NCBI RefSeq assembly: GCF_013282215.1
Contig: NZ_CP048103.1
Span: 2,790,001-2,854,000, forward strand
Source of the DNA: Kroppenstedtia eburnea
Lineage (GTDB): Bacteria > Bacillota > Bacilli > Thermoactinomycetales > DSM-45169
DNA: 64,000 bases
Direction: 5' to 3'
The notes beneath the pieces are model-generated. The model was not told the origin of the DNA. It worked only from the letters and a program-made list of their open reading frames with translations, and did not search any database. Below are positions 1 to 64,000 of this stretch, piece by piece. Numbering within the stretch: position 1 is the stretch's first letter; each line of letters begins with the position of its first letter. The translations under genes and the position numbers were made by a program.

Positions 1-776
1 TCTGTTTTACCTGTGCCCGGAGAAGGGGAAAACGGATTTCGGATGTGAAAGCCCCGCCGGGACATCCGATCCGCCAACCGCCGCGTTTCGGAAAAAAGCC
101 GGGGACGGCGGGCGTCCCATCCCAGATGAAGGGAGACCGGAACTCCCGCACTGACCAATTGCACCAGGAGCTGCTCCTGAAGGTGGGAAAGATCCACAAA
201 GTGTTCTGCCACCACCCGCTCCGGCAAGCGGCACTCTCCTTTGCGCACCCGTTCCATGGCGATCAGGAAGGGCTCTTCGTGGTCCAGCAGTCCGAATTCA
301 CGGAGCAGTTCCTGGTAAACTTCATAGACCCGGGTCATCTCCCTGTACTTTTCCTCCGAAGCATCCCCCCACAAGCGGCGAAGACGGGCCGGGCGAACCC
401 CCGCCCGCTTCAGCTCGCCGATGCTCACCTCCATCAATTTCAGCCAGCCCGGACGTTCCGCCATCCGCCGGAAATAGCTGAATCCTCCCTCCCCCGTGAC
501 ACGGGAGACCGCCTGTTGCACCAGCAACTCCTGTTCCACCGGTGTCATGAGCCGGGCCGACTTCCCCGGCAGCAACCCCATGACAAAGGAATCAAAACTT
601 TGCACAGTCACCTGCTCTTCCGGAATTTGCCGCTCGTAGATCAGCCTCCGATAATCACGCACCGCCGCGGAACCGGGTACCAGGTAAACCGTCCTGCCCC
701 GGCCCCGGGGGAGATGGGTCAACCCCACTCCCCGGGTTGCCCGGGAGACAGGATGCAAAACCACTTCACCGGTCAT
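1..776 (-). CDS. Putative PD-(D/E)XK nuclease / AddB-like protein, N-terminal part
   Basis: An uninterrupted minus-strand reading frame runs from an ATG at 774-776 off the window edge, giving 258 visible residues. The start follows GGAGGTGACACAG, a near-ideal ribosome-binding site. The N-terminus reads TVYLVPGSAAVRDYRRLI, and residues 60-75 contain VTVQSFDSFVMGLL. This spacing resembles the inactivated helicase-like start of AddB/RexB-type exonuclease subunits. The nuclease domain would lie outside the window, so the family call is inference. A DNA-repair role would fit the YhaN/YhaO pair a few kilobases away. The reading frame is well supported; the function is tentative. Confidence 0.6.
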   Translation of the reverse strand, partial: MTGEVVLHPVSRATRGVGLTHLPRGRGRTVYLVPGSAAVRDYRRLIYERQIPEEQVTVQSFDSFVMGLLPGKSARLMTPVEQELLVQQAVSRVTGEGGFSYFRRMAERPGWLKLMEVSIGELKRAGVRPARLRRLWGDASEEKYREMTRVYEVYQELLREFGLLDHEEPFLIAMERVRKGECRLPERVVAEHFVDLSHLQEQLLVQLVSAGVPVSLHLGWDARRPRLFSETRRLADRMSRRGFHIRNPFSPSPGTGKT

Positions 777-781
777 CTGTG

Positions 782-1006
782 TCACCTCCGTTCACTTCTC
801 CAAACCTGATACATGATTCTTTCCAAAAAGGGGAGCCTTTGAATGGAGAGGAGGGAAAAACCATCAAAGGCAAACATCGAAATAGGAATTCCCGGTTTGA
901 GGCGGATCGCCTGCTCTCCATTCCCGGAGGGGATGAAGACGGCACCCGCCGGCCCGATCCCCGGATCATCGGTCCCATCACCAACCCGAATCCTTCGCTC
1001 CAACAC
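782..1006 (-). CDS. Possible small protein upstream of the nuclease-like gene
   Basis: This is a 74-residue frame with GTG start at 1004-1006, preceded by GGTGGGG at a workable distance. Its TGA stop lies inside the ribosome-binding site of the next gene, a layout typical of coupled genes. The protein contains GPAGAVFIPSGNGEQAI and ends in WRSERR. I recognise no family. The frame stays open further upstream into the repeat at 1051-1237, so the start is uncertain and the gene may be spurious. Confidence 0.3.
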   Translation of the reverse strand: MLERRIRVGDGTDDPGIGPAGAVFIPSGNGEQAIRLKPGIPISMFAFDGFSLLSIQRLPFLERIMYQVWRSERR

Positions 1007-1050
1007 AGGATTTCCCCACCCTCCCGGGAATCCGACACCCGGGATGAAGC

Positions 1051-1237
1051 TTAGAAGTGTTGTGAGAAAATCGTCATACCCACAGGGCACAAGTCGTGCC
1101 CAGGGTGCTTTCGCCTCCGGTCTCGCTATCAGGGAGGGTCGGGTTTCACATGGAGTGATTTTGGATCGTAAGAACAACGAAAAACATGTGAAACCCAATC
1201 CCGACCGACCCAGCCAGCACTCATTCACAACGCTTCT
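1051..1237 (-). repeat. MITE-like repeat, copy 1 (inverted)
   Basis: This copy has ends TTAGAAGTGTTGTGA and TCACAACGCTTCTGA (terminal repeat type A) around the core GGGTTTCACAT ... ATGTGAAACCC. It lies in reverse orientation to most other copies. Between the left end and the core is the accessory module with GGGCACAAGTCGTGCCC and GGTCTCGCTAT, also seen near 31.6, 32.0, 43.3 and 55.8 kb. Apart from this repeat and one doubtful small frame, the 777-1418 interval holds no gene. Confidence 0.8.
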
Positions 1238-1316
1238 GAATATCCCGCCACCCGGAGGATCCCCGTGAGACCGGGTGACTTTTTTCATCTCTGCGGCCCG
1301 GATGCGCCGCTGTTTT

Positions 1317-1344
1317 TTGTGCCTTTCCAGCGCTGTGGTACAAT
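1317..1344 (+). promoter_or_regulatory. Candidate sigma-A promoter of mnmH
   Basis: TTGTGC (1317-1322) and TACAAT (1339-1344) are separated by 16 bp and lie about 75 bp before the mnmH start. No other gene on this strand could use it. Confidence 0.5.
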
Positions 1345-1418
1345 AGGGATCATCCTGCATGAGAAGTTTAGGGGATTTTCACTTCCCACTTCTCAATTCC
1401 AGTATGGAGTGAAATGGC

Positions 1419-2483
1419 ATGAAAGATATCGAAATCGATGCCGCTGCCAAAGAACAAGGAATCTGCTGGATCGATGTCCGCTCCCCCGGAGAATTTGAGA
1501 CCGCCACCATTCCCGGAGCGGTCAATGTGCCTCTGTTTGATAACGAAGAGCGTGCCCGGATCGGGACCATATATAAACAGCGGGGAAAGAAAGAAGCCCT
1601 TCGGCTCGGGATGGAGATCGTCTCTCCCAAAATCCCCCGCCTGGTGGAATCGATGCAGGAGCAATCCCGGGGACGGACCCCGCTCCTTTTTTGCTGGCGC
1701 GGAGGGATGCGCAGCCGGTCCATGGCTGTCTTTCTCGATTTGGTGGAGACGCCTGTTCTCCGCCTGCAGGGCGGGTACCGGGCGTACCGGGAATATGTGG
1801 TCCAACGCTTGTCCAACTATCGCTTGAAGCCCCGTCTGATTGTCCTGCACGGGCTCACCGGTGTCGGAAAAACCGCCCTTCTCCACCGTTTGCGGAAGTC
1901 GGGCCTGCCTGTGCTGGATTTGGAGGGATTGGCAGGGCACCGCGGATCCGCCTTCGGAAATCTCGGGGAGATTCACCCACGGAACCAACGCATGTTCGAC
2001 TCCCTTCTCCTCGAAGCGTTGGAAGAGCATCGAGAAGCACCTTATCTCTTTATGGAAGCGGAAAGCAAACGCATTGGCCGGGTTCATATGCCCGACTTTC
2101 TGGAAAAGGCAAAGGAAGCGGGAATCCCCGTCCTGGTGGAAGCTTCCATGGAGACCCGGGTGGGTCACATTCTGGACAGTTATTTGACAGGTGCAGGGGA
2201 TCCGGAGTCTTTCCGGCAAAACGTCTTGGGAGCTTTGGCCCGCATTGACAGACGATTTCCTCCGGATACCCGCACACAGCTCCGCGAGTGGGCCCGGCGG
2301 GAGGAGTACGCTCCCATGGTCCGAACCTTGCTTCGGGAATACTATGACCCCCGTTACCGGCACACTCAGGATCAATACGAGAAAACCTGTGCCCTTCGCA
2401 TCTGTTCGGATGATCTTGACCGAGCGACTGAGGATCTGAAGCGCTTTTATCAACATCTTCAACCGGCACGTGCCCAAATTTGA
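1419..2483 (+). CDS. mnmH: tRNA 2-selenouridine synthase (MnmH/SelU)
   Basis: This 354-residue protein replaces the sulfur of 2-thiouridine at the tRNA wobble base with selenium, using selenophosphate and a geranylated intermediate (known for the family). An N-terminal rhodanese domain carries the motif FCWRGGMRS, with the catalytic cysteine at residue 92. A P-loop GLTGVGKT follows at 145-152, and the C-terminal half is helical. This order and length are characteristic of MnmH. The ATG at 1419 follows a GGAG at 1406. The selenophosphate donor gene selD is not in the window, so whether the cell makes selenouridine cannot be judged here. The gene stands alone, converging on yhaN. Confidence 0.95.
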   Translation: MKDIEIDAAAKEQGICWIDVRSPGEFETATIPGAVNVPLFDNEERARIGTIYKQRGKKEALRLGMEIVSPKIPRLVESMQEQSRGRTPLLFCWRGGMRSRSMAVFLDLVETPVLRLQGGYRAYREYVVQRLSNYRLKPRLIVLHGLTGVGKTALLHRLRKSGLPVLDLEGLAGHRGSAFGNLGEIHPRNQRMFDSLLLEALEEHREAPYLFMEAESKRIGRVHMPDFLEKAKEAGIPVLVEASMETRVGHILDSYLTGAGDPESFRQNVLGALARIDRRFPPDTRTQLREWARREEYAPMVRTLLREYYDPRYRHTQDQYEKTCALRICSDDLDRATEDLKRFYQHLQPARAQI

Positions 2484-2501
2484 GGGTTCGCCGGTTTTTT
2501 C
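2461..2501 (+). terminator. Intrinsic terminator of mnmH
   Basis: AACCGGC and GCCGGTT pair across a 22-nt loop and are followed by TTTTTT. The left arm lies inside the last codons of mnmH. Confidence 0.6.
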
Positions 2502-2532
2502 TTTGGAAACTCCCGCTGCAAAGAAACGTCAC

Positions 2533-5445
2533 TCAAGAAAGGGCCTGAAGTTCAAAGGGAATTCCCTCCTCCTCCAACAGTCGACGTTCCCGGCTTTGAC
2601 AGGTACACAAAATCACCTGGTGCTCCCCCGCCATCTCCCCGAGGATGCGCAGCGCTTCCCGGATCCGCTCCCCGTCAAAATGAACCAAGCTGTCATCGAG
2701 AATCACCGGAAGCGACAGGTTTCCATGTTCTGCAAAAAAACGGATCAAAGCGAGACGCATGGCAAAATACATCTGATCGACCGTACCCCGGCTCAACCGC
2801 TCAATCGGTTGCCGTTCACCGGTTTCCGGAACAAAGACGCTGAGGCTGATCCCTTCGGCGGGATCAATCAAAAGATCCCGGTAGCGACCTCCCGTCACCT
2901 TTCCGATCCACCGGGAAGCATGGGGGGCCAAGCGGGGAGACAGATCTTCCCGGAGCTCCCGGGTGGCTTCTTCCAAGACTTCCTTCGCCGACTCCACAAT
3001 GATCCGCTCCCGCTCCAACCGTTCCTTTTCCGACCGGGCCTCTGCCAGCTGTGTCTCCCGTTCCGCCAGGGAAGGCACCCCGGAGAGCAAGGTTTGGAGA
3101 CGCTCCTCCAAGCGAAGGACCTCCGTCTCTTTTTCCCGGTGCTTTTCCTTGATCCACTCCAACTCCCGTTCCAACTTCTGAAGATCGCCGGCGAGTTCAG
3201 CCGCACTCGCCTGCCCTTCGTTCCCCTTTTCCTCCAGTTGTTTGCGGACTCTTTCCAACTCCAGATCCCAGGCTTCCGCCTCTTTCCGTTCCGTTTCCTT
3301 CCTCAGGGCGGAACGGGCCGCCTCCAATCTGTCATCCAGGCGACGAACATGTTCACTTGCCAACATCCACTCCGTCCACAGAGCCGGATCGTCGCTTCCC
3401 AACTTCTCTTTCCAACGGGCACGCTGTTGACTCCGGTGTTCCATTTCCGGAATCAGCCGGTGCAGCTCCTTCTCCAGCGTGGTCGATTCCAATCTCAAGC
3501 TGGTCAGCTTATCCCGGGCTTTTTGGGCTTCCTCCCCGATCGCGGACCACTCCTTCAGCCAGGAACGGAATTCAAAGGTCCCCAGGCGGTCACGGAAAAC
3601 CGTCGCTCCTTCCTCCGCTTCCCGGCGGATCTCCTCCAGACGTTCCCGGTGTTCCCGATCCTGTTTGCGGGCCTCTTCCCGATCGCGGATCTGCTGGAAT
3701 TTCTCTTCCACCAGCCGTCTCAATTCCACGGTGGAGTCGGCTTTCCAACGGTTCAGGAGGGCTTCCTGTTCCTGAATCACCATCGCCAGAGAGTGATGGA
3801 CTTCATTCAGCTTTTCTTCAGTTTTGGCCAATCCCTCCCGCAGATGATCGGGATCGGAGAGAGATTCCCCTCCCGACTCCAGCTCCCTCCGCTCCCGACG
3901 AACCCTCTCCCGGTCACGCTTGAGGCCCTCGTGGCGTTCGTCCCATTCTTGTCGCACCTGACGATCCACCTGTCGCAAACGCCAATACCGAACAGAGGCA
4001 AAGATCGAGAAAAGCAGTCCCGCAATGGAAAGTCCCGGTATCAGAAAGACCATCAACAGGAAGAAAGCCAGCCCTGCCCCCGTCAGCCAAAGCCAGCGGA
4101 AACTGGAGCGGGCGGGCGGTACCTGGGCATCCACCACCTGGGTGAGAAACTTTTCCCGTTCAATCAGATCCAATCTCATCCGCCAATTGCGCCGTTGATC
4201 CTCCAGAGTTCCCCGTTCTTTTCGCAGCTCCTCTTCCCGGTGTTGAAGGGCAGTCAGATTTTTGTAATCCTTCTCCATCTGGATTCCCTTGACCCGGTCG
4301 TCGATGGTTTCCTGGAAGTCCGGAGTCTTCAGATTCTCTTGCAATCGACAGCCCTCTTCCAGATCAGAGAGTTGCTTTTGCAGCCATCGTTCATCGAGTT
4401 GGAGAAGTGAGGAGTTCTTTTCCTCCCAGTCCTGAATCTCCTGCGCCAGGGAGCGAAGCCGTTCTTCGATCCGATCCGCCCGGTCTTCCGGCCGGTTATT
4501 TCCATCGATCAAGCCGCGAATCTCCTCCACCTCTTCAGGTGACAGCAGATAGGGCGGTTTCACTCCTTCCCGTTCCCTCTCCAGCCGGGTCACCTGATCC
4601 ACCGCTTCAGTCCAGCGCTCCTGGATATACTCCAGATGTTTCTGTTTTTCCAACAATGCTTCCCGTTCTTTTGCCTGGTTGAGGGCTTCTTGCAGCTTTT
4701 TCATCCGGCGGGAAAGGTGTTCCTCTTTTTCGGCCAGTTCCGCCCATTCCTTTTTCATCCCCGCCAACCGGGCCTGGTCTTCCCTGATGCTTCGATAAGT
4801 CTCTCTCAGTGCGGTCACTTCGGCTTCCAGTTCCGCACATTTGGCCGATATCACTCCATAGGGCTTGTTTTTGGCTGCAGGGGTTTTTCCGATCCCCTGA
4901 ATCTCCTTTTCCAAACGTTCCAAGGCGGGACGGACATTCATTTCCTCTCCCTGATGGACCAATTGTCGAATTTTGTCCACCACCTGATGATCTCCGGACA
5001 TGGGAAGCGACCGGATCCAGGCCACCCGCTGAAATAAACTGCGGGAGAGTCCTGTCAACCCTTCTGTAAAATTACGGTCTTTCCGCCTGTCCATAGGAAA
5101 ATCACCGGAGAGGTCCCTTCCGGTCACCGGATCCACCAACTGCTCCCGTTCCTCTTCCCATTGCAGAGTGCGGATCAAGCGATACTCCCTCTCTCCGAGG
5201 GTAAAGTCCACTTCCCCTCCGTAATCCTTCCCGTTCCATGGTTGGTATGCTTCCAGCCAGTCTTCCCGGACCCGCCGGCCCACACCTTCCTTCTTGCCGC
5301 CGTAGAGAAGAGCCGTCAATCCCCGAATCAGAGTCGATTTACCCGATTCATTGGGCGCCTCAATCAGATTGAGGCCTTCTTGAAACCGGAACTCCCGGTC
5401 CACCCAGCGGCCGAATCCCCGGAAATAGACACGTTTCAATTTCAT
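2533..5445 (-). CDS. yhaN: SbcC/YhaN-like SMC-type ATPase
   Basis: This 970-residue ATPase belongs to the Rad50/SbcC-like group, close to Bacillus YhaN. The Walker A motif APNESGKST is at residues 30-38. A very long Glu/Arg/Lys-rich coiled coil fills most of the protein. A hydrophobic hairpin (WLWLTGAGLAFFLLMVFLIP and following) interrupts it near residue 450, as in YhaN but not in classical SbcC. The C-terminal end carries the ABC signature region LSRGTVDQMYFAMRLALIRF and Walker B LPVILDDSL. The start overlaps the yhaO stop by 4 bp, so the two are translationally coupled. A role in DNA-end processing with YhaO is inferred from the family; the hydrophobic segment suggests membrane association. 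Confidence 0.9.
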   Translation of the reverse strand: MKLKRVYFRGFGRWVDREFRFQEGLNLIEAPNESGKSTLIRGLTALLYGGKKEGVGRRVREDWLEAYQPWNGKDYGGEVDFTLGEREYRLIRTLQWEEEREQLVDPVTGRDLSGDFPMDRRKDRNFTEGLTGLSRSLFQRVAWIRSLPMSGDHQVVDKIRQLVHQGEEMNVRPALERLEKEIQGIGKTPAAKNKPYGVISAKCAELEAEVTALRETYRSIREDQARLAGMKKEWAELAEKEEHLSRRMKKLQEALNQAKEREALLEKQKHLEYIQERWTEAVDQVTRLEREREGVKPPYLLSPEEVEEIRGLIDGNNRPEDRADRIEERLRSLAQEIQDWEEKNSSLLQLDERWLQKQLSDLEEGCRLQENLKTPDFQETIDDRVKGIQMEKDYKNLTALQHREEELRKERGTLEDQRRNWRMRLDLIEREKFLTQVVDAQVPPARSSFRWLWLTGAGLAFFLLMVFLIPGLSIAGLLFSIFASVRYWRLRQVDRQVRQEWDERHEGLKRDRERVRRERRELESGGESLSDPDHLREGLAKTEEKLNEVHHSLAMVIQEQEALLNRWKADSTVELRRLVEEKFQQIRDREEARKQDREHRERLEEIRREAEEGATVFRDRLGTFEFRSWLKEWSAIGEEAQKARDKLTSLRLESTTLEKELHRLIPEMEHRSQQRARWKEKLGSDDPALWTEWMLASEHVRRLDDRLEAARSALRKETERKEAEAWDLELERVRKQLEEKGNEGQASAAELAGDLQKLERELEWIKEKHREKETEVLRLEERLQTLLSGVPSLAERETQLAEARSEKERLERERIIVESAKEVLEEATRELREDLSPRLAPHASRWIGKVTGGRYRDLLIDPAEGISLSVFVPETGERQPIERLSRGTVDQMYFAMRLALIRFFAEHGNLSLPVILDDSLVHFDGERIREALRILGEMAGEHQVILCTCQSRERRLLEEEGIPFELQALS

Positions 5446-6581
5446 GACCGACTCCCCTCCACCATGAGCGCATCCAATCCTTTATAAAGAGCTTGACGCA
5501 GGAGATCCGCTTCCCCGGGATCCGCTCCATCGATCCGCTCTTCCATCTTGCGCACAAACAGACCTGCCAAACCTTCCTGCTCCCGAATCTGATCCAAATC
5601 ATAATCAGGGAGGGTTTCATCCTCAACCTCCACATAATGGAATCCCGCATCCTCCAACTGACTCAAAATCCACTCTTCCTGCAGAGAGAGATCGACAGGC
5701 CGGCGCCCGCAGAGATGGATGCGACGACATGCCTGCCGCTCCTCTCCGGGGGGGAATTTTTCAAGAATCCGCCGGATCACCTGATCCTCCGTGCCACACC
5801 CTTGCACATCCACCTGATCCACTTCATAGCGACGGGTTTGCACTGCAATGCGTTCCAGATGGAGCCCGTCCATCCCAAAGGTTCCCACTGTCACCGTCCG
5901 CTCCCCGGTCTCTTTCCATCGCAGACTTTCCGGAGATCCGGGATAACAGATCCAGGTGCCCCGGCGATTGTCCAACCGGTGAAGGGAGGGCAGATGGATA
6001 TGACCCAGGGCTGCATAGTCCAGCTCCAGGGGGAGAAGGTCTTGATCGCACAAAGGGAAATAGGGTGACTCTGTGCGATGGGATGAGTATGTTCCGTGAA
6101 CCAGCATGATCCTTCTCTCCCCCTCCTCCAGGGGAGGGACCGCGGGAAGACAGCTCTCGGGTTCTTCATAATCCGCAAAGCCTTTCCCGTAAACACGGAG
6201 GGAAAACTCCCCGTATCGGAGTTCCTCCCACTCCGAATCGAAGATGTGGACATGGGAGGGCCAGTCGAGGGTTTTGTAAAAGGAGTCTGAACGTAATGGA
6301 TCGTGATTTCCCGGAGCGATCAATACACAGGTCCCGGGAATTTGACGGATCTGTTCGATCACCCATTGTGCAGTGGACCGGCTGGCGGTCTCATGTTCCA
6401 GGAAATCACCGGCGATCAGTAAAAATGCGGCATTCCGCTCTTTCACCAATCCAATGATGGTCTCAAAAGTCCGTCTCTGTTCCTGCCGCCGGGCCCACCC
6501 CTGTCCTTCTTTTCCCTTCCATCCCTGAAAGGGGAGATCCAGGTGGAGGTCAGCAGTATGTACAAATGTGAAAGATTTCAT
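5442..6581 (-). CDS. yhaO: SbcD/YhaO-like DNA exonuclease (metallophosphoesterase)
   Basis: This 379-residue protein opens with FTFVHTADLHLD, the metal-binding HTADLHLD motif of Mre11/SbcD nucleases. It continues with IAGDFLE, APGNHDPL, LVHGTYSS and ALGHIHLP, which together form the calcineurin-like phosphoesterase site. The ATG at 6579-6581 is chosen because AAGGTGATTCAG precedes it; the open frame extends nine codons upstream without support. It is the first gene of a two-gene operon with yhaN, which overlaps it by 4 bp. Paired with the YhaN ATPase it should act as an Mre11-Rad50-like complex on DNA ends or hairpins. Confidence 0.93.
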   Translation of the reverse strand: MKSFTFVHTADLHLDLPFQGWKGKEGQGWARRQEQRRTFETIIGLVKERNAAFLLIAGDFLEHETASRSTAQWVIEQIRQIPGTCVLIAPGNHDPLRSDSFYKTLDWPSHVHIFDSEWEELRYGEFSLRVYGKGFADYEEPESCLPAVPPLEEGERRIMLVHGTYSSHRTESPYFPLCDQDLLPLELDYAALGHIHLPSLHRLDNRRGTWICYPGSPESLRWKETGERTVTVGTFGMDGLHLERIAVQTRRYEVDQVDVQGCGTEDQVIRRILEKFPPGEERQACRRIHLCGRRPVDLSLQEEWILSQLEDAGFHYVEVEDETLPDYDLDQIREQEGLAGLFVRKMEERIDGADPGEADLLRQALYKGLDALMVEGSRS

Positions 6582-6690
6582 CTGAATCACCTTGACCGGC
6601 TTGCCCACGATCGGGGCGTGGTATGTTCTGATGCTGTTTATCCCAAACTATCGTGAGATGAAAATTTCGTATCAAAGGGGAAAATGTCAC

Positions 6691-7161
6691 ATGATGCCTT
6701 TTACACGATGGATCATTGTTGCCTGTTTCATCTCTTCGTTCCTTTGGTCCCCTCTCCAAATGGCAGAGGCCCATTTCACCCTTCGTCCACCGGCAAAAAT
6801 CTCCCAGGTGGAAGGCTACCGCATCATCCATCAAAAACGAATCCCATTTAAGGTGAACCGGGGGATGCAAGCGGAATTGGAGCAAGTGCTGTCCGGGATC
6901 CATCAGATGGCCGGGATGCGGTCCTTTGAGCTTCCGGATCAGTATGTTCTATTTCGGTTTCCCCATCCTGTCGCTCTCCCCACCTCACCTCCCGGTCATC
7001 CGGTCCGGGAGATGATCATCACTCCCCCCGCCAACCTCTGGGACCCGCCGAGGTTATTGTTGAAAAACCCGCGAAACCAGTGGGTGGAGTACAAGACCAA
7101 CCGATCGCTCCTGCTGCTGGCCAATCAATTCAAGACACGGGTTAAACAACGCAGTCATTGA
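6691..7161 (+). CDS. Secreted or membrane-anchored hypothetical protein
   Basis: This 156-residue protein is divergent from yhaO. The ATG at 6691 follows AAAGGGG. The N-terminus, RWIIVACFISSFLWSPLQMAEA, is a typical signal peptide with likely cleavage after AEA. The mature part is basic and proline-rich, with VEGYRIIHQKRIPFKVNRG and no recognisable domain. Export is well supported; the function is unknown. Confidence 0.75.
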   Translation: MMPFTRWIIVACFISSFLWSPLQMAEAHFTLRPPAKISQVEGYRIIHQKRIPFKVNRGMQAELEQVLSGIHQMAGMRSFELPDQYVLFRFPHPVALPTSPPGHPVREMIITPPANLWDPPRLLLKNPRNQWVEYKTNRSLLLLANQFKTRVKQRSH

Positions 7162-7190
7162 AAAAAGGGCGGCCCCCACGGGGCCGTCTG
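7161..7190 (-). terminator. Terminator of the gene at 7214
   Basis: CGGCCCC and GGGGCCG form a 7-bp stem with a 3-nt loop. On the minus strand the stem is followed by CCCTTTTTT, so it terminates the minus-strand gene. It sits right after the stop of the plus-strand gene. Confidence 0.75.
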
Positions 7191-7213
7191 TCTGTTGAGA
7201 GGCTGTGACAGCC

Positions 7214-7642
7214 TCAATTCCTTGCTTCTTCCGGAATTTGCACCGCTTCCCCCGACAGGGGAGACAGAGTATCCGGCCAAACGGTCCCGCCGACGGGAAC
7301 GGCAAACAAAACAGCTTCCCCTTGCCGATAATACTCCATAAAGATGCGCCACATCTCGTCCTTCCACACTTCTCCCTCACACACGACTTCCGACCCGGTG
7401 GACACCGCCACCTGCAGCTCCCCTTCCGGGGTGGATTCCACCCGCAGAATGAGGCCATTTTCCCCCAATCCCTCCAACCATCGACATGCCTCCCGGGCTT
7501 CCGCTTCAGTGTCAAAATCCATGGCCACTAAGGGATGGGGTTGCCTTTCTTCATATTCATAACCACCGACAAAGAGACTGGCAGATGGATAACGTGCAAA
7601 CACGAACATCCCTCCCGCTCCATTTCCTTTCCAGAATACCAC
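7214..7642 (-). CDS. Hypothetical protein
   Basis: This is a 142-residue acidic protein without signal peptide or membrane segment. It contains FDTEAEAREACRWLEGLGENGLILRVESTPEG, which suggests a small alpha/beta domain. The start is uncertain: a GTG at 7640-7642 opens the frame, and an internal ATG at 7607-7609 has a GGGAGGG that lies too close to be ideal. It is followed by its own terminator. No family is recognised. Confidence 0.65.
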   Translation of the reverse strand: MVFWKGNGAGGMFVFARYPSASLFVGGYEYEERQPHPLVAMDFDTEAEAREACRWLEGLGENGLILRVESTPEGELQVAVSTGSEVVCEGEVWKDEMWRIFMEYYRQGEAVLFAVPVGGTVWPDTLSPLSGEAVQIPEEARN

Positions 7643-7693
7643 AATTTCCGAACCTGTGGTTTTTCCGGTCCATTCCCTGATCGAGTGATGGAG

Positions 7694-7720
7694 AAAGCTG
7701 CCACATCGGAGGTGGCAGCC
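7694..7720 (-). terminator. Terminator of greA
   Basis: GCTGCCAC and GTGGCAGC form a stem with TTTCTC following on the minus strand, just beyond the greA stop. Confidence 0.75.
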
Positions 7721-7726
7721 TTTGGT

Positions 7727-8203
7727 TCAGTGGATGGATATGATTTTAAATTCCAAGGTTCCAGAAGGGGCGGGAACCTTTATCGTCTCACCTTCCCGTT
7801 TGCCGATCAGTTCAGCACCGATCGGAGATTCATTGGAGATTTTGCCGGAGATGGGGTCGGACTCGGCGCTTCCCACGATGGTATAAGTCTCCTCGTCACC
7901 ATCGGGCAGCTCTTGGATCGTCACCTTGGCACCGACACTGACGAAGTTTTTGTTTTGTGTATCCTGGTCAATAATTTTGGCGTTGCGAACCATATTTTCA
8001 AGGGTCATAATCCGGGATTCCACAAAAGCCTGTTCCTCTTTGGCCGCATCGTATTCAGCGTTTTCACTCAGGTCTCCCTGGGCGATGGCCTCCTTCAACC
8101 GGTTGGCCACGTCTTGACGGCGTTTCGTCCTGTAAAGCTCCAGTTCATCTTTTACCTTTGCCAGACCCTCTTCGGTCAGAAGGACTTCTTTTTTCTGTGC
8201 CAT
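7727..8203 (-). CDS. greA: Transcription elongation factor GreA
   Basis: The 158-residue length is the standard GreA length. The N-terminal coiled coil includes LTEEGLAKVKDELE and the highly conserved tip GDLSENAEYDAAKEEQ (acidic residues act in the RNA polymerase secondary channel). The C-terminal FKBP-like domain has GSAESDPISGKISNESPIG. GreA stimulates transcript cleavage by backtracked RNA polymerase (known). The start has GGAGGAATCGGT upstream. It is monocistronic with its own terminator. Confidence 0.97.
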   Translation of the reverse strand: MAQKKEVLLTEEGLAKVKDELELYRTKRRQDVANRLKEAIAQGDLSENAEYDAAKEEQAFVESRIMTLENMVRNAKIIDQDTQNKNFVSVGAKVTIQELPDGDEETYTIVGSAESDPISGKISNESPIGAELIGKREGETIKVPAPSGTLEFKIISIH

Positions 8204-8534
8204 ACCGATTCCTCCTTGGAAAACAAACGGATTTTATGACTTCACCGTTTTTTGTAAGCCCTTTCACCCCAATACTTGCGTAAAAGGGGCCAATTTCATC
8301 TTGAATAGGATTGTATGCCGCCGGATGCCCGGCCAGCACAGCATGGGAGGGGAACAGCGTCTGTTCTCCACATCCGGAGAGGACTGAGAGATATAGTATC
8401 ACAAATCCTTCCACCTTAAAAGGGACTCCCATGATGGCTCAAGGACCGCTATGTAAACCGGTCTGTCTGTGAATCGCGGTACGGTGAGCCCTCCGGACCC
8501 ATCTGATTTTCGACACTTTATTTGCAAAACCCTT
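8204..8534. other. Intergenic stretch, no gene seen
   Basis: This holds the upstream region of greA. A minus-strand frame overlapping the greA 5' end has no ribosome-binding site and no recognisable protein features. I see no RNA structure that I can name. Confidence 0.4.
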
Positions 8535-8701
8535 TTAGAAGCATTGTGATTTACTGCATTCTTGGACACGGTCGGGATGGGGTTTCACATGACCTTCCAT
8601 TGTTCTTACGAGCCAAAGTCACTCCATGTGAAACCCAACCCTCCCTCTGTTACTCCCAGAACGTCTCATATTCCACGGAAATTTGAATTACCAGACACCC
8701 C
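8535..8701 (+). repeat. MITE-like repeat, copy 2 (type A left end, type B right end)
   Basis: The left end is TTAGAAGCATTGTGA (type A). The core is GGGGTTTCACAT ... ATGTGAAACCC with GAGCCAAAGTCACTCC between the arms. The right end, TTACCAGACACCCCT, is a type B end. The copy is therefore a chimera of the two end types. Confidence 0.8.
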
Positions 8702-8714
8702 TGGACACTTGAAT

Positions 8715-9689
8715 TCAAAAAGGATGGACGCGTTTGGACTCTCCGATGCCGCATAATTCCGCGACTATATTTTGGGCTGCCGTCACAGCCATCCGGCCGC
8801 GGGTTTCCCGGGTGGCACTCCCCAGATGGGGAGCCAGCACCACCGAATTCAAATCGGCCAACCCGGAAGTGAGCCGGGGTTCATCTTCATACACATCCAA
8901 GCCGGCTCCGGCGATTTCCCCCTGTTGCAGAGCTTTAACCAACGCCGGTTCATCCACCAATGCTCCCCGGGAGGTATTGATGAGATAAGCACTCTTTTTC
9001 ATCAGGGAGAGTTCCTCCCGCCCGATCAGATGATGGGTATTGCTATTGTAGGGGGCATGGAGGGAAACAAAGTCTGCTTGTTGCAACAGTTCCCGCAGGG
9101 GAAGATAACTTACACCCAGCTCTTTTTCTTCCTCTGATGAGACCCGGGTTCTGGAATGATAAACCACCTTCATCTCAAAACCTCGGGCCCGTTTGGCAAC
9201 AGCCCGTCCGATTCGCCCCATCCCGATGATGCCGAGTGTGGATCCCGACACATCTTTTCCCAGATGAAACAGAGGAGCCCACTCTTTCCACCCCCCTGCC
9301 CGGGTGAGCCGATCCCCCTCCGTTACACGGCGGGCCACATCCAGCAGCAGAGTGAAGGCCAGATCTGCCGTCGCATCCGTCAGCACTTCCGGTGTGTGGG
9401 TGACGACGATCCCCCGACGGGTCGCTTCCTCCACATCGATATTGTCAAATCCGACAGCAAAATTGCTGACCACTTTCAGATCGGTTGCAATCTCCATCAA
9501 TTCTCTGTCCACCCGGTCGGTCAACATGGATAACAAAGCATCTTTTCCCTTCACCAAATCGAGCAGTTCTTTCCGGCCCAACATCCGATCCCGGGCACCC
9601 AGCGTCACTTCGCAATGTTTGTTCAACAAATCGAGGCCTTCCGACGGAATGGCCCGGGTGACAAGGACTTTGGGCTTTTCGTTTTTCAA
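8715..9689 (-). CDS. D-2-hydroxyacid dehydrogenase (glyoxylate/hydroxypyruvate reductase type)
   Basis: This is a protein of about 324 residues of the NAD(P)-dependent D-isomer 2-hydroxyacid dehydrogenase family. The Rossmann motif is GIIGMGRIGRAVAKRARGF. Catalytic Arg lies in NTSRGALVDEPAL, Glu in GAGLDVYEDEP and His in LAPHLGSATRETR. NFAVGFDNIDVEEATRRGI and ATADLAF are typical of GyaR-like glyoxylate reductases. A TTG at 9687-9689 is preferred because CAGGGAG lies 10 bp before it; a GTG at 9698 is the alternative. It likely reduces glyoxylate or hydroxypyruvate; the exact substrate is not decided by sequence. Confidence 0.9.
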   Translation of the reverse strand: MKNEKPKVLVTRAIPSEGLDLLNKHCEVTLGARDRMLGRKELLDLVKGKDALLSMLTDRVDRELMEIATDLKVVSNFAVGFDNIDVEEATRRGIVVTHTPEVLTDATADLAFTLLLDVARRVTEGDRLTRAGGWKEWAPLFHLGKDVSGSTLGIIGMGRIGRAVAKRARGFEMKVVYHSRTRVSSEEEKELGVSYLPLRELLQQADFVSLHAPYNSNTHHLIGREELSLMKKSAYLINTSRGALVDEPALVKALQQGEIAGAGLDVYEDEPRLTSGLADLNSVVLAPHLGSATRETRGRMAVTAAQNIVAELCGIGESKRVHPF

Positions 9690-9760
9690 CTTGTTCACAC
9701 TCCCTGATTCGCAAATTCACAATATCAGGTCTTGTTTTCCCCAGCAAGAGAGATCCTTCT

Positions 9761-10978
9761 TCAAAGCTCCTGTTCCAACAATGGGACCCGACGGATGGCC
9801 AGCCATGCAAACAGCTGGACAAAGCCCACGGGCAGAACCAACCATCGCAATTGGGACGGGTCGGAAATCCCCTGCACCCACCACAGGAAAGCGGTGACGC
9901 TCAAGATCCGGCCCACATTGAGAGCCAGTTCCCTGGCCACCACATATTCGACACGGAGACGTGCTGTCTCCTGGTTCTCTCCGATGACATCAAACACTGC
10001 CGATGTTAAAGGGACCATGTAGACCGGATAAAAAAGAGCGACCCCCATCCCCAACACCACCAACGTCCAGGTATTGACACCCCAGATGAGGGGAAGAACC
10101 ACAATCCCCAGCATGGCCGCTCCGATCAAGATACTTTCATCCCGCCAGTTGATCCTTATAAACCGACCCACGATAAAATACGCGATCAAGGCCACCACAG
10201 AGGAAGCAGTCAGATACCCACCCAAGGACAATTCATCCCCTGTAGCCACATAGATCAACAGACTGATCAGAAAAGCGAACAAACCTTCCCGGATTCCATG
10301 GGCAATCATCGCCAGATTGACCCAATACCAGTGGTTTCCCCGGTCCAAAGCCAATCGAAGAATTTCCTTGAGCCGGTAGACTCCGCTGGCGCTCCTCCGT
10401 TTCAGCATAAAACTGACAACAACCGCAACCAGAAAAACCGCCAAGGACAGAGCGAATATCAACCGGTAACCGGTGAAATGATCGATCCGGGTGATGATCC
10501 AGCCGGAGATCACCGGTGCCAAGATCCCCGCCCCCGATGTGATCAGTCCATTGATTCCGTTGTAGATATCGCGGTTGTTCCGTTCAGTGATCTCAAAATA
10601 GAGCACATTATAGGACAACCAGAAAAAACCGGAACCCACGCCCAAAAACATCCCCAGCAGGAAAACCAGTTCCACCGACCGATTTCCCAACAGAAGCACG
10701 GCCAAATAAAAAAGGGCCTGCAATGCCACCCCGATCCGGATCGCAATCACCCGATCCACTTGTTTGGCCAGACGACCGGCCAAAACAAAAGTGACCGCCA
10801 TCGCCAAATAGTTGGCCAGGTTGTAAAAACCGATGACCGCGAAATCCTGCTTCAGTTTCCACAGATAAACATTGACAAAGGTATTGGACAGCGCGGTGGA
10901 TACGGCGTATAATCCGCTGATAACCAAAAGAAGCCATGCCGGGCGGTCCAAGCGATCGATATGACCCAATAAGCGCAT
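9761..10978 (-). CDS. MFS transporter
   Basis: This 405-residue protein has about twelve hydrophobic segments in two halves. The central cytoplasmic loop is basic (SFMLKRRSASGVYRLKEILRL). The first inter-helix loop reads AGRLAKQVDRVIAIRIG, a degenerate form of the MFS motif A. No substrate-specific motif is recognised. It lies 60 bp downstream of the gene at 9689 in opposite reading order, so it is transcribed towards that gene's start on the same strand without an obvious operon partner. Confidence 0.85.
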   Translation of the reverse strand: MRLLGHIDRLDRPAWLLLVISGLYAVSTALSNTFVNVYLWKLKQDFAVIGFYNLANYLAMAVTFVLAGRLAKQVDRVIAIRIGVALQALFYLAVLLLGNRSVELVFLLGMFLGVGSGFFWLSYNVLYFEITERNNRDIYNGINGLITSGAGILAPVISGWIITRIDHFTGYRLIFALSLAVFLVAVVVSFMLKRRSASGVYRLKEILRLALDRGNHWYWVNLAMIAHGIREGLFAFLISLLIYVATGDELSLGGYLTASSVVALIAYFIVGRFIRINWRDESILIGAAMLGIVVLPLIWGVNTWTLVVLGMGVALFYPVYMVPLTSAVFDVIGENQETARLRVEYVVARELALNVGRILSVTAFLWWVQGISDPSQLRWLVLPVGFVQLFAWLAIRRVPLLEQEL

Positions 10979-11056
10979 AAGACCTCACCAAGCATAGCTT
11001 AACCAACCCACTCTTGATTTTACTCCGATAACCGAGATTAAATTATGATGAATCCC

Positions 11057-11656
11057 TTACATTTTTCTCCGCAGCAGCGGCCCTGCCAGCAAGAAACCTG
11101 CAACCAGCCCCCCCAGATGAGCCGTAAGATTGATGGTGGGGGTGAGAATGCTGATCACCAGGTTGATCCCCACCAAAGCGAGCAACCCTTTCCCCGTATC
11201 CGGATCCATGGACCCCCTGCGAAACAGAAACAGGTAAACATAAACTCCCAACAGGCCGTATATGGCACCGGAAGCTCCGGCGCTGATTCCCACCTCTCCC
11301 AGATAGGCGGTGGCCAGATTCCCCATGATCCCTGTCAAAAGATAAAGAGCGATGAACCGCCACCGTCCGAATAACCATTCCAATTGGGGACCCAACAGGT
11401 AGAGGGAGAAACTGTTAAAAAGAAAATGAGTGATTCCAATATGCAAAAACACAGGGGTAACCAGCCTCCACCATTCCCCACCGATCAACAATGCTGTGTT
11501 CTCCAAGGCTCCAAAACGTAACAAAACCAATGGATTGGTCGACCCTCCGCTGATTGTCATCAATAAAAAGAGGAGGGTCTGGATCGCCAAGATCCCGGTG
11601 ACCACCGGGAAATAGGATTTAAAGCGCCTGTAAGGAAGTTGCGTATGCTGAAACAC
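11057..11656 (-). CDS. Rhomboid family intramembrane serine protease
   Basis: This 199-residue membrane protein has six to seven helices. The catalytic serine is S129 in GASGAIYGLLG, and the partner histidine is H180 in LTAHLGGLVAGF. The conserved WWRLVTPVFLHIGITHFLFNS loop precedes TM2. The GTG at 11654-11656 is chosen because AAAGGGGGA lies 7 bp upstream; the open frame extends into the psd gene without support. It follows psd closely on the same strand, so the two may be cotranscribed. Its substrates are unknown. Confidence 0.93.
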   Translation of the reverse strand: MFQHTQLPYRRFKSYFPVVTGILAIQTLLFLLMTISGGSTNPLVLLRFGALENTALLIGGEWWRLVTPVFLHIGITHFLFNSFSLYLLGPQLEWLFGRWRFIALYLLTGIMGNLATAYLGEVGISAGASGAIYGLLGVYVYLFLFRRGSMDPDTGKGLLALVGINLVISILTPTINLTAHLGGLVAGFLLAGPLLRRKM

Positions 11657-11681
11657 CGGGACTCCCCCTTTTTCAACCTGT

Positions 11682-12530
11682 CTAATCCCTCCGAATAGAT
11701 GCAATCGGCTCTCCCATCCGGATCATGGTTCCCGGAGAGAGACCGCCGACCCAATCGATGCGATCCGCTTCAAAAAGGAGAATCACGGTGGAGCCAAATT
11801 CAAAGCGGCCCAGTTCCTCTCCCTTCTCCAATGCCTCCATCCCCGGATAGTCCCGACTGAGGATCTGTTTTCTCCCACGGCAGTTGGTCACGATTTCCCG
11901 ATCGTAGACCACCCGGATGCTCCCCACGTTGGTCGCCCCCACTTTTACCAGGGCAACATCTCCGGCAGGGCTCTGCAAAAAAGTGATCAAACGTTCATTT
12001 CTTGCAAACAGTCCGCGTACCCGTTGCACTCCCAGGGCATTCACCGGAAAGAGAGAGCCCGGAATATAAGTCAACCCGGTCACCCGCCCCTGAATCGGGG
12101 TATGAATCCGATGGTAATCCCGCGGGCTGAGATAGAGGGTGATAAACCTGCCTCCCTCGAACCGGCTCATTTTTTCCCCGTTGCCTCCGAGAAGAGCTTC
12201 CAGGGTGTAAGTTACCCCCTTCGCTTGGAGAATGGTCCCCTCATGGATTTCCCCCATCTGGGAGACGGTTCCGTCCACCGGACTGACGATTCGCTCGGGG
12301 TCGGGGTCCACCGGTCTCGCTCCTTCCTTGAGTCCCCTCACAAAAAAGTCAAGCAAGGTTTGGTATTGAGATACCGGCTTTTCCACCTGGCTCAAATCCA
12401 CATCGAAACGACGGATAAAATATGGAATCAGTCTCCGGCTGTGAGGGGAGCGGGCCAGGCGCCCCATCCAACGGGATACCGATTTTTTTGGCATGCAATT
12501 CAACATCGCCATCAGAATACGCTCTTTCAT
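11682..12530 (-). CDS. psd: Phosphatidylserine decarboxylase proenzyme
   Basis: This 282-residue protein makes phosphatidylethanolamine from phosphatidylserine at the membrane. It is pyruvoyl-dependent and self-cleaves at the GST in RFEFGSTVILLFE (residues 246-248). The charge-relay residues are visible in IVSPVDGTV (D86) and DYHRIHTPI (H143). The length and start (TGAGGAGGTATC upstream) fit the family. The phosphatidylserine synthase gene, often adjacent, is not in the window. Confidence 0.95.
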   Translation of the reverse strand: MKERILMAMLNCMPKKSVSRWMGRLARSPHSRRLIPYFIRRFDVDLSQVEKPVSQYQTLLDFFVRGLKEGARPVDPDPERIVSPVDGTVSQMGEIHEGTILQAKGVTYTLEALLGGNGEKMSRFEGGRFITLYLSPRDYHRIHTPIQGRVTGLTYIPGSLFPVNALGVQRVRGLFARNERLITFLQSPAGDVALVKVGATNVGSIRVVYDREIVTNCRGRKQILSRDYPGMEALEKGEELGRFEFGSTVILLFEADRIDWVGGLSPGTMIRMGEPIASIRRD

Positions 12531-12570
12531 GATACCTCCTCAGGCAATAAATAGTACTTTTCTCCGGGAG

Positions 12571-12599
12571 TGAATCCCCTGTTTCCGGACACAATACTT
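12571..12599 (+). promoter_or_regulatory. Candidate forespore (sigma-G/sigma-F) promoter of the gamma-SASP gene
   Basis: TGAATC (12571-12576) and AATACTT (12593-12599) have a 16-bp spacer. They resemble the sigma-G pattern TGAATA / CATACTA and sit just ahead of a gene expected to be forespore-expressed. Confidence 0.4.
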
Positions 12600-12617
12600 A
12601 TCACGGAGGTGATACAA

Positions 12618-12902
12618 ATGGCTTTCCAACCTAAAGGCCCTGCCAAAACCAACGCCCAACGAATTCGACAGCAAAACCAACAGGCTGCCCGGGGCGCTCA
12701 AGGTCAACAATTCGGAACTGAATTTGCTTCCGAGACGAATGCCCAACAGGTTCAGCAGCAAAACCGACAGGCTGCCCAAGGTGCTGGTGCCGCTCAAGGC
12801 CAACAGCAGTTTGGAACCGAATTTGCTTCCGAAACCAATACCCAGCAAGTTCGGCAGCAAAACCAAAAGGCCGAAGCCCAGAAACAACAAAACCAAAAAT
12901 AA
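12618..12902 (+). CDS. sspE: Gamma-type small acid-soluble spore protein
   Basis: This 94-residue, Gln/Asn-rich protein has two copies of the block GQQFGTEFASETN, the classic gamma-SASP repeat cleaved by the GPR protease at the FASETN region. The start follows GGAGGTGATACAA. Gamma-SASPs are an amino-acid store in the spore core and do not bind DNA (known). It is monocistronic, with a candidate forespore promoter and a strong terminator. Confidence 0.93.
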   Translation: MAFQPKGPAKTNAQRIRQQNQQAARGAQGQQFGTEFASETNAQQVQQQNRQAAQGAGAAQGQQQFGTEFASETNTQQVRQQNQKAEAQKQQNQK

Positions 12903-12915
12903 TTTCCTGCATAAC

Positions 12916-12950
12916 GGATCCCATCCTGTCCAACAGGATGGGATCTTTTT
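12916..12950 (+). terminator. Terminator of the gamma-SASP gene
   Basis: ATCCCATCCTGT and ACAGGATGGGAT form a perfect 12-bp stem with a 3-nt loop, followed by CTTTTT. Confidence 0.9.
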
Positions 12951-13036
12951 AGTCCCCGCCATACCTGACAGTTGCGGGAAACAGCCATCCACATTTTCCC
13001 CTGACGGTTGAAGTCCAAAACCGCCTCTTCCGGTTA

Positions 13037-15010
13037 TTATTTCATAAATTCCTGGTAGTATAACTCCACCATCTTCTCTGCGATCGGTCCGGCGGCGACC
13101 CCTCCGTAACCACCTTCGGGCACGATCACCGCCACTGCGATCTCTGGATCCTCCGCAGGGGCAAAAGCGACAAAAACCGAATTCTCCACCCGTCCCCGTC
13201 CCGGTATATCCTGCTCGGACGTCCCTGTCTTGGCTGCCACCTGAAAGGGAAGTTTTTTAAAGAGATGGGGCGCAGTTCCCCCGGGTTGGGTGACGGAGAT
13301 CATTCCCCGCTTCACTGTTTGAAAATGGCGGGGAGCGATTTTGCTCCGGTTCAGCACTTCCGGTTTAAACTCCTGGATGACTTTACCCTGTTGATCCTGG
13401 ATCTCCTCCGTCAGCAAAGGCTTCATCCGCTTCCCGTCATTGGCCAGTGTTGCGGTGTACTGGGCCAACTGCATGGCTGTGTAACGTTGGGCTTGGCCGA
13501 AGGAGCCCAGGACCATGGCTCCCAGTCCGGAGAAATTGTCCGACATGGAGAGGTAATCTTCCGTCCCGTCCTGTTCCCCTTTTAACGGAACCCCTGTCGG
13601 AACTCCCAAGCCAAACTGATGGGTATACTCCCTATACCGCTCGACACTCTTTTTTCCATCCTGCTGATACCAACGGTTGGCCGTCCAAGCGAAAAACGTG
13701 TTGGCCGACTTTTGCAGGGCCCGATCCACATTCAACCAACCGTAGTGATGATTTCCCGAATTTCTTACCGGTGGGGTGGCCCGGGCATAATAATAGCTTC
13801 CGGGATCCTGAAAACCGGTGTATGGATGGATCAAACCTTCATTCAATGCCATTAAAGCCATCATCGGCTTAAATGTGGAACCCGGCGGCAAAGAGGAAAA
13901 GGGGTGCCGTTGGGATTCTTTTTCCGGGTTGTCCGAACCGCGGGCGTCATAGGGGGCTTCCGTGATCGTTCCATTGCGGATGGTATAGACCAGTTTTTGA
14001 TAGTCTTTGGAGGTGACGGGACCGTTCCAGATGTTTGGATCATAATCGGGATAACTGACCATGGTGCGGATTTTTCCCGTTTTCACTTCCATCGCCACGG
14101 CGTATGCGTTTCGTGCGTAGGGCGCCTGGTCACGGCCTGCCTGGTTTCTCAGTCGATGGAGGTGCTTTTCCACAAAATCCTCTGTTTCAAGTTGCATTTT
14201 TTCATCCAGGGTCAAAACCAGATTGTCCCCCGGTCGGGGTTTCACTTCCTTGATCACTTCCACGGGTTTACCGGTGGAATTGACCCGGACCAGTTTATAT
14301 CCGTGCCGCCCCCGAAGGTGATCCTGGAAACTGTACTCAATCCCGTCCATCCCCACTTGTTCCCAGTCAAGATACCCTCCCTCTTCAGTTTTCCCGGATG
14401 CCTTTTTATATTTTTCGAGGGATGTTTTGGCTCCGGCAAAGGGGCGAACATAACCGATGGTTTGAACCGCAAAGGAATCATCCCGGTATTTACGGAGCGG
14501 TTCCAGAAATACGTTCATCCCTTTATAGTCGGAAGGGTGCTCCGAAAGCTTCACCACTTCTTTCTCGCTCAGGCGGTCCTTTATTTTCTTGGGATAGTAA
14601 GGGGGTTGCTTTCGGGGAACCGGCTTCCCTTTTCTGTCCAGCCCCACATCCATTTTTTCCAGGACTTCCTCCAGCGGAATGCCCAGCAGTTTGGAAAGTT
14701 TTTTCGCTGTGGCCAATTTTTCTTCGTTGCTTTCGTCGGTCTCCAGGTAAACCGCCGTAAACAGGGATTCATTCCCCACCAGGAGTTTGCCCCTGGTATC
14801 ATAGATCTCGCCGCGTGGGGCCACCACGGAAATCTGTTTGAAATTATTCTCCTCCGCCAGTTTCCGGTACTTTTCCCCTCCTCCCAATTGCACCCAAGAC
14901 AGGCGGAGAATAAGGGCCACAAACAACAAAAAAACGATCAGCCACAAGACATGCAAGCGCTGAAAGGTGAGTTCTCCATGTCTGACATTCCGTTTCCCGG
15001 GTTTGATCAT
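13037..15010 (-). CDS. Class B penicillin-binding protein (PBP2-type transpeptidase)
   Basis: This 657-residue protein has one N-terminal membrane anchor (LHVLWLIVFLLFVALILRLSW). A PBP dimerisation domain follows, starting at APRGEIYDTRGKLL, then a transpeptidase domain. The active-site motifs are STFK (378-381), SAN (435-437) and KTGT (594-597). It cross-links peptidoglycan. The architecture resembles Bacillus PbpA/PbpH, so a role in wall elongation is likely but not proven. The ribosome-binding site is weak. It stands alone, flanked upstream by a repeat. Confidence 0.94.
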   Translation of the reverse strand: MIKPGKRNVRHGELTFQRLHVLWLIVFLLFVALILRLSWVQLGGGEKYRKLAEENNFKQISVVAPRGEIYDTRGKLLVGNESLFTAVYLETDESNEEKLATAKKLSKLLGIPLEEVLEKMDVGLDRKGKPVPRKQPPYYPKKIKDRLSEKEVVKLSEHPSDYKGMNVFLEPLRKYRDDSFAVQTIGYVRPFAGAKTSLEKYKKASGKTEEGGYLDWEQVGMDGIEYSFQDHLRGRHGYKLVRVNSTGKPVEVIKEVKPRPGDNLVLTLDEKMQLETEDFVEKHLHRLRNQAGRDQAPYARNAYAVAMEVKTGKIRTMVSYPDYDPNIWNGPVTSKDYQKLVYTIRNGTITEAPYDARGSDNPEKESQRHPFSSLPPGSTFKPMMALMALNEGLIHPYTGFQDPGSYYYARATPPVRNSGNHHYGWLNVDRALQKSANTFFAWTANRWYQQDGKKSVERYREYTHQFGLGVPTGVPLKGEQDGTEDYLSMSDNFSGLGAMVLGSFGQAQRYTAMQLAQYTATLANDGKRMKPLLTEEIQDQQGKVIQEFKPEVLNRSKIAPRHFQTVKRGMISVTQPGGTAPHLFKKLPFQVAAKTGTSEQDIPGRGRVENSVFVAFAPAEDPEIAVAVIVPEGGYGGVAAGPIAEKMVELYYQEFMK

Positions 15011-15065
15011 TGCCTTTATTCCAACCTTTCCACCTGAACCCTATGAGTGATTGTTCCTCACTTCT

Positions 15066-15178
15066 CTAGAAGCGTTGTGATTTACTGCCTTTGAAGGCGG
15101 TCGGGATTGGGTTTCACATGACCTTCCGGTTGTTCTTCCGAGCCAAAGTCACTCCATGTGAAATCCAACCCTCCCTGC
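15066..15178 (+). repeat. MITE-like repeat, copy 3
   Basis: The type A left end CTAGAAGCGTTGTGA is followed by the core GGGTTTCACAT ... ATGTGAAATCC ending in CCAACCCTCCCT. No right terminal repeat is visible, so this copy looks truncated. The remainder of the 15011-15472 gap holds only the candidate promoter near 15.4 kb. Confidence 0.75.
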
Positions 15179-15409
15179 TTTCCATTCCAATCACAAATCC
15201 CGTTCATACTTTAAGATACCAAAAACTTGTCACGCTTGCGAGAGGGTTGGGACCCCCGCCCCTGACGATTCCTCCGCAACACCGCGGCACCCTGCCTCAC
15301 GATATGTATGATGATGGAATGCCCGCGATGACTGTAATCTGAAAGCAACTTTCTTCATTCTTCAGGCAAAAACCACAAAATGGTATCGATGGTTTGGGCG
15401 ATCGCGGTG

Positions 15410-15437
15410 ACACCCGGTTTCTATGAATCATATTTTA
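15410..15437 (+). promoter_or_regulatory. Candidate mother-cell (sigma-K/sigma-E) promoter
   Basis: ACACC (15410-15414) and CATATTTTA (15429-15437), 14 bp apart, match the sigma-K pattern AC / CATANNNTA. They lie 36 bp before the subtilase start. Confidence 0.35.
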
Positions 15438-15472
15438 CAACAAACATGATTTCATAGAGGAGAGTATAAACC

Positions 15473-16768
15473 ATGGCCCAAACCCCATATCGTTGGATTC
15501 GGGAATACGGACGTCGGATGGACTCCAGCCTCAGAAGTTCGCTGATCCAACGTCTGCAAGTGCTTCGATATGTCCCCTGCGTCTTTCATCGAGCCACATT
15601 GTCCCTGATCCATCGCTTGTCACGGGTGCCTGTCCTGGTACAGCTCGACCGAAGTCTTCAGCCCGACAGAGTCTTTGGAAATACCTTGTTCGCCATGCAA
15701 TCCCCCCGCAACTATTTCAGCAGTATTCACACTGTTCGCATGAATCTCACCTTATCCCAACTGGAAAAAATGATTTCGCTTCCCGAGGTGAAACGGATCT
15801 ACCTTGACCGAAAGGTTCATGCTCTGTTGGATACAGCCGTTCCCGCCGTTGGCGCCCCTTTGGCATGGTCGGCGGGAAACCGGGGGGAAGGTGCCACCAT
15901 CGCCATCATTGACACCGGTATTCATCCCCACCCCGATCTGGTGAATCCTCAGTCCCGAATCCTCGCTTTCAAAGATTATGTCAAAGGGAAGAGCAAGCCT
16001 TATGATGACAACGGACATGGAACCCATTGCGCCGGGGATGCCGCCGGCAACGGCCACTCCTCGGGCGGAAAATATAAAGGCCCCGCTCCGGGGGCAAAAT
16101 TGGTCGGGGTAAAGGTTCTCAACAAAATGGGGGCTGGAAATCTCTCGGATGTGATCGCCGGAATTGAATGGTGTATCACCCATCGGAAGAAATACAATAT
16201 CCGGGTCATCTCCCTCTCCCTGGGCAGCCGGACGCAAACCTCCTATCGGGACGACCCAGTCGCCCAAGCCGCCGAGCAAGCTTGGAAACAAGGAATCACC
16301 GTGGTCACAGCTGCAGGAAACGACGGACCCGACGCAGGAACCATTTCAAGCCCCGGAATCCATCCCTGTGTGATCACCGTGGGGGCTTCCGATGATAAAG
16401 GGACCATCGCCATCTCCGATGATGATGTCGCTTCTTTTTCCAGCCGCGGCCCCACCACCGACCACATCGACAAACCGGATGTACTCGCCCCCGGCACCGG
16501 AATCACCTCTCTCCGCGTTCCCCGTTCCTATCTCGACAAGACGGCTCCCGACAGCCGGGTCAACCGGTATTACACCACCCTTTCCGGCACCTCGATGGCC
16601 GCCCCGATCGTCGCCGGATTGGTTGCTGTACTTTTGACCCGCAATCCGGATTGGACGCCGGATCAGGTGAAAGAAGAGTTGGTTCAATCGGCCAAAAGCC
16701 TGGGTCTGCCGCCCAACGTGCAGGGGAAGGGTGTTATTCAAACCGATCCCCTCTTGTTTAAGGAATAA
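15473..16768 (+). CDS. S8 family serine peptidase (subtilase) without signal peptide
   Basis: This is a 431-residue subtilisin-like protease. The catalytic triad is D147 (IAIIDTGIHPHPD), H182 (DDNGHGTHCAG) and S374 (LSGTSMAAPIVAG), with oxyanion N283 in TAAGNDGP. The 120-residue N-terminal region has an inhibitor-I9-like fold signature (LSQLEKMISLPEVKRIYLDRKVHALLD) but no hydrophobic signal sequence, so it resembles AprX-type subtilases and probably acts inside the cell or mother cell. The start follows AGAGGAGAGTATAAACC. It converges on a second subtilase gene. Confidence 0.95.
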   Translation: MAQTPYRWIREYGRRMDSSLRSSLIQRLQVLRYVPCVFHRATLSLIHRLSRVPVLVQLDRSLQPDRVFGNTLFAMQSPRNYFSSIHTVRMNLTLSQLEKMISLPEVKRIYLDRKVHALLDTAVPAVGAPLAWSAGNRGEGATIAIIDTGIHPHPDLVNPQSRILAFKDYVKGKSKPYDDNGHGTHCAGDAAGNGHSSGGKYKGPAPGAKLVGVKVLNKMGAGNLSDVIAGIEWCITHRKKYNIRVISLSLGSRTQTSYRDDPVAQAAEQAWKQGITVVTAAGNDGPDAGTISSPGIHPCVITVGASDDKGTIAISDDDVASFSSRGPTTDHIDKPDVLAPGTGITSLRVPRSYLDKTAPDSRVNRYYTTLSGTSMAAPIVAGLVAVLLTRNPDWTPDQVKEELVQSAKSLGLPPNVQGKGVIQTDPLLFKE

Positions 16769-17900
16769 ACCGCCCCATATGACGGGCAAGCAGTTGAACC
16801 GACTGAAAAGAACTCACTTTCCCGTAGCTCCGGTTTTCCTGAACGGGAATAGTGGACTCCACCATGATCCGCCTGATATGATCCGGCTTGAGATCCGGCC
16901 GCAAATAAAGGAGCAGGGCCGCCGTCCCGCTGACATGGGGCACGGCCATGGAAGTGCCGCTCATCTCCCGGGTGGTTCCATTCAACCAGGCCGATGTGAT
17001 TTTGTCCCCGGGAGCGGCCAAATCCACCCCGTCCCCCACATTGCTGAAGGCGGCCAACCGTCCATCCTTTGAAACTGCCGTTACCCCAATCGTCTCATCA
17101 AATCGGGCCGGGTAATCAACATTGCCGGAGTTGCCCTGATTTCCCGCCGCCGCCACCATCGTGATGCCTAGTCGATGAGCTGTCCGGATGGCCTCATGAA
17201 GTGTGTCGCTCACTTTGGGCATTCCGAAACTCATATTGACCACGTCCATCCTGTTTTCGATGCACCAGTTGATGGCACTCAGCAAATCTGACAGGTTGGC
17301 ACTCCCTTTCCGGTTAAATGCCTTGACACCGTATATGTGGACCCGTGGAGCCACTCCCACAACATTTAAATCGGTGGCCCGACCGGCGATGGTGGCCGCC
17401 ACATGGGTCCCATGGCCGTTATAGTCATAGGGGGTGAACATCGGAGAGAGGATGTTGACACCACCGCTGTAGTTCTTCTGAACGGCCGGGTGATCATTGG
17501 CCACTCCCGTATCGATCACCGCCACCTTAATCCCTCTCCCCTTGGTATAGGGCCAAACCCTGGAGGCCTCCACGTCCTGAATCCCCCAGGGAAGTCCTTC
17601 CGTCGTCCCCTCGGTGATATCCCCCGCGATCGGGTCTGTGATCGTCACCCGGGAATCATACTCCCAATGGGCCACATCCGGATGCCCTTCCAAGCTGTAT
17701 GGACCTTCTTTTCTCGCAAATTCACCAACGATAATCCCCAGATGGGGCAAAACCCTTACAGGCCGTCCTCCGCATCGGCTGATCTCACGGATGCAATTCC
17801 TGGGATTGCTGTAGTTCCTCAAGTACAAAATTTTTCGAATATACTTCATCCTCCGGTTCACCAGTGGCAGAGGTCCTTGAAACCATTCCGGCCTAGACAT
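16758..17900 (-). CDS. S8 family serine peptidase (subtilase)
   Basis: This is a 380-residue subtilase with D130 (VAVIDTGVANDHP), H163 (DYNGHGTHVAAT) and S317 (MSGTSMAVPHVSG). The N-terminal prodomain-like part (residues 17-90) lacks a signal peptide. The ATG at 17898-17900 is chosen over upstream in-frame codons because AAGGAG precedes it. It is only distantly similar to the neighbouring subtilase at 15473, and the two genes overlap tail-to-tail by 11 bp. Confidence 0.95.
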   Translation of the reverse strand: MSRPEWFQGPLPLVNRRMKYIRKILYLRNYSNPRNCIREISRCGGRPVRVLPHLGIIVGEFARKEGPYSLEGHPDVAHWEYDSRVTITDPIAGDITEGTTEGLPWGIQDVEASRVWPYTKGRGIKVAVIDTGVANDHPAVQKNYSGGVNILSPMFTPYDYNGHGTHVAATIAGRATDLNVVGVAPRVHIYGVKAFNRKGSANLSDLLSAINWCIENRMDVVNMSFGMPKVSDTLHEAIRTAHRLGITMVAAAGNQGNSGNVDYPARFDETIGVTAVSKDGRLAAFSNVGDGVDLAAPGDKITSAWLNGTTREMSGTSMAVPHVSGTAALLLYLRPDLKPDHIRRIMVESTIPVQENRSYGKVSSFQSVQLLARHMGRFIP

Positions 17901-17980
17901 GATTGCCCCAACTCCTTCTCTCACTGACCGACCCCGGCCTGAATATATTAAGCAAGACTTCAACCCCAAGGAGCGAGTGA

Positions 17981-18517
17981 ATGATGAAACCACCCAGGGA
18001 TGATCACCGAGGAAATGAGCGAAAAGCCGCCCGTTCGCCTCAGTTGACCCCTTCTGTCCAACCCCGACAGATGGAAGAGATCCGCCACCTTGCCCGGGAG
18101 ATCACTGCCGCCACTTCCAAGATGGAGAGATGGATGGAAGCGATGACCAAACTGAGCCATGCCATTGAAGACAAGAAAGCCTTGCAGGAGGTGATTGGGA
18201 CCATCGCCAAAATGAAGTCGAAAGCCAATTCCAACTCCACCGACTTCACCGGAAAAATCGCGGCAGAAAAAAAAGATAACAACCCCGGTAAAAGTGCGAC
18301 ACCCAGTCCCAACAGCGGGGGAAAAGGGGGCTCAAAATCTTCCCCATCCTCCGGCGAGGGAAAAGGTGGCGGCGCTGCTGACGGACATAAGCCCTTTTCC
18401 CAGGACGGTGACAGCCTTTACGATCTGATCAATGCACCGGGGATGACAAAAATCGTGGACAATGTGATGAAAGTGAGGCAGGTTAGACAACAGAGCAGAA
18501 GAAGAAACCGGAACTGA
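17981..18517 (+). CDS. Hypothetical protein with disordered Gly/Ser-rich linker
   Basis: This is a 178-residue hydrophilic protein. Residues 30-80 are predicted helical (QMEEIRHLAREITAATSKMERWMEAM). A low-complexity Gly/Ser/Lys linker follows at about 100-135. The C-terminal helix has LYDLINAPGMTKIVDNVMKVRQVR. The start follows AAGGAGCGAGTGA. No family is recognised. The layout of two helical ends around a linker would suit a structural spore or membrane-adaptor protein, but this is a guess. Confidence 0.65.
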   Translation: MMKPPRDDHRGNERKAARSPQLTPSVQPRQMEEIRHLAREITAATSKMERWMEAMTKLSHAIEDKKALQEVIGTIAKMKSKANSNSTDFTGKIAAEKKDNNPGKSATPSPNSGGKGGSKSSPSSGEGKGGGAADGHKPFSQDGDSLYDLINAPGMTKIVDNVMKVRQVRQQSRRRNRN

Positions 18518-18526
18518 ATGTCTCGA

Positions 18527-18556
18527 ACCGGGCTGCACTCCCGCGGCCCGTTTTTC
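18527..18556 (+). terminator. Terminator of the gene at 17981
   Basis: CGGGC and GCCCG pair across a GC-rich loop and are followed by TTTTTCT, between two convergent genes. Confidence 0.55.
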
Positions 18557-18924
18557 TATCGTGAACGCTTTTTCTTCTTCCCTTTCCCCCGGGCTTTTTT
18601 CTCCGGCACGGTCCCCAATCCTTCGCCGATCCTACGTGCCTGCTCTTCCGAGATCCACTCCCGGTCGACCAAACCGGTTAATGCTTGTTCCGGACGCCCG
18701 GCGCCGATGACCGTATCCATCAGTTCTTTCATCTCCTTATTTCCCAAGGGGACACCGGTCAACCGGCGGATATATTCAAAAAAGCCATCCAACCCTTGAC
18801 GGTGGTAACTTTTTTTCGCATCTTCCAAAATCCCATCCAGTATCTTGTCATTCACCACATGATATCCGACCAAGCTGTTGATCAGGTCGGCGAAATCCTT
18901 CTTTGACGGTCCGGTGCCTGTCAA
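18556..18924 (-). CDS. Hypothetical protein
   Basis: This is a protein of about 122 residues using a TTG at 18922-18924, chosen because AGAGGAGGTG lies 7 bp upstream. It is helical and basic at the C-terminus (KKARGKGKKKKRSR). The central part reads YIRRLTGVPLGNKEMKELMDTVIGAGRPEQALTGLVDREWISEEQARRIGEGLG when joined from adjacent pieces. No known family is recognised. Confidence 0.65.
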   Translation of the reverse strand: MTGTGPSKKDFADLINSLVGYHVVNDKILDGILEDAKKSYHRQGLDGFFEYIRRLTGVPLGNKEMKELMDTVIGAGRPEQALTGLVDREWISEEQARRIGEGLGTVPEKKARGKGKKKKRSR

Positions 18925-19046
18925 AGATCCGCACCTCCTCTGATTGATGCAATCTGTATGCCGGCGCCCCATATATCATAGTTGTATGTGGAGATGCGGG
19001 CTTTGCACATGACAAACACCCAGCGCCCGGGAAAAGGGGCAGACGC

Positions 19047-19184
19047 CTAGAAGCGTTGTGATTTAGTGCGTTTGAAGGCGGTCGGGATTGGGTTTCACAT
19101 TCCATTCCGTTGTTCTTCCGAGCCAAAGTCATTCCATGTGAAACCCAACCCTCCCTGTGAATGGCTTTTTCACAACGCTTCTAG
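19047..19184 (+). repeat. MITE-like repeat, copy 4 (complete reference copy)
   Basis: This 138-bp copy is bounded by perfect 15-bp inverted repeats, CTAGAAGCGTTGTGA and TCACAACGCTTCTAG. The core arms GGGTTTCACAT and ATGTGAAACCC flank a spacer ending in GAGCCAAAGTCATTCC. It is the clearest example of the type A element. Confidence 0.88.
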
Positions 19185-19347
19185 AAGCATTGTGATTTAG
19201 TGCGTTTGAAGGCGGTCGGGATTGGGTTTCACATTTCGTTCCGCTGTTCTTACGAGCCAAAGTCACTCCATGTGAAACCCAACCCTCCCTCTGTTACTCT
19301 CACAACGTCTCACATTCCACGGAAATTGAATTGACCTGCCACGCCCT
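19181..19347 (+). repeat. MITE-like repeat, copy 5 (tandem, chimeric ends)
   Basis: It shares its first CTAG with the end of copy 4, so the junction reads AACGCTTCTAGAAGCATT, a near-perfect palindrome. The right end, GACCTGCCACGCCCTAA, is type B. A further type A fragment (AAAGCGTTGTGATTCTGGG) follows immediately. The rest of the gap to 19456 contains a short hairpin (GGACTGT ... ACAGTCC, 19378-19416) of unknown role. Confidence 0.82.
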
Positions 19348-19455
19348 AAAAAGCGTTGTGATTCTGGGCGTTCAAGGTGGACTGTGGGGTGTTTACCCAC
19401 CGTACCCAAGACAGTCCGGTGGTGGTTTTCCCGATCATCGATGCGCCGGTCCAAT

Positions 19456-19498
19456 AAAAAAAGCTGTTGGCATCAAATAGATGCCAACAGCTTTTTTT
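19456..19498. terminator. Bidirectional terminator next to the gene at 19500
   Basis: AAAAAAGCTGTTGGCATC pairs perfectly with GATGCCAACAGCTTTTTT over a 5-nt loop, an unusually long symmetric terminator. Confidence 0.92.
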
Positions 19499-19499
19499 A

Positions 19500-20039
19500 T
19501 CAAAGGGATCTGTCGGGGTTGAGCAGCTTCTTGAAATCGGGGGGGATGCTGCAACCTCCCCCGGTAAATTCCACGTCCCGTCCGACATCTCCCCCCTGTT
19601 CCCAAAATTCCACCACACACTCCAACGGATTGGGCACCCTTTGTGTCGGAGCCAAAAACAGGGTGATTTCCCGGGATTGCTCCTCTTCTGCCGCAAAGGT
19701 GGCATAATAAACAGGGTAGCTGACCACCTGACCCTCCACCTCGATATCAAAGCGCATCTCATGGCTGAGGATCAGCCCGGAGAAAGGTCGGGAGAATGAT
19801 TGCTGTTCTCCATCCTCGGAACGGGCAGTCACCTCCACCCGGTCCCTTTCCTCATCCACACTGACAGATTCTGCTGTTCCGTAAATATATACCGCTTCCT
19901 GGAACGTATCCAAAAACCCCGCCATCATCGGGGCCTCATCCGTCATCATCTTTTTCAACAGACGTTCCAGTTCAGGTGCGGTCATCTCCCGTATGGAAGC
20001 CTGAAAATTGATTACGTTTGCATGGGGGAAAATACGCAT
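19500..20039 (-). CDS. Hypothetical protein
   Basis: This is a 179-residue soluble acidic protein. The start follows GAGAGGAGCAGACCC. The sequence has alternating strands (VSVDEERDRVEVTARSEDG, EITLFLAPTQRVPNPLECVV) and no recognised motif. A strong terminator follows. It lies just downstream of the acyl-CoA synthetase gene's stop on the same region but reads towards the repeats. Confidence 0.7.
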   Translation of the reverse strand: MRIFPHANVINFQASIREMTAPELERLLKKMMTDEAPMMAGFLDTFQEAVYIYGTAESVSVDEERDRVEVTARSEDGEQQSFSRPFSGLILSHEMRFDIEVEGQVVSYPVYYATFAAEEEQSREITLFLAPTQRVPNPLECVVEFWEQGGDVGRDVEFTGGGCSIPPDFKKLLNPDRSL

Positions 20040-20093
20040 GGGTCTGCTCCTCTCTGCGATTCCCCCAGATTATATCGCAGCCGGACATCCCGT

Positions 20094-21671
20094 TCAAGGT
20101 TGCACACGTTTCCGCTCATATTCCCGATTGCGAAGTTCCACCCGCCGAATCTTGCCACTGGTCGTTTTGGGAAGATCAGTGACAAAGTCGATTTCCCGGG
20201 GGTATTTATAAGGGGCTGTCACTTTTTTCACGTGTTCCTGCAACTGGCGCACCAGTTCATCAGAAGGATCCCGCCCCTCTTTCAAAACGACGAAGGCTTT
20301 CACGATGGCGCCCCGGACCGGATCCGGGCTGGCCACCACGGCGCATTCCCGGACGGCGGGGTGCTTGACGAGAGCATCCTCCACTTCAAAGGGACCAATG
20401 GTGTAACCTGAACTGATGATGATATCATCGGAACGACCTTCAAACCAAAGGTATCCGTCTTCATCTTGTCTGGCCTGGTCTCCGGTCAGGTACCATTCCC
20501 CGCGAAAGGCTCTGTCTGTTCGTTCAGGATCTTGGTAATAACCTTTGAACAGGGCGGGAGCATCCCTGTGAACAGCAATGTCCCCCACTTCCCCCACCGG
20601 GACCGGATCGCCGTTCTCATCGATCAGGGTCACCCGGTTTCCCGGGGTGGGTTTGCCCATCGAACCCGGTTTGATTTCCATTCCCTCCAAAGTTGCCGCG
20701 AGGAGAGTGTTTTCCGTCTGTCCATACCCATCCCGGACCTGGATGTTGAAATAGCGCCGAAAGGTTTCAATCACCTCCCGGTTCAGGGGTTCTCCGGCAC
20801 TGACGGCACTCCGGAGACTGCTCAGACGATACCGCTCCAAGTCATCCGCCTTGGCCATCATCCGATATTCCGTCGGAGTGCAGCAAAGTACATTGACTTG
20901 ATACTCCTCGATCAGAGAGAGATATCTGGAAGCATCAAAGCGTCCTTGATACACCAACCCGGTGGCGCCACTTCCCAGGGTGGAAATAAAAGGGCTCCAC
21001 ACCCACTTGGCCCAGCCCGGGCCCGCAGTGGCCCAAACCGTGTCTCCCGGCCGGACACCCAGCCATTGCCGGGCGGCGACCGCTTGATGGGCAACAGCCC
21101 AGCTGTGATGGTGGATCACTCCCTTCGGCCCCCCTGTGGTGCCCGAAGTGTAGGAGATAAAAGCCACATCATCACTTCGCGTTTTCGGCAACTCCACGTC
21201 GGTCACTCCGGCACCCAATCGGCTGAAAGACTCCCAACCTTCCACATTTCCCCCATGCACCCATCCATACCGGAGTCTGGTGCAGTTTTCCCTCGCCGTC
21301 TCCACCCGTTCCCGCAGGGATGAATCAAAAATGACCGCCTGGGCTTGCGCATGGCGGATGCGGTAGGATATGTCTGAAGGCTGGAGCATTTCCGAACCCG
21401 GCAACACGGCCAAACCCGCCTTCAAAGCACCCAGATATGCCACATAAGCCTCGGGGATCCGCGGAAGCAGAATCATGATCCGATCTCCTTTTTGAAGACC
21501 GGACGCCAACAATCCCCGGGCGACTCGATCCGACTCTTCTTTCAATTCCAAATAGGATACGTCCCGTTTCTCCCCCCGGTCATTTTCCCAACGGATGGCC
21601 ACCCGGCCGGTCTCCGCGTGCCGATCCACATCCATCGCCATGTTGTAATATTCAGGAATAAACAATTGCAA
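20094..21671 (-). CDS. Acyl-CoA synthetase (AMP-forming), YtcI-like
   Basis: This is a 525-residue adenylate-forming enzyme that activates a carboxylic acid to its CoA thioester via an acyl-AMP. The AMP-binding loop is ISYTSGTTGGPKGVIHH. DGYGQTEN, YLTGDQA, GRSDDIIISSGYTIGPFEVE and the C-terminal PKTTSGKIRR (catalytic lysine) follow in order. The TTG at 21669-21671 is chosen because GGGAGG lies just upstream; the open frame runs further back into a repeat and is not coding there. It is most like the Bacillus YtcI/medium-chain ligase group; substrate is not determinable from sequence. Confidence 0.92.
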   Translation of the reverse strand: MQLFIPEYYNMAMDVDRHAETGRVAIRWENDRGEKRDVSYLELKEESDRVARGLLASGLQKGDRIMILLPRIPEAYVAYLGALKAGLAVLPGSEMLQPSDISYRIRHAQAQAVIFDSSLRERVETARENCTRLRYGWVHGGNVEGWESFSRLGAGVTDVELPKTRSDDVAFISYTSGTTGGPKGVIHHHSWAVAHQAVAARQWLGVRPGDTVWATAGPGWAKWVWSPFISTLGSGATGLVYQGRFDASRYLSLIEEYQVNVLCCTPTEYRMMAKADDLERYRLSSLRSAVSAGEPLNREVIETFRRYFNIQVRDGYGQTENTLLAATLEGMEIKPGSMGKPTPGNRVTLIDENGDPVPVGEVGDIAVHRDAPALFKGYYQDPERTDRAFRGEWYLTGDQARQDEDGYLWFEGRSDDIIISSGYTIGPFEVEDALVKHPAVRECAVVASPDPVRGAIVKAFVVLKEGRDPSDELVRQLQEHVKKVTAPYKYPREIDFVTDLPKTTSGKIRRVELRNREYERKRVQP

Positions 21672-21744
21672 GCCTGCTCCCTCCCAGAAGCGGTTTGTCC
21701 CAGGATTATTTTGGGCGGAAGACCGTGTACGACCCTCTTTACGA

Positions 21745-21911
21745 GGGCGTGTCTGATCAATCTTGGTCCGGGGCCGGGCCGGTCGGGATGGGGTTTCACA
21801 TGTCCTTCCGTTGTTCTGACCAGCCAAAGTCTCCATGTGAAACCCCACCCTCCCTCTGTTGTTCTCACAGCGCGTCTCACATTCCTGCGGAAACTTGATT
21901 ACCAGACACAT
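21745..21911 (+). repeat. MITE-like repeat, copy 6 (type B ends)
   Basis: The left end is GGGCGTGTCTGATCAA and the right end is TTGATTACCAGACACA. The core is GGGGTTTCACAT ... ATGTGAAACCCC. It lies in the 435-bp gap upstream of the acyl-CoA synthetase, which otherwise holds no gene. Confidence 0.82.
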
Positions 21912-22047
21912 CTGAGTCATGACTGAGATCGCGTCATCGGTCACAACATCGACCCCCTGTTCACGGTCCATTTTCCGGTTAAGCAACAACCCTGGGTTTG
22001 TCTATTTTTCGACATTCCTCCCCTGTTTTCCTTTTGCCTAACAGTGG

Positions 22048-22072
22048 AAAAGGCAGCGGTGAACCCGCTGCC
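22048..22072 (-). terminator. Terminator of the alpha/beta SASP gene
   Basis: GGCAGCGG and CCGCTGCC pair over a 5-nt loop; TTTTCC follows on the minus strand. Confidence 0.75.
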
Positions 22073-22107
22073 CGAATTTCATACCAGGTTATTCAGTTCA
22101 AAGACCT

Positions 22108-22326
22108 TTACTTTACACCGCCACCCAGTTGTTGTTCGGCCAGGGCAACCAGACGTTTGGTGATTTCACCCCCAACAGAACCGTTGGCACGGGAGGTGGT
22201 ATCGGCACCCAGTTGAACGCCGAATTCAGAAGCGATTTCGTACTTCATCTGGTCAAGAGCCTGGGCGGCACCGGCGACCAGCAATTGGTTGGTGTTACGC
22301 TCGCGGTTGTTTTGTTGTTGTTGCAT
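22108..22326 (-). CDS. Alpha/beta-type small acid-soluble spore protein
   Basis: This 72-residue protein has the two conserved SASP blocks: [20 protein letters not shown], which includes the GPR protease site EIASEFG, and [20 protein letters not shown]. Such proteins coat spore DNA and protect it from UV and heat (known). The start follows GGAGGTGAAACCGAGG. It is monocistronic. Confidence 0.96.
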
Positions 22327-22697
22327 CCTCGGTTTCACCTCCTTGTGGATGGTACTCTTATATTGCTTAGAATCGGAACTTGCAATGCGTGTGAAATTCT
22401 GGAATGGTGATAGGCGCCGCGCAAGGATCAATCCGGGGATTCTCCGCATAGGATATCCTAAAACGGAAGCAATACAACGAAGACCCTTGCCCCCATACTC
22501 CCTTCCGCAAAACTTCCCGCCGGGAAGGATGGCACCCTTCATCCCGGAGGTTCAGACCAGGCAGTGCCTGTGTAAAGGTCGCTCGATCAGTGCACGACTC
22601 CCCTTCCAAATTCCGGTTAATCAACAGCCATTCCTGAAGTTTTTTGGAACGGGTCTTATAACCCCTCTCTTTACCAATTCCAGCGAGGTGTTGTCCG
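22327..22697. other. Intergenic stretch, no gene seen
   Basis: These 371 bp contain the upstream region of the SASP gene (minus strand) and of the CotJB-like gene (plus strand). Several GC-rich inverted segments are visible, such as GAAGGATGGCACCCTTC near 22.5 kb, but I recognise no riboswitch or RNA family. Confidence 0.35.
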
Positions 22698-22913
22698 TTG
22701 ACCCAAGATTATTATCGGCTGCTCGGCGAACTCCAAACCATCGATTTTTTTCTGTCGGAAATCAATATGTATCTGGACAGCCATCCCCAGGATGCCACTG
22801 CCCTTGAACGTCAACAACAATACCAGCGGATCCGACAGGAACTCGACAGGGAATACCAGGGATGTATCCGCCTCTTACATTCAGCGCAACAGCAATTGGC
22901 CACCAAAAAATGA
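22698..22913 (+). CDS. CotJB-like spore coat protein
   Basis: This 71-residue protein matches the CotJB pattern: YYRLLGELQTIDFFLSEINM followed by YLDSHPQDATALERQQQYQ, with the diagnostic YLDxHPxD. The TTG at 22698 is chosen because GAGGTG lies 7 bp before it. In Bacillus CotJB is encoded with CotJA and CotJC; here neither partner is adjacent. It has its own terminator. A coat role is inferred from the family. Confidence 0.8.
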   Translation: MTQDYYRLLGELQTIDFFLSEINMYLDSHPQDATALERQQQYQRIRQELDREYQGCIRLLHSAQQQLATKK

Positions 22914-22960
22914 AGATGGCGCCATCCCGGCGCCATGCAATGGTTCGATCCACTTTTCAG

Positions 22961-22999
22961 AACAGGCAGTCCACCATCTCCGGACAGCCTGTTTTTTTT
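22961..22999 (+). terminator. Terminator of the CotJB-like gene
   Basis: AACAGGCAGTCC and GGACAGCCTGTT pair with one mismatch, followed by a long T run. Confidence 0.85.
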
Positions 23000-23435
23000 A
23001 TTTTTTTTCTTCATCCTGAAAGTTACTTTGTCTCATCTTGCGAACCAGGACGGAGGAGCGGAAGGTCCGGTACATTTGACCCGCATCCACCGCAGTCCAC
23101 AACCTGGTACCTGCAAGAATGAGGTTTTTATTCTCAGCAAAACGTATGTAATCGTATGTCTCCAGACGCTTTAGAACTTGTTTCCATTGATGTGTTGTCC
23201 CCAAATGCTCATTGAAGAGACGGTGTACCTGATCCAAATTCACCCCCGACGTCCCGGTGTCCAAATCGGGGTCCAGCCGTGGATAAATAAGCAATCCCCA
23301 CAAAATGACGAGAGAGGCCCTGGAAATTTCATCCCAGTCTTTATGAACGGCCGGCCGGGAACGCGAATTCCGCTCCGGACCGACAGACCGGGAGATCAAC
23401 AAAGAACTGAATTCCTTGGCGTATGATTGGGACAT
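22998..23435 (-). CDS. Hypothetical protein
   Basis: This is a 145-residue soluble protein. The ATG follows AAGAAGGTGTAAAAAGAA. It contains ISRASLVILWGLLIYPRLD and a C-terminal stretch HQWKQVLKRLETYDYIRFAENKNLILAG that could form a winged-helix-like domain. No family is recognised. Its stop overlaps the T run of the opposing terminator. Confidence 0.65.
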   Translation of the reverse strand: MSQSYAKEFSSLLISRSVGPERNSRSRPAVHKDWDEISRASLVILWGLLIYPRLDPDLDTGTSGVNLDQVHRLFNEHLGTTHQWKQVLKRLETYDYIRFAENKNLILAGTRLWTAVDAGQMYRTFRSSVLVRKMRQSNFQDEEKK

Positions 23436-23801
23436 TTCTTTTTACACCTTCTTTCGATCCCGACAGTTCTTTATGATAATCTCTGCTCTTATTCCTTTTA
23501 TGACCATCATAGAGTATGTTTATACTAAAAATGGATAAAATAAGTCAAATATGCTTCATCCCCCGATTTTTGAGCAGATCAAGCCGGGAGGCAAGCCTGT
23601 TGATCAGCAACAGGCGGGGAACCTTTCCAACACTCATTTCCCGATCAACAACCCTCCAAACGTTACCAGACCTCGCAATCAATCAAATCCAGGAAATGAT
23701 TTCTATTTATTCCCTTCGTTTTTTATGAGATTTTGGTGGATAACGGTATTTCTTTTTTGTTATATTATTTAGTATAGAATGTTATCGAGAGGAGGATCCC
23801 T
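23436..23801. other. AT-rich intergenic stretch upstream of the RsfA-like gene
   Basis: This 366-bp region is clearly richer in A and T than its surroundings, especially 23690-23790. A plus-strand frame at 23551-23772 has no ribosome-binding site and I do not accept it. Promoter elements for the downstream regulator probably lie here, but I cannot assign a sigma factor. Confidence 0.4.
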
Positions 23802-24590
23802 TTGTTCGATACAAAAAAAGGAAAGTACACCGAGGAAGAGAATGGACGGATTATTCAAAAGGTTAATGAAGGTAATGAAAAAGGAATCCGCGAGCGGGTG
23901 ATTTTAAAAGAGTTGTCCGATGAACTGAATCGCGGTTTCGCTGGAATTATGTCCCATGTACGAAAGTTACGTAAGCAATATCCCGAAAAATTTCATTCAA
24001 CGGGGCGGCTGGGTCAATCTACAGAACAGCGATTGAACAGTTGGACGGAAAAAGAGGAAGAAGTGGTGATCCAAACGGTCAATCGCTTTCTGGATCGGGG
24101 CCAGCCGCTTTCAGCCGCGATCGCCCAGCTGGAAAAAGAGTTGAATCGTACCCAGGGTGCCGTCTACCAACGGATTTACACTCTTCGTCGCAGATCTCCC
24201 GAACGCTTCAACCGGATGCCCGAACCCCGTGCCAAACATAAAAAAGAATGGCAATACCAACGGTCCCTCGTCCGAAACCTGGAGGGAAACGATTCCATTG
24301 GCAAAGGGGAAACTGCCGCTTCTTTGGAAAACATCCCGTCTTCCCTTCCATCCCTTCATTCCCAGCTGCAATCTTCAGCCTCCCTATCCGAGGAAGAAAT
24401 GGTGCTCAAAGCTTTTGAACGCCGCTTTGGCAAATTGAACAATTTCACCCGAAACAAGCTGCTCACCTTGATGGGAAAATATGGACACACCCGGGTTTCC
24501 ATCGCCCTGTTCAGTATTCAGGACGACAAAGAGTTTCCCGTTGCCGTCGCTGAATTTTTGGAACAGTATTTGAAGCGGGACTTTGTTTAA
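23802..24590 (+). CDS. RsfA-like Myb-domain transcriptional regulator
   Basis: This 262-residue protein has two SANT/Myb-like units, GKYTEEENGRIIQKVNEG (about 7-55) and SWTEKEEEVVIQTVNRFLDR (about 80-125). Both are followed by helices ending in QYPEKFH and RSPERFN. This doubled arrangement is typical of RsfA/YlbO prespore regulators. The TTG at 23802 follows GAGAGGAGG. A coiled C-terminal domain follows (ERRFGKLNNFTRNKLLTLMGKYG). In Bacillus RsfA modulates sigma-F-dependent genes; the same role is inferred here. Confidence 0.85.
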   Translation: MFDTKKGKYTEEENGRIIQKVNEGNEKGIRERVILKELSDELNRGFAGIMSHVRKLRKQYPEKFHSTGRLGQSTEQRLNSWTEKEEEVVIQTVNRFLDRGQPLSAAIAQLEKELNRTQGAVYQRIYTLRRRSPERFNRMPEPRAKHKKEWQYQRSLVRNLEGNDSIGKGETAASLENIPSSLPSLHSQLQSSASLSEEEMVLKAFERRFGKLNNFTRNKLLTLMGKYGHTRVSIALFSIQDDKEFPVAVAEFLEQYLKRDFV

Positions 24591-24630
24591 AAAAAGTACG
24601 GATTCCCTGATTAGGAATCCGTACTTTTTT
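24590..24630. terminator. Bidirectional terminator between rsfA-like and minE
   Basis: AAAAAAGTACGGATTCC and GGAATCCGTACTTTTTT form a perfect 17-bp symmetric stem with a 7-nt loop, serving both convergent genes. Confidence 0.92.
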
Positions 24631-24895
24631 CCTCCTGATTTTCCCTCAGACGGACTGGAATACTGGCATTCAAAACCGTCGTGTTATCCCGTTGTCTGGA
24701 TTGAGGCCGAATCTCCACTTCACCGACCACGTCATAACCAAATTCGTCACACAATTCGATCAGACGACCTTGAAACATTTTCAGTTTACGCTCATCAATA
24801 TCGGATCGTTGATAACTGAGCACCAATGACAGCCGGTCATCAGCCGTCGCGGCAGTTGGCCGTTCCTTCTCTTTATTGAAGATATTAAAAACCAC
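24611..24895 (-). CDS. minE: Cell division topological specificity factor MinE
   Basis: This protein of about 94 residues fits MinE in length and pattern: an N-terminal hydrophobic start (VVFNIFNKEKE) and DDRLSLVLSYQRSD, corresponding to the MinD-binding anti-MinCD helix. LIELCDEFGYD and a strand-forming end (VLNASIPVRL) follow. MinE stimulates the MinD ATPase and drives pole-to-pole oscillation (known). The GTG at 24893-24895 is chosen because GAGGTGA lies 5 bp upstream. It follows minD on the same strand with a gap of about 120 bp. minC is absent from the window. Confidence 0.85.
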   Translation of the reverse strand: MVFNIFNKEKERPTAATADDRLSLVLSYQRSDIDERKLKMFQGRLIELCDEFGYDVVGEVEIRPQSRQRDNTTVLNASIPVRLRENQEEKSTDS

Positions 24896-25018
24896 TTCAT
24901 TCACCTCGTCTCAGGGCTGCTGATTAACCGGAAAACAGTCATCGGAAACAAAACGGACCTTTCGCTTCCCTGCTTCTCACTAAATATGGCTAATCAACAC
25001 GCCTGACTCGTCCTTCAC

Positions 25019-25819
25019 TCAGGCAATGTGGAAAATGCGCTTGATCCGATTGATGAGACTTGACTCCTCCAACTCCAGGAAAGGGACTTCCTCCCCGTTG
25101 ATCCTGCGGGCGATGTTGTTGAAAGCCCGGCCCGCCGTCGATTTGTCATCAAGCACCACCGGTTCCCCCGTATTGGAAGAACGGATGATCCGGCGATCTT
25201 CGGGGACGATTCCCAACAGGTTGATCGCCAGGTGGTTTTGTACACGTTCCACACTCAACATATCTCCATCTCTCACCATTCCCGGCTGAACCCGGTTGAC
25301 CACCAAATCGATCTGATCCAGATTGGCGGACTCCAGAAGCCCGATCACCCGATCGGAATCCCGAACAGAGGGAATCTCCGGATTTACCACCAGGATGGCC
25401 CGGTCCGCCGGAGCGATCGCATTCCGGAATCCCCCTTCGATCCCCGCCGGGGAATCGATCAGGATGAATTCAAACTCATTCCTGAGCTCGTCCACCAAAT
25501 GCTTGACCTGAGCCGGGGTGACCTCCTCTTTGTACCGTGTCTGGGCGGCGGGCAGGAGAGCCAGATTGTCATATTCCTTATGGCTGACCAAAGATTGGCG
25601 GAGCTTGCTGGTCCCTTCGATTACATCCACAAGGTCATATACGATCCGGTTTTCCAAACCCAACATCAGATCCAGCTTCCGCAGACCGATATCGGTATCC
25701 ATAACACAAACCCGCCTTCCCAACTGGGCCAATGCCAAGCCGACCGAAGCGACGGTCGTCGATTTGCCCACACCGCCTTTGCCGCTAGTCACGGTGATCG
25801 CCACGGATTTCTGCTCCAT
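25019..25819 (-). CDS. minD: Septum site-determining ATPase MinD
   Basis: This is a 266-residue ParA-type ATPase. The deviant Walker A motif is VTSGKGGVGKSTT near the N-terminus; VMDTDIGLRKLDLMLGLENR and FILIDSPAGIEGGF (Walker B region) follow. The C-terminus, SSLINRIKRIFHIA, is the amphipathic membrane-targeting helix. MinD recruits MinC to block division at the poles (known). The ATG at 25817-25819 follows GAAAGGGG. minE lies downstream. Confidence 0.96.
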   Translation of the reverse strand: MEQKSVAITVTSGKGGVGKSTTVASVGLALAQLGRRVCVMDTDIGLRKLDLMLGLENRIVYDLVDVIEGTSKLRQSLVSHKEYDNLALLPAAQTRYKEEVTPAQVKHLVDELRNEFEFILIDSPAGIEGGFRNAIAPADRAILVVNPEIPSVRDSDRVIGLLESANLDQIDLVVNRVQPGMVRDGDMLSVERVQNHLAINLLGIVPEDRRIIRSSNTGEPVVLDDKSTAGRAFNNIARRINGEEVPFLELEESSLINRIKRIFHIA

Positions 25820-25859
25820 AACTCGTTGCCCCTTTCCCAGCCTGTCTATCTCCAACACC

Positions 25860-25991
25860 AGAAGCGTTTCGATTCAGTTGCATTCTGAGTCGGTCGGGAT
25901 TGGTTTTCACATTCCGTGCCAAAGTTCTGTTGGCCATAGACGCCATGTGAAACCCACCCCTCCCTGTGACCACTTTTTCACAACGTTTTGG
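25860..25991 (+). repeat. MITE-like repeat, copy 7 (degenerate)
   Basis: Degenerate type A ends (CAGAAGCGTTTCGA and TCACAACGTTTTGG) surround TTTTCACAT ... ATGTGAAACCC. It lies between minD and the YkvA gene. The spacer has diverged more than in other copies. The rest of 25820-26182 has a TTGACA-18-TGTTAT promoter-like match at 26108-26137 that leads to no clear gene. Confidence 0.7.
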
Positions 25992-26182
25992 ATGAGAGTC
26001 CAGAATTTTTCGTCGCCTGAATCAGCAAAACCGGAGGGTTTTCCGGATTTTGGATCGAAAGTTTGTGATCCAGTTTGAACCACTTGCTCTCAATTTGTAA
26101 TAATTGACACCCTGCAACAATTTTCTTTGTTATTGTATCAGATATTGGCCACCAAAAGAAGGGAGTTGATGGAATTCCTGTT

Positions 26183-26563
26183 TCATTCCTTCTTCTGAGG
26201 GGTCCCTCTTTTTTCTTCAAACCTGCCCAATTCTTCGCTGAGGAGCTTCCAGACAATGGCCACCGCCGCTGCATCATCGATATAACCGATCACCGGGATC
26301 ACATCGGGGATGACATCCGCAGGCATGATAAAATAGAGGAGAGCGGCCCCGGCCAACGCTTTTTTCGTCCGGCTGTTCCTCGGATCGCGAAAATAGTCGT
26401 ACAGTGTTTTCAACTTGTCGATGACCTGTTGAATCCCGCCGACCCGACGAACCTTGTTGTTGAACTCATCGAGGATTCTTCGCTGTCCTTCCGGGCTGGC
26501 AGCCTTTTTCCGCAAGGGACCGAGGGCTTTTTTCACTTGATGATGCAGTCGATCGGAGGACAT
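26183..26563 (-). CDS. YkvA family (DUF1232) membrane-associated protein
   Basis: This 126-residue protein carries the DUF1232 signature LLYFIMPADVIPDVIPVIGYIDDAAAV, a short hydrophobic hairpin. The ATG at 26561-26563 is chosen because GAAGGGGG lies 7 bp upstream. Function of the family is unknown. It is close behind the zinc-ribbon gene (14-bp gap) and probably cotranscribed with it. Confidence 0.88.
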   Translation of the reverse strand: MSSDRLHHQVKKALGPLRKKAASPEGQRRILDEFNNKVRRVGGIQQVIDKLKTLYDYFRDPRNSRTKKALAGAALLYFIMPADVIPDVIPVIGYIDDAAAVAIVWKLLSEELGRFEEKRGTPQKKE

Positions 26564-26576
26564 GGCGGAACCCCCT

Positions 26577-27137
26577 TCAATCATAGATGTTTTGTTTGCA
26601 GTGTGGACAAATGACAGTCTCTTCATCCACTTGATTCCCACAGTGGGGGCAGAAGAAGATCGCTTGCCCCTCCGCCCAATTCTCATCGGGAGCCGGGGAT
26701 GGTTCGGGGGATGATTCGGGATCCGGGTCCGGCAGGTTGCGGGGCTTGGAGGAAGTCGATGAACTCTCCTTTCCGGAGGGAGTCACCTGTTCTGTCGCCA
26801 GCTCCCGCTCCGCCTCCCGGTCCGGCTCTTCCGGTTCTGGGGCCGACTCCCGTTTCTTCAACTCCTCCACTGCCTGTTCCAGCTCTGCAATCTTGTCCCT
26901 GACTTCCTTGATCTGTCCGATCGTCGCCCGGGTCAGATCTGTCAGCTCCAGTCGTCCCTTCAGTTCCCAATACCGGTATACTTCCCGTCCCAACCGTTTG
27001 TACAACTCTTCTTCGCTCTCTTTTGAACTGCGGATGAGCAAAGTGATCCGACTGATATCCAAAACTTTTTTGGAACGTTGGCTTGTGGATTCAATCCCTT
27101 TTTCCAGCTTTTGTTTCAGATCTGTCAACAAACCCAA
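26577..27137 (-). CDS. Coiled-coil protein with C-terminal zinc ribbon
   Basis: This 186-residue protein has three parts. Residues 1-95 form a helical coiled coil (IGQIKEVRDKIAELEQAVEELKKR). Residues 95-155 are a disordered Pro/Glu/Ser linker. The end is a zinc ribbon, FFCPHCGNQVDEETVICPHC. The TTG at 27135-27137 follows AAGGGAG. No specific family is recognised; the layout resembles Bacillus zinc-ribbon proteins of unknown function. It appears to head an operon with the YkvA gene. Confidence 0.8.
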   Translation of the reverse strand: MGLLTDLKQKLEKGIESTSQRSKKVLDISRITLLIRSSKESEEELYKRLGREVYRYWELKGRLELTDLTRATIGQIKEVRDKIAELEQAVEELKKRESAPEPEEPDREAERELATEQVTPSGKESSSTSSKPRNLPDPDPESSPEPSPAPDENWAEGQAIFFCPHCGNQVDEETVICPHCKQNIYD

Positions 27138-27237
27138 TTTGAAACGCTCCCTTATCCGGGTCAGAATCCCCCGGCTTTTGTTGTTATTGTACCGTGATCT
27201 GAAGCAATCTTCCAGAACAGAACTCTTTTTCGGACAA

Positions 27238-27268
27238 GAAAAAAAAGACAGCCCCCGAAAGGGCTGCC
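27238..27268 (-). terminator. Terminator of the Gly-Pro-rich gene
   Basis: GGCAGCCC and GGGGGCTG pair around TTTC, followed by a long T run on the minus strand. Confidence 0.85.
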
Positions 27269-27271
27269 AAT

Positions 27272-27556
27272 TCAGAAAGGGCCGGGTCTCCCGGGGCCTC
27301 CCGGCGGACCAAATCCCGGACCGGGACCCGGCCCAAATCCGGGACCACCCGGACCACCCGGCGGTGGTATCGGAGGTCCCGGCGGAGGCCCCGGCGGTCC
27401 TCCGAAACCTCTGACCCCCGGCCCCGGCCCTCCGGGGCCTCTCGGACCCCCGGGTCCCCTGGGCCCTCTGAAGCCCCTTCTGCCAGGTCCCCTGGGCCCT
27501 CCGAAACCTCTTCTTCCCCGACGACCCAGCACTCTACTCATAAAAAATCCGAGCAT
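27272..27556 (-). CDS. Gly-Pro-rich, collagen-like small protein
   Basis: This 94-residue protein is almost entirely Gly, Pro, Arg and Phe. It has irregular G-P-R-G-P-G-G and G-F-G-P-G-P-G repeats, partly in Gly-X-Y register. The N-terminus MLGFFMSRVLGRRGRRGF is basic. The start follows CAGGAGGGGAAATC, and a proper terminator lies after the stop, so the gene is credible despite low complexity. A spore surface or coat role is plausible but not shown. Confidence 0.75.
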   Translation of the reverse strand: MLGFFMSRVLGRRGRRGFGGPRGPGRRGFRGPRGPGGPRGPGGPGPGVRGFGGPPGPPPGPPIPPPGGPGGPGFGPGPGPGFGPPGGPGRPGPF

Positions 27557-27676
27557 GATTTCCCCTCCTGAGGTGCGTATTCGATATGCCCGGCAACGGG
27601 TCTGTTAACATCCTATGCCGGCTGTCAGCTGTCAGGAAGGACACCCTCCCCCGGTCAGAAGCGGATTTTGGAGGAA

Positions 27677-27707
27677 AGAAAAAAGACGTCCGGAGGGGGA
27701 CGTCTTT
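27677..27707 (-). terminator. Terminator of the MFS gene at 27711
   Basis: AAAGACGTCC and GGACGTCTTT form a stem followed by a T run on the minus strand. Confidence 0.85.
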
Positions 27708-27710
27708 GGA

Positions 27711-28949
27711 TTAACGGGCCGAAGGCATTTTTCCCGGGGGGAACTGATGAGTGCGTGGACTGTCGACGGCCACCCGCTGCAAACCCTTTTTAAGCCACAT
27801 GGCGCCGATCAACAGCATCGCGGCGGTCAGCAGGAACAGACCCCGGATGCCGATGAATCCTGTGAGATAGCCGCCGATAATCGGTCCCAACATATTTCCC
27901 AGGAAGGTGGCACTTGTACTGTACCCGTAAGCTGTACTTTCCTTCCCCGGGGGCGCGTTTTTCTGGATCAGGTTATTGAGGGAAGGCAGCAGCCCGCCGA
28001 TGCACAGCCCCAGCAGGAAGCGGAAGATCAACAACTGCCAGACTGAGGTGACAAAGGCATGGGGGATAAAGAAGAGCGCCGCTCCCAGCATGGCGAAAAA
28101 CAGTACCCGTTCCGAGCCATACCGGTCTCCCAATTTACCCAACCGCGGGGAGGAGAGGAGGTTGGCCATCCCGGTGACCGCAGTCACCGCTCCGGCAAAG
28201 AAAGCGATATAACCACCCGGCGCCCCCAGTTGATCCACAAACAGGGACATCTGCGGCATGGATGCCAACATGGCAAATTGGAGCATAAAACCGACGGAAA
28301 ACAAGATCAGAAGCCGCTTTTCGTGCAGGATTTGGGAACCGTCGGCGAAAAAACCCGCCTTTTTTTCAGAGGGATCCGGCTTCACCTCTTCTTTGACCGC
28401 AAAGGATACCACCAAAGTTGCCAACGTGATCATGATTCCCGTGAGCAAAAAGATCATCCTGAAACCAACCACTTCCGCCAGGGCTCCCCCGATGAAAGGG
28501 CCCATGATGTTTCCCGCCACCGCCCCGGACTGCAGCATTCCCAAGGCGTAACCCGTCCGTTCTTTGGGGGTGTTGGTCGCCGTCAGGGAGATGGATGCGG
28601 GAATAAAACCGGAAACCGTCCCGTTTAAAAGACGAAGCAACAAAAGTTGCAACGGGCTCACAGCCAACCCCATCAACGCGATCACGATCGACATGCCGAA
28701 TCCCGAACGAAGCACCATGATTTTCCGGCCCATTTTATCCGCCAGGCTTCCCCAGATCGGAGCCATCACAAAAGCAGACAAAAAGTTGATACCGAAGATC
28801 AGCCCCGCCCACCATTGCACCTGCTTCGGATCCGTCATCCCCATATCCTTCAGGTACAGAGGCAGAAACGGAATGATCATGCTCATGGCACTCATCACCA
28901 AAAATTGAGATGCCATCAGGATATACAAATTTCTTTTCCAGGTTTCCAT
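27711..28949 (-). CDS. Multidrug efflux MFS transporter (MdtG/DHA1-like)
   Basis: This 412-residue protein has twelve hydrophobic segments. The N-terminus MSMIIPFLPLYLKDMGM is typical of DHA1 drug exporters. The motif A loop is APIWGSLADKMGRKIMVLRSG and is echoed in the second half by SSPRLGKLGDRYGSERVLFF. The conserved GXXXGPXXGG-type motif C is AGNIMGPFIGGAL. Export of drugs or small organics is inferred from the family. It is monocistronic with its own terminator. Confidence 0.9.
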   Translation of the reverse strand: METWKRNLYILMASQFLVMSAMSMIIPFLPLYLKDMGMTDPKQVQWWAGLIFGINFLSAFVMAPIWGSLADKMGRKIMVLRSGFGMSIVIALMGLAVSPLQLLLLRLLNGTVSGFIPASISLTATNTPKERTGYALGMLQSGAVAGNIMGPFIGGALAEVVGFRMIFLLTGIMITLATLVVSFAVKEEVKPDPSEKKAGFFADGSQILHEKRLLILFSVGFMLQFAMLASMPQMSLFVDQLGAPGGYIAFFAGAVTAVTGMANLLSSPRLGKLGDRYGSERVLFFAMLGAALFFIPHAFVTSVWQLLIFRFLLGLCIGGLLPSLNNLIQKNAPPGKESTAYGYSTSATFLGNMLGPIIGGYLTGFIGIRGLFLLTAAMLLIGAMWLKKGLQRVAVDSPRTHQFPPGKMPSAR

Positions 28950-29016
28950 TGTTGGTAGGCACTCCCTCCCACTACTTCTAGGTTTCCATCTCTATTTCGG
29001 AAAACGAAATAATAAA

Positions 29017-29049
29017 CCAAAAAAAGCTGCCTCGCATTCACCAGGCAGC
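29017..29049 (-). terminator. Terminator of ylbG
   Basis: GCTGCCT and AGGCAGC stem followed by TTTTTTT on the minus strand. Confidence 0.85.
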
Positions 29050-29062
29050 AGCACACCTTATT

Positions 29063-29317
29063 TTATCCAATCGGAGTCGGTTTAGGGAATTCGGTGGTCC
29101 ATTCCCGGCGCAGGGAGCGATCCACACGTGTGACAAAGTGCATGCGCTCAATTCGCCGGATCAACTGGTCAGCCTTTTTTCCGTCGATATACAGACAAAC
29201 GTATTTCAGCCGCTTGGATACGTAATGGATGTTTCCCACTCGTCCAAGCGTCCGAGCTGCCTTGAGATCCTTCACCCAAACAGCCAAACCGAGCCGTTCC
29301 GCGATCTCAAAAGACAT
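29063..29317 (-). CDS. ylbG: YlbG family protein (DUF2129, UPF0298)
   Basis: This 84-residue protein matches YlbG throughout: LGLAVWVKDLKAARTLGRVG, IHYVSKRLKYVCLYID and the C-terminal FVTRVDRSLR. The start follows AAAGGAGACATCCCTT. In Bacillus it lies next to ylbF, as here apart from one small opposing gene. Biochemical function is unknown. Confidence 0.92.
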   Translation of the reverse strand: MSFEIAERLGLAVWVKDLKAARTLGRVGNIHYVSKRLKYVCLYIDGKKADQLIRRIERMHFVTRVDRSLRREWTTEFPKPTPIG

Positions 29318-29506
29318 AAGGGATGTCTCCTTTATTCCCGTGTTTGGTTGGTGATGTGCACGTGCCGGGACGAACCGTGAACACCGTCAAGAGAAACTCT
29401 GTATTTATGGTATCACGATTCTCACCATGAAGCAAATGATTCAAACACCTGTCCGGTTTCGGGTCCCCGGCGGTTTTGGTACGATATTTCCGGGAGGTGG
29501 GAACCC

Positions 29507-29824
29507 GTGTCGGAGAGTCTGGAAGAGAAGTTGATCCGACGGCTTGGCGCCTTGGGTTACCGGGATGTGGAGGTTCACATTTATGCCGGTGTCCCCTTTT
29601 TATATCTGTGTGCCCCGAAAGAGACCCTCCCCCGTCTCACTTCCTCCATTCGACGGGCGGCACTTCCCCCGATTCGGAACCATGAACTCACTTTTGAATG
29701 CCGGTACGTGCGCAGATGCAAAAATCGTTGGGTCTTTCGCTTCCGTTTCCGGGTTCCCGATCAGAAAAGCTTTTGCTGCGGCAACCGTTGTTCGGATTGC
29801 ATCCTCCAACGTCCATGGAGATGA
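29507..29824 (+). CDS. Small Cys-containing hypothetical protein
   Basis: This 105-residue protein uses a GTG at 29507 after CGGGAGGTGGGAACCC. The C-terminal part, SFCCGNRCSDCILQRPWR, has a CC-x3-C-x2-C cluster suited to binding a metal or iron-sulfur cluster. The middle is rich in Arg and aromatic strands. It reads opposite to ylbF and ylbG, between them. No family is recognised with certainty. Confidence 0.6.
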   Translation: MSESLEEKLIRRLGALGYRDVEVHIYAGVPFLYLCAPKETLPRLTSSIRRAALPPIRNHELTFECRYVRRCKNRWVFRFRFRVPDQKSFCCGNRCSDCILQRPWR

Positions 29825-29832
29825 TGTGAATT

Positions 29833-30255
29833 TTAACTGCAGTGGTTGCGCCGGTTCCGGTTGGCCTTTCGCAATTCCCGCGGGTCATTGATCGGCACTT
29901 TGACTGTATCGGAGACTGCCCGGGCGATCCGTCGGCTCACTTCAGCCAACAGATGATCCAGCCATTCCTCCAGCTCCAGATACTCCCCGATCAGGGGATG
30001 ATCTTTCATCGCCCGCCGAAATTGTTGCGCCTCTTTCTTCGCCGCATGATAATCCGGATGAAAATGTCCAAACCGCTGGCAATCCTCAAAAACATCCTTC
30101 TTTTTTTGGAACTCCTTGATCAGGCTTTGAGCTGTGGGATCTTCCGCGATCTTCCTCTTTAATTCCAGATATCGTTTGACTTCTTTTGAATCATTGATCT
30201 GATCCGCCAATCTATAAGCTTCGAGCAACAGCTCGGTCATATCAAGTGATTGCAC
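29833..30255 (-). CDS. ylbF: YlbF/RicF family regulator
   Basis: This 140-residue all-helical protein has the DUF964/YlbF pattern: MTELLLEAYRLADQINDSKEVKRYLELKRKI, then DPTAQSLIKEFQKKKDVFEDCQRFG, and a C-terminal end rich in Arg and Asn closing with NHCS. In Bacillus YlbF with YmcA and YaaT forms the Fe-S-containing Ric complex acting on RNase Y, sporulation and biofilm (known). The GTG at 30253-30255 follows CCGGAGGGATCTACA. Confidence 0.92.
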   Translation of the reverse strand: MQSLDMTELLLEAYRLADQINDSKEVKRYLELKRKIAEDPTAQSLIKEFQKKKDVFEDCQRFGHFHPDYHAAKKEAQQFRRAMKDHPLIGEYLELEEWLDHLLAEVSRRIARAVSDTVKVPINDPRELRKANRNRRNHCS

Positions 30256-30302
30256 TGTAGATCCCTCCGGTTTCCATCATAACATATCGAAGGGAAAAAC
30301 AA

Positions 30303-30333
30303 GAAAAAAAGCTTCCATATGATGTGGAAGCTA
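30303..30333 (-). terminator. Terminator of the operon ending at 30339
   Basis: GCTTCCACAT and ATATGGAAGC stem with TTTTTTT on the minus strand. Confidence 0.85.
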
Positions 30334-30338
30334 AGCCC

Positions 30339-30509
30339 TCAGACCGCCCCTTTTCGGGACGCTCCCTCCTGTCCATGATGTTTTACCACTTGCTTCACCT
30401 GATCGCCGATGGACTCGGGAGTCCGGGCATGCCGGGTGTCCAACCGCTTTTTCTTAATAAACTTTCCTTTCGCATTGATCGGCTCATTCTGGGACAATTT
30501 CTCAATCAA
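30339..30509 (-). CDS. Small basic hypothetical protein
   Basis: This 56-residue protein starts at a TTG whose last bases overlap the TGA of the upstream gene (TTGA overlap), implying translational coupling. AAAGGCGGTGGG lies upstream as a possible ribosome-binding site. The sequence is hydrophilic and basic: AKGKFIKKKRLDTRHARTPE, then SIGDQVKQVVKHHGQEG. It is followed directly by a strong terminator, which supports it as the last gene of a two-gene operon. No family is recognised. Confidence 0.6.
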   Translation of the reverse strand: MIEKLSQNEPINAKGKFIKKKRLDTRHARTPESIGDQVKQVVKHHGQEGASRKGAV

Positions 30510-31525
30510 AAATCCCACCGCCTTTCAACCCCCCCGTCAATACCTGAAAATTGCGGGCGAGGGGTATTCAGGATCCGAGATGTAACCAAGAGCAGATGTT
30601 TACTTTCCATCATCATATCATACAGTGTGGCCACAGCCTGGTCCAAATCCGTCGTATTCAGCCGAAAGATCAGAACGAAGAGTTCTTCCGGAAAAACCGT
30701 GCTCACCATATATTCGTATGGATATGATACATTTTGTGAAACCATGTCGGCCCCTGAAGTCCAACTTTCCACTTCGGGGCAATCGGAATCTTCATCGACG
30801 GAAAAAAAGGGGACAAATCTTGCGCCGGCTGCCCCCGCCAGAGCCAATCCGGTCCCCTCCCGACGGTAACAGGCGACGGCCGTGCATGACGAGACCAGCT
30901 CCTTAAGAAGACGTTCCATCAACAGATTGATGTCCACCGGATTGGAATGCTGGAGGAACACTTCATACAGTCGCACCTCTCCCCTCAGTTGAGATGCCAG
31001 GTGAATCGCATGTTCGAGATCCCGTTCCGCCTGCTCCACCTTCTCCTCCAACTCCTTGTTTTGGCGGACCGCTTTTTTCAGTTGACTGTTATTTTCCCGG
31101 CGGTCTTTTTCTTGCTGAATCAGGCGATGGCTTTTCCTTTCATATTCCCATTTTTTCCGTTCCATGAACTGCTTTCGGCGAAAGATATATTCTCCGAAGG
31201 AACTGTAAAAGAAAGAGTCCGGTTCACTCACTTTCCGCGCCGCGGACTGGCCCAGGATCACTGCCAACAGCGCCAAATACACCAGGGCAACCCCCGGAGC
31301 CGTCATCCACACCCGCCGGTAATCCCCAGACAGTACCGGCGTAAAAAACAGAATCGTCACCAAGGTGGCTCCATATTTGAGCCAATCTCCCACTCTTCCC
31401 GTCCACAGTACGGCAGATGTGAAAAAGGCCCCGACGAATTTCCAGACAAAATCCCCCGAAAAGCGGGGAGGTTCCCCATTCCCTCCACCCGATCTCCCAA
31501 TGGCTTCTTCCCGGATCGGTTGCAT
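30506..31525 (-). CDS. Membrane protein with coiled coil and GAF-like domain
   Basis: This 339-residue protein has two to three hydrophobic segments at residues 25-95 (FVWKFVGAFFTSAVLW, ATLVTILFFTPVLSG, ALVYLALLAVILGQ). A long coiled coil follows at about 115-185 (RRENNSQLKKAVRQNKELEEKVEQAERDLEHA joined). The C-terminal domain of about 140 residues has the alternating pattern of a GAF sensor domain (SSCTAVACYRREGTGLALAG). The start follows GAGAGGGGGGAGACTTC. A signalling or sensing role is likely; no output domain is present and no named family is recognised. Confidence 0.75.
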   Translation of the reverse strand: MQPIREEAIGRSGGGNGEPPRFSGDFVWKFVGAFFTSAVLWTGRVGDWLKYGATLVTILFFTPVLSGDYRRVWMTAPGVALVYLALLAVILGQSAARKVSEPDSFFYSSFGEYIFRRKQFMERKKWEYERKSHRLIQQEKDRRENNSQLKKAVRQNKELEEKVEQAERDLEHAIHLASQLRGEVRLYEVFLQHSNPVDINLLMERLLKELVSSCTAVACYRREGTGLALAGAAGARFVPFFSVDEDSDCPEVESWTSGADMVSQNVSYPYEYMVSTVFPEELFVLIFRLNTTDLDQAVATLYDMMMESKHLLLVTSRILNTPRPQFSGIDGGVERRWDF

Positions 31526-31594
31526 GAAGTCTCCCCCCTCTCTTGTTCTGATTCAACAAAGGGATGGAAACTCCTTCCTCACCATATGGACCTT

Positions 31595-31744
31595 CCCTGC
31601 ATAGCGAGACCGGGGGCGAAAGCCCCCTGGATTTACTGCGTTTGAAGGCGGTCGGGATTGGGTTTCACATTTCGTTCCGTTGTTCTTACGAGCCAAAGTC
31701 ACTCCATGTGAAACCCAACCCTCCCTGTGAATAGCTGCTTCTAG
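31595..31744 (+). repeat. MITE-like repeat, copy 8 (first of a tandem triplet)
   Basis: It begins with the accessory module (CATAGCGAGACCGGGGGCGA), then the core GGGTTTCACAT ... ATGTGAAACCC, and ends in GAATAGCTGCTTCTAG. The final CTAG is shared with copy 9. Confidence 0.82.
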
Positions 31745-31875
31745 AAGCATTGTGATTTGTGATTTATGCGTTCATGGCCAGTCGGGATTGGGTTTCACAT
31801 TCCATTCCGTTGTTCTTCCGAGCCAAAGTCATTCCATTGTGAAACCCAACCCTCCCTGTGAATAGCTGCTTCTAG
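31741..31875 (+). repeat. MITE-like repeat, copy 9 (middle of the triplet)
   Basis: It is bounded by CTAGAAGCATTGTGATTTG and GCTGCTTCTAG, with the same core. It is nearly identical to copy 10 over its first 130 bp, which suggests recent duplication. One difference is an extra T in CCATTGTGAAACCC. Confidence 0.85.
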
Positions 31876-32060
31876 AAGCATTGTGATTTGTGATTTATGC
31901 GTTCATGGCCAGTCGGGATTGGGTTTCACATTCCATTCCGTTGTTCTTCCGAGCCAAAGTCATTCCATGTGAAACCCAACCCTCCCTGCATAGCGAGACC
32001 GGGAACGGAGTGACCTTGGCGAGACTTGTGCCCTGTGGTATGACGGCTTTTTTCAATGTT
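31872..32060 (+). repeat. MITE-like repeat, copy 10 (last of the triplet)
   Basis: It shares CTAG with copy 9. After the core comes the accessory module (GCATAGCGAGACCGGGAACG through GACTTGTGCCCTGTGG) and a degenerate right end, TTTTTTCAATGTTTCCAGG. That end overlaps the last codons of the gene whose stop is at 32053. The whole 31526-32052 gap is occupied by these repeats. Confidence 0.82.
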
Positions 32061-33894
32061 TCCAGGGGGGGAGGATCTGCACTTCCCGTAAATCTTCCAA
32101 GGTGTAGTTGCGTGAACGGCCCTCCTCATCACGTCCTGTCACGTGCCAGTATCCTTCCTTCTGAAACATCCTGAGCGGAGTCAACCGGAGGGGAGAGTTC
32201 TCACCTGAACGAATCAACAGATCCAGTTTCATTTCCGTCGCTTGTCGCAACAAGTTGCGAAGAGTTCCGGGATGATAAGAGCGGAGCCCGGCAGTCCACA
32301 CCTTGGGCAGTCGGTTAAAGCCCGGAATCGCCTCTTCCAGTGAAGGAAACCTGCTTTCCACCCTTGCCGCCGCTTCCACCTCTTCCGCCGGCTCCGACGG
32401 GGAAGAATCCGAAGTCCACCAGTGGGTCTCTTCCGGTTCCAGAGGGGGACGCCCTGCCTCCACCAACTGTTTCCGGATGGAACCCACCAAGGCATCCGGA
32501 AGGAAAAAGACCCCCTCGGCCAGGGACTCCAGACCGGGATCCAACTCCCCCATCCCCCTCTCGCCCCGGTCTTCCGCAGGAAATTGCAGCACCCATCCTT
32601 TTCTCAGCAAAGGCCGGTTTTCTTTCGCCCAGAGGCGAATATTTTCCACAACGGAGTCCGGAACGGGACCGCCGGAGATTTCCCGCAGGGTATCCAACAT
32701 CCGTTCCGCCGACAGCCCCCGTCGCGCTCCCCTGCGAACAGAGTCCGGATTCAGCATGTAGGAGGAAAGGGTCTCCCCTCCCATGCAGTCGGCAAACTGA
32801 GCCAGCAGAAATCGGTGAGTCAGCGGCGTGAAAGGAGGGAGAAGCACCTCCAGATCCGGTTTCACATAGCCGTTCATCACGGGTACTTCTGCTCCCGATC
32901 GACTCCAGGAAGCCCACCGCCAATGTTCTCTCCCGGCTTCTGTCCGTTCTTCCACCCATCCCATCACCGCCAGCGGATGCAGCCAGCGTTCCTCCACCTC
33001 TTTTACAAAGCCGGGACGGGGGACCTGCCCAACCTGCGCTGACCAGCCCAGACAGAGTTCCTCTGCGGAGACCCAATCTGTGAGATGTCGCTCCATCCAC
33101 CACCAAAGTCCGTCCCAATCCGGACGATCCTTCAGGAGCAATTCCTCGGTCAAACGGAATAGTTCGGCGATCCGTTCAGGCCAGGATCTCTGCAACCACC
33201 GTCGGAAGGAATCCCGTTGAATCTTCCACTGCCTGCCCTCCTCTTTGAGAATGCCCAAACCCCGAAGGAAATCCGAGACCATTCGAAGGGCGGGGGAGCC
33301 CGCACCCTCCCCCCAACGGGAATGAGTGAGCCGCTTCTCTTCCAACTCCAGTTCCGCATCCAACTTTCGCTCTTCCCGCCGGGGGACCGTGCCTTCCCGG
33401 GTCAGAGTCAGCCCGTTGCCTTCGAGGAGGACTGCAAAATGAAACAGGGGATCCCACAATCCCCGAAACCCTTGGGACGCCTCTGCCCTCCTCTCCCCGG
33501 GGAGCGGCGGGAGTGGGACCCTTGCTTCAAGAAAGGAGCGCCGCACATCCCGGGGACACCAAAACACCCACCCCAACGGATGTTGGCGCAGACGGAACAG
33601 GAGACCCTTTCTTCGCAAGAGTACGATGGCGATTCGGGATCGGGAGGGAGGCAGAGGAATCAGCTCAGCCAGCCTCTCCTCGGGAACCCCCCGATCCCCC
33701 CAGTGGAAACAGAGAAACTCCATCAGGGTCAACTCCCAGGGATGGGCTCTTTGCATAAATTCTCCCGCCTTCAAGTTTTGCAGGATCGCATCGGTCAAAC
33801 GGTCCGGATCGGCATCACACCTGTAAACATCGGCCACCTGTTTGCAAACTTCCTGCGACAACCCCTTCACACAAGCGGATAAGGACGGTTTCAC
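32053..33894 (-). CDS. XPB-associated helicase-partner domain protein
   Basis: This protein of about 613 residues is encoded directly after an XPB helicase. It resembles the bacterial helicase-associated (XPB/Ssl2 N-terminal-like) family: winged-helix stretches such as HPWELTLMEFLCFHWGDRGV and SRIAIVLLRRKGLLFRLRQ, and a C-terminal WYL-like strand region LDLLIRSGENSPLRLTPLRM. The GTG at 33892-33894 is chosen because GGGGAGA precedes it and it overlaps the helicase stop as GTGA. The last residues derive from a repeat end. Partnering with XPB in DNA unwinding or repair is inferred from context. Confidence 0.8.
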   Translation of the reverse strand: MKPSLSACVKGLSQEVCKQVADVYRCDADPDRLTDAILQNLKAGEFMQRAHPWELTLMEFLCFHWGDRGVPEERLAELIPLPPSRSRIAIVLLRRKGLLFRLRQHPLGWVFWCPRDVRRSFLEARVPLPPLPGERRAEASQGFRGLWDPLFHFAVLLEGNGLTLTREGTVPRREERKLDAELELEEKRLTHSRWGEGAGSPALRMVSDFLRGLGILKEEGRQWKIQRDSFRRWLQRSWPERIAELFRLTEELLLKDRPDWDGLWWWMERHLTDWVSAEELCLGWSAQVGQVPRPGFVKEVEERWLHPLAVMGWVEERTEAGREHWRWASWSRSGAEVPVMNGYVKPDLEVLLPPFTPLTHRFLLAQFADCMGGETLSSYMLNPDSVRRGARRGLSAERMLDTLREISGGPVPDSVVENIRLWAKENRPLLRKGWVLQFPAEDRGERGMGELDPGLESLAEGVFFLPDALVGSIRKQLVEAGRPPLEPEETHWWTSDSSPSEPAEEVEAAARVESRFPSLEEAIPGFNRLPKVWTAGLRSYHPGTLRNLLRQATEMKLDLLIRSGENSPLRLTPLRMFQKEGYWHVTGRDEEGRSRNYTLEDLREVQILPPWKH

Positions 33895-35579
33895 CTGGAT
33901 TCTCCCCACGCTTCCTCATCGGCGACCGCATAGCGATACCCCCGCTCCATCAGGAAAAGCTGTCGGTTGCGGGCATACTCCTGATCCAAGGTATCTCTGG
34001 AGACAATGGTGTAAAAATAAGCTTCATTCTCCTCCTTTTTAGGTCTGAGAATCCGTCCCAGTCGCTGGGCTTCCTCTTGACGGGAACCGAAGGTTCCTGA
34101 AAGTTGCACGGCCACTGAGGCATCGGGGAGATCCACAGCAAAATTGGCCACCTTGGAAACCACCAACACCCTCTCCTTTCCTTGCCGAAACCGTTCATAC
34201 AGCTTTTCCCGCTCCCCTTCCGCCGTCTCTCCCGTGATCAGAGGGGCCTTCAACTGTGCGGCTGCTTCCCTCAATTGAGAAAGGTACTGTCCGATCACCA
34301 GGACTCTCCCTTCCCGGTGGCGCTCCAATACTTCCTTCAATATCGATAATTTCTCCGGATTTTCCGCTGCGATCCGGTACTTGTTTTTGGGGGCGGCCTG
34401 TTCATACTCCCGCCTTCGTCTGTCATCCATCCCTGTCCGGATTTCAGTGCATACCGCCTTGGCGATCCATCCTTCCTCCTCCATTTCGCGCCAGGACACC
34501 TCAAACTTTTTGGGTCCGATCAGGGAAAAAACATCCGCCTCCCGCCCATCTTCCCGAATCAGGGTGGCGGTCAATCCCAGACGACGTCGCGCCTGAATAT
34601 CGGCGGTGGCGCGAAAAACCGGTGCCGGAAGCAGATGGACCTCATCGTAGATCACCAGACCCCAGTCCCGTTTCCCAAACAACATCATGTGATGCAGAGC
34701 CGCTTTTTCCCGGTCACGATTGGTTATGATTTGGTATGTGGCCACGGTGACCGGTCGGACTTCTTTGGCTTTCCCTGTATACTCTCCCACCTCACTCTCC
34801 GTGAGACAGGTCTTATCCAGCAACTCCCGGATCCACTGACGGACGGAAGTGGTATTGGGGGTGAGGATCAAAGTGGCTCGTCCCACTTTTTCCATCACGG
34901 CCATCCCGATCACCGTCTTCCCTGCCCCACAGGGAAGAACCAGCACACCGCTTCCCCCTGTTGCATCGCCTTCCCGGTAAAAGGATTCCACCGCCCGTTT
35001 CTGGTATGTCCGAAGATGAAAAGGATTTCCTTCACCCGCAGTCCGCTCCCGCAGGCGAATATCCAAAACCTCCCCTCCGGTGAAACCGGCCACATCCTCC
35101 ACCGGATAGCCCCATCGGATCAACTCCCGCTTCAACAACCCCCGAAAACGGGAGGGAACCCGAAAACGTTGTCCAGGCAAAGGAACCAGCCGATCTTCTG
35201 CGGGGTAGAGCTCCTTCAACCTTTGAAACAGGGATGCATCTTTGACAGAGAGTATCAACCCCTGATCCGCCGCCTCCAACTTGAGTAAACCATATCGGGC
35301 CATGGTCTCCTCCACTTCTTTTTTCAAGGAGGCCGGCAGACCGAATTTGCTTTCTTCCTCCAGAAAAGAGATGATCTCCTCGGCCTCTGTACCGGCTGCG
35401 GCAGCATTCCACAGAGAAAGAGGGGTGATCCGGTATGTATGGAGGAGGTCCGGCGATTTGACCAATTCGGCGAAGCCCGAAAGCTGATCCCGCACCCGCT
35501 GAAAGGAGGGGTGATCCACTTCCAACAATACAGTTCGGTCTGCCTGTACAATCAGAGGGCATTCCCTTCGAAAAATCAT
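33891..35579 (-). CDS. DNA repair helicase XPB (SF2)
   Basis: This is a 562-residue SF2 helicase of the XPB/Rad25 type. The N-terminal ~200 residues hold a damage-recognition-like part. Motifs follow: LRTYQKRAVESF (Q-like), LPCGAGKTVIG (I), VIYDEVHLLPA (II, DEVH), GLTATLIREDG (III), and the second RecA domain with VISTGETAEGE-like region and AQRLGRILRPKKEE (VI). RED in LIREDG is the XPB RED motif. The ATG at 35577-35579 follows GCGGGAGGTGTCCCC. Its partner gene overlaps by 4 bp. Bacterial XPB proteins unwind DNA 3' to 5' (known). Confidence 0.93.
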   Translation of the reverse strand: MIFRRECPLIVQADRTVLLEVDHPSFQRVRDQLSGFAELVKSPDLLHTYRITPLSLWNAAAAGTEAEEIISFLEEESKFGLPASLKKEVEETMARYGLLKLEAADQGLILSVKDASLFQRLKELYPAEDRLVPLPGQRFRVPSRFRGLLKRELIRWGYPVEDVAGFTGGEVLDIRLRERTAGEGNPFHLRTYQKRAVESFYREGDATGGSGVLVLPCGAGKTVIGMAVMEKVGRATLILTPNTTSVRQWIRELLDKTCLTESEVGEYTGKAKEVRPVTVATYQIITNRDREKAALHHMMLFGKRDWGLVIYDEVHLLPAPVFRATADIQARRRLGLTATLIREDGREADVFSLIGPKKFEVSWREMEEEGWIAKAVCTEIRTGMDDRRRREYEQAAPKNKYRIAAENPEKLSILKEVLERHREGRVLVIGQYLSQLREAAAQLKAPLITGETAEGEREKLYERFRQGKERVLVVSKVANFAVDLPDASVAVQLSGTFGSRQEEAQRLGRILRPKKEENEAYFYTIVSRDTLDQEYARNRQLFLMERGYRYAVADEEAWGESR

Positions 35580-35638
35580 GGGGACACCTCCCGCGTCCAT
35601 AGTTTCCACCCCTATTTTTTGCAGATGGATGGGATTCC

Positions 35639-35668
35639 ATGACACTTTTGGACATTCTGTGGTAAAAT
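35639..35668 (+). promoter_or_regulatory. Candidate sigma-A promoter of the lipoprotein gene
   Basis: ATGACA and TAAAAT with an 18-bp spacer, 93 bp upstream of the lipoprotein start. The only plus-strand gene downstream is the lipoprotein. Confidence 0.45.
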
Positions 35669-35760
35669 GAGCTGGAAAGTCCCCTTCGAAAATTTCTTGC
35701 AACTTTTCATCTCTGTGCCCCGTCCAATAGGTGATTCCACTCTGACGGGAGGCAGAAGAA

Positions 35761-36666
35761 ATGCGAAACTGGAAGGTGACCCTTCTGATGTTTACGATGT
35801 TCGCCTTGGTCGCTGCCGGTTGCGGCACCCCTTTTCATTCCGACGATGCCCGGGGGGGCTCGGGGAAATCCTGGGAACCCCTTCAATTTCGGCAGGAATC
35901 CCAAAACAGCCTGCCCGACGAGGTGAAACAGCGACAGGTGGAGGTGATGCAAACCGCCGGTGATCAATTTTCCCACACCGAAGTCAACTCCGGTGACAGA
36001 ACCTACCTGATCCTCGCTCTGGGTCAGCGACCCACCGGCGGCTATTCCATCCGGATCAATGAAGTGGTTCAAAAGGGGAACACGATCCGGATCCACGCCG
36101 AGGAGGTACCCCCGGCTCCAGATGCCTTCACCACCCAAGCGATCTCGTCTCCCCGCACCGTGATCTCCCTTGCGTCACCCAAAGGAGAGGTGAAATTCGA
36201 TTATCGGATCGGAAGGACGAAGGATTCAAAGGAGGCTTCCCCGGCAAAGCCCGCTTCCCATGCCGTTTCCGTCGATGACCCCGAACCCCGGAAGCTGGAT
36301 GCCCGACCGGAGCCCCGGCTTGCTGCACTGCCGGATACTGTGAAACAAAAGGTGGAGGAACTCCGTTCACGTCTCCACGGCGGGGAAGCAGTCGTCCACC
36401 ACGGGGATCAAACCTACCTGATCATCGCACTCGGCCAACGTCGTTCCGGTGGATATGGAGTCGCATTGGAAAGCATACAGCAGAAGGACCGAAAGATCCA
36501 TGTCCATGCCCGGGAAACGGCCCCCGCCCCGGGTACATTCTCCCTGTCGGCTTTGACAAATCCGGTTCACGTCTTTTCACTGGCCAGACCGGATCATCCA
36601 ATGGAATATGCCTTTCACGTACAAACCAAGTCTTCACCCCCCGGCGGGGGAGAAATCCGGGATTGA
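35761..36666 (+). CDS. Lipoprotein with two PrcB-type domains
   Basis: This 301-residue protein has a lipoprotein signal peptide ending LVAAGC (Cys21). Two homologous domains follow, each with the PrcB C-terminal signature: TYLILALGQRPTGGYSIRI (about 82-100) and TYLIIALGQRRSGGYGVAL (about 218-236). Each is followed by the conserved Ala-Pro rich segment (VPPAPDAF, TAPAPGTF). A disordered linker separates them. PrcB domains are linked to protease complexes in spirochaetes; here the function is unknown. Start follows ACGGGAGGCAGAAGAA. Confidence 0.85.
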   Translation: MRNWKVTLLMFTMFALVAAGCGTPFHSDDARGGSGKSWEPLQFRQESQNSLPDEVKQRQVEVMQTAGDQFSHTEVNSGDRTYLILALGQRPTGGYSIRINEVVQKGNTIRIHAEEVPPAPDAFTTQAISSPRTVISLASPKGEVKFDYRIGRTKDSKEASPAKPASHAVSVDDPEPRKLDARPEPRLAALPDTVKQKVEELRSRLHGGEAVVHHGDQTYLIIALGQRRSGGYGVALESIQQKDRKIHVHARETAPAPGTFSLSALTNPVHVFSLARPDHPMEYAFHVQTKSSPPGGGEIRD

Positions 36667-36701
36667 AAAGCCCTGCACCTGTATACGGTGCAGGGCTTTT
36701 C
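36665..36701. terminator. Bidirectional terminator after the lipoprotein gene
   Basis: GAAAAGCCCTGCACC and GGTGCAGGGCTTTTC form a perfect 15-bp stem with a 7-nt loop. Confidence 0.9.
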
Positions 36702-36716
36702 ATAAAAAAAGTCGGA

Positions 36717-36872
36717 TCAGGCCTTGAACCGTCGTTCACGTTCCCGGTCAGGCTCACGATCCCGCCCCCGAGGTTCCCCGCGGTCAGGTTGTTCCGGAGA
36801 TGTGGTGATCGGCTCCCGGGGAGTGGTGATTTCCGGCTCCCGGCGTGGTGTTCCAATCTCGGGAATGCGCAT
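36717..36872 (-). CDS. Small charged, disordered protein
   Basis: This 51-residue protein is MRIPEIGTPRREPEITTPRE followed by Pro/Glu/Arg-rich residues, ending RERERRFKA. GGAGGGGCCTTC precedes the ATG at 36870-36872. No hydrophobic segment and no family are recognised. It shares the preceding bidirectional terminator. Confidence 0.6.
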   Translation of the reverse strand: MRIPEIGTPRREPEITTPREPITTSPEQPDRGEPRGRDREPDRERERRFKA

Positions 36873-37109
36873 GAAGGCCCCTCCTTTGTTGATTCTGCCG
36901 TTTCCGGCAAACATAGTATCCCGCTCCCGTCGGCGGCATACTCATCTCAAAGGGCTTTCACACACATCTTGGGAGTCCCTTCTCTGTTGACTTTTTTTCA
37001 CAGTGGGCTTAAATTGAGAATAACCTTTTTGCCCTAATACAAAATTTGTTGTTCAGGCTAATAATTTGCGCCATCAGAAAAAAAGATAGTTCCAGCCATG
37101 TTGATCTGA

Positions 37110-37418
37110 TTACGTCCGAAGCCACGGGGACTCCGGTGATTCAGGTGAGTCCCAGAGCGGCCGGTATGACGGAGACACCGATTCTTCTTTTGTCAACCCG
37201 GGTGAGGGGGATGGCTTTTGGATATGGGGATGGGAAACAGGAGGTGAAAACCCCCGGGAAGGAGCATACGATGGAGGGGCATAGACTCCCGGGTATCCCC
37301 AGGGCGGTGACAAGGGAAATGTGACCGGCTGTGACTGGATCGGAATCCCATATCGCAGGTCTGCCCTGCCATGGAAGGGGACCGGCACCCCCGACCATGG
37401 AAACGGGGGGACATACAT
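37110..37418 (-). CDS. Pro/Ser/Tyr-rich small protein, coat-like composition
   Basis: This 102-residue protein starts MYVPPFPWSGVPVPFHG and continues with repeated aromatic-proline pairs (PPWGYPGVYAPPSYAPSRG). The ATG at 37416-37418 follows AAAGGAGGGTTGGGC. Composition recalls spore coat or crust proteins of Bacillota, but there is no diagnostic motif, so the role is inference from composition only. Confidence 0.55.
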   Translation of the reverse strand: MYVPPFPWSGVPVPFHGRADLRYGIPIQSQPVTFPLSPPWGYPGVYAPPSYAPSRGFSPPVSHPHIQKPSPSPGLTKEESVSPSYRPLWDSPESPESPWLRT

Positions 37419-37568
37419 GCCCAACCCTCCTTTCTTTTGCATAGTATTCTATATGAAATATACACTTGTCCTATACAATGAAGACCGTAACAGCCGTTTC
37501 CAAACCGGTCTTGATCTGATATGATGATGAAGGTTTTTGATTCCCTTGGAGAAAGGAGGAGACAGACG

Positions 37569-38936
37569 ATGCCCGATCAGGAAGAACGGCGGTTAAAGGT
37601 GGACCTGGATGCGATCAAAGTGGCGATCCAAAAACGGGAGAAGCGCTTCCTCCGCCCCTTGCTGGAAGAACTCCAACCTTATGATTTGAGTCAGATTTTC
37701 TTCCAGTTGCCCCGTGTTTACCGTCCTCATTTCATCCGGATGCTGGATCCGGAAGACATCGCCCTGCTGCTGGAAGAATTGGAGACCGGGGAGCAACAGG
37801 AAGTCCTGGCCACCCTGGGTCCGGAAAAAACCTCCCGTGTATTAAACCTGATGTCCTCCGATGAAGTGGCCGACTTGATGGGAGAACTGGAAGAGGCCAA
37901 TGTCAATACGCTGCTGAAATCCATGGAACGGGATGAAGCCGACAAGGTCCGGGCCCTGCTCCATTATCCGGAAGACACTGCCGGCGGCCGGATGACCATG
38001 GAGTACGTCAGTGTCTACAATTACTACACGGTGGAAGAGGTTATTCAATACCTGCGCAGAGAGGCACCCACGGCGGAGACAGTCTATTATGTGTATGTCA
38101 TCGATGCCGACGACCGGCTGGTGGGGGTCGTCTCTCTCCGGGAACTCCTGATCGCCCCGCCGGATACGCCGGTGACCGAGGTGATGTTTGAAAGGATCAT
38201 CTCAGTGACTGCCGACATGGACCAGGAAGTGGTGGCCCGGCTGATCCAGCGCTACGATTTTCTGGCTATTCCGGTGGTGGACGTTGAGAAACGGTTGCTC
38301 GGGATCATCACCATCGATGATATGGTGGACGTCCTGGTTGAGGAAGCCCATGAGGATATCTCCAAAATCTCCGCCGTCGGGCAGACGGAAATGGATGTTC
38401 TGATCCATCCCTTTGCATCTGCGCGACGTCGAATTCCATGGTTGACCCTGCTTTTGTTCATCGGCATGCTGACCTCCACCTTGCTCAGCGCTTTTGAAGA
38501 CACGATTAACAAAGTGGCCGCCCTCGCCTTCTTCATGCCGATGATCGCCGGTATGACCGGAAACACCGGTACCCAGTCCCTCGCCCTGGTCATCCGGGGC
38601 TTAAGCTCCGGTCAGCTGACCCGTGACAAATACGGACAGATCCTCAAGCAGGAAGGGATGGTTGGGATCATCATCGCCACCGTGTGCACCCTTCTGATCG
38701 TGGCCACGGTGAGCCTGCTCTATGATCTGAGTCTGGGTCTGGTGGTGGGAACCTCCATGTGGTTCACCCTGATTCTGGGGACTCTTGGGGGAACGGTGAT
38801 CCCCCTCATCCTCAATCTGCTGAAAGTGGACCCAACCGTCGCTTCAGGTCCCCTGATCACCACCATCAACGATGTGATTTCTCTGTTGATCTATTTCGGC
38901 TTTGCCACCATGTTTATCCACTATCTGTTGCCATGA
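37569..38936 (+). CDS. mgtE: Magnesium channel/transporter MgtE
   Basis: This 455-residue protein has the MgtE N domain (helical superhelix: LDPEDIALLLEELETGEQQE), two CBS domains (about 130-250), the connecting helix and five membrane helices in the last 150 residues. MIAGMTGNTGTQSLALVIRG is the conserved pore region. The protein imports Mg2+ and closes when cytoplasmic Mg2+ binds the N/CBS domains (known). The ATG at 37569 follows AAAGGAGGAGACAGACG. I see no M-box leader in the short upstream region. Confidence 0.95.
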   Translation: MPDQEERRLKVDLDAIKVAIQKREKRFLRPLLEELQPYDLSQIFFQLPRVYRPHFIRMLDPEDIALLLEELETGEQQEVLATLGPEKTSRVLNLMSSDEVADLMGELEEANVNTLLKSMERDEADKVRALLHYPEDTAGGRMTMEYVSVYNYYTVEEVIQYLRREAPTAETVYYVYVIDADDRLVGVVSLRELLIAPPDTPVTEVMFERIISVTADMDQEVVARLIQRYDFLAIPVVDVEKRLLGIITIDDMVDVLVEEAHEDISKISAVGQTEMDVLIHPFASARRRIPWLTLLLFIGMLTSTLLSAFEDTINKVAALAFFMPMIAGMTGNTGTQSLALVIRGLSSGQLTRDKYGQILKQEGMVGIIIATVCTLLIVATVSLLYDLSLGLVVGTSMWFTLILGTLGGTVIPLILNLLKVDPTVASGPLITTINDVISLLIYFGFATMFIHYLLP

Positions 38937-38968
38937 CCCCGCACCCTTACCGGGGTCATTCTTTTATT
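38933..38968 (+). terminator. Terminator of mgtE
   Basis: TGACCCCG and CGGGGTCA pair around a short loop, followed by TTCTTTTATTT. Confidence 0.75.
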
Positions 38969-39109
38969 TCACGGATTGAAAGAAAGTTCATCTACACAAA
39001 ACCCCAACTTTTTGATAACCTTGTCATAGTTAAAGTAAAATCGAGTATCGACGCACAGACTGATAATTGACACGTAAAAAACCGCTTCAAATCAGGAGGT
39101 CGCTCTCGC

Positions 39110-40462
39110 TTGGAATCATTTCTTGAGATCATCTGGAATCTGTTTCTGGTGATCTTTCTTGTCTTCTTGAACGGGTTCTTCGTCGCATCCGAGTTTGCGA
39201 TCGTGAAAGTCCGGGCCACACGGATCGCCCAACTTCAAGCGGAAGGCAACGTGCGGGCCAAGGTTGCCCAACAAGTGATTTCCAATATGGATGCCTACCT
39301 GTCAGCCACACAGCTGGGGATCACCTTGGCCTCCCTGGGTCTGGGGTGGGTCGGGGAGCCGGCGATCGCGCACTTGATTGTGGCTCCCTCCTTGGAAGCG
39401 CTTCCTTTTCAAGTGCCGTCCTGGCTGGTCTCCTCCTTGTCTTTTGCCATCGCCTTTGCCATCATCACATTTCTTCACATCGTACTCGGCGAGATGGCTC
39501 CCAAATCCTTGGCGATCCGGCGGGCCGAGGGGACGACGCTCTGGACCGCGACCCCTCTCAATTGGTTCTACAGAGCCTTTTTCCCCTTTATCTGGGTACT
39601 GAACGGTGCAGCCAACAAGATCCTCACCTGGATCGGCATCGAACTGGATCCGGAACAGCAACAGGCACACACCGAAGAGGAGATCCGCATGATGGTCGCC
39701 CAGAGTCACAAGGGCGGATATATCGACCAGACGGAGCTCTCCCTCTTTGACAACGTATTTGAATTCACCGACCGGGTGGCCCGGGAGGTGATGGTGCCCC
39801 GGGTGGACATGGAATGCTTATACAGCGAAGATTCCTTCAAGGAGAATCTGAACACCATCCTCGCTGCCCGCCATACCCGCTTTCCTCTGTGTGGGGAAGA
39901 CAAGGATGACATCATCGGCATCGTTCACAGTCGTCATGTGTATGAACGATTGGTCGGCGGCCAAACCCCGGATCTGGAGGACTTGAGCCGCCCCGCGATC
40001 CGGGTGCCGGAGACTATGGAGATCAAAGATGTCCTTCGCATGCTGCAGAAGAAAAAATCGGAGATGGCCATCGTTGTCGATGAATACGGCGGCACCTCCG
40101 GTTTGGTGACCACCGAGGACATTATTGAGGAAATCTTTGGCGAGATTCAGGATGAGTTTGACGATGAACGCCCTTTTTTCCAGAAGACCGGCGATGAAAC
40201 CTCCATCGATGCCCGGCTCCTGATCGAAGAAGTGAACGAACACTTTCATACTGACATCGAAGACCCGGACAATGACACCATCGGTGGCTGGATCTTCTCC
40301 CAGCTGAACGAAGTGCCGGAAGTGGGGGACGAGGTTGTCCACAAAGACCTTCGGTTCCGGGTACAAGAGATCGATCAGCACAGTGTGGGCAGACTCCTGG
40401 TGTCCCGGATGAAACCGATGGAGGGGGAACAAGCCCCCGCTGAAACAATGGAGAAGGAATAA
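39110..40462 (+). CDS. CNNM/CorC family membrane protein (MpfA-like magnesium exporter)
   Basis: This 450-residue protein has an N-terminal DUF21/CNNM domain with three to four membrane helices (LVIFLVFLNGFFVASEFAIVKVR; ATQLGITLASLGLGWVGEP; HIVLGEMAPKSLAIRR). A CBS pair follows (REVMVPRVDMECL; MAIVVDEYGGTSGLVTTEDIIEEIFGEI in two pieces), then a CorC_HlyC transporter-associated domain. It resembles Bacillus MpfA/YhdP, which exports Mg2+. The TTG at 39110 follows AGGAGGTCG. It stands directly after mgtE but has its own upstream region. Confidence 0.92.
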   Translation: MESFLEIIWNLFLVIFLVFLNGFFVASEFAIVKVRATRIAQLQAEGNVRAKVAQQVISNMDAYLSATQLGITLASLGLGWVGEPAIAHLIVAPSLEALPFQVPSWLVSSLSFAIAFAIITFLHIVLGEMAPKSLAIRRAEGTTLWTATPLNWFYRAFFPFIWVLNGAANKILTWIGIELDPEQQQAHTEEEIRMMVAQSHKGGYIDQTELSLFDNVFEFTDRVAREVMVPRVDMECLYSEDSFKENLNTILAARHTRFPLCGEDKDDIIGIVHSRHVYERLVGGQTPDLEDLSRPAIRVPETMEIKDVLRMLQKKKSEMAIVVDEYGGTSGLVTTEDIIEEIFGEIQDEFDDERPFFQKTGDETSIDARLLIEEVNEHFHTDIEDPDNDTIGGWIFSQLNEVPEVGDEVVHKDLRFRVQEIDQHSVGRLLVSRMKPMEGEQAPAETMEKE

Positions 40463-40568
40463 ACCGGAATTTGGCCGGTTTATCGGAACACATTGGTGGG
40501 TGATAACGTATAGAACCCTTGTCTCCGAAGGTTTAAGCTTATGCCCTACGACCCCTGGATGATATTTC

Positions 40569-40645
40569 AAGTTGGGTTTCACATGAAGTGTCTTTGGATC
40601 ACCAGAACTTTGGCGCCGGAATGTGAAACCCAAATCCTGACCGTC
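40569..40645 (-). repeat. MITE-like repeat, copy 11 (divergent core only)
   Basis: The arms TTGGGTTTCACAT and ATGTGAAACCCAA are intact, but the inner sequence has diverged and reads in inverted orientation (GTGTCTTTGGATCACCAGAAC). No clear terminal repeats remain. It is an old copy. Confidence 0.65.
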
Positions 40646-40689
40646 CAAGAACACAGTAAATCCCAAAGTTTCCCAAGAACCTATTGGAA

Positions 40690-40735
40690 GAAAAAATGAT
40701 CGGTGGCAGTCTCCAGTTGCCACCGATCATTTTTG
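40690..40735 (-). terminator. Terminator of panD
   Basis: AAATGATCGGTGGCA and TGCCACCGATCATTT form a long stem with a short loop, ending in a T run on the minus strand. Confidence 0.9.
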
Positions 40736-40737
40736 AT

Positions 40738-41124
40738 TCAGGGCTTCACTGCACCGTGAGCTTCTCCCACCAACATTTCCTCAATCCGGTTTCCTTCTCC
40801 CATGACTGCCACTCGAGGACGGTAAACCTCTGCCTCGTCTTTGTCCAGCATCACATAGGAAATAATGATCACGATATCACCGGGTTGAACCAAGCGTGCG
40901 GCTGCACCGTTTAAACAGATGATCCCGCTGCCCCGGGGACCGGCGATCACATAGGTTTCAAGACGGGCCCCATTATTGTTGTTCACGATCTGAACCTATT
41001 CATTGGGGAGGATATTCACCTTTTCCAAAATGTTTATGTCGATGGTGACACTTCCCACATAGTTCAGATTCGATTCGGTCACTGTCGCCCGGTGGATCTT
41101 TGATTTCATCACTGTCAAGAGCAT
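40738..41124 (-). pseudogene. panD: Aspartate 1-decarboxylase panD, broken by an in-frame TAG
   Basis: The frame encodes a full-length PanD except for one TAG at 40996-40998 (codon 43). Before it, [20 protein letters not shown] contains the Gly24-Ser25 self-cleavage site that makes the pyruvoyl group. After it, [17 protein letters not shown] and [20 protein letters not shown] are intact to a normal stop at residue 128. The interrupted position (ILPNE[12 protein letters not shown]) is normally a lysine, so AAG to TAG is the simplest change. No reading-frame shift is needed. The ATG at 41122-41124 overlaps the upstream stop as TAATG. Intact PanD makes beta-alanine for pantothenate. A late restart at GTG 40984-40986 would lack Ser25. 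Confidence 0.88.
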
Positions 41125-41930
41125 TATTTCACCTTCTTTTTTGATTTGGTATATTTATATTTTTTGATGATGTAGTTACGTATGTGAATCACGTTGGCAA
41201 CCATTTCTTTGTTTCCGATCTCCTTGAACATTTTTCGGAACATGGGATCCGAATTCATTTCAATAAACCACAATTTTCCATTTTTATCGACAGCCATATC
41301 CAAAGCCAAAATTCGCAAATCAAAATAGGATCCAAGCGCCTGAGAAATTTGATGAGCCAGATCCCCCAGCTTGATCATCAAATCAGTGGAATTCAGATGA
41401 CTGTTATCCTTCAGTACATGATCTAATGGCATGGCTTTGGCTCCCCTGATATGATTGGTCACAATTTGGCCCTTTTTTGCAACGCGGGCCAACCATCCGG
41501 AGATCTGCCATCTTTCTTCCGGTTTATGCATCAAGATCCGGAGATCAAAGGGCAGGCCGCCAAAGGTAGCCAAGTCAATTCCTTGTTGAACAATAAATTT
41601 TTCGTTTAGTTTGATCTCATTTACTACCTCTTCAATCACCTCTTCGAGGGAACAGGTTTTCACCTCTTTTTTGTAACTGTAGCAAAGCTCGTATAATGAC
41701 TTTTTTTGAGACCTGGGCTCTTGTTGTGAAACGTTTCTAATCCGGAGAATCTGGTTCCCCCTGTGATTTGAATTCGGTTTAACGAAAACCGTGGGATAAA
41801 CACTCAGCATATCTTTCAATGCTGTAACTGAAAACCAAAGGGTTTCCGGAACATATGGAGAGATCCAGGGATCCTTCAGAAGGACTTTGTTATATTTCAT
41901 CTTATTGGAGACATATCTTTGTACAGCCAC
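41124..41930 (-). CDS. YheC/YheD family ATP-grasp protein (spore coat-associated), copy 1
   Basis: This 268-residue protein starts [20 protein letters not shown] and has the YheC/D core: [17 protein letters not shown] (ATP-grasp lysine and loop), [20 protein letters not shown], and the C-terminal metal/nucleotide segment [21 protein letters not shown]. In Bacillus YheC and YheD are coat-associated (known); their substrates are unknown. It is followed by panD with a one-base overlap and preceded by copy 2 after a 49-bp gap, so the three genes form one unit. Base composition is AT-richer than the flanking genes. Confidence 0.92.
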
Positions 41931-41979
41931 TGTGACCCTCCTCCCTTCTGAATATTACAACCCCGTTGATACATCGAAT

Positions 41980-42732
41980 CTATTGATACATCGCTTCAAT
42001 ATACTTCTGTGCACTCAGGGCTTTATTGTACATTTGCTCGTTCCCGAAGTCCCTGAACAACTTCCGTACCACCGGGGTTGTGTTCGCTTCGATGAACCAT
42101 ACTTTCCCCTTTTTGTCTACAGCCATATCCACGCCCAAAACCCGCATACCATAGTAGAATCCAAATATTTGAGAGATTTGATGCGCCAAGTCAGCCAATT
42201 CCCTGGATATTTCCGTTGCATTCAGCTTTTTTTCCGCCAGTACCTGTTCCAAGGGAAGCAATTTTCCTCCTTTCGACCAGTTTGTAACGGCTTTGTTGTT
42301 TGTGGAGACTCTTGCAAACCAGCCGGAAATCTGCCATTTATCTACAGGTCTGTGCATGGTGATTCGTACATCAAAAGCTTTTCCCTTGTAGGTGGCAACA
42401 TCGATCCCTTGTTGAATAATGTACGATTTTCCTGACTTAATCTGGCTCTCTACTTTCCTCAAGGTATCCTGCAGATGAGCTGTTTCAGTTCCATCCTTAT
42501 AGCTGTAGCAAATTTCATACTTCATCTTGTTCACTTTGTTAATCCGAATGATCCCATTGCCGCGATATCCTGTATCAGGCTTTACAAAAACAATGGGATA
42601 AGCAGTCAGCATCTCTTTCAGTGCTTCTGTGGAGAAACGGACCGTTTTTGGAATATGGGGAGCAACTGTGGGGTCTTTTAGAAGGATGCTGTTTTTCCTC
42701 ATTTTGCTTGCCACAATTCTTTGAACTGCCAT
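41980..42732 (-). CDS. YheC/YheD family ATP-grasp protein, copy 2
   Basis: This 250-residue paralogue starts MAVQRIVASKMRKNSILLKD, very like copy 1, and shares FVKPDTGYRGNGIIRI, IIQQGIDVATYKGKAFDVRI and LGVDMAVDKKGKVWFIEANT. The similarity and tandem position indicate local gene duplication. It is the first gene of the unit running into panD. No signal peptide is present. Confidence 0.92.
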   Translation of the reverse strand: MAVQRIVASKMRKNSILLKDPTVAPHIPKTVRFSTEALKEMLTAYPIVFVKPDTGYRGNGIIRINKVNKMKYEICYSYKDGTETAHLQDTLRKVESQIKSGKSYIIQQGIDVATYKGKAFDVRITMHRPVDKWQISGWFARVSTNNKAVTNWSKGGKLLPLEQVLAEKKLNATEISRELADLAHQISQIFGFYYGMRVLGVDMAVDKKGKVWFIEANTTPVVRKLFRDFGNEQMYNKALSAQKYIEAMYQ

Positions 42733-43055
42733 AGCGGTTCACTTCCTTCTATGTTTCTTACAATATATTCATATGAAGCTTTCTACAATTGCGTGCATAC
42801 CTTATAGAAGAGAGATTAAAAAAAGGCCGTTCAAGGATCACTTCCCTCCCCCCTCCTCTCCACGAGCCAATTTACGTGCAACGCAAACAAGTCCGTTTTG
42901 CTTGGTTGGATTTTCACACACAAAAAAATCCTTCACCAGCGGCTTCACCCATTCGGATAAGAATAGTGAAGCCGATCGATCGGGAAGGATTTGGAAATTA
43001 TGCCCCTTGATGGATTGACCAGGGATCTGGGTCAGGAGGAGCAGTGTTTCCGGGA
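42733..43055. other. Intergenic stretch upstream of the YheC/YheD unit
   Basis: This holds the upstream region of copy 2. Two plus-strand frames at 42773-43018 are short, lack ribosome-binding sites and show no protein-like pattern. I see no further feature. Confidence 0.35.
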
Positions 43056-43227
43056 TTAGGGCGTGTTTGATAAATCTATATCTGGGGCCGGTCGGGATGG
43101 GGTTTCACATTCCATTCCGTTGTTCTGACGAGCCAAAGTCACTCCATGTGAAACCCCACCCTCCCTCTCTTGTTCTCACAACGTGTCTCACATTCCTTCG
43201 GAAACTTGAATGACCAGACACGCCCTA
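43056..43227 (+). repeat. MITE-like repeat, copy 12 (complete type B reference)
   Basis: This 172-bp copy has ends TTAGGGCGTGTTTGATAA and TGACCAGACACGCCCTAA. The core is GGGGTTTCACAT ... ATGTGAAACCCC. It is the clearest type B element. Confidence 0.86.
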
Positions 43228-43317
43228 ATACATGCAACGGAGTGCCCACGTCACCTCAGGCATGTTGATTACACATATTTCAGGTGGGAAAATCGTGTTC
43301 TGCCATGTGGCCGTTGC

Positions 43318-43375
43318 AACTCATAGGGCACAAGTCGCGCCGGGATCGCTTCGCTCCCGGTCACGCCCCTGACAG
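43318..43375. repeat. Fragment of the repeat accessory module
   Basis: TCATAGGGCACAAGTCGCGC and CGCTTCGCTCCCGGTCACGC resemble the module found next to the core in copies 1, 8, 10 and 14. No core is attached here. Confidence 0.55.
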
Positions 43376-43407
43376 CACACGACTCCCTTCCGCCACCCAT
43401 TTTCCGG

Positions 43408-44515
43408 TTAATCACCCGCCGTCAATATTTTCTCAGACCCCGGCAGGTCATCAAACCAACTCGCATTTTCCGGAAGGTCGAAAACCATGAATTTCCCATA
43501 GAAGTCCGGGTTTCTGGCCTGATGATACTTGAGGTAAATCTTGTTGCCCTCCACCGCAAGAATTTCAATCTTGCCAGTGGAGTGGCTCATCGCGTAACGG
43601 ATCCGCTTACCGAGACCCGAGGTGCGGGCTTTGGCCTGTTCAATCACTTCGTAGGCTTCCCGGAAAGTGAGAACGAAGTCTGCGTTGCCGGCTACAGGGC
43701 GGTTCTGAAAAAAGTAGTAGGGAGTCACTCCAGCCCATGACAATTTGTCAAGAAGTTCGGCCAATATTTCCGGATCATCGTTAATCCCCTTCAACACCGG
43801 GGTCTGGTTGACGAGGATCACACCGGCCCGCTGTAAGGCATCGATCGCCCGATAAGACTGATCGGTCAACTCCCGTGGGTGGTTAAAGTGAGCCATGACA
43901 TGAATTCTTGAATCACCCAGGGAATATTCCGACAGTGTATCCAACAGTTCTTTATCCTCGTAGATCCGCATTGGATTAAAAGAGGGAAGTTTGGTTCCGA
44001 AGCGGATGATTTTTACATGGGGAATTTCCCTCAGCCTCTCTAAAATCCCCCGAATTTTCCGTGTAGCCAGGATCAGGGAGTCGCCCCCCCGTGAGGAGAA
44101 CATTGTTGATCTGTGGATTTTTTCGGATATATTCAACACCCGGAGCCACATCCAGAGAGGCTTCATGGACGTCGTTTCGAAAGAGACGTTTTCGAAAGCA
44201 AAAGCGACAGTATGCTCCACACACTTCTGAGACGATGAGCAAGGCAGTCGTCTGATATTTATGCTGACATCCGGGAACAACATAGTTGGTGTATTCGTCT
44301 GAAGCATCCCACTTTCCATACTCATCCAGCTCAGCTTCGCTGGGGATAATCAGTTTGTAAATGGGGTCGTTTGGATCATTCCAATCAATCAGAGAAAGAT
44401 AGTAATCATTTAACCGAAAAACAAATTTGTTCGTAATTTTGGTTAGCTTCTCTCGTTTTTCTTCCGGGATCTCCTGTATTTTTCTGATATCAGTGATGTA
44501 ACGCGGCAACACCAT
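43408..44515 (-). pseudogene. KamA/lysine 2,3-aminomutase-like radical SAM gene with a one-base frameshift
   Basis: Two overlapping frames make one radical SAM aminomutase of about 368 residues. The first frame (ATG at 44513-44515 after GGAGGGTGATTTC) carries the cluster motif CGAYCRFC (C99, C103, C106), PGCQHKYQ and NNVLLTGG. The second continues with GDSLILATRKIRGILERLRE, VMAHFNHPREL and YYFFQNRPVAGN to the normal end. They join at a run of seven Gs (44084-44090 on this strand) where six would give the conserved LLTGGDSL. This may be true decay, a slippage-prone switch or a base-calling error. The family converts lysine to beta-lysine or a related substrate. Confidence 0.85.
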
Positions 44516-44639
44516 GAAATCACCCTCCAGTGTTATTTTTCTCATACAACATGACATAGATGTTATCCAATTAATGAATGAAGAGTTGGAAATATACTTC
44601 AGGGTATTCAAGTGCATAGAAAAATTGGAGGGGAGTAAC

Positions 44640-44822
44640 ATGCACAAAATTGATCTCCGAGTGTCTTCACCCCCCTTCGCTCCCCAGTCGAGTCCGAAAC
44701 CCTATACCGAAGCACCTTCAGAGAGGGCACGCGGTTTGACGCAAAACGGAAATCGACTCCCTCACACCTATGTCACCGAATTCAGCTCGCAAAATCATTC
44801 TTACATTCATCCATACGCCTGA
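44640..44822 (+). CDS. Small Pro/Ser/His-rich hypothetical protein
   Basis: This 60-residue protein begins MHKIDLRVSSPPFAPQSSPK. The ATG follows TTGGAGGGGAGTAAC, a strong ribosome-binding site. It lies between kamA-like and a YheC/YheD gene, on the opposite strand. Composition is that of a small disordered or coat-type protein. No family is recognised. Confidence 0.5.
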   Translation: MHKIDLRVSSPPFAPQSSPKPYTEAPSERARGLTQNGNRLPHTYVTEFSSQNHSYIHPYA

Positions 44823-44844
44823 AGGGGAATTTCATCCGTAAAAT

Positions 44845-45594
44845 TTACCTGGCGATCTTCCTCATTCTTTTAATTTTTCGATACAGACTCTTGTTGGGTA
44901 GCAATCCAAAATTCCCTTTAATCAGTGGTTCAAGATTTACTTCGTAAATCCAGATCTTCCCCTTGGTATCAATGGCCATGTCCACGGCGAATTCCTTCAG
45001 ATTCGGATACATTCGACTCACATGGTTGACAGCTTGGGTGGCGCATTTTTCCAACCGGTGAATCATTTTTTCTTTTTCCTTTTTGGAATATTTCAAATGT
45101 CGGTTAAAGAGCTTCTCTAGAGATGTCGGCGTACCACCCAAATGAGAGGTTGTCACAACGCTTCCCCGTTCCCCCACCCTTCCACAAATCCCGCCGACTC
45201 TCCATTCACCACGGATTCTTAGTACATGGCAACGAAGATCAAAGTGGCGTCGATCTCTTGTCACACTGTTAATCGCCTGTTGGATGATATATCTCCTGTC
45301 TTTCGTGAGTTCATCTATCCTTTTCCAAACACCCTTTTGATTCACATATTCTTGGCGGGATCCGTACCTGATTTTGTATCGGTCATCTTTTAATTTCTCA
45401 ACTCGGATCACGCCCCGGGACTTTCTTCCCCGATCCGGTTTGAGGTAGACCTTTCCATACTTTTTAATCATCCGTTGAAACGGCTCCTTGTAAAGCAACT
45501 CCTTTGCTGGGATATGGGGAGACACCTGAGGAGTATGAATAAGCTGGTAAGCCACTGCCAGTTTACTTTTTACATGGTGTTTTTTAATAGACAT
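44845..45594 (-). CDS. YheC/YheD family ATP-grasp protein, copy 3
   Basis: This protein of about 249 residues has VYLKPDRGRKSRGVIRVEKL, IIQQAINSVTRDRRHFDLRC, GGICGRVGERGSVVTTSHLG and EFAVDMAIDTKGKIWIYEVN, the YheC/D pattern. It is basic and more divergent than copies 1 and 2. The ATG at 45592-45594 follows AAGGGTGATAGGTAGG. It is transcribed alone, 250 bp after copy 4. Confidence 0.9.
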   Translation of the reverse strand: MSIKKHHVKSKLAVAYQLIHTPQVSPHIPAKELLYKEPFQRMIKKYGKVYLKPDRGRKSRGVIRVEKLKDDRYKIRYGSRQEYVNQKGVWKRIDELTKDRRYIIQQAINSVTRDRRHFDLRCHVLRIRGEWRVGGICGRVGERGSVVTTSHLGGTPTSLEKLFNRHLKYSKKEKEKMIHRLEKCATQAVNHVSRMYPNLKEFAVDMAIDTKGKIWIYEVNLEPLIKGNFGLLPNKSLYRKIKRMRKIAR

Positions 45595-45759
45595 CCTACC
45601 TATCACCCTTCAACAGTTTGTCGTTCATTTTATTCCCCGGAACCAGACATGGAAGGGCTGAAGTATATACTGTGTTGAAAAAAAGTGTGGGATCACACAT
45701 CTGAGAGCTGTAGAACAACCGCTACGAATCCACTCCCCTCAGGGAAACACAAGTACACA

Positions 45760-45791
45760 AACTCCCGGCCCCTGAGAACCGGGAGTTTTTT
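45760..45791. terminator. Terminator after YheC/YheD copy 4
   Basis: ACTCCCGG and CCGGGAGT pair, with TTTTTT on the plus side and TTTGTG on the minus side. It fits the minus-strand gene only weakly. Confidence 0.5.
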
Positions 45792-45805
45792 ATGAACCAC
45801 AGCGA

Positions 45806-47155
45806 TCAGGATTGAAAGCCGGAAAGCTGCTTGGCGTATTCCATTGGATTTCGGAAAGCGCGGTCGATGGTTTTTCTGTCAAAGGATTGATAAAGCGAAT
45901 CCTTTGCCGGTTTGGCATTGGATTCTATGAAATAGATATTCCCAGAGGTATCCACACCAAAGTCGATACCCATTTCCCCGAAAGGTCCGTAAATATCTTC
46001 AATCCTTTGGTAGATCCGGATCAGAAACTGATGGATTTTATCTTCCAGTTTATCGGAATAATGATTACCGTGCTTTTCCATAAATTCATCCAACCGAACA
46101 ATATTGGAGCCCGTCCTTGAACTGGTGATTGGAAATCCTTCTTTCCCTATTCGAACCGCTATGGAATTGATCTCCAACTTCCCTTTACTGTTCCTTTGTA
46201 CAGTCGCGCGCATATCCACGTTTCCCTTATTCACCTGAATCAGGCGGATCCCCTGTTGCATAATGACTTGATCATTACCAAAAAAATCAGCGACTTTATG
46301 ATTTACTCTTTGCAGAGAGAATGACTGACCGGTCTGCAGGGTTTTTCTGTATACACTGTATTTGTACTTATTCCCTTTTGACTCCAATCGCATAATGCGG
46401 GTCCCCATACTGCCGATGGCGGCTTTTAAGTAAATGATGGGATTTCTTTTCAGCATTTTTTTCAAATGTAAAGGTGTGTATTTGTATGTTTCCGGCAGGT
46501 ATTCCTTGACGTCACGATAACGACCCAAGTGACGGGATAAATCCCATTTGTCAAAATAATGAACAGCATTCACTTTGGGAATCTTCATCTCATCCATTTT
46601 ATTCCTGGCCAAGACATGATCCTCATATTTCCGGTAAGCTCTTCCGCTGGCACGGTCATAGAGAACATCAGGAAAAGGAAGTATCCGTTTCTCCCACTTT
46701 TGGGATATGGGATTGAAAATCGTCCCATTGATCGTATTCGTGTTCCACTGCAGATTACGGATACTGAAATGATAAAGAACTGTTCTCGCTTTCTGGCTGG
46801 CCTTCAAAATCTCCAAAGTACGGAAGGAAGCATCTTGCCGATTCAACCGGCTGATATGCTTCCGGCTTGTGAACAGGCCGATCAAGGGTCCCAATTTCAG
46901 ACTGTTTCCCTCCACCTTTGAAAAACATTCCGTTCCGTTGAACAAACCGCTTTTCAAGAGAAGATCTTCAGACAAAAGTATTCTTTTGTCGGATGAGTTA
47001 CGAATTATTTCAACCACTGTATCCCACTGTCCCACTTTCAACTTGATCTTTGAAGATGTTTTCAACTGGCCGAAGCATGGGTCAGGCAGCGAAACTGTTT
47101 TCCGGAAACCAGTCAATTCTCCAACTTGTACTGGGACAACTGGATATTTCCCCAT
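45806..47155 (-). CDS. YheC/YheD family ATP-grasp protein, copy 4 (long form)
   Basis: This 449-residue protein has a C-terminal YheC/D ATP-grasp domain with IIYLKAAIGSMGTRIMRLES, IMQQGIRLIQVNKGNVDMRA and EMGIDFGVDTSGNIYFIESN. The extra ~200-residue N-terminal domain (VGQWDTVVEIIRNSSDKRILLSEDLLLKSG in pieces) is the one found in full-length YheC and YheD. A TACCCTATG at 47188-47196, read on the minus strand as CATAGGGTA, matches the sigma-K -10 pattern 33 bp upstream, consistent with mother-cell expression. Confidence 0.92.
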   Translation of the reverse strand: MGKYPVVPVQVGELTGFRKTVSLPDPCFGQLKTSSKIKLKVGQWDTVVEIIRNSSDKRILLSEDLLLKSGLFNGTECFSKVEGNSLKLGPLIGLFTSRKHISRLNRQDASFRTLEILKASQKARTVLYHFSIRNLQWNTNTINGTIFNPISQKWEKRILPFPDVLYDRASGRAYRKYEDHVLARNKMDEMKIPKVNAVHYFDKWDLSRHLGRYRDVKEYLPETYKYTPLHLKKMLKRNPIIYLKAAIGSMGTRIMRLESKGNKYKYSVYRKTLQTGQSFSLQRVNHKVADFFGNDQVIMQQGIRLIQVNKGNVDMRATVQRNSKGKLEINSIAVRIGKEGFPITSSRTGSNIVRLDEFMEKHGNHYSDKLEDKIHQFLIRIYQRIEDIYGPFGEMGIDFGVDTSGNIYFIESNAKPAKDSLYQSFDRKTIDRAFRNPMEYAKQLSGFQS

Positions 47156-47258
47156 AGACTAATCCCATCCTTCTTGTGACGTTGGTTTACCCTATGCACC
47201 TTTCTTATCAATTGATTGGACATTGGTTGATAATCGGTGCAAGTGGAGGCGGTAAATC

Positions 47259-47294
47259 AAAAAAATCCGCAGCTGCCATTTATTTCCTGCGGAT
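47259..47294 (-). terminator. Second terminator-like hairpin downstream of the subtilase gene
   Basis: ATCCGCAG and CTGCGGAT pair and are followed by TTTTTTT on the minus strand, about 100 bp after the subtilase's own terminator. It may end a separate short transcript. Confidence 0.55.
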
Positions 47295-47393
47295 GGGAGC
47301 TGGCAAAATTGCGGAAGAGACTCGGTTCAATAGATTTGGGCCGGTTACCTTGCCTTCCACGAGCCTGGGTGCAAGAATCACATAGATACTCGG

Positions 47394-47417
47394 AAAAAAC
47401 CGCCCGGTAACAGGCGG
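47394..47417 (-). terminator. Terminator of the subtilase gene at 47452
   Basis: CCGCC and GGCGG stem with TTTTTT on the minus strand, 35 bp after the stop. Confidence 0.8.
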
Positions 47418-47451
47418 AAAAGTGAACCCTTTAATGTTGGAAAAACCTGCA

Positions 47452-48537
47452 TCAACTCCTCACCTGAACCAACCCCGCTCCATACCAGCGCCGGGGGCCG
47501 AGGTGGATCACCCTCCCGAGAAGCCGACGGCGGACAGCGTCAGCGGACAACCCACTCTGTTTGAACAGGGCTGCAACCCCCGTGACATGGGGAGCGGCCA
47601 TGGAAGTCCCGCTCAGCACCCCATAATGATCATCCTTGTAGGTGCTGAGAATGTCCACTCCCGGCGCTGCCAGATCCAGCGCCGGCCCTGTCGCGGAAAA
47701 GGAAGCACGGCGATTCTTGCGGTCGAGGGCGGCAACGGCGATGGTGGAAGAAAGGCGGGCAGGCATTTCCACAGTGTCTCCCGTCCCTTGGGCATTGCCA
47801 CCGTTCCCCGCCGCCGTGATCACCAAGATACCCTTGCGGGTCGCGGTTTGGACCGCATGGGTCAGGGCGGCGGGAACCTGGGATCCGGAGAGGCTGAGGC
47901 TCAGGTTGAGGATATGCATCCCGTGGTCAATTCCCCAGTCAATCCCCCGAATCAAATCCGTAACCGCACCGGAACCTTGATCATCCAGCACTTTGATGGC
48001 ATAGAGGCTGGCGGAAGGAGCCACCCCCACCACTCCGATTCCGTTGCTGCGGGCGGCGATCAATCCGGCCACATGGGTGCCATGACCGTTTCCGTCGCTC
48101 GGAGAACGGCCCGGATTGACGAAATTGACACCTCCCTTGATGTTGGACACCAGATCCGGATGATTCAGGTCAATCCCCGAATCGATCACTCCCACCCGAA
48201 CTTTCTTGCCCGCACCGGGAAGAGGACTGCCACCCCAGACCCGTTGGATGTTCCAGGTCAGGGTTTGTCCTGCGGCACGGGTTTGTTGCACATATTGTTT
48301 CCGGGTAAGAATCTGGCTCACTTTCGGTTTGGGAAGAACAATCCGGCATTCTTCCTCAGACAGAAGAACATCCGGTCCCTTCAGGATGCGCCCCGCTTCA
48401 GCCTTCGGAATCCGGGCCGTAATCAATCCGCTGTGGCGGCTGATATACTGAATGCGGCCGCCGGATTGTCGGATTCGATCCACAACAGAACGCTTTTTTG
48501 CGAGAAAAGTATAATGCGCATACCCCTTGGATGGCAT
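47452..48537 (-). CDS. S8 family serine peptidase (subtilase), third copy
   Basis: This 361-residue subtilase has D119 (VGVIDSGIDLNHPD), H152 (DGNGHGTHVAG) and S312 (LSGTSMAAPHVTG), and N244 in TAAGNGG. The N-terminal 95 residues form an I9-like pro-region (YTFLAKKRSVVDRIRQSGG) without signal peptide. The ATG follows GAGGTGATATTTC. Like the two subtilases at 15.5-17.9 kb it is probably not classically secreted. Confidence 0.95.
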   Translation of the reverse strand: MPSKGYAHYTFLAKKRSVVDRIRQSGGRIQYISRHSGLITARIPKAEAGRILKGPDVLLSEEECRIVLPKPKVSQILTRKQYVQQTRAAGQTLTWNIQRVWGGSPLPGAGKKVRVGVIDSGIDLNHPDLVSNIKGGVNFVNPGRSPSDGNGHGTHVAGLIAARSNGIGVVGVAPSASLYAIKVLDDQGSGAVTDLIRGIDWGIDHGMHILNLSLSLSGSQVPAALTHAVQTATRKGILVITAAGNGGNAQGTGDTVEMPARLSSTIAVAALDRKNRRASFSATGPALDLAAPGVDILSTYKDDHYGVLSGTSMAAPHVTGVAALFKQSGLSADAVRRRLLGRVIHLGPRRWYGAGLVQVRS

Positions 48538-48680
48538 GAAATATCACCTCATATGCAAGATATGAGGCAAGATCCGCAGCGGTTTGTGCGGGGATGGAAG
48601 TTCTCTGCCCAAAAACTCTCCTGTTGGAAGATTACTTGAATCCAGCGGCTGGAAGAAACGCACACCCTGCCGACAATCAG

Positions 48681-48731
48681 AAACATCCGCATAACCGGTC
48701 CAGCAACGGACAGGTCATGCGGATGTTTTTA
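48681..48731. terminator. Terminator between the subtilase promoter region and the gene at 48745
   Basis: AAACATCCGCAT and ATGCGGATGTTT pair, with T runs on both strands. It fits the minus-strand gene ending at 48745. Confidence 0.75.
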
Positions 48732-48744
48732 AACAACCGGAAAT

Positions 48745-49167
48745 CTACAGCTCTTCCACCGGGGTTACATAAGCAATGGCGTCCCAACGAATATAATACC
48801 TTTGGCCCTCCTTTGCAACCAGGAAATTATCCGGATAGACACCGGCGACTTCCCCGTCCAGCTTTCCGGAAAAGGTGGCTACCTGGACTCTTTGCCCCAT
48901 CAATTGTTGCATTTGTTGGGCGAGAAGGTGCCCTCTCCTGCTTTTTCCGAACAGACCTCTGAAGGGACTCCTCCACCCACGGCCGATCGCAGGCCGGGGT
49001 TCCGGGGGAAGGGGCGTAAATTCAGTTGATTCCGGTGGCAAGGGTTGGGATGGAACAGGCTGGCCAAACATGGGCCCCTGCATGGGTGCGTATTCGGACA
49101 TCGGTGGGGATCCGTACAATGGTGGAGATCCGTAGCCGGGGACCATTGGGTAGTGGTAGACATTCAA
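48745..49167 (-). CDS. Hypothetical protein, coat-like N-terminus with DUF2642-like end
   Basis: This protein of about 140 residues begins with a Pro/Tyr/Met-rich segment (YHYPMVPGYGSPPLYGSPP). It ends in a compact domain, MGQRVQVATFSGKLDGEVAG followed by DNFLVAKEGQRYYIRWDAIA, which looks like the SH3-like DUF2642 fold of several spore proteins. The TTG at 49165-49167 is preferred because GGGGGTGA lies 5 bp upstream; a GTG at 49194 is possible. A coat role is inferred from composition. Confidence 0.65.
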   Translation of the reverse strand: MNVYHYPMVPGYGSPPLYGSPPMSEYAPMQGPMFGQPVPSQPLPPESTEFTPLPPEPRPAIGRGWRSPFRGLFGKSRRGHLLAQQMQQLMGQRVQVATFSGKLDGEVAGVYPDNFLVAKEGQRYYIRWDAIAYVTPVEEL

Positions 49168-49243
49168 AACATTCACCCCCAATCGATTCTTCACCTTATA
49201 CCCTATGCAGGAGCCCGGAGTTCGGAACCTGGCCCGTCTTCTT

Positions 49244-50263
49244 TCAAGTTCCGCTCCCGGAATGGATCCGGGCGACAGGTCGGCTCAACTCTGCCATCAT
49301 GGAACGAAAATTATCCAGGGTGAGGGACTGAGGCCCGTCAGAGAGGGCGACTTCCGGATCGGGATGGACTTCCACCATCAATCCGTCGGCTCCCGCTGCC
49401 AACGCCGCCCGGGACATCGGGGTGACATAACGCCATTTTCCGGTACCATGACTGGGATCGACGATGATCGGCAAATGGCTCAAATGCCGGATCACCGGTA
49501 CGGCAGAGAGATCCAGGGTGTTTCGGGTATGAGTTTCAAAGGTGCGGATGCCCCGTTCACACAGGATGACATGGGGATTTCCTTCGTTAAGGATATATTC
49601 GGCAGACATGAGCCATTCCTCAATCGTGGCGGACAAACCCCGCTTTAACAAGACGGGTTTGCCTGCCTTCCCGACCTTTTTCAACAGATGGAAATTTTGC
49701 ATATTACGGGCACCCAGTTGCAGAATATCGACGTACTCAGCCACCAGATCCAAATTTTCAGGATCCATCACTTCTGAAACGACCGGGAGGCCGGTCTCTT
49801 CTCCGGCTTCCGCCAACAGCTTCAAGCCTTCTTCCCCCAGCCCCTGAAAAGAGTAGGGGGAGGAGCGGGGTTTGAATGCACCTCCCCGCAACAGACCCGC
49901 CCCCGCCTGTTTCACGGCCCGGGCGGTTTCCAAAATCTGATCCCGACTCTCCACCGAACACGGGCCGGCAATCACCACGGGGGCTCCCCCGCCGATCGTC
50001 ACGTTTCCCACCTGAATCCGACTCGGTTCCGGATGGAAGGATCGGCCCGCAAGCTTGAACGGTTCACTGACATGGATCACCTTTTCCACACCGGAAAAAC
50101 GTTCCACAGCCAACCGGCTCAGGACTTGCTTATCCCCGATCAAGCCGAGAATGGTCTTATCCACTCCCTTGGAATAATGGACCTTCACCCCCTTTTCCTC
50201 CAATGTCTTGACGATCCGATCCACTTCTGCACTGCCGGCGTCAGGTTCCAACACAAGTATCAT
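49244..50263 (-). CDS. aroF: 3-deoxy-7-phosphoheptulonate synthase (DAHP synthase)
   Basis: This 339-residue protein catalyses the first step of aromatic amino-acid synthesis, joining phosphoenolpyruvate and erythrose 4-phosphate. It has an N-terminal ferredoxin-like regulatory domain (residues 1-75) and the class I beta barrel with [49 protein letters not shown] and [11 protein letters not shown]. The start follows GGGGAGGTTTTCAGAC. A T-box leader upstream controls it. No other shikimate-pathway gene is in the window. Confidence 0.96.
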
Positions 50264-50288
50264 GTCTGAAAACCTCCCCTCTTTATGT

Positions 50289-50566
50289 TAAAAAAAATAA
50301 ATCCCCGCCCCATAAGGGACGAGAATTTCTCGCGGTACCACCCTTTTTGGATCCTCATCGAGGATCCCTCTCCAAAACACATGGATGCCATGTGCCCATC
50401 CGGATAACGGCGGATTCCGTTCCGGGTTCACCGGAGATCATCTCCCGGCTTCAACCGTCAGCTCCAAGGTGTAATTCGATTGACGGACTGATACCGGTTC
50501 ACAGCGACCACCGGCTCTCTGCAATCAGGTTCCGCCAGCCTACTTTGCCTCTTCAACGCGTTTTAG
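50289..50566 (-). promoter_or_regulatory. T-box leader of the DAHP synthase gene (probable tyrosine specifier)
   Basis: Read on the minus strand, the leader contains the T-box motif AGGGTGGTACCGCG (50331-50344), followed by a terminator helix (TCTCGTCCC with GGGGCGGGGA) and ATTTATTTTTTTT. Stem I shows AGAGAGCCGGTGG and GTGAACCGGT, with lower helices CTGAT/ATCAG and GGCGGA/TCCGTC. In the specifier loop the right strand reads GAATTACA after an AGTA on the left, giving TAC (Tyr; 50471-50473) as the likely specifier. Uncharged tRNA binding would prevent termination. Confidence 0.88.
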
Positions 50567-50584
50567 TATGAAAATGTTGTTGCT

Positions 50585-50613
50585 ACTCTAACATGGACGC
50601 CAATGATTGTCAA
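50585..50613 (-). promoter_or_regulatory. Sigma-A promoter of the T-box/DAHP synthase transcript
   Basis: On the minus strand, TTGACA (50608-50613), a 17-bp spacer and TAGAGT (50585-50590) lie just upstream of the T-box leader. The remaining gap to 50888 shows no other recognisable feature. Confidence 0.7.
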
Positions 50614-50888
50614 CGGGGCTTTTCAGTTTTGGGCAACCGGGGTGCCAGTACCACTCCATGCTGACTAAAAAAGCAGGCTGCCGGGCAAAATACAGGAAAA
50701 TCATCTCAGACAGGTTTTGTTGATCGCGAACTCCCTCAGGAAGGTTTGACAATATGCTCACCATCCATTGGAGGAAGATCGCTGATCCGCGAGTATGAAC
50801 AGTACAAAAGTTAAAGCCGGATTCCGAACATGGAGTCCCGCTTTCAGCAAATCAGGTTGTTGAGGCGACGAATGTGGGAGGAAAAACC

Positions 50889-51773
50889 ATGTTTACAGTT
50901 CACACTTTTGAAAACCGATTTTCAACGAGAGACGGAATTGAACTCAGGTATCGTGTATGGTCCCCCGCACATCCCAAAACCATGGTGATATTGATCCATG
51001 GTGCAGGTGAGCATATCGATATTTACAAACACCTCGGTCACCTGTTTTGCGAACATGATTTCGCCTTCATCACTTTTGATTTGCGGGGATTCGGCTGTTC
51101 CGGCGGGAAATGCGGCCATGTCAGACGTTTCGAGGAATATATCCATGACCTGGATCAATTGATTCACTATTTCCGCCGCAAATTCGGAGAGATCCGTTGT
51201 TATCTGATTGGGCACAGCCTGGGTGGTTTGATCGTCACCAGGTATATTCAGGAGTACGCGGCTCCCGTCGACCGAATCGTTCTGTCCGCTCCCGCTCTGT
51301 ACTTACGTCTCCAGATCCCGTATATGGCAAGATGGTTCATCCGTTTCATCAGCTTTTCATTTCCCGGTTTCAGCATCAATCCATACAATCTGATGAAAGT
51401 GGCTCACTGGATTCCTCGGTTGAGATCCATTGCAACATATGATGTGAGAAATAAATTGAGTGACCCGTTTATTGCTTTGCGCTATTCCTTCCGATGGTTG
51501 CAAGAACTTTTGAATCACAAACAAATGGCTTATCAATCTGCAGAAAAGGTGAAGATCCCCACATTGTGTATCTGCGGAGACAATCCGACGGAGGAACTGC
51601 GCCGGTTTATGGATCGTGTTTCCGTCGAAGAGAAGCAGTGTGTTTTTCTCCCTGATGCGGGTCACAATTTGCTGCACCCGGAAAAATCCTCTACTGTGAT
51701 CCAGACCTTGATGCAATGGTTTACACCCGATGCGGGAACGAACCATGGCTCCATCCGGTTTCCGGATACATAG
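50889..51773 (+). CDS. Alpha/beta hydrolase (monoacylglycerol lipase-like)
   Basis: This 294-residue protein has the oxyanion segment LIHGAGEH (36-43), nucleophile elbow GHSLGG with S110, and a distal DAGHNLLHPE carrying the catalytic His. It resembles lysophospholipase / monoacylglycerol lipases; the substrate is not fixed by sequence. The ATG at 50889 is chosen because GTGGGAGGAAAAACC precedes it. It lies between the T-box promoter (divergent) and the spoVA-type module. Confidence 0.88.
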   Translation: MFTVHTFENRFSTRDGIELRYRVWSPAHPKTMVILIHGAGEHIDIYKHLGHLFCEHDFAFITFDLRGFGCSGGKCGHVRRFEEYIHDLDQLIHYFRRKFGEIRCYLIGHSLGGLIVTRYIQEYAAPVDRIVLSAPALYLRLQIPYMARWFIRFISFSFPGFSINPYNLMKVAHWIPRLRSIATYDVRNKLSDPFIALRYSFRWLQELLNHKQMAYQSAEKVKIPTLCICGDNPTEELRRFMDRVSVEEKQCVFLPDAGHNLLHPEKSSTVIQTLMQWFTPDAGTNHGSIRFPDT

Positions 51774-51832
51774 TTTATCCCCGGCTGATGCATCCTAGCT
51801 GATGTACCAATCAACCTGAGGAGGGAAATCCC

Positions 51833-52036
51833 GTGACTGTCGGAACAAAAATTCAACAAACAATTGCCAGTGCAGAGGGTGTCGCCGCCAATCTGCGGAC
51901 TTTTTCCCTGGACACGAACAACCAGCAAGCGAAACAGATGTACAAACAGATGGCGCAAAACATGGATTCCATCGTACAGGAATTGAAAACCAGGGAACAG
52001 CAAATCATGCAGGAAGAACCTCAATACAATCAGTGA
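51833..52036 (+). CDS. DUF1657 protein of the spoVA2mob-like module
   Basis: This 67-residue helical protein has RTFSLDTNNQQAKQMYKQMA and VQELKTREQQIMQEEPQYNQ, the DUF1657 pattern. The GTG follows GAGGAGGGAAATCCC. DUF1657 genes occur with spoVA genes in the spoVA2mob operon of heat-resistant Bacillus strains (known). It ends at a terminator shared with spoVAE from the other strand. Confidence 0.85.
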   Translation: MTVGTKIQQTIASAEGVAANLRTFSLDTNNQQAKQMYKQMAQNMDSIVQELKTREQQIMQEEPQYNQ

Positions 52037-52042
52037 GGGAAT

Positions 52043-52084
52043 GGAAAAGAGCCCATCTGTTGAATGATCGGCTCTTTTCCTTTT
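52043..52084. terminator. Terminator between the DUF1657 gene and spoVAE
   Basis: GGAAAAGAGCC and GGCTCTTTTCC pair perfectly; T runs lie on both sides. Confidence 0.85.
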
Positions 52085-52085
52085 C

Positions 52086-52436
52086 TCACCCCCGGGGTTT
52101 GAAGAGGAGGGCCATCAGAAAACCAAAGATGATCGCCGAGGAGATCCCGGCACTGGTCACTTCAAAAATACCGGTGACCACCCCGACCAGACCATGCCTC
52201 TCCGCTTCCGCCATCGCCCCGTGTACCAACGCATTTCCAAAACTGGTGATCGGTACGGTGGCCCCCGCCCCGGCAAAGTCGATCAAGGATTCATACCATC
52301 CCAACCCTCCCAGAACGGCACCCACCACCACCAGAATACTGGTGGTGTGGGCGGGGGAAAGCTTCAGTCCATCCATCATCAATTGCCCGATCACACAGAT
52401 GGCTCCCCCCACCACAAAAGCCCAAACATAGCTCAT
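52086..52436 (-). CDS. spoVAE: Stage V sporulation protein AE (SpoVAEb type)
   Basis: This 116-residue membrane protein begins MSYVWAFVVGGAICVIGQLM and contains GWYESLIDFAGAGATVPITS and FGNALVHGAMAEAERHG, the SpoVAE family pattern. Its start overlaps the spoVAD stop as ATGA. With SpoVAC and SpoVAD it forms the channel complex for dipicolinic acid uptake and release (known). Confidence 0.93.
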   Translation of the reverse strand: MSYVWAFVVGGAICVIGQLMMDGLKLSPAHTTSILVVVGAVLGGLGWYESLIDFAGAGATVPITSFGNALVHGAMAEAERHGLVGVVTGIFEVTSAGISSAIIFGFLMALLFKPRG

Positions 52437-53449
52437 GAGGGATCGCCCCCTTCCTCCGCCTCGATGGAAACGGCATGGGCTATACAGGGGATGCTCTCCT
52501 TCTGTTGGTAACTGAGCGGAGAGTGCAATGCACCGGTTGCCACGATCAACACCTTGCGCAATTCCCCTTTTCGCATCCGGTTCAATACGTGTCCGTAGGT
52601 GACACATGCCGACGAGGCACATCCGCTGGCCCCGGCCTGTACCGGCTGATCTTCCCCGTATATCATGAGCCCACAGTCGCCAAACCGGTCTTTGGGAAGT
52701 TTCAGGCCGTGCTTTTCCAGCAAATCGGCGGCCGTCCGGTGACCGATTCTCCCCAGATCTCCGGTCAGTATCAAATCGTAATCGGGATTTTTCAGATCTC
52801 TGAAATGGGCTTCAATCGTATCCACCGCCGCCGGCGCCATCGCCGCTCCCATATTGAAAGGATCAGAAATCCCCATATCGACCACGCGTCCGACGGTGGC
52901 GGTTGTCACATGAAGATTGCTCTTTTTTTCCGCCGTCAACACAGCCGCACCCGCACCGGTCACCGTCCATTGAGCGGTGGGGGGCTTTTGGGAGCCGTAT
53001 TCCGTCGGATAACGGAATTGTTTTTCCGCTGTGGAGTTGTGACTGGCAGTTCCCGCCAGCACCCGTTCCGCATAGCCCCCATCCACCAAAACGGCCCCCA
53101 GGGCCAACCCTTCCATGGAGGTGGAGCAGGCCCCGAACAGCCCCAGATAAGGCACTGACAATGTCCTGGCGGAGAAGCTGCTGGTGACCACTTGGTCCAA
53201 AAGATCACCGGCCAGAAAAAACTGGATGTCTTCCTTCCGCATCCCGGCCTTGTCGATTGCTCGTTCCGACGCCTGTTCCAGCATCTTTTTTTCGGCTTTT
53301 TCAAAACTGTCCTGTCCCAACCATGTATCCTCATGCAGCAGATCAAAATCGCCGGCCAGCGGGCCTTTTGCTTCAAAAGGACCTCCGACCGTAGCAGAAG
53401 CGGCGATATTGGGTCTGTTTGAAAAAACCCAGGTGCGGCCTCGGATCAC
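52433..53449 (-). CDS. spoVAD: Stage V sporulation protein AD
   Basis: This 338-residue thiolase-fold protein has GRTWVFSNRPNIAASATVGG, LFGACSTSMEGLALGAVLVD and GASGCASSACVTYGHVLNRM. It binds dipicolinic acid in the inner spore membrane (known for the family). The GTG start follows the spoVAC stop directly. It is the central gene of the module. Confidence 0.95.
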   Translation of the reverse strand: MIRGRTWVFSNRPNIAASATVGGPFEAKGPLAGDFDLLHEDTWLGQDSFEKAEKKMLEQASERAIDKAGMRKEDIQFFLAGDLLDQVVTSSFSARTLSVPYLGLFGACSTSMEGLALGAVLVDGGYAERVLAGTASHNSTAEKQFRYPTEYGSQKPPTAQWTVTGAGAAVLTAEKKSNLHVTTATVGRVVDMGISDPFNMGAAMAPAAVDTIEAHFRDLKNPDYDLILTGDLGRIGHRTAADLLEKHGLKLPKDRFGDCGLMIYGEDQPVQAGASGCASSACVTYGHVLNRMRKGELRKVLIVATGALHSPLSYQQKESIPCIAHAVSIEAEEGGDPS

Positions 53450-53929
53450 TCAAATCCCTCCCAACCCTTTAAAGAGGACTTTCAGGATGGCAATGAGAAA
53501 AGCGGAAAAGACTCCGAACACAATCACGGAACCGGCCAACCTGAACATATTGCCCCCGACCCCGAGCACAAACCCTTCGGAGCGGTGTTCAATCGCCGCC
53601 GAAGCGATGGAGTTGGCAAAACCCGTCACCGGAATCGCAGTGCCCGCCCCGGCCCATTGGCCCAAATGGTCATAGACACCCAAACCCGTAAACAAAGCCG
53701 CCAAAAAGATCAAAGTGGCCGTGGTGGGGTCTCCCGCCGTCTTTTCCGTGAAGTCAAAGAACTGTGTATAAAACCGGGAGATGAACTGGCCCAGGAGACA
53801 GATGGTTCCCCCGACCAGAAAGGCCCGGAAACAGTTCCGCAGGAGCGGGCGTTTCGGCTCCCGTTTTTTCACAAATTCCTGATATTCCTGTTGCACAGGT
53901 GTCAATTTTTTCTTTTTCTTCTGGGACAC
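53450..53929 (-). CDS. spoVAC: Stage V sporulation protein AC
   Basis: This protein of about 159 residues has a Lys-rich start and then FRAFLVGGTICLLGQFISRF, YDHLGQWAGAGTAIPVTGFA and SIASAAIEHRSEG, typical of SpoVAC, a mechanosensitive channel subunit (known). The GTG at 53927-53929 is chosen because GGAGGTGAGGAAG precedes it. Confidence 0.93.
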   Translation of the reverse strand: MSQKKKKKLTPVQQEYQEFVKKREPKRPLLRNCFRAFLVGGTICLLGQFISRFYTQFFDFTEKTAGDPTTATLIFLAALFTGLGVYDHLGQWAGAGTAIPVTGFANSIASAAIEHRSEGFVLGVGGNMFRLAGSVIVFGVFSAFLIAILKVLFKGLGGI

Positions 53930-53947
53930 CTTCCTCACCTCCGACGG

Positions 53948-54805
53948 TTATTTCAGGAGCGGCCGTGCATCATATAGAATGGATGCGATTTCCCGGGCAC
54001 ACTGTTGATACATTTTTTTCGCTTTGGGATTGTCCGTGTCCAAGGAGTAGGATTCCAGATCCGCACGGGCTTTTTCCAGGGTGGTGAGCAGCAGTTTCCG
54101 GGTTGTCGGCTTGGGCACCTGGATGGCATCGTCAAACAGGTCCACATACAGCTCTCCCATGGCATCCACTTGGGCGAGAAACACATTTTCCGGTTGGACA
54201 CCGATTTTTTTCAGCTCCGTCTCCAGCCAACCACGGTTCAGTCCCAACGTTGCCAAGGGCTCGTCCAAAATATTTCCATCCAGGATCACCGCCTGCACGC
54301 CCACCTCGGGAGCGGTTTCCACACCCAAATGCTGGGCTGTGAGGGGCTGTTTGTTTGATTTCACCAGTGCGCTGATCTCCCCGTTGGCTTCCATGACGGC
54401 AAATTCCACGTCGGCCACGTTGAAAATCTGGCGCTTCCGGAGTTGTTGCAACAGATCCTCCGGGGTGAAACGAACGGTTTTCAACTGCTCTTCCATCACC
54501 TTTCCGTGCTTGATCACAACCGCTTCCTTGCCGTGAACGAGATCCCGCACCCACTTGCTTTTCAGGGCAAGATAACTGTAGGCAATCCCTGTCAGCCCCC
54601 AGGTTAACAAGGCAAGCCATCCCAACAACGGCGGCCGGATCTGGTTTAAGGCGAGGAGGGCGGCGATCACTCCGAATCCCACCAGGTAGACCCGGTCAAA
54701 GGTGGCCATGCCCGCCGCCATCTTTCTTCCCAACAGGCGCAACCAGACCGCCGAAAAGAGCAAGACACCCAGAGTGCGCAAGATCAATTGCAACCATACA
54801 GGCAT
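53948..54805 (-). CDS. DUF421 (YetF-like) membrane protein fused to a DUF1657 domain
   Basis: This 285-residue protein has three N-terminal membrane helices and the DUF421 domains (VVIKHGKVMEEQLKTVRFTP; GVQAVILDGNILDEPLATLG). The C-terminal 50 residues, LEKARADLESYSLDTDNPKA and KKMYQQCAREIASILYDARP, are a DUF1657-like helix pair matching the separate DUF1657 genes of this cluster. This fusion is a hallmark of the spoVA2mob operon. It lies directly upstream of spoVAC. Confidence 0.88.
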   Translation of the reverse strand: MPVWLQLILRTLGVLLFSAVWLRLLGRKMAAGMATFDRVYLVGFGVIAALLALNQIRPPLLGWLALLTWGLTGIAYSYLALKSKWVRDLVHGKEAVVIKHGKVMEEQLKTVRFTPEDLLQQLRKRQIFNVADVEFAVMEANGEISALVKSNKQPLTAQHLGVETAPEVGVQAVILDGNILDEPLATLGLNRGWLETELKKIGVQPENVFLAQVDAMGELYVDLFDDAIQVPKPTTRKLLLTTLEKARADLESYSLDTDNPKAKKMYQQCAREIASILYDARPLLK

Positions 54806-54825
54806 TGCGGATCCCCCTTTTTATC

Positions 54826-55029
54826 TTATGAACCTCTGTATTGGGGTTCTTCAAATTCCATCGATCGGATCCGTCGATCCAGACGTTGGAGAGTGGGCTC
54901 CATCTTCCGGGCGATTTCCCGAAAGGAACGGGCATTTTCTTCCCCGGCGATGAGGGCATACTGTTCAAGGGTCGCCTTGGCGCTTTTCAGATCGAGAAAG
55001 GTTTGCTTGACTTTGGAATAAGTGGTCAT
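54826..55029 (-). CDS. DUF1657-related protein, first gene of the spoVA-type operon
   Basis: This 67-residue helical protein has KVKQTFLDLKSAKATLEQYA and REIARKMEPTLQRLDRRIRS, and ends EEPQYRGS like the other DUF1657 protein. Start follows GGAGGTTGAACG. It heads the minus-strand operon. Confidence 0.8.
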   Translation of the reverse strand: MTTYSKVKQTFLDLKSAKATLEQYALIAGEENARSFREIARKMEPTLQRLDRRIRSMEFEEPQYRGS

Positions 55030-55087
55030 CGTTCAACCTCCAACCGGGTTTTGATTCAGGTGACAAGGCTTTGAGGAGGATAGTGAA

Positions 55088-55531
55088 ATGAAAAAGATTG
55101 GTTTGATCTTCTTCCTGTCCGCATGGATACTGAACGGATGTAACCAGCAGGCTGAGGAAACTCCGAAGCCTGCGGGACCGTTGCCCATGGCTCAACAACA
55201 AGCCACCGATCTGCAACGGATGGATGCTGCCAAAAAGCTGGCCCGCCAGGACGGGAGGGTGGAAGATGCCACAGCGGTGATCATCAAAAAAGATCTTTCC
55301 GTCGGCTTGAAGGTGGAGAATTTCAACCGACTCTTTCTGCGGGACATCCGAAAAACTGTTTTTCACCGGCTGCGGCAAACCTACCCCCAATATCAAGTTC
55401 ATGTCACCACAGATCACAAATTGTTTGACTCCCTGCAAAAAATGGAGGCAGAGCTGCGGGAGCATCCACTTCTGAGCCCCACATCGGCTCAGGAAAAGCT
55501 TCGCAAAATCAATGAGGATATGAAGGGTTGA
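55088..55531 (+). CDS. YhcN/YlaJ family sporulation lipoprotein
   Basis: This 147-residue protein has a lipoprotein signal (LIFFLSAWILNGC) and the YhcN/YlaJ domain: EDATAVIIKKDLSVGLKVEN, then FLRDIRKTVFHRLRQTYPQY and VHVTTDHKLF. It is divergent from the spoVA operon and shares a 58-bp promoter region with it. YhcN-type lipoproteins belong to the spoVA2mob module (known). Confidence 0.9.
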   Translation: MKKIGLIFFLSAWILNGCNQQAEETPKPAGPLPMAQQQATDLQRMDAAKKLARQDGRVEDATAVIIKKDLSVGLKVENFNRLFLRDIRKTVFHRLRQTYPQYQVHVTTDHKLFDSLQKMEAELREHPLLSPTSAQEKLRKINEDMKG

Positions 55532-55618
55532 CACCTTCTGGTCGCCATTTGCCGGAGACCTTCATCTATCCTTTATTGGTCTATCCGCCATTTTTTATTC
55601 ACACCGCTTCGCATCCAA

Positions 55619-55650
55619 ATAAAAAGAGGCCCCAAAGGGCCTCTTTTTAT
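55619..55650. terminator. Terminator downstream of the YhcN-type gene
   Basis: AAAAAGAGGCCC and GGGCCTCTTTTT perfect stem with a 4-nt loop. Confidence 0.9.
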
Positions 55651-55656
55651 TCGGAC

Positions 55657-55903
55657 TAGGGTGTGTCTGATAAATCTCTGGGCCGAGTCGGTCGGGATTG
55701 GGTTTCACATTCCGTTTTCGTTGTTCTGACGATCCAAAATCACTCCATGTGAAACCCAACCCTCCCTGCATAGCGAGACCGGGGGCGAATGCCCCCTTGG
55801 CGAGACTTGTACTGGTGAGTGCATAGCGTGACCAAGAAGCGAAGCGACCCTGGGCACGACTTGTGCCCTACGGGTATGACGGCTTTTTCACAACAGCTTC
55901 TAG
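55657..55903 (+). repeat. MITE-like repeat, copy 14 (type B left end, type A right end)
   Basis: The left end is TAGGGTGTGTCTGATAAATC (type B) and the right end is TCACAACAGCTTCTAG (type A). The core GGGTTTCACAT ... ATGTGAAACCC is followed by a long accessory module. The last bases provide the stop codon of the gene at 55900. Nothing else occupies the 55532-55899 gap. Confidence 0.84.
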
Positions 55904-56550
55904 GTCACAAGAAAGGGCACCTGATCCCCCGCATTCCCGGGGGCAGGGCCGGTCCCGTCATGGAACAACCGGGCCAGTACATCGTAACCTTGTTGATTGG
56001 GATGAACTTCATCGGCGAAGAATTCCTGTCGGTGCAAAAAAGCGGAGAAGGGATCGATCATCTCCATGCCGTATTTTGAACAGAGTTGTTCATATCCCTT
56101 ATTCATTTTTTTCACTGTGCGGCAAGCCAGGGAGAAGCCCAGCTCGTAAGCGGGCAAGGGCAGATAAAGGCCCAACACTTGTACCTTGGCGACCGGATTC
56201 AACTCCCGCACAGATTGAAAAATCTGGTTGATCTGTCTCCGGACCTTCTTCATCGTGGTCATCAAACCGGAAATGGAGGCTCCGGATTCAAACCAATCGA
56301 TGAAATCACAACCCCCGGTGGTGATGGTGATATGGGAAACCCGTGGAATCAGCTTGCGAATCGCCGGTGTCACCACCAGTTGGTACAATTCATCCGAAGT
56401 CAGACCCGAGACCCCCAGATTGACCAACCGGCACCCACGTGAACACTTCAATCCCTGAAAATGTTGGGCTACGAAATGGCTGTCCGGCCCGTCGGCACCC
56501 ACCCCTTCGGTCAGGGAATCACCCAAAGCCAGATAGGTGATCGGATCCAT
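55900..56550 (-). CDS. SGNH/GDSL hydrolase
   Basis: This 216-residue protein has the GDSL block LALGDSLTEGVGADGP with nucleophile S12, the conserved VNLGVSGLTSDEL and TTGGCDFIDW, and the C-terminal catalytic DEVHPNQQGY. It is probably an esterase or lipase. The stop TAG comes from the repeat end, so the last residues (VPFLVT) may not be the ancestral C-terminus. No signal peptide. Confidence 0.9.
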   Translation of the reverse strand: MDPITYLALGDSLTEGVGADGPDSHFVAQHFQGLKCSRGCRLVNLGVSGLTSDELYQLVVTPAIRKLIPRVSHITITTGGCDFIDWFESGASISGLMTTMKKVRRQINQIFQSVRELNPVAKVQVLGLYLPLPAYELGFSLACRTVKKMNKGYEQLCSKYGMEMIDPFSAFLHRQEFFADEVHPNQQGYDVLARLFHDGTGPAPGNAGDQVPFLVT

Positions 56551-56711
56551 ACAGTCATTCCCCTTTCCTTAAGGGTGAATTTGAACATGTATCCCCGACA
56601 ACCAGGGCTCACCCCTTCACCCTGATTTTCTCTTTGTAGGTTTCGATTGTGACCGCTCTTTTATTCCGGGAGACTGCAATCACGGGACGGGAACACTCGG
56701 GCAGGATCAGC

Positions 56712-57383
56712 TCAGTGAATGATCATATAACGGTTTGTCGGGCGGCCGATCCCACCGTATTCCATATGGATGGTGACGACCCCCTCCTTTTCAAAATGAT
56801 CAAGATAGCGCCGTGCAGTCACCCTGGCGATTCCGGTGCCTTCCGCCACTTCCTCGGCGGAAACAGGGCGACCTTGCTCGTGCAAAAAGTTGCGGATCCG
56901 CTCCAACGTGACTCGATTCAGTCCTTTCGGCAGTTCCTTGTGGGCGGTAACCCCCTTCCGGAACAACATTCCATCCAAATCGGACTGGGATACCTCCGTT
57001 TTCTCAAGAAACCGTTTCTGGAACTGGCGGTAATTTTCAAGTGACTTTTTTAACCGCTCAAATTTGAAGGGCTTCACAATATAATCAAACGCACCGTTTT
57101 GCAAGACACGCCGTACCGTCTCCACATCCATCGCCGCCGTGATGGCGATCACGTCCGTGATCAGGCCTTCCGCCCTGATCTGTTTTAAGGTGGCAAGGCC
57201 GTCCAGATCCGGCATATAAATATCGATCATCACCAAGTCGGGATTCAATTTCCTGGCCAGCTTCAATCCTTCCACACCATTGGGAGCGGAACTGATCACC
57301 TTATAATCCTGCACCTGCTCCACAAATTGCCTGTTCACTTCCAGAACCATGGGGTCATCCTCTATTAACAGCACAGAAATCAT
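56712..57383 (-). CDS. dctR: Response regulator DctR-like
   Basis: This 223-residue protein has an N-terminal receiver (VLLIEDDPMVLEVNRQFV; phosphoacceptor D54 in PDLVMIDIYMPDLDGL; IVKPF) and a C-terminal winged helix-turn-helix (VSAEEVAEGTGIARVTARRY). This is the CitB/DcuR/DctR architecture. It overlaps dctS by 29 bp; the ATG at 57381-57383 has AGAGGGGG upstream. It likely activates dctP in response to C4-dicarboxylates. Confidence 0.9.
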   Translation of the reverse strand: MISVLLIEDDPMVLEVNRQFVEQVQDYKVISSAPNGVEGLKLARKLNPDLVMIDIYMPDLDGLATLKQIRAEGLITDVIAITAAMDVETVRRVLQNGAFDYIVKPFKFERLKKSLENYRQFQKRFLEKTEVSQSDLDGMLFRKGVTAHKELPKGLNRVTLERIRNFLHEQGRPVSAEEVAEGTGIARVTARRYLDHFEKEGVVTIHMEYGGIGRPTNRYMIIH

Positions 57384-58983
57384 CCTCCGCATCCCCCTCT
57401 CGCTGATCAAATGTGACCGTGATGCACGTTCCTGCTCCCGGTTCAGACTCCAATCGGATCTCTCCATACCCTTGTTCGACAATCTGATGGACCAGGTGGA
57501 GACCGATCCCTCTTTCACCGCCCCCTTTGGTGGAAACTCCCTGTCTGAAGATCCGGTCCTGCATCTCCCGTGGAATACCGCATCCATTATCTTCAACCAC
57601 GATCAGAAGTCTGTTCTTGGTCTGAGTGATGCTGATATACACCTCTTTCTCACGGGTGGGCACTTTTTGAAAGGAATCGAAGGAGTTTTCAATCAAGTTT
57701 CCAAGCAAAACGACAAAGTCGTGGGAGTCGAGATACCGGGGGAAGGAACGGAGCCGGCTGCGCCTGTCAATGAATACATCGATTCCCATCTCCCTGCCCC
57801 TGCTCACTTTGCTTAACAGAAGACCTGAGATACTGTCATCTTTTATATTTTTGCTGAGGAAACGGGTCAGCTCTTCCTGTTCTTCCGTGACCTCAAACAC
57901 GTAATCCAGGGCTTTTTCGCTGTTGCCCAATTGGATCAATCCGGCGATGGTATGCAATTTGTTCATATGTTCATGATTTTGCACCCGCAGGGCATTTACA
58001 AATGCTTTGACACCTGTCAGTTCTTCCGCCAGTTTTTTCACTTCCGTCCGGTCCTGGAAAATAGAGACCACCCCGACGGTCTTACCACCCACTTTGATGG
58101 GAATCCGGTTACTCAAAATGTCCAGGTTCCGGACATGTAACTCTTTATTATAAACCGGCTGATCCAGTGTTAAAATCTCCGGAAGGCGTGTATCCGGAAT
58201 CACCTCCCGTATGTTCATTCCGATGACATCTCCGCTGACTCCCATCATTTGCTTTGCCTTATCGTTAAAAATCTGGATCCGCTCTTCGGTGTCAATCGCA
58301 ATGACCCCTTCATGCATCGCGTTGAATGCTTCTGTCCGCTCAACCAGCATCTTGGCGATTTCGTGGGGCTCCAAGTGGAACATTTGCCTTTTGATGTGAC
58401 GTGCCAACAGCCAAGAACCCCAGCCGCCAAAAAACAGTGACAGACAGGCGGTCCATAAAATCTCTTTGTAAACCGAGCAAAGAATCTCAATGATACCCGG
58501 CAGGCGATAACCCGCGATGACCACACCGATTTGTTGATGTTCTTGATTCATGATCGGAACGAAGGCGCGGATGACCGTTCCAATCTCCCCTGTTGCCCGT
58601 GATGTATAGGTGTGCTCAGCAAAGGCAGGGCCTTCATCTTCTCCCGTTGACACGGATCCGATTCGCTCTTCCACAGGATGTGTGAGACGAACCCTGTCCA
58701 TATTCAACACCACGATATAATCAGCATCGTTGATGATACGAACCTTTTCGGCGACGAGATTTAACCGTTTTTGCCCTTCTTCGCCTCCCGCGACACCTCT
58801 TCGGATCTCAGGAAGCTCGGCCACCGTCCGGGCGGTGATCACCGAGCGCTTCTTCAAATCATCTTCTTTGGTCTTTGAATAATTTCCAACTAAAAAAATC
58901 CCACCGATGACGAGTGAGAATCCAAGGATAAAAAAAATCAATGCGGTGATCTTCCAGTGAATCGGCAAACGGATCATACTCAT
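57355..58983 (-). CDS. dctS: Sensor histidine kinase DctS-like
   Basis: This protein of about 542 residues has two membrane helices (ITALIFFILGFSLVIGGIFL and a second near residue 180) flanking a periplasmic PAS-like sensor domain. A cytoplasmic PAS (EAFNAMHEGVIAIDTEERIQ) follows, then the H box NHEHMNKLHTIAGLIQLG and ATP-binding motifs VEDNGCGIP and GGERGIGLHLV. This matches the DcuS/CitA/DctS family. Start ATG at 58981-58983 after GAGAGG; a TTG or ATG nearby is possible. It is divergent from the dctB binding-protein gene. Confidence 0.9.
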   Translation of the reverse strand: MSMIRLPIHWKITALIFFILGFSLVIGGIFLVGNYSKTKEDDLKKRSVITARTVAELPEIRRGVAGGEEGQKRLNLVAEKVRIINDADYIVVLNMDRVRLTHPVEERIGSVSTGEDEGPAFAEHTYTSRATGEIGTVIRAFVPIMNQEHQQIGVVIAGYRLPGIIEILCSVYKEILWTACLSLFFGGWGSWLLARHIKRQMFHLEPHEIAKMLVERTEAFNAMHEGVIAIDTEERIQIFNDKAKQMMGVSGDVIGMNIREVIPDTRLPEILTLDQPVYNKELHVRNLDILSNRIPIKVGGKTVGVVSIFQDRTEVKKLAEELTGVKAFVNALRVQNHEHMNKLHTIAGLIQLGNSEKALDYVFEVTEEQEELTRFLSKNIKDDSISGLLLSKVSRGREMGIDVFIDRRSRLRSFPRYLDSHDFVVLLGNLIENSFDSFQKVPTREKEVYISITQTKNRLLIVVEDNGCGIPREMQDRIFRQGVSTKGGGERGIGLHLVHQIVEQGYGEIRLESEPGAGTCITVTFDQREGDAEDDFCAVNRG

Positions 58984-59074
58984 ATTTCCTCTCAACCATC
59001 CGGCTGTGTCTTTTCGTTTTTTTAGTGTATCATAGCACTGGAATCCTCACAGAAAAACGGAAAATGGTGGGACG

Positions 59075-60109
59075 ATGAAGCTTTTTATCAGTACAAGCAT
59101 ATTGACTGCCTTTTCATTGATTGCCTTCTTTTTCAATCCTTTTTTTCAGACAGGTGGAATCCACGATGATGAACAGTCAGGGCTGAATCAGCAGATCGTC
59201 ATCAAATTCAGCCATGTGGTGGCTGAAAATACCCCCAAGGGCCTGGCGGCCCAAAGATTTGCCGAGCTGGCGGCGAAAAAAACCGGCGGCAAAGTAAAAG
59301 TGGTCGTGTTCCCCAATGCGGTTCTCCATACCGATGAGGAAGAGCTGGACGCCCTGTTGCAGGGCGATGTGCAAATGATCGCCCCCTCCTATTCAAAGGT
59401 GACCAAGCTGATTCCCCAATGGCAAGTGCTTGATTTGCCCTTCATTTTTCATGACAGTGAAGATGTGGAGCGAGTATTTACCGGACCGGCGGGAAACCGC
59501 TTGTTAAAACTGCTCGCTCACAAAAACATCAAGGGGCTCGCCCTGTGGAGCAACGGTTTTAAACAAATGACCAGCAACCGCAAAGCCTTGATCCACCCGG
59601 AAGATTTCCGGGGGCAAACCTTTCGGATCATGCCGAGTCCCGTACTGGATGAGCAATTTCGCCTGCTGGGGGCCAAGCCCGTTCCAGTCCCCTTTCCCGA
59701 AGTCTACCAGGACCTTGAAAAGCATCAAGTGGACGGGCAGGAAAACACAATTTCCAATATTTACTCCAAAAGATTCTATCAAGTGCAACGATATCTGACC
59801 ATCAGTAACCACGGCTATCTCGGCTATGCGGTGTTGATGAACAAATCTTTCTGGGACCAACTTCCCCCGCCGATTCAACACCAACTCAGCGAAGCCATGG
59901 AAGAGACCACTGTTTGGATGCTGAAACAATCTAAACGTATGAATGAACAGCAGTTGGAGAAGTTGGAGAGACAAGCGGACATGGAAATCACGATCTTGGA
60001 AGAGAAAGAAAAAAAGAGGTGGATCGAGCAGCTGAAACCGGTCTATGACCGATACAGACAGCGCTTCGGCAACGAACTGCTCGATGAGATCCACCCCCGC
60101 CCTGAATAA
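59075..60109 (+). CDS. dctB: TRAP-type C4-dicarboxylate-binding protein (DctB-like)
   Basis: This 344-residue extracytoplasmic protein has a hydrophobic N-terminus and the DctP-family pattern: IKFSHVVAENTPKGLAAQRF, DLPFIFHDSEDVERVF, FRGQTFRIMPSPVLDEQFRL and QVDGQENTISNIYS. There is no TRAP permease gene (dctQM) nearby. In Bacillus subtilis an equivalent orphan binding protein works with DctSR as a co-sensor (known); the same is inferred here. It is followed by its own terminator. Confidence 0.9.
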   Translation: MKLFISTSILTAFSLIAFFFNPFFQTGGIHDDEQSGLNQQIVIKFSHVVAENTPKGLAAQRFAELAAKKTGGKVKVVVFPNAVLHTDEEELDALLQGDVQMIAPSYSKVTKLIPQWQVLDLPFIFHDSEDVERVFTGPAGNRLLKLLAHKNIKGLALWSNGFKQMTSNRKALIHPEDFRGQTFRIMPSPVLDEQFRLLGAKPVPVPFPEVYQDLEKHQVDGQENTISNIYSKRFYQVQRYLTISNHGYLGYAVLMNKSFWDQLPPPIQHQLSEAMEETTVWMLKQSKRMNEQQLEKLERQADMEITILEEKEKKRWIEQLKPVYDRYRQRFGNELLDEIHPRPE

Positions 60110-60118
60110 AATCCCCTT

Positions 60119-60147
60119 GAAAACGCCTTGCACCAAAGGCGTTTTTT
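60119..60147 (+). terminator. Terminator of dctB
   Basis: AAAACGCCTT and AAAGGCGTTTT pair over a short loop with a T run, so dctP has its own promoter downstream. Confidence 0.85.
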
Positions 60148-60237
60148 TGTTTCCCCTACAGACCAAAAAGAACTAAAGGACCATTATAACCAAAAACTTT
60201 TGTTTCTCCCCGACTCGATTACTATGAAAGATATCAT

Positions 60238-60251
60238 TGAAAGCGTTGCCA
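60238..60251 (+). promoter_or_regulatory. Candidate cre site (CcpA) ahead of dctP
   Basis: TGAAAGCGTTGCCA matches the cre consensus TGWAARCGYTWNCW except at one position. It sits 22 bp before the dctP start, as expected for catabolite repression. Confidence 0.55.
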
Positions 60252-60272
60252 ATGAACAGAAGGAGGAAAAAT

Positions 60273-61562
60273 ATGAGGATCAACTTCAACAACTTGACCG
60301 TCCGTGTCATTATCGGGATTGTACTGGGCATTCTCGTCGGATTTCTCTTCCCGGAATTCGGGGCTCAATTAAAGGTGCTGGCGGACATTTTCATTAAATT
60401 GATCAAAATGCTGATCGCGCCGATTATCTTTTTTACTGTCGTCATCGGCATCGGCAATATGGGTGATCTGAAAAAGGTGGGGCGCATCGGCGGAAAGGCA
60501 TTGATCTATTTTGAAATTGTCACAACCTTCGCCCTCGCCATCGGGATTATCGTTGTCAATCTGATCCAACCCGGTGTCGGATTTAATACGGAGGCCGTCA
60601 AAGGCGGGGATATTTCGCAATATACGGAACAGGCAAAGGAGTCGGGGGGATTCACCGATTTTATCCTCAGCATCATTCCGGATAATATCATCGGCGCGAT
60701 GGCTGCAGGAGACCTGCTGCCCATCCTCTTCGCTGCTGTGTTGTTCGGACTGGTGGCCGCCTCCCTCGGCGAGAAAGCGAAGCCGGTCATCAATCTTTTC
60801 CAGCGGTTTACCGACATTTTCTTCGGGATCGTCAACATGGTCATGAAGATCTCCCCCATCGCCGCTTTCGGAGCCATGGCCTATACGATCGGAACCTTCG
60901 GGATCGGGTCCCTGGTCTCCCTCGGCAAATTGATGTCCGGCGTCTACCTGACCATGTTCTTGTTTATCGTGTTGGTATTGGGCGCCATAGCAAAGTTTTA
61001 TGGATTCAATATTTTCAAGTTTATCGCCTACATGAAAGAAGAGATTCTGCTGGTGCTGGGCACCTCGTCATCGGAATCCGCCCTCCCCAGAATGATGGAA
61101 CGGATGGAGCGATACGGCTGTTCCAAGCCGGTGGTGGGTCTGGTGATTCCGACCGGATATTCTTTCAACCTTGACGGAACCTCCATCTATCTGTCGATGG
61201 CGGCGATCTTCATCGCACAGGCCTACGGCATCGACCTGACCATCTGGCAGGAATTGACCCTGCTCGGAATCCTGATGCTCACCTCCAAAGGGGCCGCCGG
61301 TGTGACCGGATCCGGATTTATCACCTTGGCCGCCACTCTTTCGGCCTTTCCCATGATTCCCGTGGAAGGGATCGCCCTCTTGCTCGGAGTGGACCGTTTT
61401 ATGTCTGAGGCCCGTGCGATCACCAATCTGATCGGAAACGGGGTTGCCACCGTTGTCGTCTCCAAAATGGAGAACGAATTCCACCCGACGGCGGAGTCAG
61501 AGGGGAGCCCCACCGACCCGACACAACCCCGCGGACAAAATGAAATCCCGGTTACAGAGTAA
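60273..61562 (+). CDS. dctP: C4-dicarboxylate/cation symporter (DctP/DctA, DAACS family)
   Basis: This 429-residue protein has eight membrane helices and the DAACS signatures [19 protein letters not shown], the Ser-rich [16 protein letters not shown] and [14 protein letters not shown], plus [20 protein letters not shown]. It imports fumarate, malate or succinate with cations. The ATG follows AGAAGGAGGAAAAAT. It completes the dctR-dctS / dctB-dctP set. Confidence 0.95.
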
Positions 61563-61570
61563 GACGAGAA

Positions 61571-61612
61571 AAGGGGGGATCCCTCGCCCCATGGCGGGAG
61601 ATCCCTCTTTGT
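61571..61612. terminator. Terminator downstream of dctP
   Basis: GGGGATCCCTCGCC and GGCGGGAGATCCC pair imperfectly, with TTT tracts on both sides. Confidence 0.6.
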
Positions 61613-61614
61613 CA

Positions 61615-61746
61615 TCAAATAAACACCAACCCCAGACTGATCACCACACCGGAGTAAAACAGGGCCAACAGACAAAAACCGATGATATCCCGGGCGCTCA
61701 GGCGGGCAATCGCCAACAGGGGCAGTGCCCAGAAAGGTTGGATGTC
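61615..61746 (-). pseudogene. C-terminal remnant of an AtoE-like short-chain fatty acid transporter
   Basis: A 43-codon frame reads DIQPFWALPLLAIARLSARD then IIGFCLLALFYSGVVISLGL VFI-stop. This is the conserved last segment of AtoE-type transporters (IQPFWALPLLxIAGLxARDIxGY). It is preceded by an in-frame TGA and no upstream part of the gene is present, so only the tail survives. Confidence 0.6.
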
Positions 61747-61770
61747 TCAGATCCATGCCTAAAAAAATAT

Positions 61771-61794
61771 AAAAAAGCGGACGTGGTGTCCGCT
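61771..61794 (-). terminator. Terminator of the small membrane protein gene
   Basis: AAGCGGAC and GTCCGCTT pair with TTTTTT on the minus strand; it begins at the stop codon. Confidence 0.8.
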
Positions 61795-61988
61795 TATCGA
61801 ATCCGCCCGATCACGGCGGCCAATCCGCCCAGCAAAATATGAGCAAGCCCGAAACCGTAGACTCCCCATCCCCGGGTCTGCCGCTCCCGGAGTTCGCCGA
61901 TCAACCGTTCCCGCCTGTACAGGACGCACATTCCCAACAGAGTGACCGCCAATCCCAGAGCCAGAGTGACCAACCCTTTTCTCATCAT
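61794..61988 (-). CDS. Small membrane protein
   Basis: This 64-residue protein has two hydrophobic helices (GLVTLALGLAVTLLGMCVLY and VYGFGLAHILLGGLAAVIG) joined by a charged loop (RRERLIGELRERQTRGW). The ATG at 61986-61988 is chosen because GGGGGGAAAAGTC lies upstream. No family is recognised. Confidence 0.7.
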   Translation of the reverse strand: MMRKGLVTLALGLAVTLLGMCVLYRRERLIGELRERQTRGWGVYGFGLAHILLGGLAAVIGRIR

Positions 61989-62010
61989 GACTTTTCCCCC
62001 CTTTTCTTTC

Positions 62011-62406
62011 TTAATGTGTCTCTTCCGGGGAGGTTTGCCCACTGGTAGTTTTACCCGTCCAAAAACGGAGCAAGAGATCGTCACACTCGCTTCGAATCCA
62101 GCCGTTCAGGTAACGCATGGTGTACTGATATCCCCGGTGCAGCGCAGTCACTTCCCGGCAATCCTTCCTCTGCCGAATCTCCAGGATTCGTCCCCCTGAT
62201 CGATGAAGCTCGTTTTCCGCCGCCATCCGGTCCCTGCGGATCTGTTCCAGGGTGACGGGCAACAAACGGATCCAGGCCCGACCTGTTTTCAGCGGGGATT
62301 GCATCAGCCACCGGCGGTCCCATTGCAGGGCCCGCTCCAACACATCCAGCAACACAATCTTTTTTGTCAGGTTGGAAAAACGATCAATTTCCTGTTCATC
62401 CACCAT
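62011..62406 (-). CDS. Hypothetical protein, candidate LexA-regulated gene
   Basis: This 131-residue soluble helical protein has DVLERALQWDRRWLMQSPLK, IRLLPVTLEQIRRDRMAAEN and YTMRYLNGWIRSECDDLLLR. The ATG at 62404-62406 follows GAGGTTGAGGAAC. No family is recognised. Its upstream region carries a pair of LexA-type boxes around a TAAAAT, so SOS control is plausible. Confidence 0.65.
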   Translation of the reverse strand: MVDEQEIDRFSNLTKKIVLLDVLERALQWDRRWLMQSPLKTGRAWIRLLPVTLEQIRRDRMAAENELHRSGGRILEIRQRKDCREVTALHRGYQYTMRYLNGWIRSECDDLLLRFWTGKTTSGQTSPEETH

Positions 62407-62425
62407 GTTCCTCAACCTCGAATCC

Positions 62426-62470
62426 GGAACGTTCGTTCTCTCCCTTCTATTTTATTCGAACGAACGTTCC
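62426..62470 (-). promoter_or_regulatory. Paired LexA (DinR) boxes around a promoter -10
   Basis: CGAACGAACGTTCC (62457-62470) fits the Bacillus LexA consensus CGAACRNRYGTTYC at every position. A second box, AGAACGAACGTTCC on the minus strand (62426-62439), differs at its first base only. Between them, read on the minus strand, is AATAAAAT, a likely -10. The two boxes also form a 13-bp inverted repeat. Confidence 0.6.
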
Positions 62471-62501
62471 GTGATCCATGGTACTTTCGGGAAATCGGAT
62501 C

Positions 62502-63176
62502 TCACCTTCCTCCGTCCCCCCGGTCCACATGGATCTCTTCTTCGTCTTCCTGCTTACCGGCATACAGAATTCCCCTCACATCCGGGTACCCTTGCTCTTT
62601 CAGCTTCTGTCTCAACCAATCTTCATCTTTTCCGATCAGTTCCAAATTATTATGTTGAATATGGCCATCCACCACCAGGGAGAGAGCCATGCCGCGATAG
62701 GTTTTGGTAACACCCAGATCTTTGGGAGTGACCGGATACATATCTTCCTGGGGCAGGACACTGATGCTCCCGGTGGGCTCCAGGATGGCATACTGGACAT
62801 ACCGGATATCGGGGAAACCTTCGGAACGGATGGTCGCCATCAGCTCAGACACGGACATCTCACTCTTGGCCAGGTTTTCCCGAATCATCTTTCCATGTTT
62901 GACCAAGATTGTCGGTTCCCCCAAAATCCAATGATTGGTCCGTTTATAGAGGGTCATCTTGGCAAACAGGATATGAATCGCAGTCACCAGGACAATCGCC
63001 AACAATGTTTTGCCGACTTCGTTCACCAGAATCGGATTGGTGGCCAGAGCCGCAATGATCACAATCGCCATCAGATCATGGGGGGTGACCTGGGCCAGTG
63101 TCGATTTTCCCATCATGCGCAGGGAGGCGATCGCCGTGGTGAACAGGAGTGCCACTTTTAAAATGTACAACAGCAA
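62502..63176 (-). CDS. DUF421 (YetF-like) membrane protein
   Basis: This 224-residue protein has three N-terminal membrane helices (LKVALLFTTAIASLRMMGKS; HDLMAIVIIAALATNPIL) and the DUF421 domain (WILGEPTILVKHGKMIRENL; FPDIRYVQYAILEPTGSISV). The C-terminus is Glu/Asp-rich and lacks the DUF1657 fusion seen at 53948. The TTG start follows GGAGAAGGTGAGAC. Function unknown. Confidence 0.88.
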   Translation of the reverse strand: MLLYILKVALLFTTAIASLRMMGKSTLAQVTPHDLMAIVIIAALATNPILVNEVGKTLLAIVLVTAIHILFAKMTLYKRTNHWILGEPTILVKHGKMIRENLAKSEMSVSELMATIRSEGFPDIRYVQYAILEPTGSISVLPQEDMYPVTPKDLGVTKTYRGMALSLVVDGHIQHNNLELIGKDEDWLRQKLKEQGYPDVRGILYAGKQEDEEEIHVDRGDGGR

Positions 63177-63198
63177 AAAGTCTCACCTTCTCCAACCG

Positions 63199-63232
63199 AA
63201 AAGCCTGCCTCACTCAGATCAAGGCAGGCTTT
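63199..63232 (-). terminator. Terminator of the CBS protein gene
   Basis: AAGCCTGCCT and AGGCAGGCTT pair with TTCGG following on the minus strand, just downstream of the CBS gene stop. Confidence 0.7.
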
Positions 63233-63248
63233 CCATCGGGATGGGCAG

Positions 63249-63677
63249 TTACATCTGGGGAGAACTGGGCTCCGAAATATTGCTCAGAGCCTGACCCGCT
63301 TCATTGACGTGGGGCTGACGGACGGCCATGTCCCCAAGGGAAACCATACCCACCAGTTGGTTGTTCTCCACCACGGGCAGACGGCGAATCTGGTTCCGGG
63401 CCATCAGGCTGGAGGCCTCATCCACCGACATCTCCGGAGTACCGGTCACCACTTGGTTGGTCATCACTTCCCCCACTGTCACCTGCTCGTTCTTCTGCTC
63501 GGCGAGGGCCCGTAACACCAAGTCCCGATCGGTCACCATGCCGCGAACCTGACCGTTCTCCACCACCGGCACGGAGCCGATGTTGTGTTGTCTCATCAGG
63601 GAAGCGGCTTTGTATACATTGTCCTGCGGGGAGACCGACGCCACGTTTTGCGTCATAATCTCGCGTAATTGGCTCAT
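63249..63677 (-). CDS. CBS domain pair protein
   Basis: This 142-residue protein consists of two CBS motifs: MTQNVASVSPQDNVYKAASL MRQHNIGSVPVV and the second VGEVMTNQVVTGTPEMSVDE. It ends with a short tail. Such stand-alone CBS proteins (YhcV-like) bind adenine nucleotides and act as energy sensors or regulators (family knowledge). The start follows AAAGGAGGGAACTAG. Confidence 0.92.
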   Translation of the reverse strand: MSQLREIMTQNVASVSPQDNVYKAASLMRQHNIGSVPVVENGQVRGMVTDRDLVLRALAEQKNEQVTVGEVMTNQVVTGTPEMSVDEASSLMARNQIRRLPVVENNQLVGMVSLGDMAVRQPHVNEAGQALSNISEPSSPQM

Positions 63678-63763
63678 GATCTAGTTCCCTCCTTTTCTGT
63701 GGTTATCATTTCCGTTTCCCCCAATTCCATTCCCCATGACCCACCCATTTTCATTGAAAGGGG

Positions 63764-63806
63764 TTGACACATCAGATTGTCACAGTGTACTATCTATCTA
63801 GAACAC
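63764..63806 (+). promoter_or_regulatory. Strong promoter with overlapping operator-like inverted repeat
   Basis: TTGACA (63764-63769) and TACTAT (63788-63793) have an 18-bp spacer. GTGTACTA and TAGAACAC (63785-63806) form an inverted repeat with one mismatch over the -10. A second element, GTATTATGTAACTAATAC, lies at 63811-63828. The pattern resembles operators of GntR/YtrA-type repressors. Confidence 0.6.
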
Positions 63807-63860
63807 CACTGTATTATGTAACTAATACACATAGACATAAACCACGAAGGAGGAATCAAG

Positions 63861-64000
63861 GTGACAGTTAGCCCGTGGCCCAGCCTGTTGAAAAAAGACT
63901 TCCGACTGGCTCTTCCCTGGTTTTTGGGGGGATTGGGGCTGATCATCGCTTTTGATCTCTGGTTCGCCTGGTCACCGCATCCGGAGGTGCGATTGGCATT
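63861..64000 (+). CDS. Membrane protein, N-terminal part
   Basis: The frame starts at GTG after CGAAGGAGGAATCAAG and runs off the window. The visible 46 residues are SPWPSLLKKDFRLALPWFLG followed by GLGLIIAFDLWFAW, one membrane helix. It could be an ABC permease of a GntR-controlled operon; this is inference from the promoter. Confidence 0.6.
   Translation, partial: MTVSPWPSLLKKDFRLALPWFLGGLGLIIAFDLWFAWSPHPEVRLA

Follow-up and report, generated by a model that had tools for sequence, protein, structure and literature searches.

The palindromic repeat at positions 19047-19184 raises the question of whether it belongs to a mobile element and why the spacer between its arms is kept as well as the arms themselves. 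The window, by which we mean the whole stretch of 64 kb that was analysed, comprises bases 2790001-2854000 of the single 3.565-Mb contig of the Kroppenstedtia eburnea genome. The interval 19047-19184 turned out to be one whole element with a CTAG duplication on each side, and the element is a 134-bp unit that recurs at many places in the genome. We consider it likely that such elements are MITEs that are moved in trans and that carry a portable hairpin core, which would act as a DNA hairpin on the lagging-strand template. Below we describe the copies and their ends, their movement, the hairpin and its orientation, and the other explanations of the core.

Copies of the core and their ends

All thirteen arm pairs that the preliminary description had counted in the window are present. 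In ten copies the arms are exact on both sides, and the other three (at 15.1, 25.9 and 31.8 kb) have one mismatch in one arm. The positions given for the set hold, except that the first copy lies at 1.13-1.21 kb and not at 1.05 kb. Eleven of the thirteen have a common orientation, the reversed ones being those at 1.1 and 40.6 kb. With up to two mismatches, GGGTTTCACAT matches the window 44 times (26.2 expected), a number reached in 0 of 100 shuffles. The exact arm pair occurs 243 times genome-wide, and a reversed control pattern was not found; K. guangzhouensis has 38 exact pairs, and the other 59 relatives examined have none. A profile of the 81-bp core identified 124 copies (score >=40) in 864 kb of sampled sequence, a density that is biased upward, as the stretches were partly chosen near already listed copies. 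None of these 124 copies is contained in a gene predicted by our own script. Copies below 40 bits (3/88 and 4/43) were excluded from the counts of gene context and orientation. In the open-access literature, searched by titles and abstract openings, no published description of this repeat was found.

Table 1. Elements, target duplications and core copies in the window
Feature	Position	Strand	Remarks
Core copy	1127..1206	-	Left end LA-like, right side with RC repeat; model R2 E 1.4e-13
Core copy	8570..8650	+	LA-RB hybrid ends; K. guangzhouensis site without core
Core copy	15099..15180	+	LA left end, right end unrecognised; K. guangzhouensis site without core
CTAG 4-bp target duplication, left copy	19047..19050	.	
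Type A element LA-RA	19051..19180	+	Left end AAGCGTTGTGA, core 19080-19160, right end TCACAACGCTT
CTAG 4-bp target duplication, right copy	19181..19184	.	Common to the next element
Hybrid element, LA left and RB right	19185..19349	+	Core 19214-19294; outer limits by eye
Core copy	21781..21859	+	Type B (LB-RB); empty in K. guangzhouensis; insertion composite, ~290 bp
Core copy	25892..25969	+	Diverged type A; K. guangzhouensis site without core
Core copy, tandem array member 1/3	31650..31730	+	RC repeat on the left
Core copy, tandem array member 2/3	31780..31861	+	
Core copy, tandem array member 3/3	31911..31991	+	RC repeat on the right
Diverged core copy	40560..40641	-	LA-like left end
Core copy	43090..43170	+	Type B ends TTAGGGCGTG / CACGCCCTAA
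Core copy	55690..55771	+	LB left end; right side with RC repeat

The core has a near-uniform layout across copies, GGTCGGGAT-arm-loop-arm-ACCCTCCCT, over 81 bp. Its left flank belongs to one of two sets, LA (AGAAGCRTTGTGATTTA...) or LB (AGGGYGTGTCTGATAAATC...), and its right flank to RA (...GGCTTTTTCACAAYGCTTCTAG) or RB (...GAATTACCAGACACGCCCTA); a repeat of about 50 bp, RC, which is often tandem, also occurs to the right of the core. The 124 copies comprise 25 LA-RA, 33 LA-RC, 24 LB-RB, 7 LA-RB, 3 LB-RA and 8 LB-RC combinations, and 24 copies have an unrecognised end. Matched end combinations predominate and hybrids also occur. The core unit is common to the exchangeable end sets A and B, and it would represent a portable hairpin module that swaps MITE chassis by recombination inside the conserved core. 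The elements themselves are about 130 bp long, have no transposase gene and carry the terminal inverted repeats AAGCRTTGTGA/TCACAAYGCTT, as expected for MITEs. The two end systems on one core, the RC repeat, the spread across the order and the fork-opposed orientation are features that the preliminary description did not contain.

The RC repeat (GCATAGCGAGACCGGGAACGGAGTGACC..GGCGAGACTTGTGC..) is present at 31600-31640, 1062-1125 and 55772-55840 of the window and at many places in the loci L092-L111. Relatives also have an RC-like unit, both in MITEs of other kinds (L123, L124) and, in one case (L133), in the loop of a B-type core, and GGAGCGAAGCGACC of the repeat resembles the internal-loop strands of the core. 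Cores can themselves be tandem, with a period of about 131 bp for the three at 31650-31991 of the window, and four consecutive cores with a period of 176 bp are present at G024:C1:922707-923308.

Insertion sites and candidate transposases

The mobility of the elements is well supported by a comparison with K. guangzhouensis, whose DNA is mostly 85-92% identical and largely collinear across the compared stretches. One copy is flanked by CAAG on both sides, and K. guangzhouensis has a clean empty site with a single CAAG-like sequence in which one base is changed. A second clean empty site corresponds to a copy with a CTAT duplication, and the same comparison shows a B element inserted at CTAG next to an older A copy. 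The sites at 15.1, 19.0 and 25.9 kb are not clean, since they show further changes relative to K. guangzhouensis, and at the 19.0-kb site a decayed core is retained in that genome. Orthologous sites could be tested for 28 of the 124 copies, and the core is missing at 17 of these, while 3 of the other 11 are remnants with 15-19 bits; this sample is not random, as 34 of the 37 target stretches were chosen because they carry cores. The MITE-like reading of the preliminary description agrees with the missing cores at these 17 sites, the clean empty sites, the 4-bp target duplications and the transposon relics with matching ends in relatives. It had named copies confined to the window, or a lack of empty sites, as findings against mobility, and neither was the case.

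The insertion sites resemble CTAG or, more generally, YTAR, where type A duplicates 4 bp and type B TA. Identical 4-mers flank 16 of the 23 scored LA-RA copies, including the non-palindromic TTAG, CTAC and CTAA, and only 3 of the 21 scored LB-RB copies, which mainly have the central TA in common. End patterns with up to two changes were accepted in this scoring, and 2 of 25 LA-RA and 3 of 24 LB-RB copies were left out. This pattern indicates that A and B apparently differ in the duplication that they make. The only dated B insertion has CTAG on both sides and is compatible with either duplication length.

An 87-bp element of the K. eburnea genome (G000:C1 ~968061-968147; block 845001, 123061-123147) has A-like ends and an RC-like inside and contains no core. 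It is flanked by a CAAG duplication, and the K. guangzhouensis site is clean and empty, which indicates that A-like ends also move without the core.

Other differences between the genomes were noted in passing. An insertion of another kind at 22464-22632 of the window is absent in K. guangzhouensis, has a flank overlap of 9 bp and contains GGTTAATCAACAGCC; the GGTTAATCAACAGCC-bearing sequence recurs elsewhere in K. guangzhouensis. About 7 kb at 40466-47394 of the window, including two core copies, is missing from the corresponding site of K. guangzhouensis. The stretch at G000 ~851073-853815 (block 845001, 6073-8815) is 98.8% identical to K. guangzhouensis (G001:C4) and has a core copy inside, while its neighbours are 89-92% identical; it is probably the result of a recent exchange.

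Candidate transposase partners for both end types were found only as decayed or partial copies. The A end is present in 7 of 61 genomes. In K. guangzhouensis (L149) there is a decayed IS1182 transposase with two NF033551 pieces (E 4.7e-34 and 6.1e-18), each below the full-length cut-off, whereas PF05598 and PF13751 exceed theirs. One side of this relic ends in an exact TIR A, and the other may have a decayed end with two mismatches, so type A elements have ends in common with an element encoding an IS1182-family transposase. A second IS1182 fragment (L151) has an A-like end, and in G018 an A end precedes DNA that by eye resembles the start of an IS1182-like transposase. For type B, one TIR B end adjoins a decayed match to the IS5-family transposase model NF033580 in each of G018:C33 (23.2 bits) and G007:C172 (46.5 bits), both below the cut-off of 110. 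The K. eburnea genome itself has no IS1182 or IS5 match above the cut-off (one PF13751 and one NF033580 match fall below it). Its two DDE_Tnp_1 (PF01609) genes were considered as partners and their ends do not match; four IS5 genes of G008 (L164, L167, L177, L180) likewise have ends that differ from TIR B. The transposase gene with matching ends that the preliminary description had envisaged exists as relics and partial copies in relatives, but an intact partner with A or B ends was not found in the K. eburnea genome in searches with PF01609, PF13751 and NF033580. Judged from these relics in relatives, the copies are MITEs that are most likely moved by IS1182- and IS5-type transposases, and these enzymes would act in trans.

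The hairpin core within Kroppenstedtia and across the order

The core is a hairpin with a co-varying stem and nearly fixed internal-loop strands. The clearest data come from alignment A6, which contains 22 cores from six other genomes and has no Kroppenstedtia or G007 rows. In A6, 90.9% of the stem cells are paired, and 15 of the 16 pairs show two-sided changes. There are 70 two-sided cells compared to 18.4 after shuffling (a level reached in 0 of 500 shuffles) and 5 one-sided cells. When the partner was slid, pairing was at most 62%. RNAalifold predicts 13 pairs in A6, and all 13 have two-sided changes. These figures must be read with the origin of A6 in mind, as its rows were found and aligned with model R1, which contains the stem and thereby favours pairing. 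Swapping right arms among 28 non-Kroppenstedtia elements reduced pairing from 0.886 to 0.590 (the largest value in 1000 swaps was 0.673). In alignment A3, with 32 cores from Kroppenstedtia and G007, pairing is 88.3% compared to 84.7% and two-sided cells number 20 compared to 6.2 (0 of 500 shuffles for each), while two of the five measures are weak: the number of pairs with a two-sided change was matched in 39 of 500 shuffles and the number of pair types in 212 of 500. For alignment A5, reverse-strand duplicates of the palindrome were removed before counting, which reduced it from 69 to 49 rows.

The internal-loop strands CTYCGCTCC and AAGTCRCTC, which flank the inner region, are nearly fixed across genera. 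The preliminary description had put the conservation of the spacer on a level with that of the arms; this is correct and even understated, because in comparisons of different genera the stem is less conserved than the loop strands. In G007, where A-type elements have the core arms GGGGTTCCACAC/GTGTGGAACCCC, the core differs from that of Kroppenstedtia by three compensated differences per 12-base arm and by one difference in 28 loop bases. In two copies of the K. eburnea genome, L099:7213-7293 and L099:10737-10817, the usual loop is combined with inner stems that differ (TTCCCC/GGGGAA and TTCCGC/GCGGAA), which points to turnover of the stem within one genome. A search of Rfam gave no match to the core in the window (gathering threshold) or at six loci (E up to 5), and the six Rfam matches listed at those loci fall outside the cores. 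The window also contains a T-box leader at 50312-50565 on the - strand (132.6 bits).

Model R1 gave matches at E <=0.01 in 9 of 61 genomes, with distant cores in G002, G008, G009, G012, G024 and G035. The flanks of these and other distant cores were compared by inspection. Flanks resembling CTAGTGCCCC...GGGGCACTAG surround cores in G002, G008 and G027, and flanks resembling GCTGACAAA...TTGTCA were seen, with less certainty, in G008, G014 and G018. No terminal repeats were recognised by inspection in the flanks of the G035 cores. These flanks suggest that, outside the K. eburnea genome, the core has at least one end type beyond A and B, and probably two. Model R2, a covariance model built from A6, recovers all thirteen window copies, with E between 3.2e-20 and 7.6e-9; given how A6 was made, R2 is not fully independent of Kroppenstedtia. 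It gave one extra match, at 27270-27338 of the window (E 0.00084), which is GC-rich and of low complexity and was taken as chance. A covariance-model scan of relatives had been proposed in the preliminary description. With R2 it revealed copies across the order, and at E <=1e-4, with at most 11 candidates scored per genome, matches were obtained in 22 of 398 genomes drawn from the class, 18 of them in the order itself. The four genomes outside the order (G096, G200, G242 and G333) have a single candidate match each, which by eye looks core-like in G242 and G333. Matches to the arm pattern in Saprospiraceae (L073, L076) were unrelated CACATAG repeats.

Orientation, function and known systems

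The core is not oriented at random relative to the replication fork. Replichores of the K. eburnea genome were assigned from GC skew and from a reading frame at base 1 that by eye resembles dnaA, and 91 of the 124 copies were found against the fork (p 1.9e-7). In K. guangzhouensis, 40 of 52 cores are against the fork (p 1.3e-4), with a limit of 35 bits, 2 of 54 copies on short loci excluded and the replichore taken from 8-kb skew, which was correct in 99 of 100 test pieces from the K. eburnea genome. Two more distant genomes, G007 (20/29, p 0.06) and G035 (16/25, p 0.23), are not significant alone; pooled, they have 36 of 54 cores against the fork (p 0.02). For these two the better strand of the palindrome was chosen by hand, and the counts exclude L290:10592, L322:312 and L327:7492 (20, 25 and 19.5 bits) and keep one G007 copy of 28.6 bits. 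Because tandem or inherited copies do not represent independent events, all these p values are somewhat too small. Sorted by neighbouring genes, fork-opposed and fork-aligned cores number 55:17 where both genes are co-directional with the fork, 5:4 where they are head-on, 16:6 where they are convergent and 15:6 where they are divergent. The absence of a bias among the nine copies next to head-on genes means that transcription is not fully separated from replication.

Together, these features suggest that the core most likely acts as a DNA hairpin, either in replication or in transposition. It would be exposed on the lagging-strand template and recognised by its loop and shape, not by the sequence of its stem, and it would either aid transposition or be tolerated or useful chiefly in the fork-opposed orientation. 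One-sided G-U steps are nearly absent, so the arms are probably kept matched at the DNA level and not by selection on RNA; the excess of two-sided over one-sided changes in A6 suggests the same, as it fits such matching better than slow evolution by way of G-U. Hairpin-templated correction would be one example of a mechanism. More tentatively, it is possible that the core is a module of the whole order with its own descent, which has been passed among unrelated transposon chassis because of its activity at the fork as single-stranded DNA of the lagging-strand template. If this is true, the core would be a common cis-acting passenger that lets MITEs spread or be tolerated.

A rather unlikely alternative is that the core is a structured RNA, such as a regulatory element, a processing site or a small RNA, which travels on MITEs and whose covariation results from selection on the transcript. 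The strong covariation of the stem and the near-fixed internal-loop strands across genera would fit this, and elements that are opposite to their co-directional neighbour genes (40 of 54 in a first sample) would have one strand preferentially transcribed. However, the orientation bias remains where neighbours give no direction of transcription, since 31 of 43 copies in convergent and divergent contexts are against the fork (p 0.005). If one strand acted as RNA, tolerance of G-U would be expected on that strand. The cross-genus set has 14 G-T compared to 5 A-C mismatches, but this excess (p 0.06) was obtained with a model biased towards G-U, and the 137 Kroppenstedtia and G007 cores gave no signal, with 21 G-T and 23 A-C mismatches. 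Five one-sided changes against 70 two-sided ones and the lack of an Rfam match to the core, in the window and at the six loci, also argue against an RNA.

It is also conceivable, although we find it doubtful, that these are ordinary MITEs in which the core is a functionless leftover, the palindrome is kept by mutational processes and the orientation results from the choice of target. Hairpin-templated correction by itself can keep arms matched, and A-type ends move without a core as well. In addition, intergenic placement and stable stem-loop transcripts are common in bacterial MITEs, as described in part of PMC10969869. Against this, the loop strands are kept across genera and between differing ends while the stem changes, and a preferred orientation of the core is seen in LA (54/74) as well as LB (26/37) elements, whose terminal inverted repeats are near symmetric. 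We consider it improbable that the core is a REP- or REPIN-like unit with its own Y1 (RAYT) transposase that was inserted into other MITEs: the high copy number, the intergenic location, compensatory changes of the hairpin as described in part of PMC3116915 for REPINs and the G035 copies without recognised terminal repeats would fit, but 111 of the 124 copies in the K. eburnea genome have an LA or LB left end, and what inserts is the complete MITE, with duplications of 4 bp. It is very improbable that the hairpins are bidirectional terminators of transcription that recombination has spread, since, although the hairpins are stable and intergenic and the RA end has a T-run about 15 bases past the stem, no T-run immediately follows the stem in either direction by inspection, and convergent gaps hold 22 of 124 copies for 13.8% of the intergenic length, which is no strong preference.

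The DNA hairpin that we favour differs from what is known of small bacterial repeats. Bacterial MITEs are usually viewed as decayed insertion sequences with an irrelevant interior, whereas here the interior is the conserved part. It is common to elements with different ends, occurs across the order, keeps its fold despite turnover of the stem and is directed relative to replication, so that whether the interior of a MITE has a selected function becomes directly testable. Like the MITEs derived from IS1182 and IS5, the elements are short, non-coding and intergenic and have target duplications and terminal repeats that match an insertion sequence in type A and may do so in type B; they differ in that a single internal hairpin core is combined with either kind of ends and, in relatives, with further ends. 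With ERIC, Correia/NEMIS, RUP and BOX they have in common that they are high-copy intergenic palindromic repeats. As far as is known, those families differ from the core in sequence. BOX repeats are modular, and none of the four is known to place one core on several end systems. ERIC reaches up to 711 copies in Photorhabdus, according to part of PMC10969869. The REPINs that are associated with RAYT also show compensatory changes in their hairpin stems (described in part of PMC3116915). In contrast to REPINs, the fixed motifs of the core lie in the inner loop of the hairpin, and in the K. eburnea genome it stands between ends that match DDE-type insertion sequences in type A and probably do so in type B. 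Gram-positive plasmids that replicate by the rolling-circle mechanism have single-strand origins (sso). These are long hairpins with imperfect pairing; their unpaired motifs are conserved, and they function in one orientation. The core would resemble them in these respects, but its copies are chromosomal, numerous and mobile.
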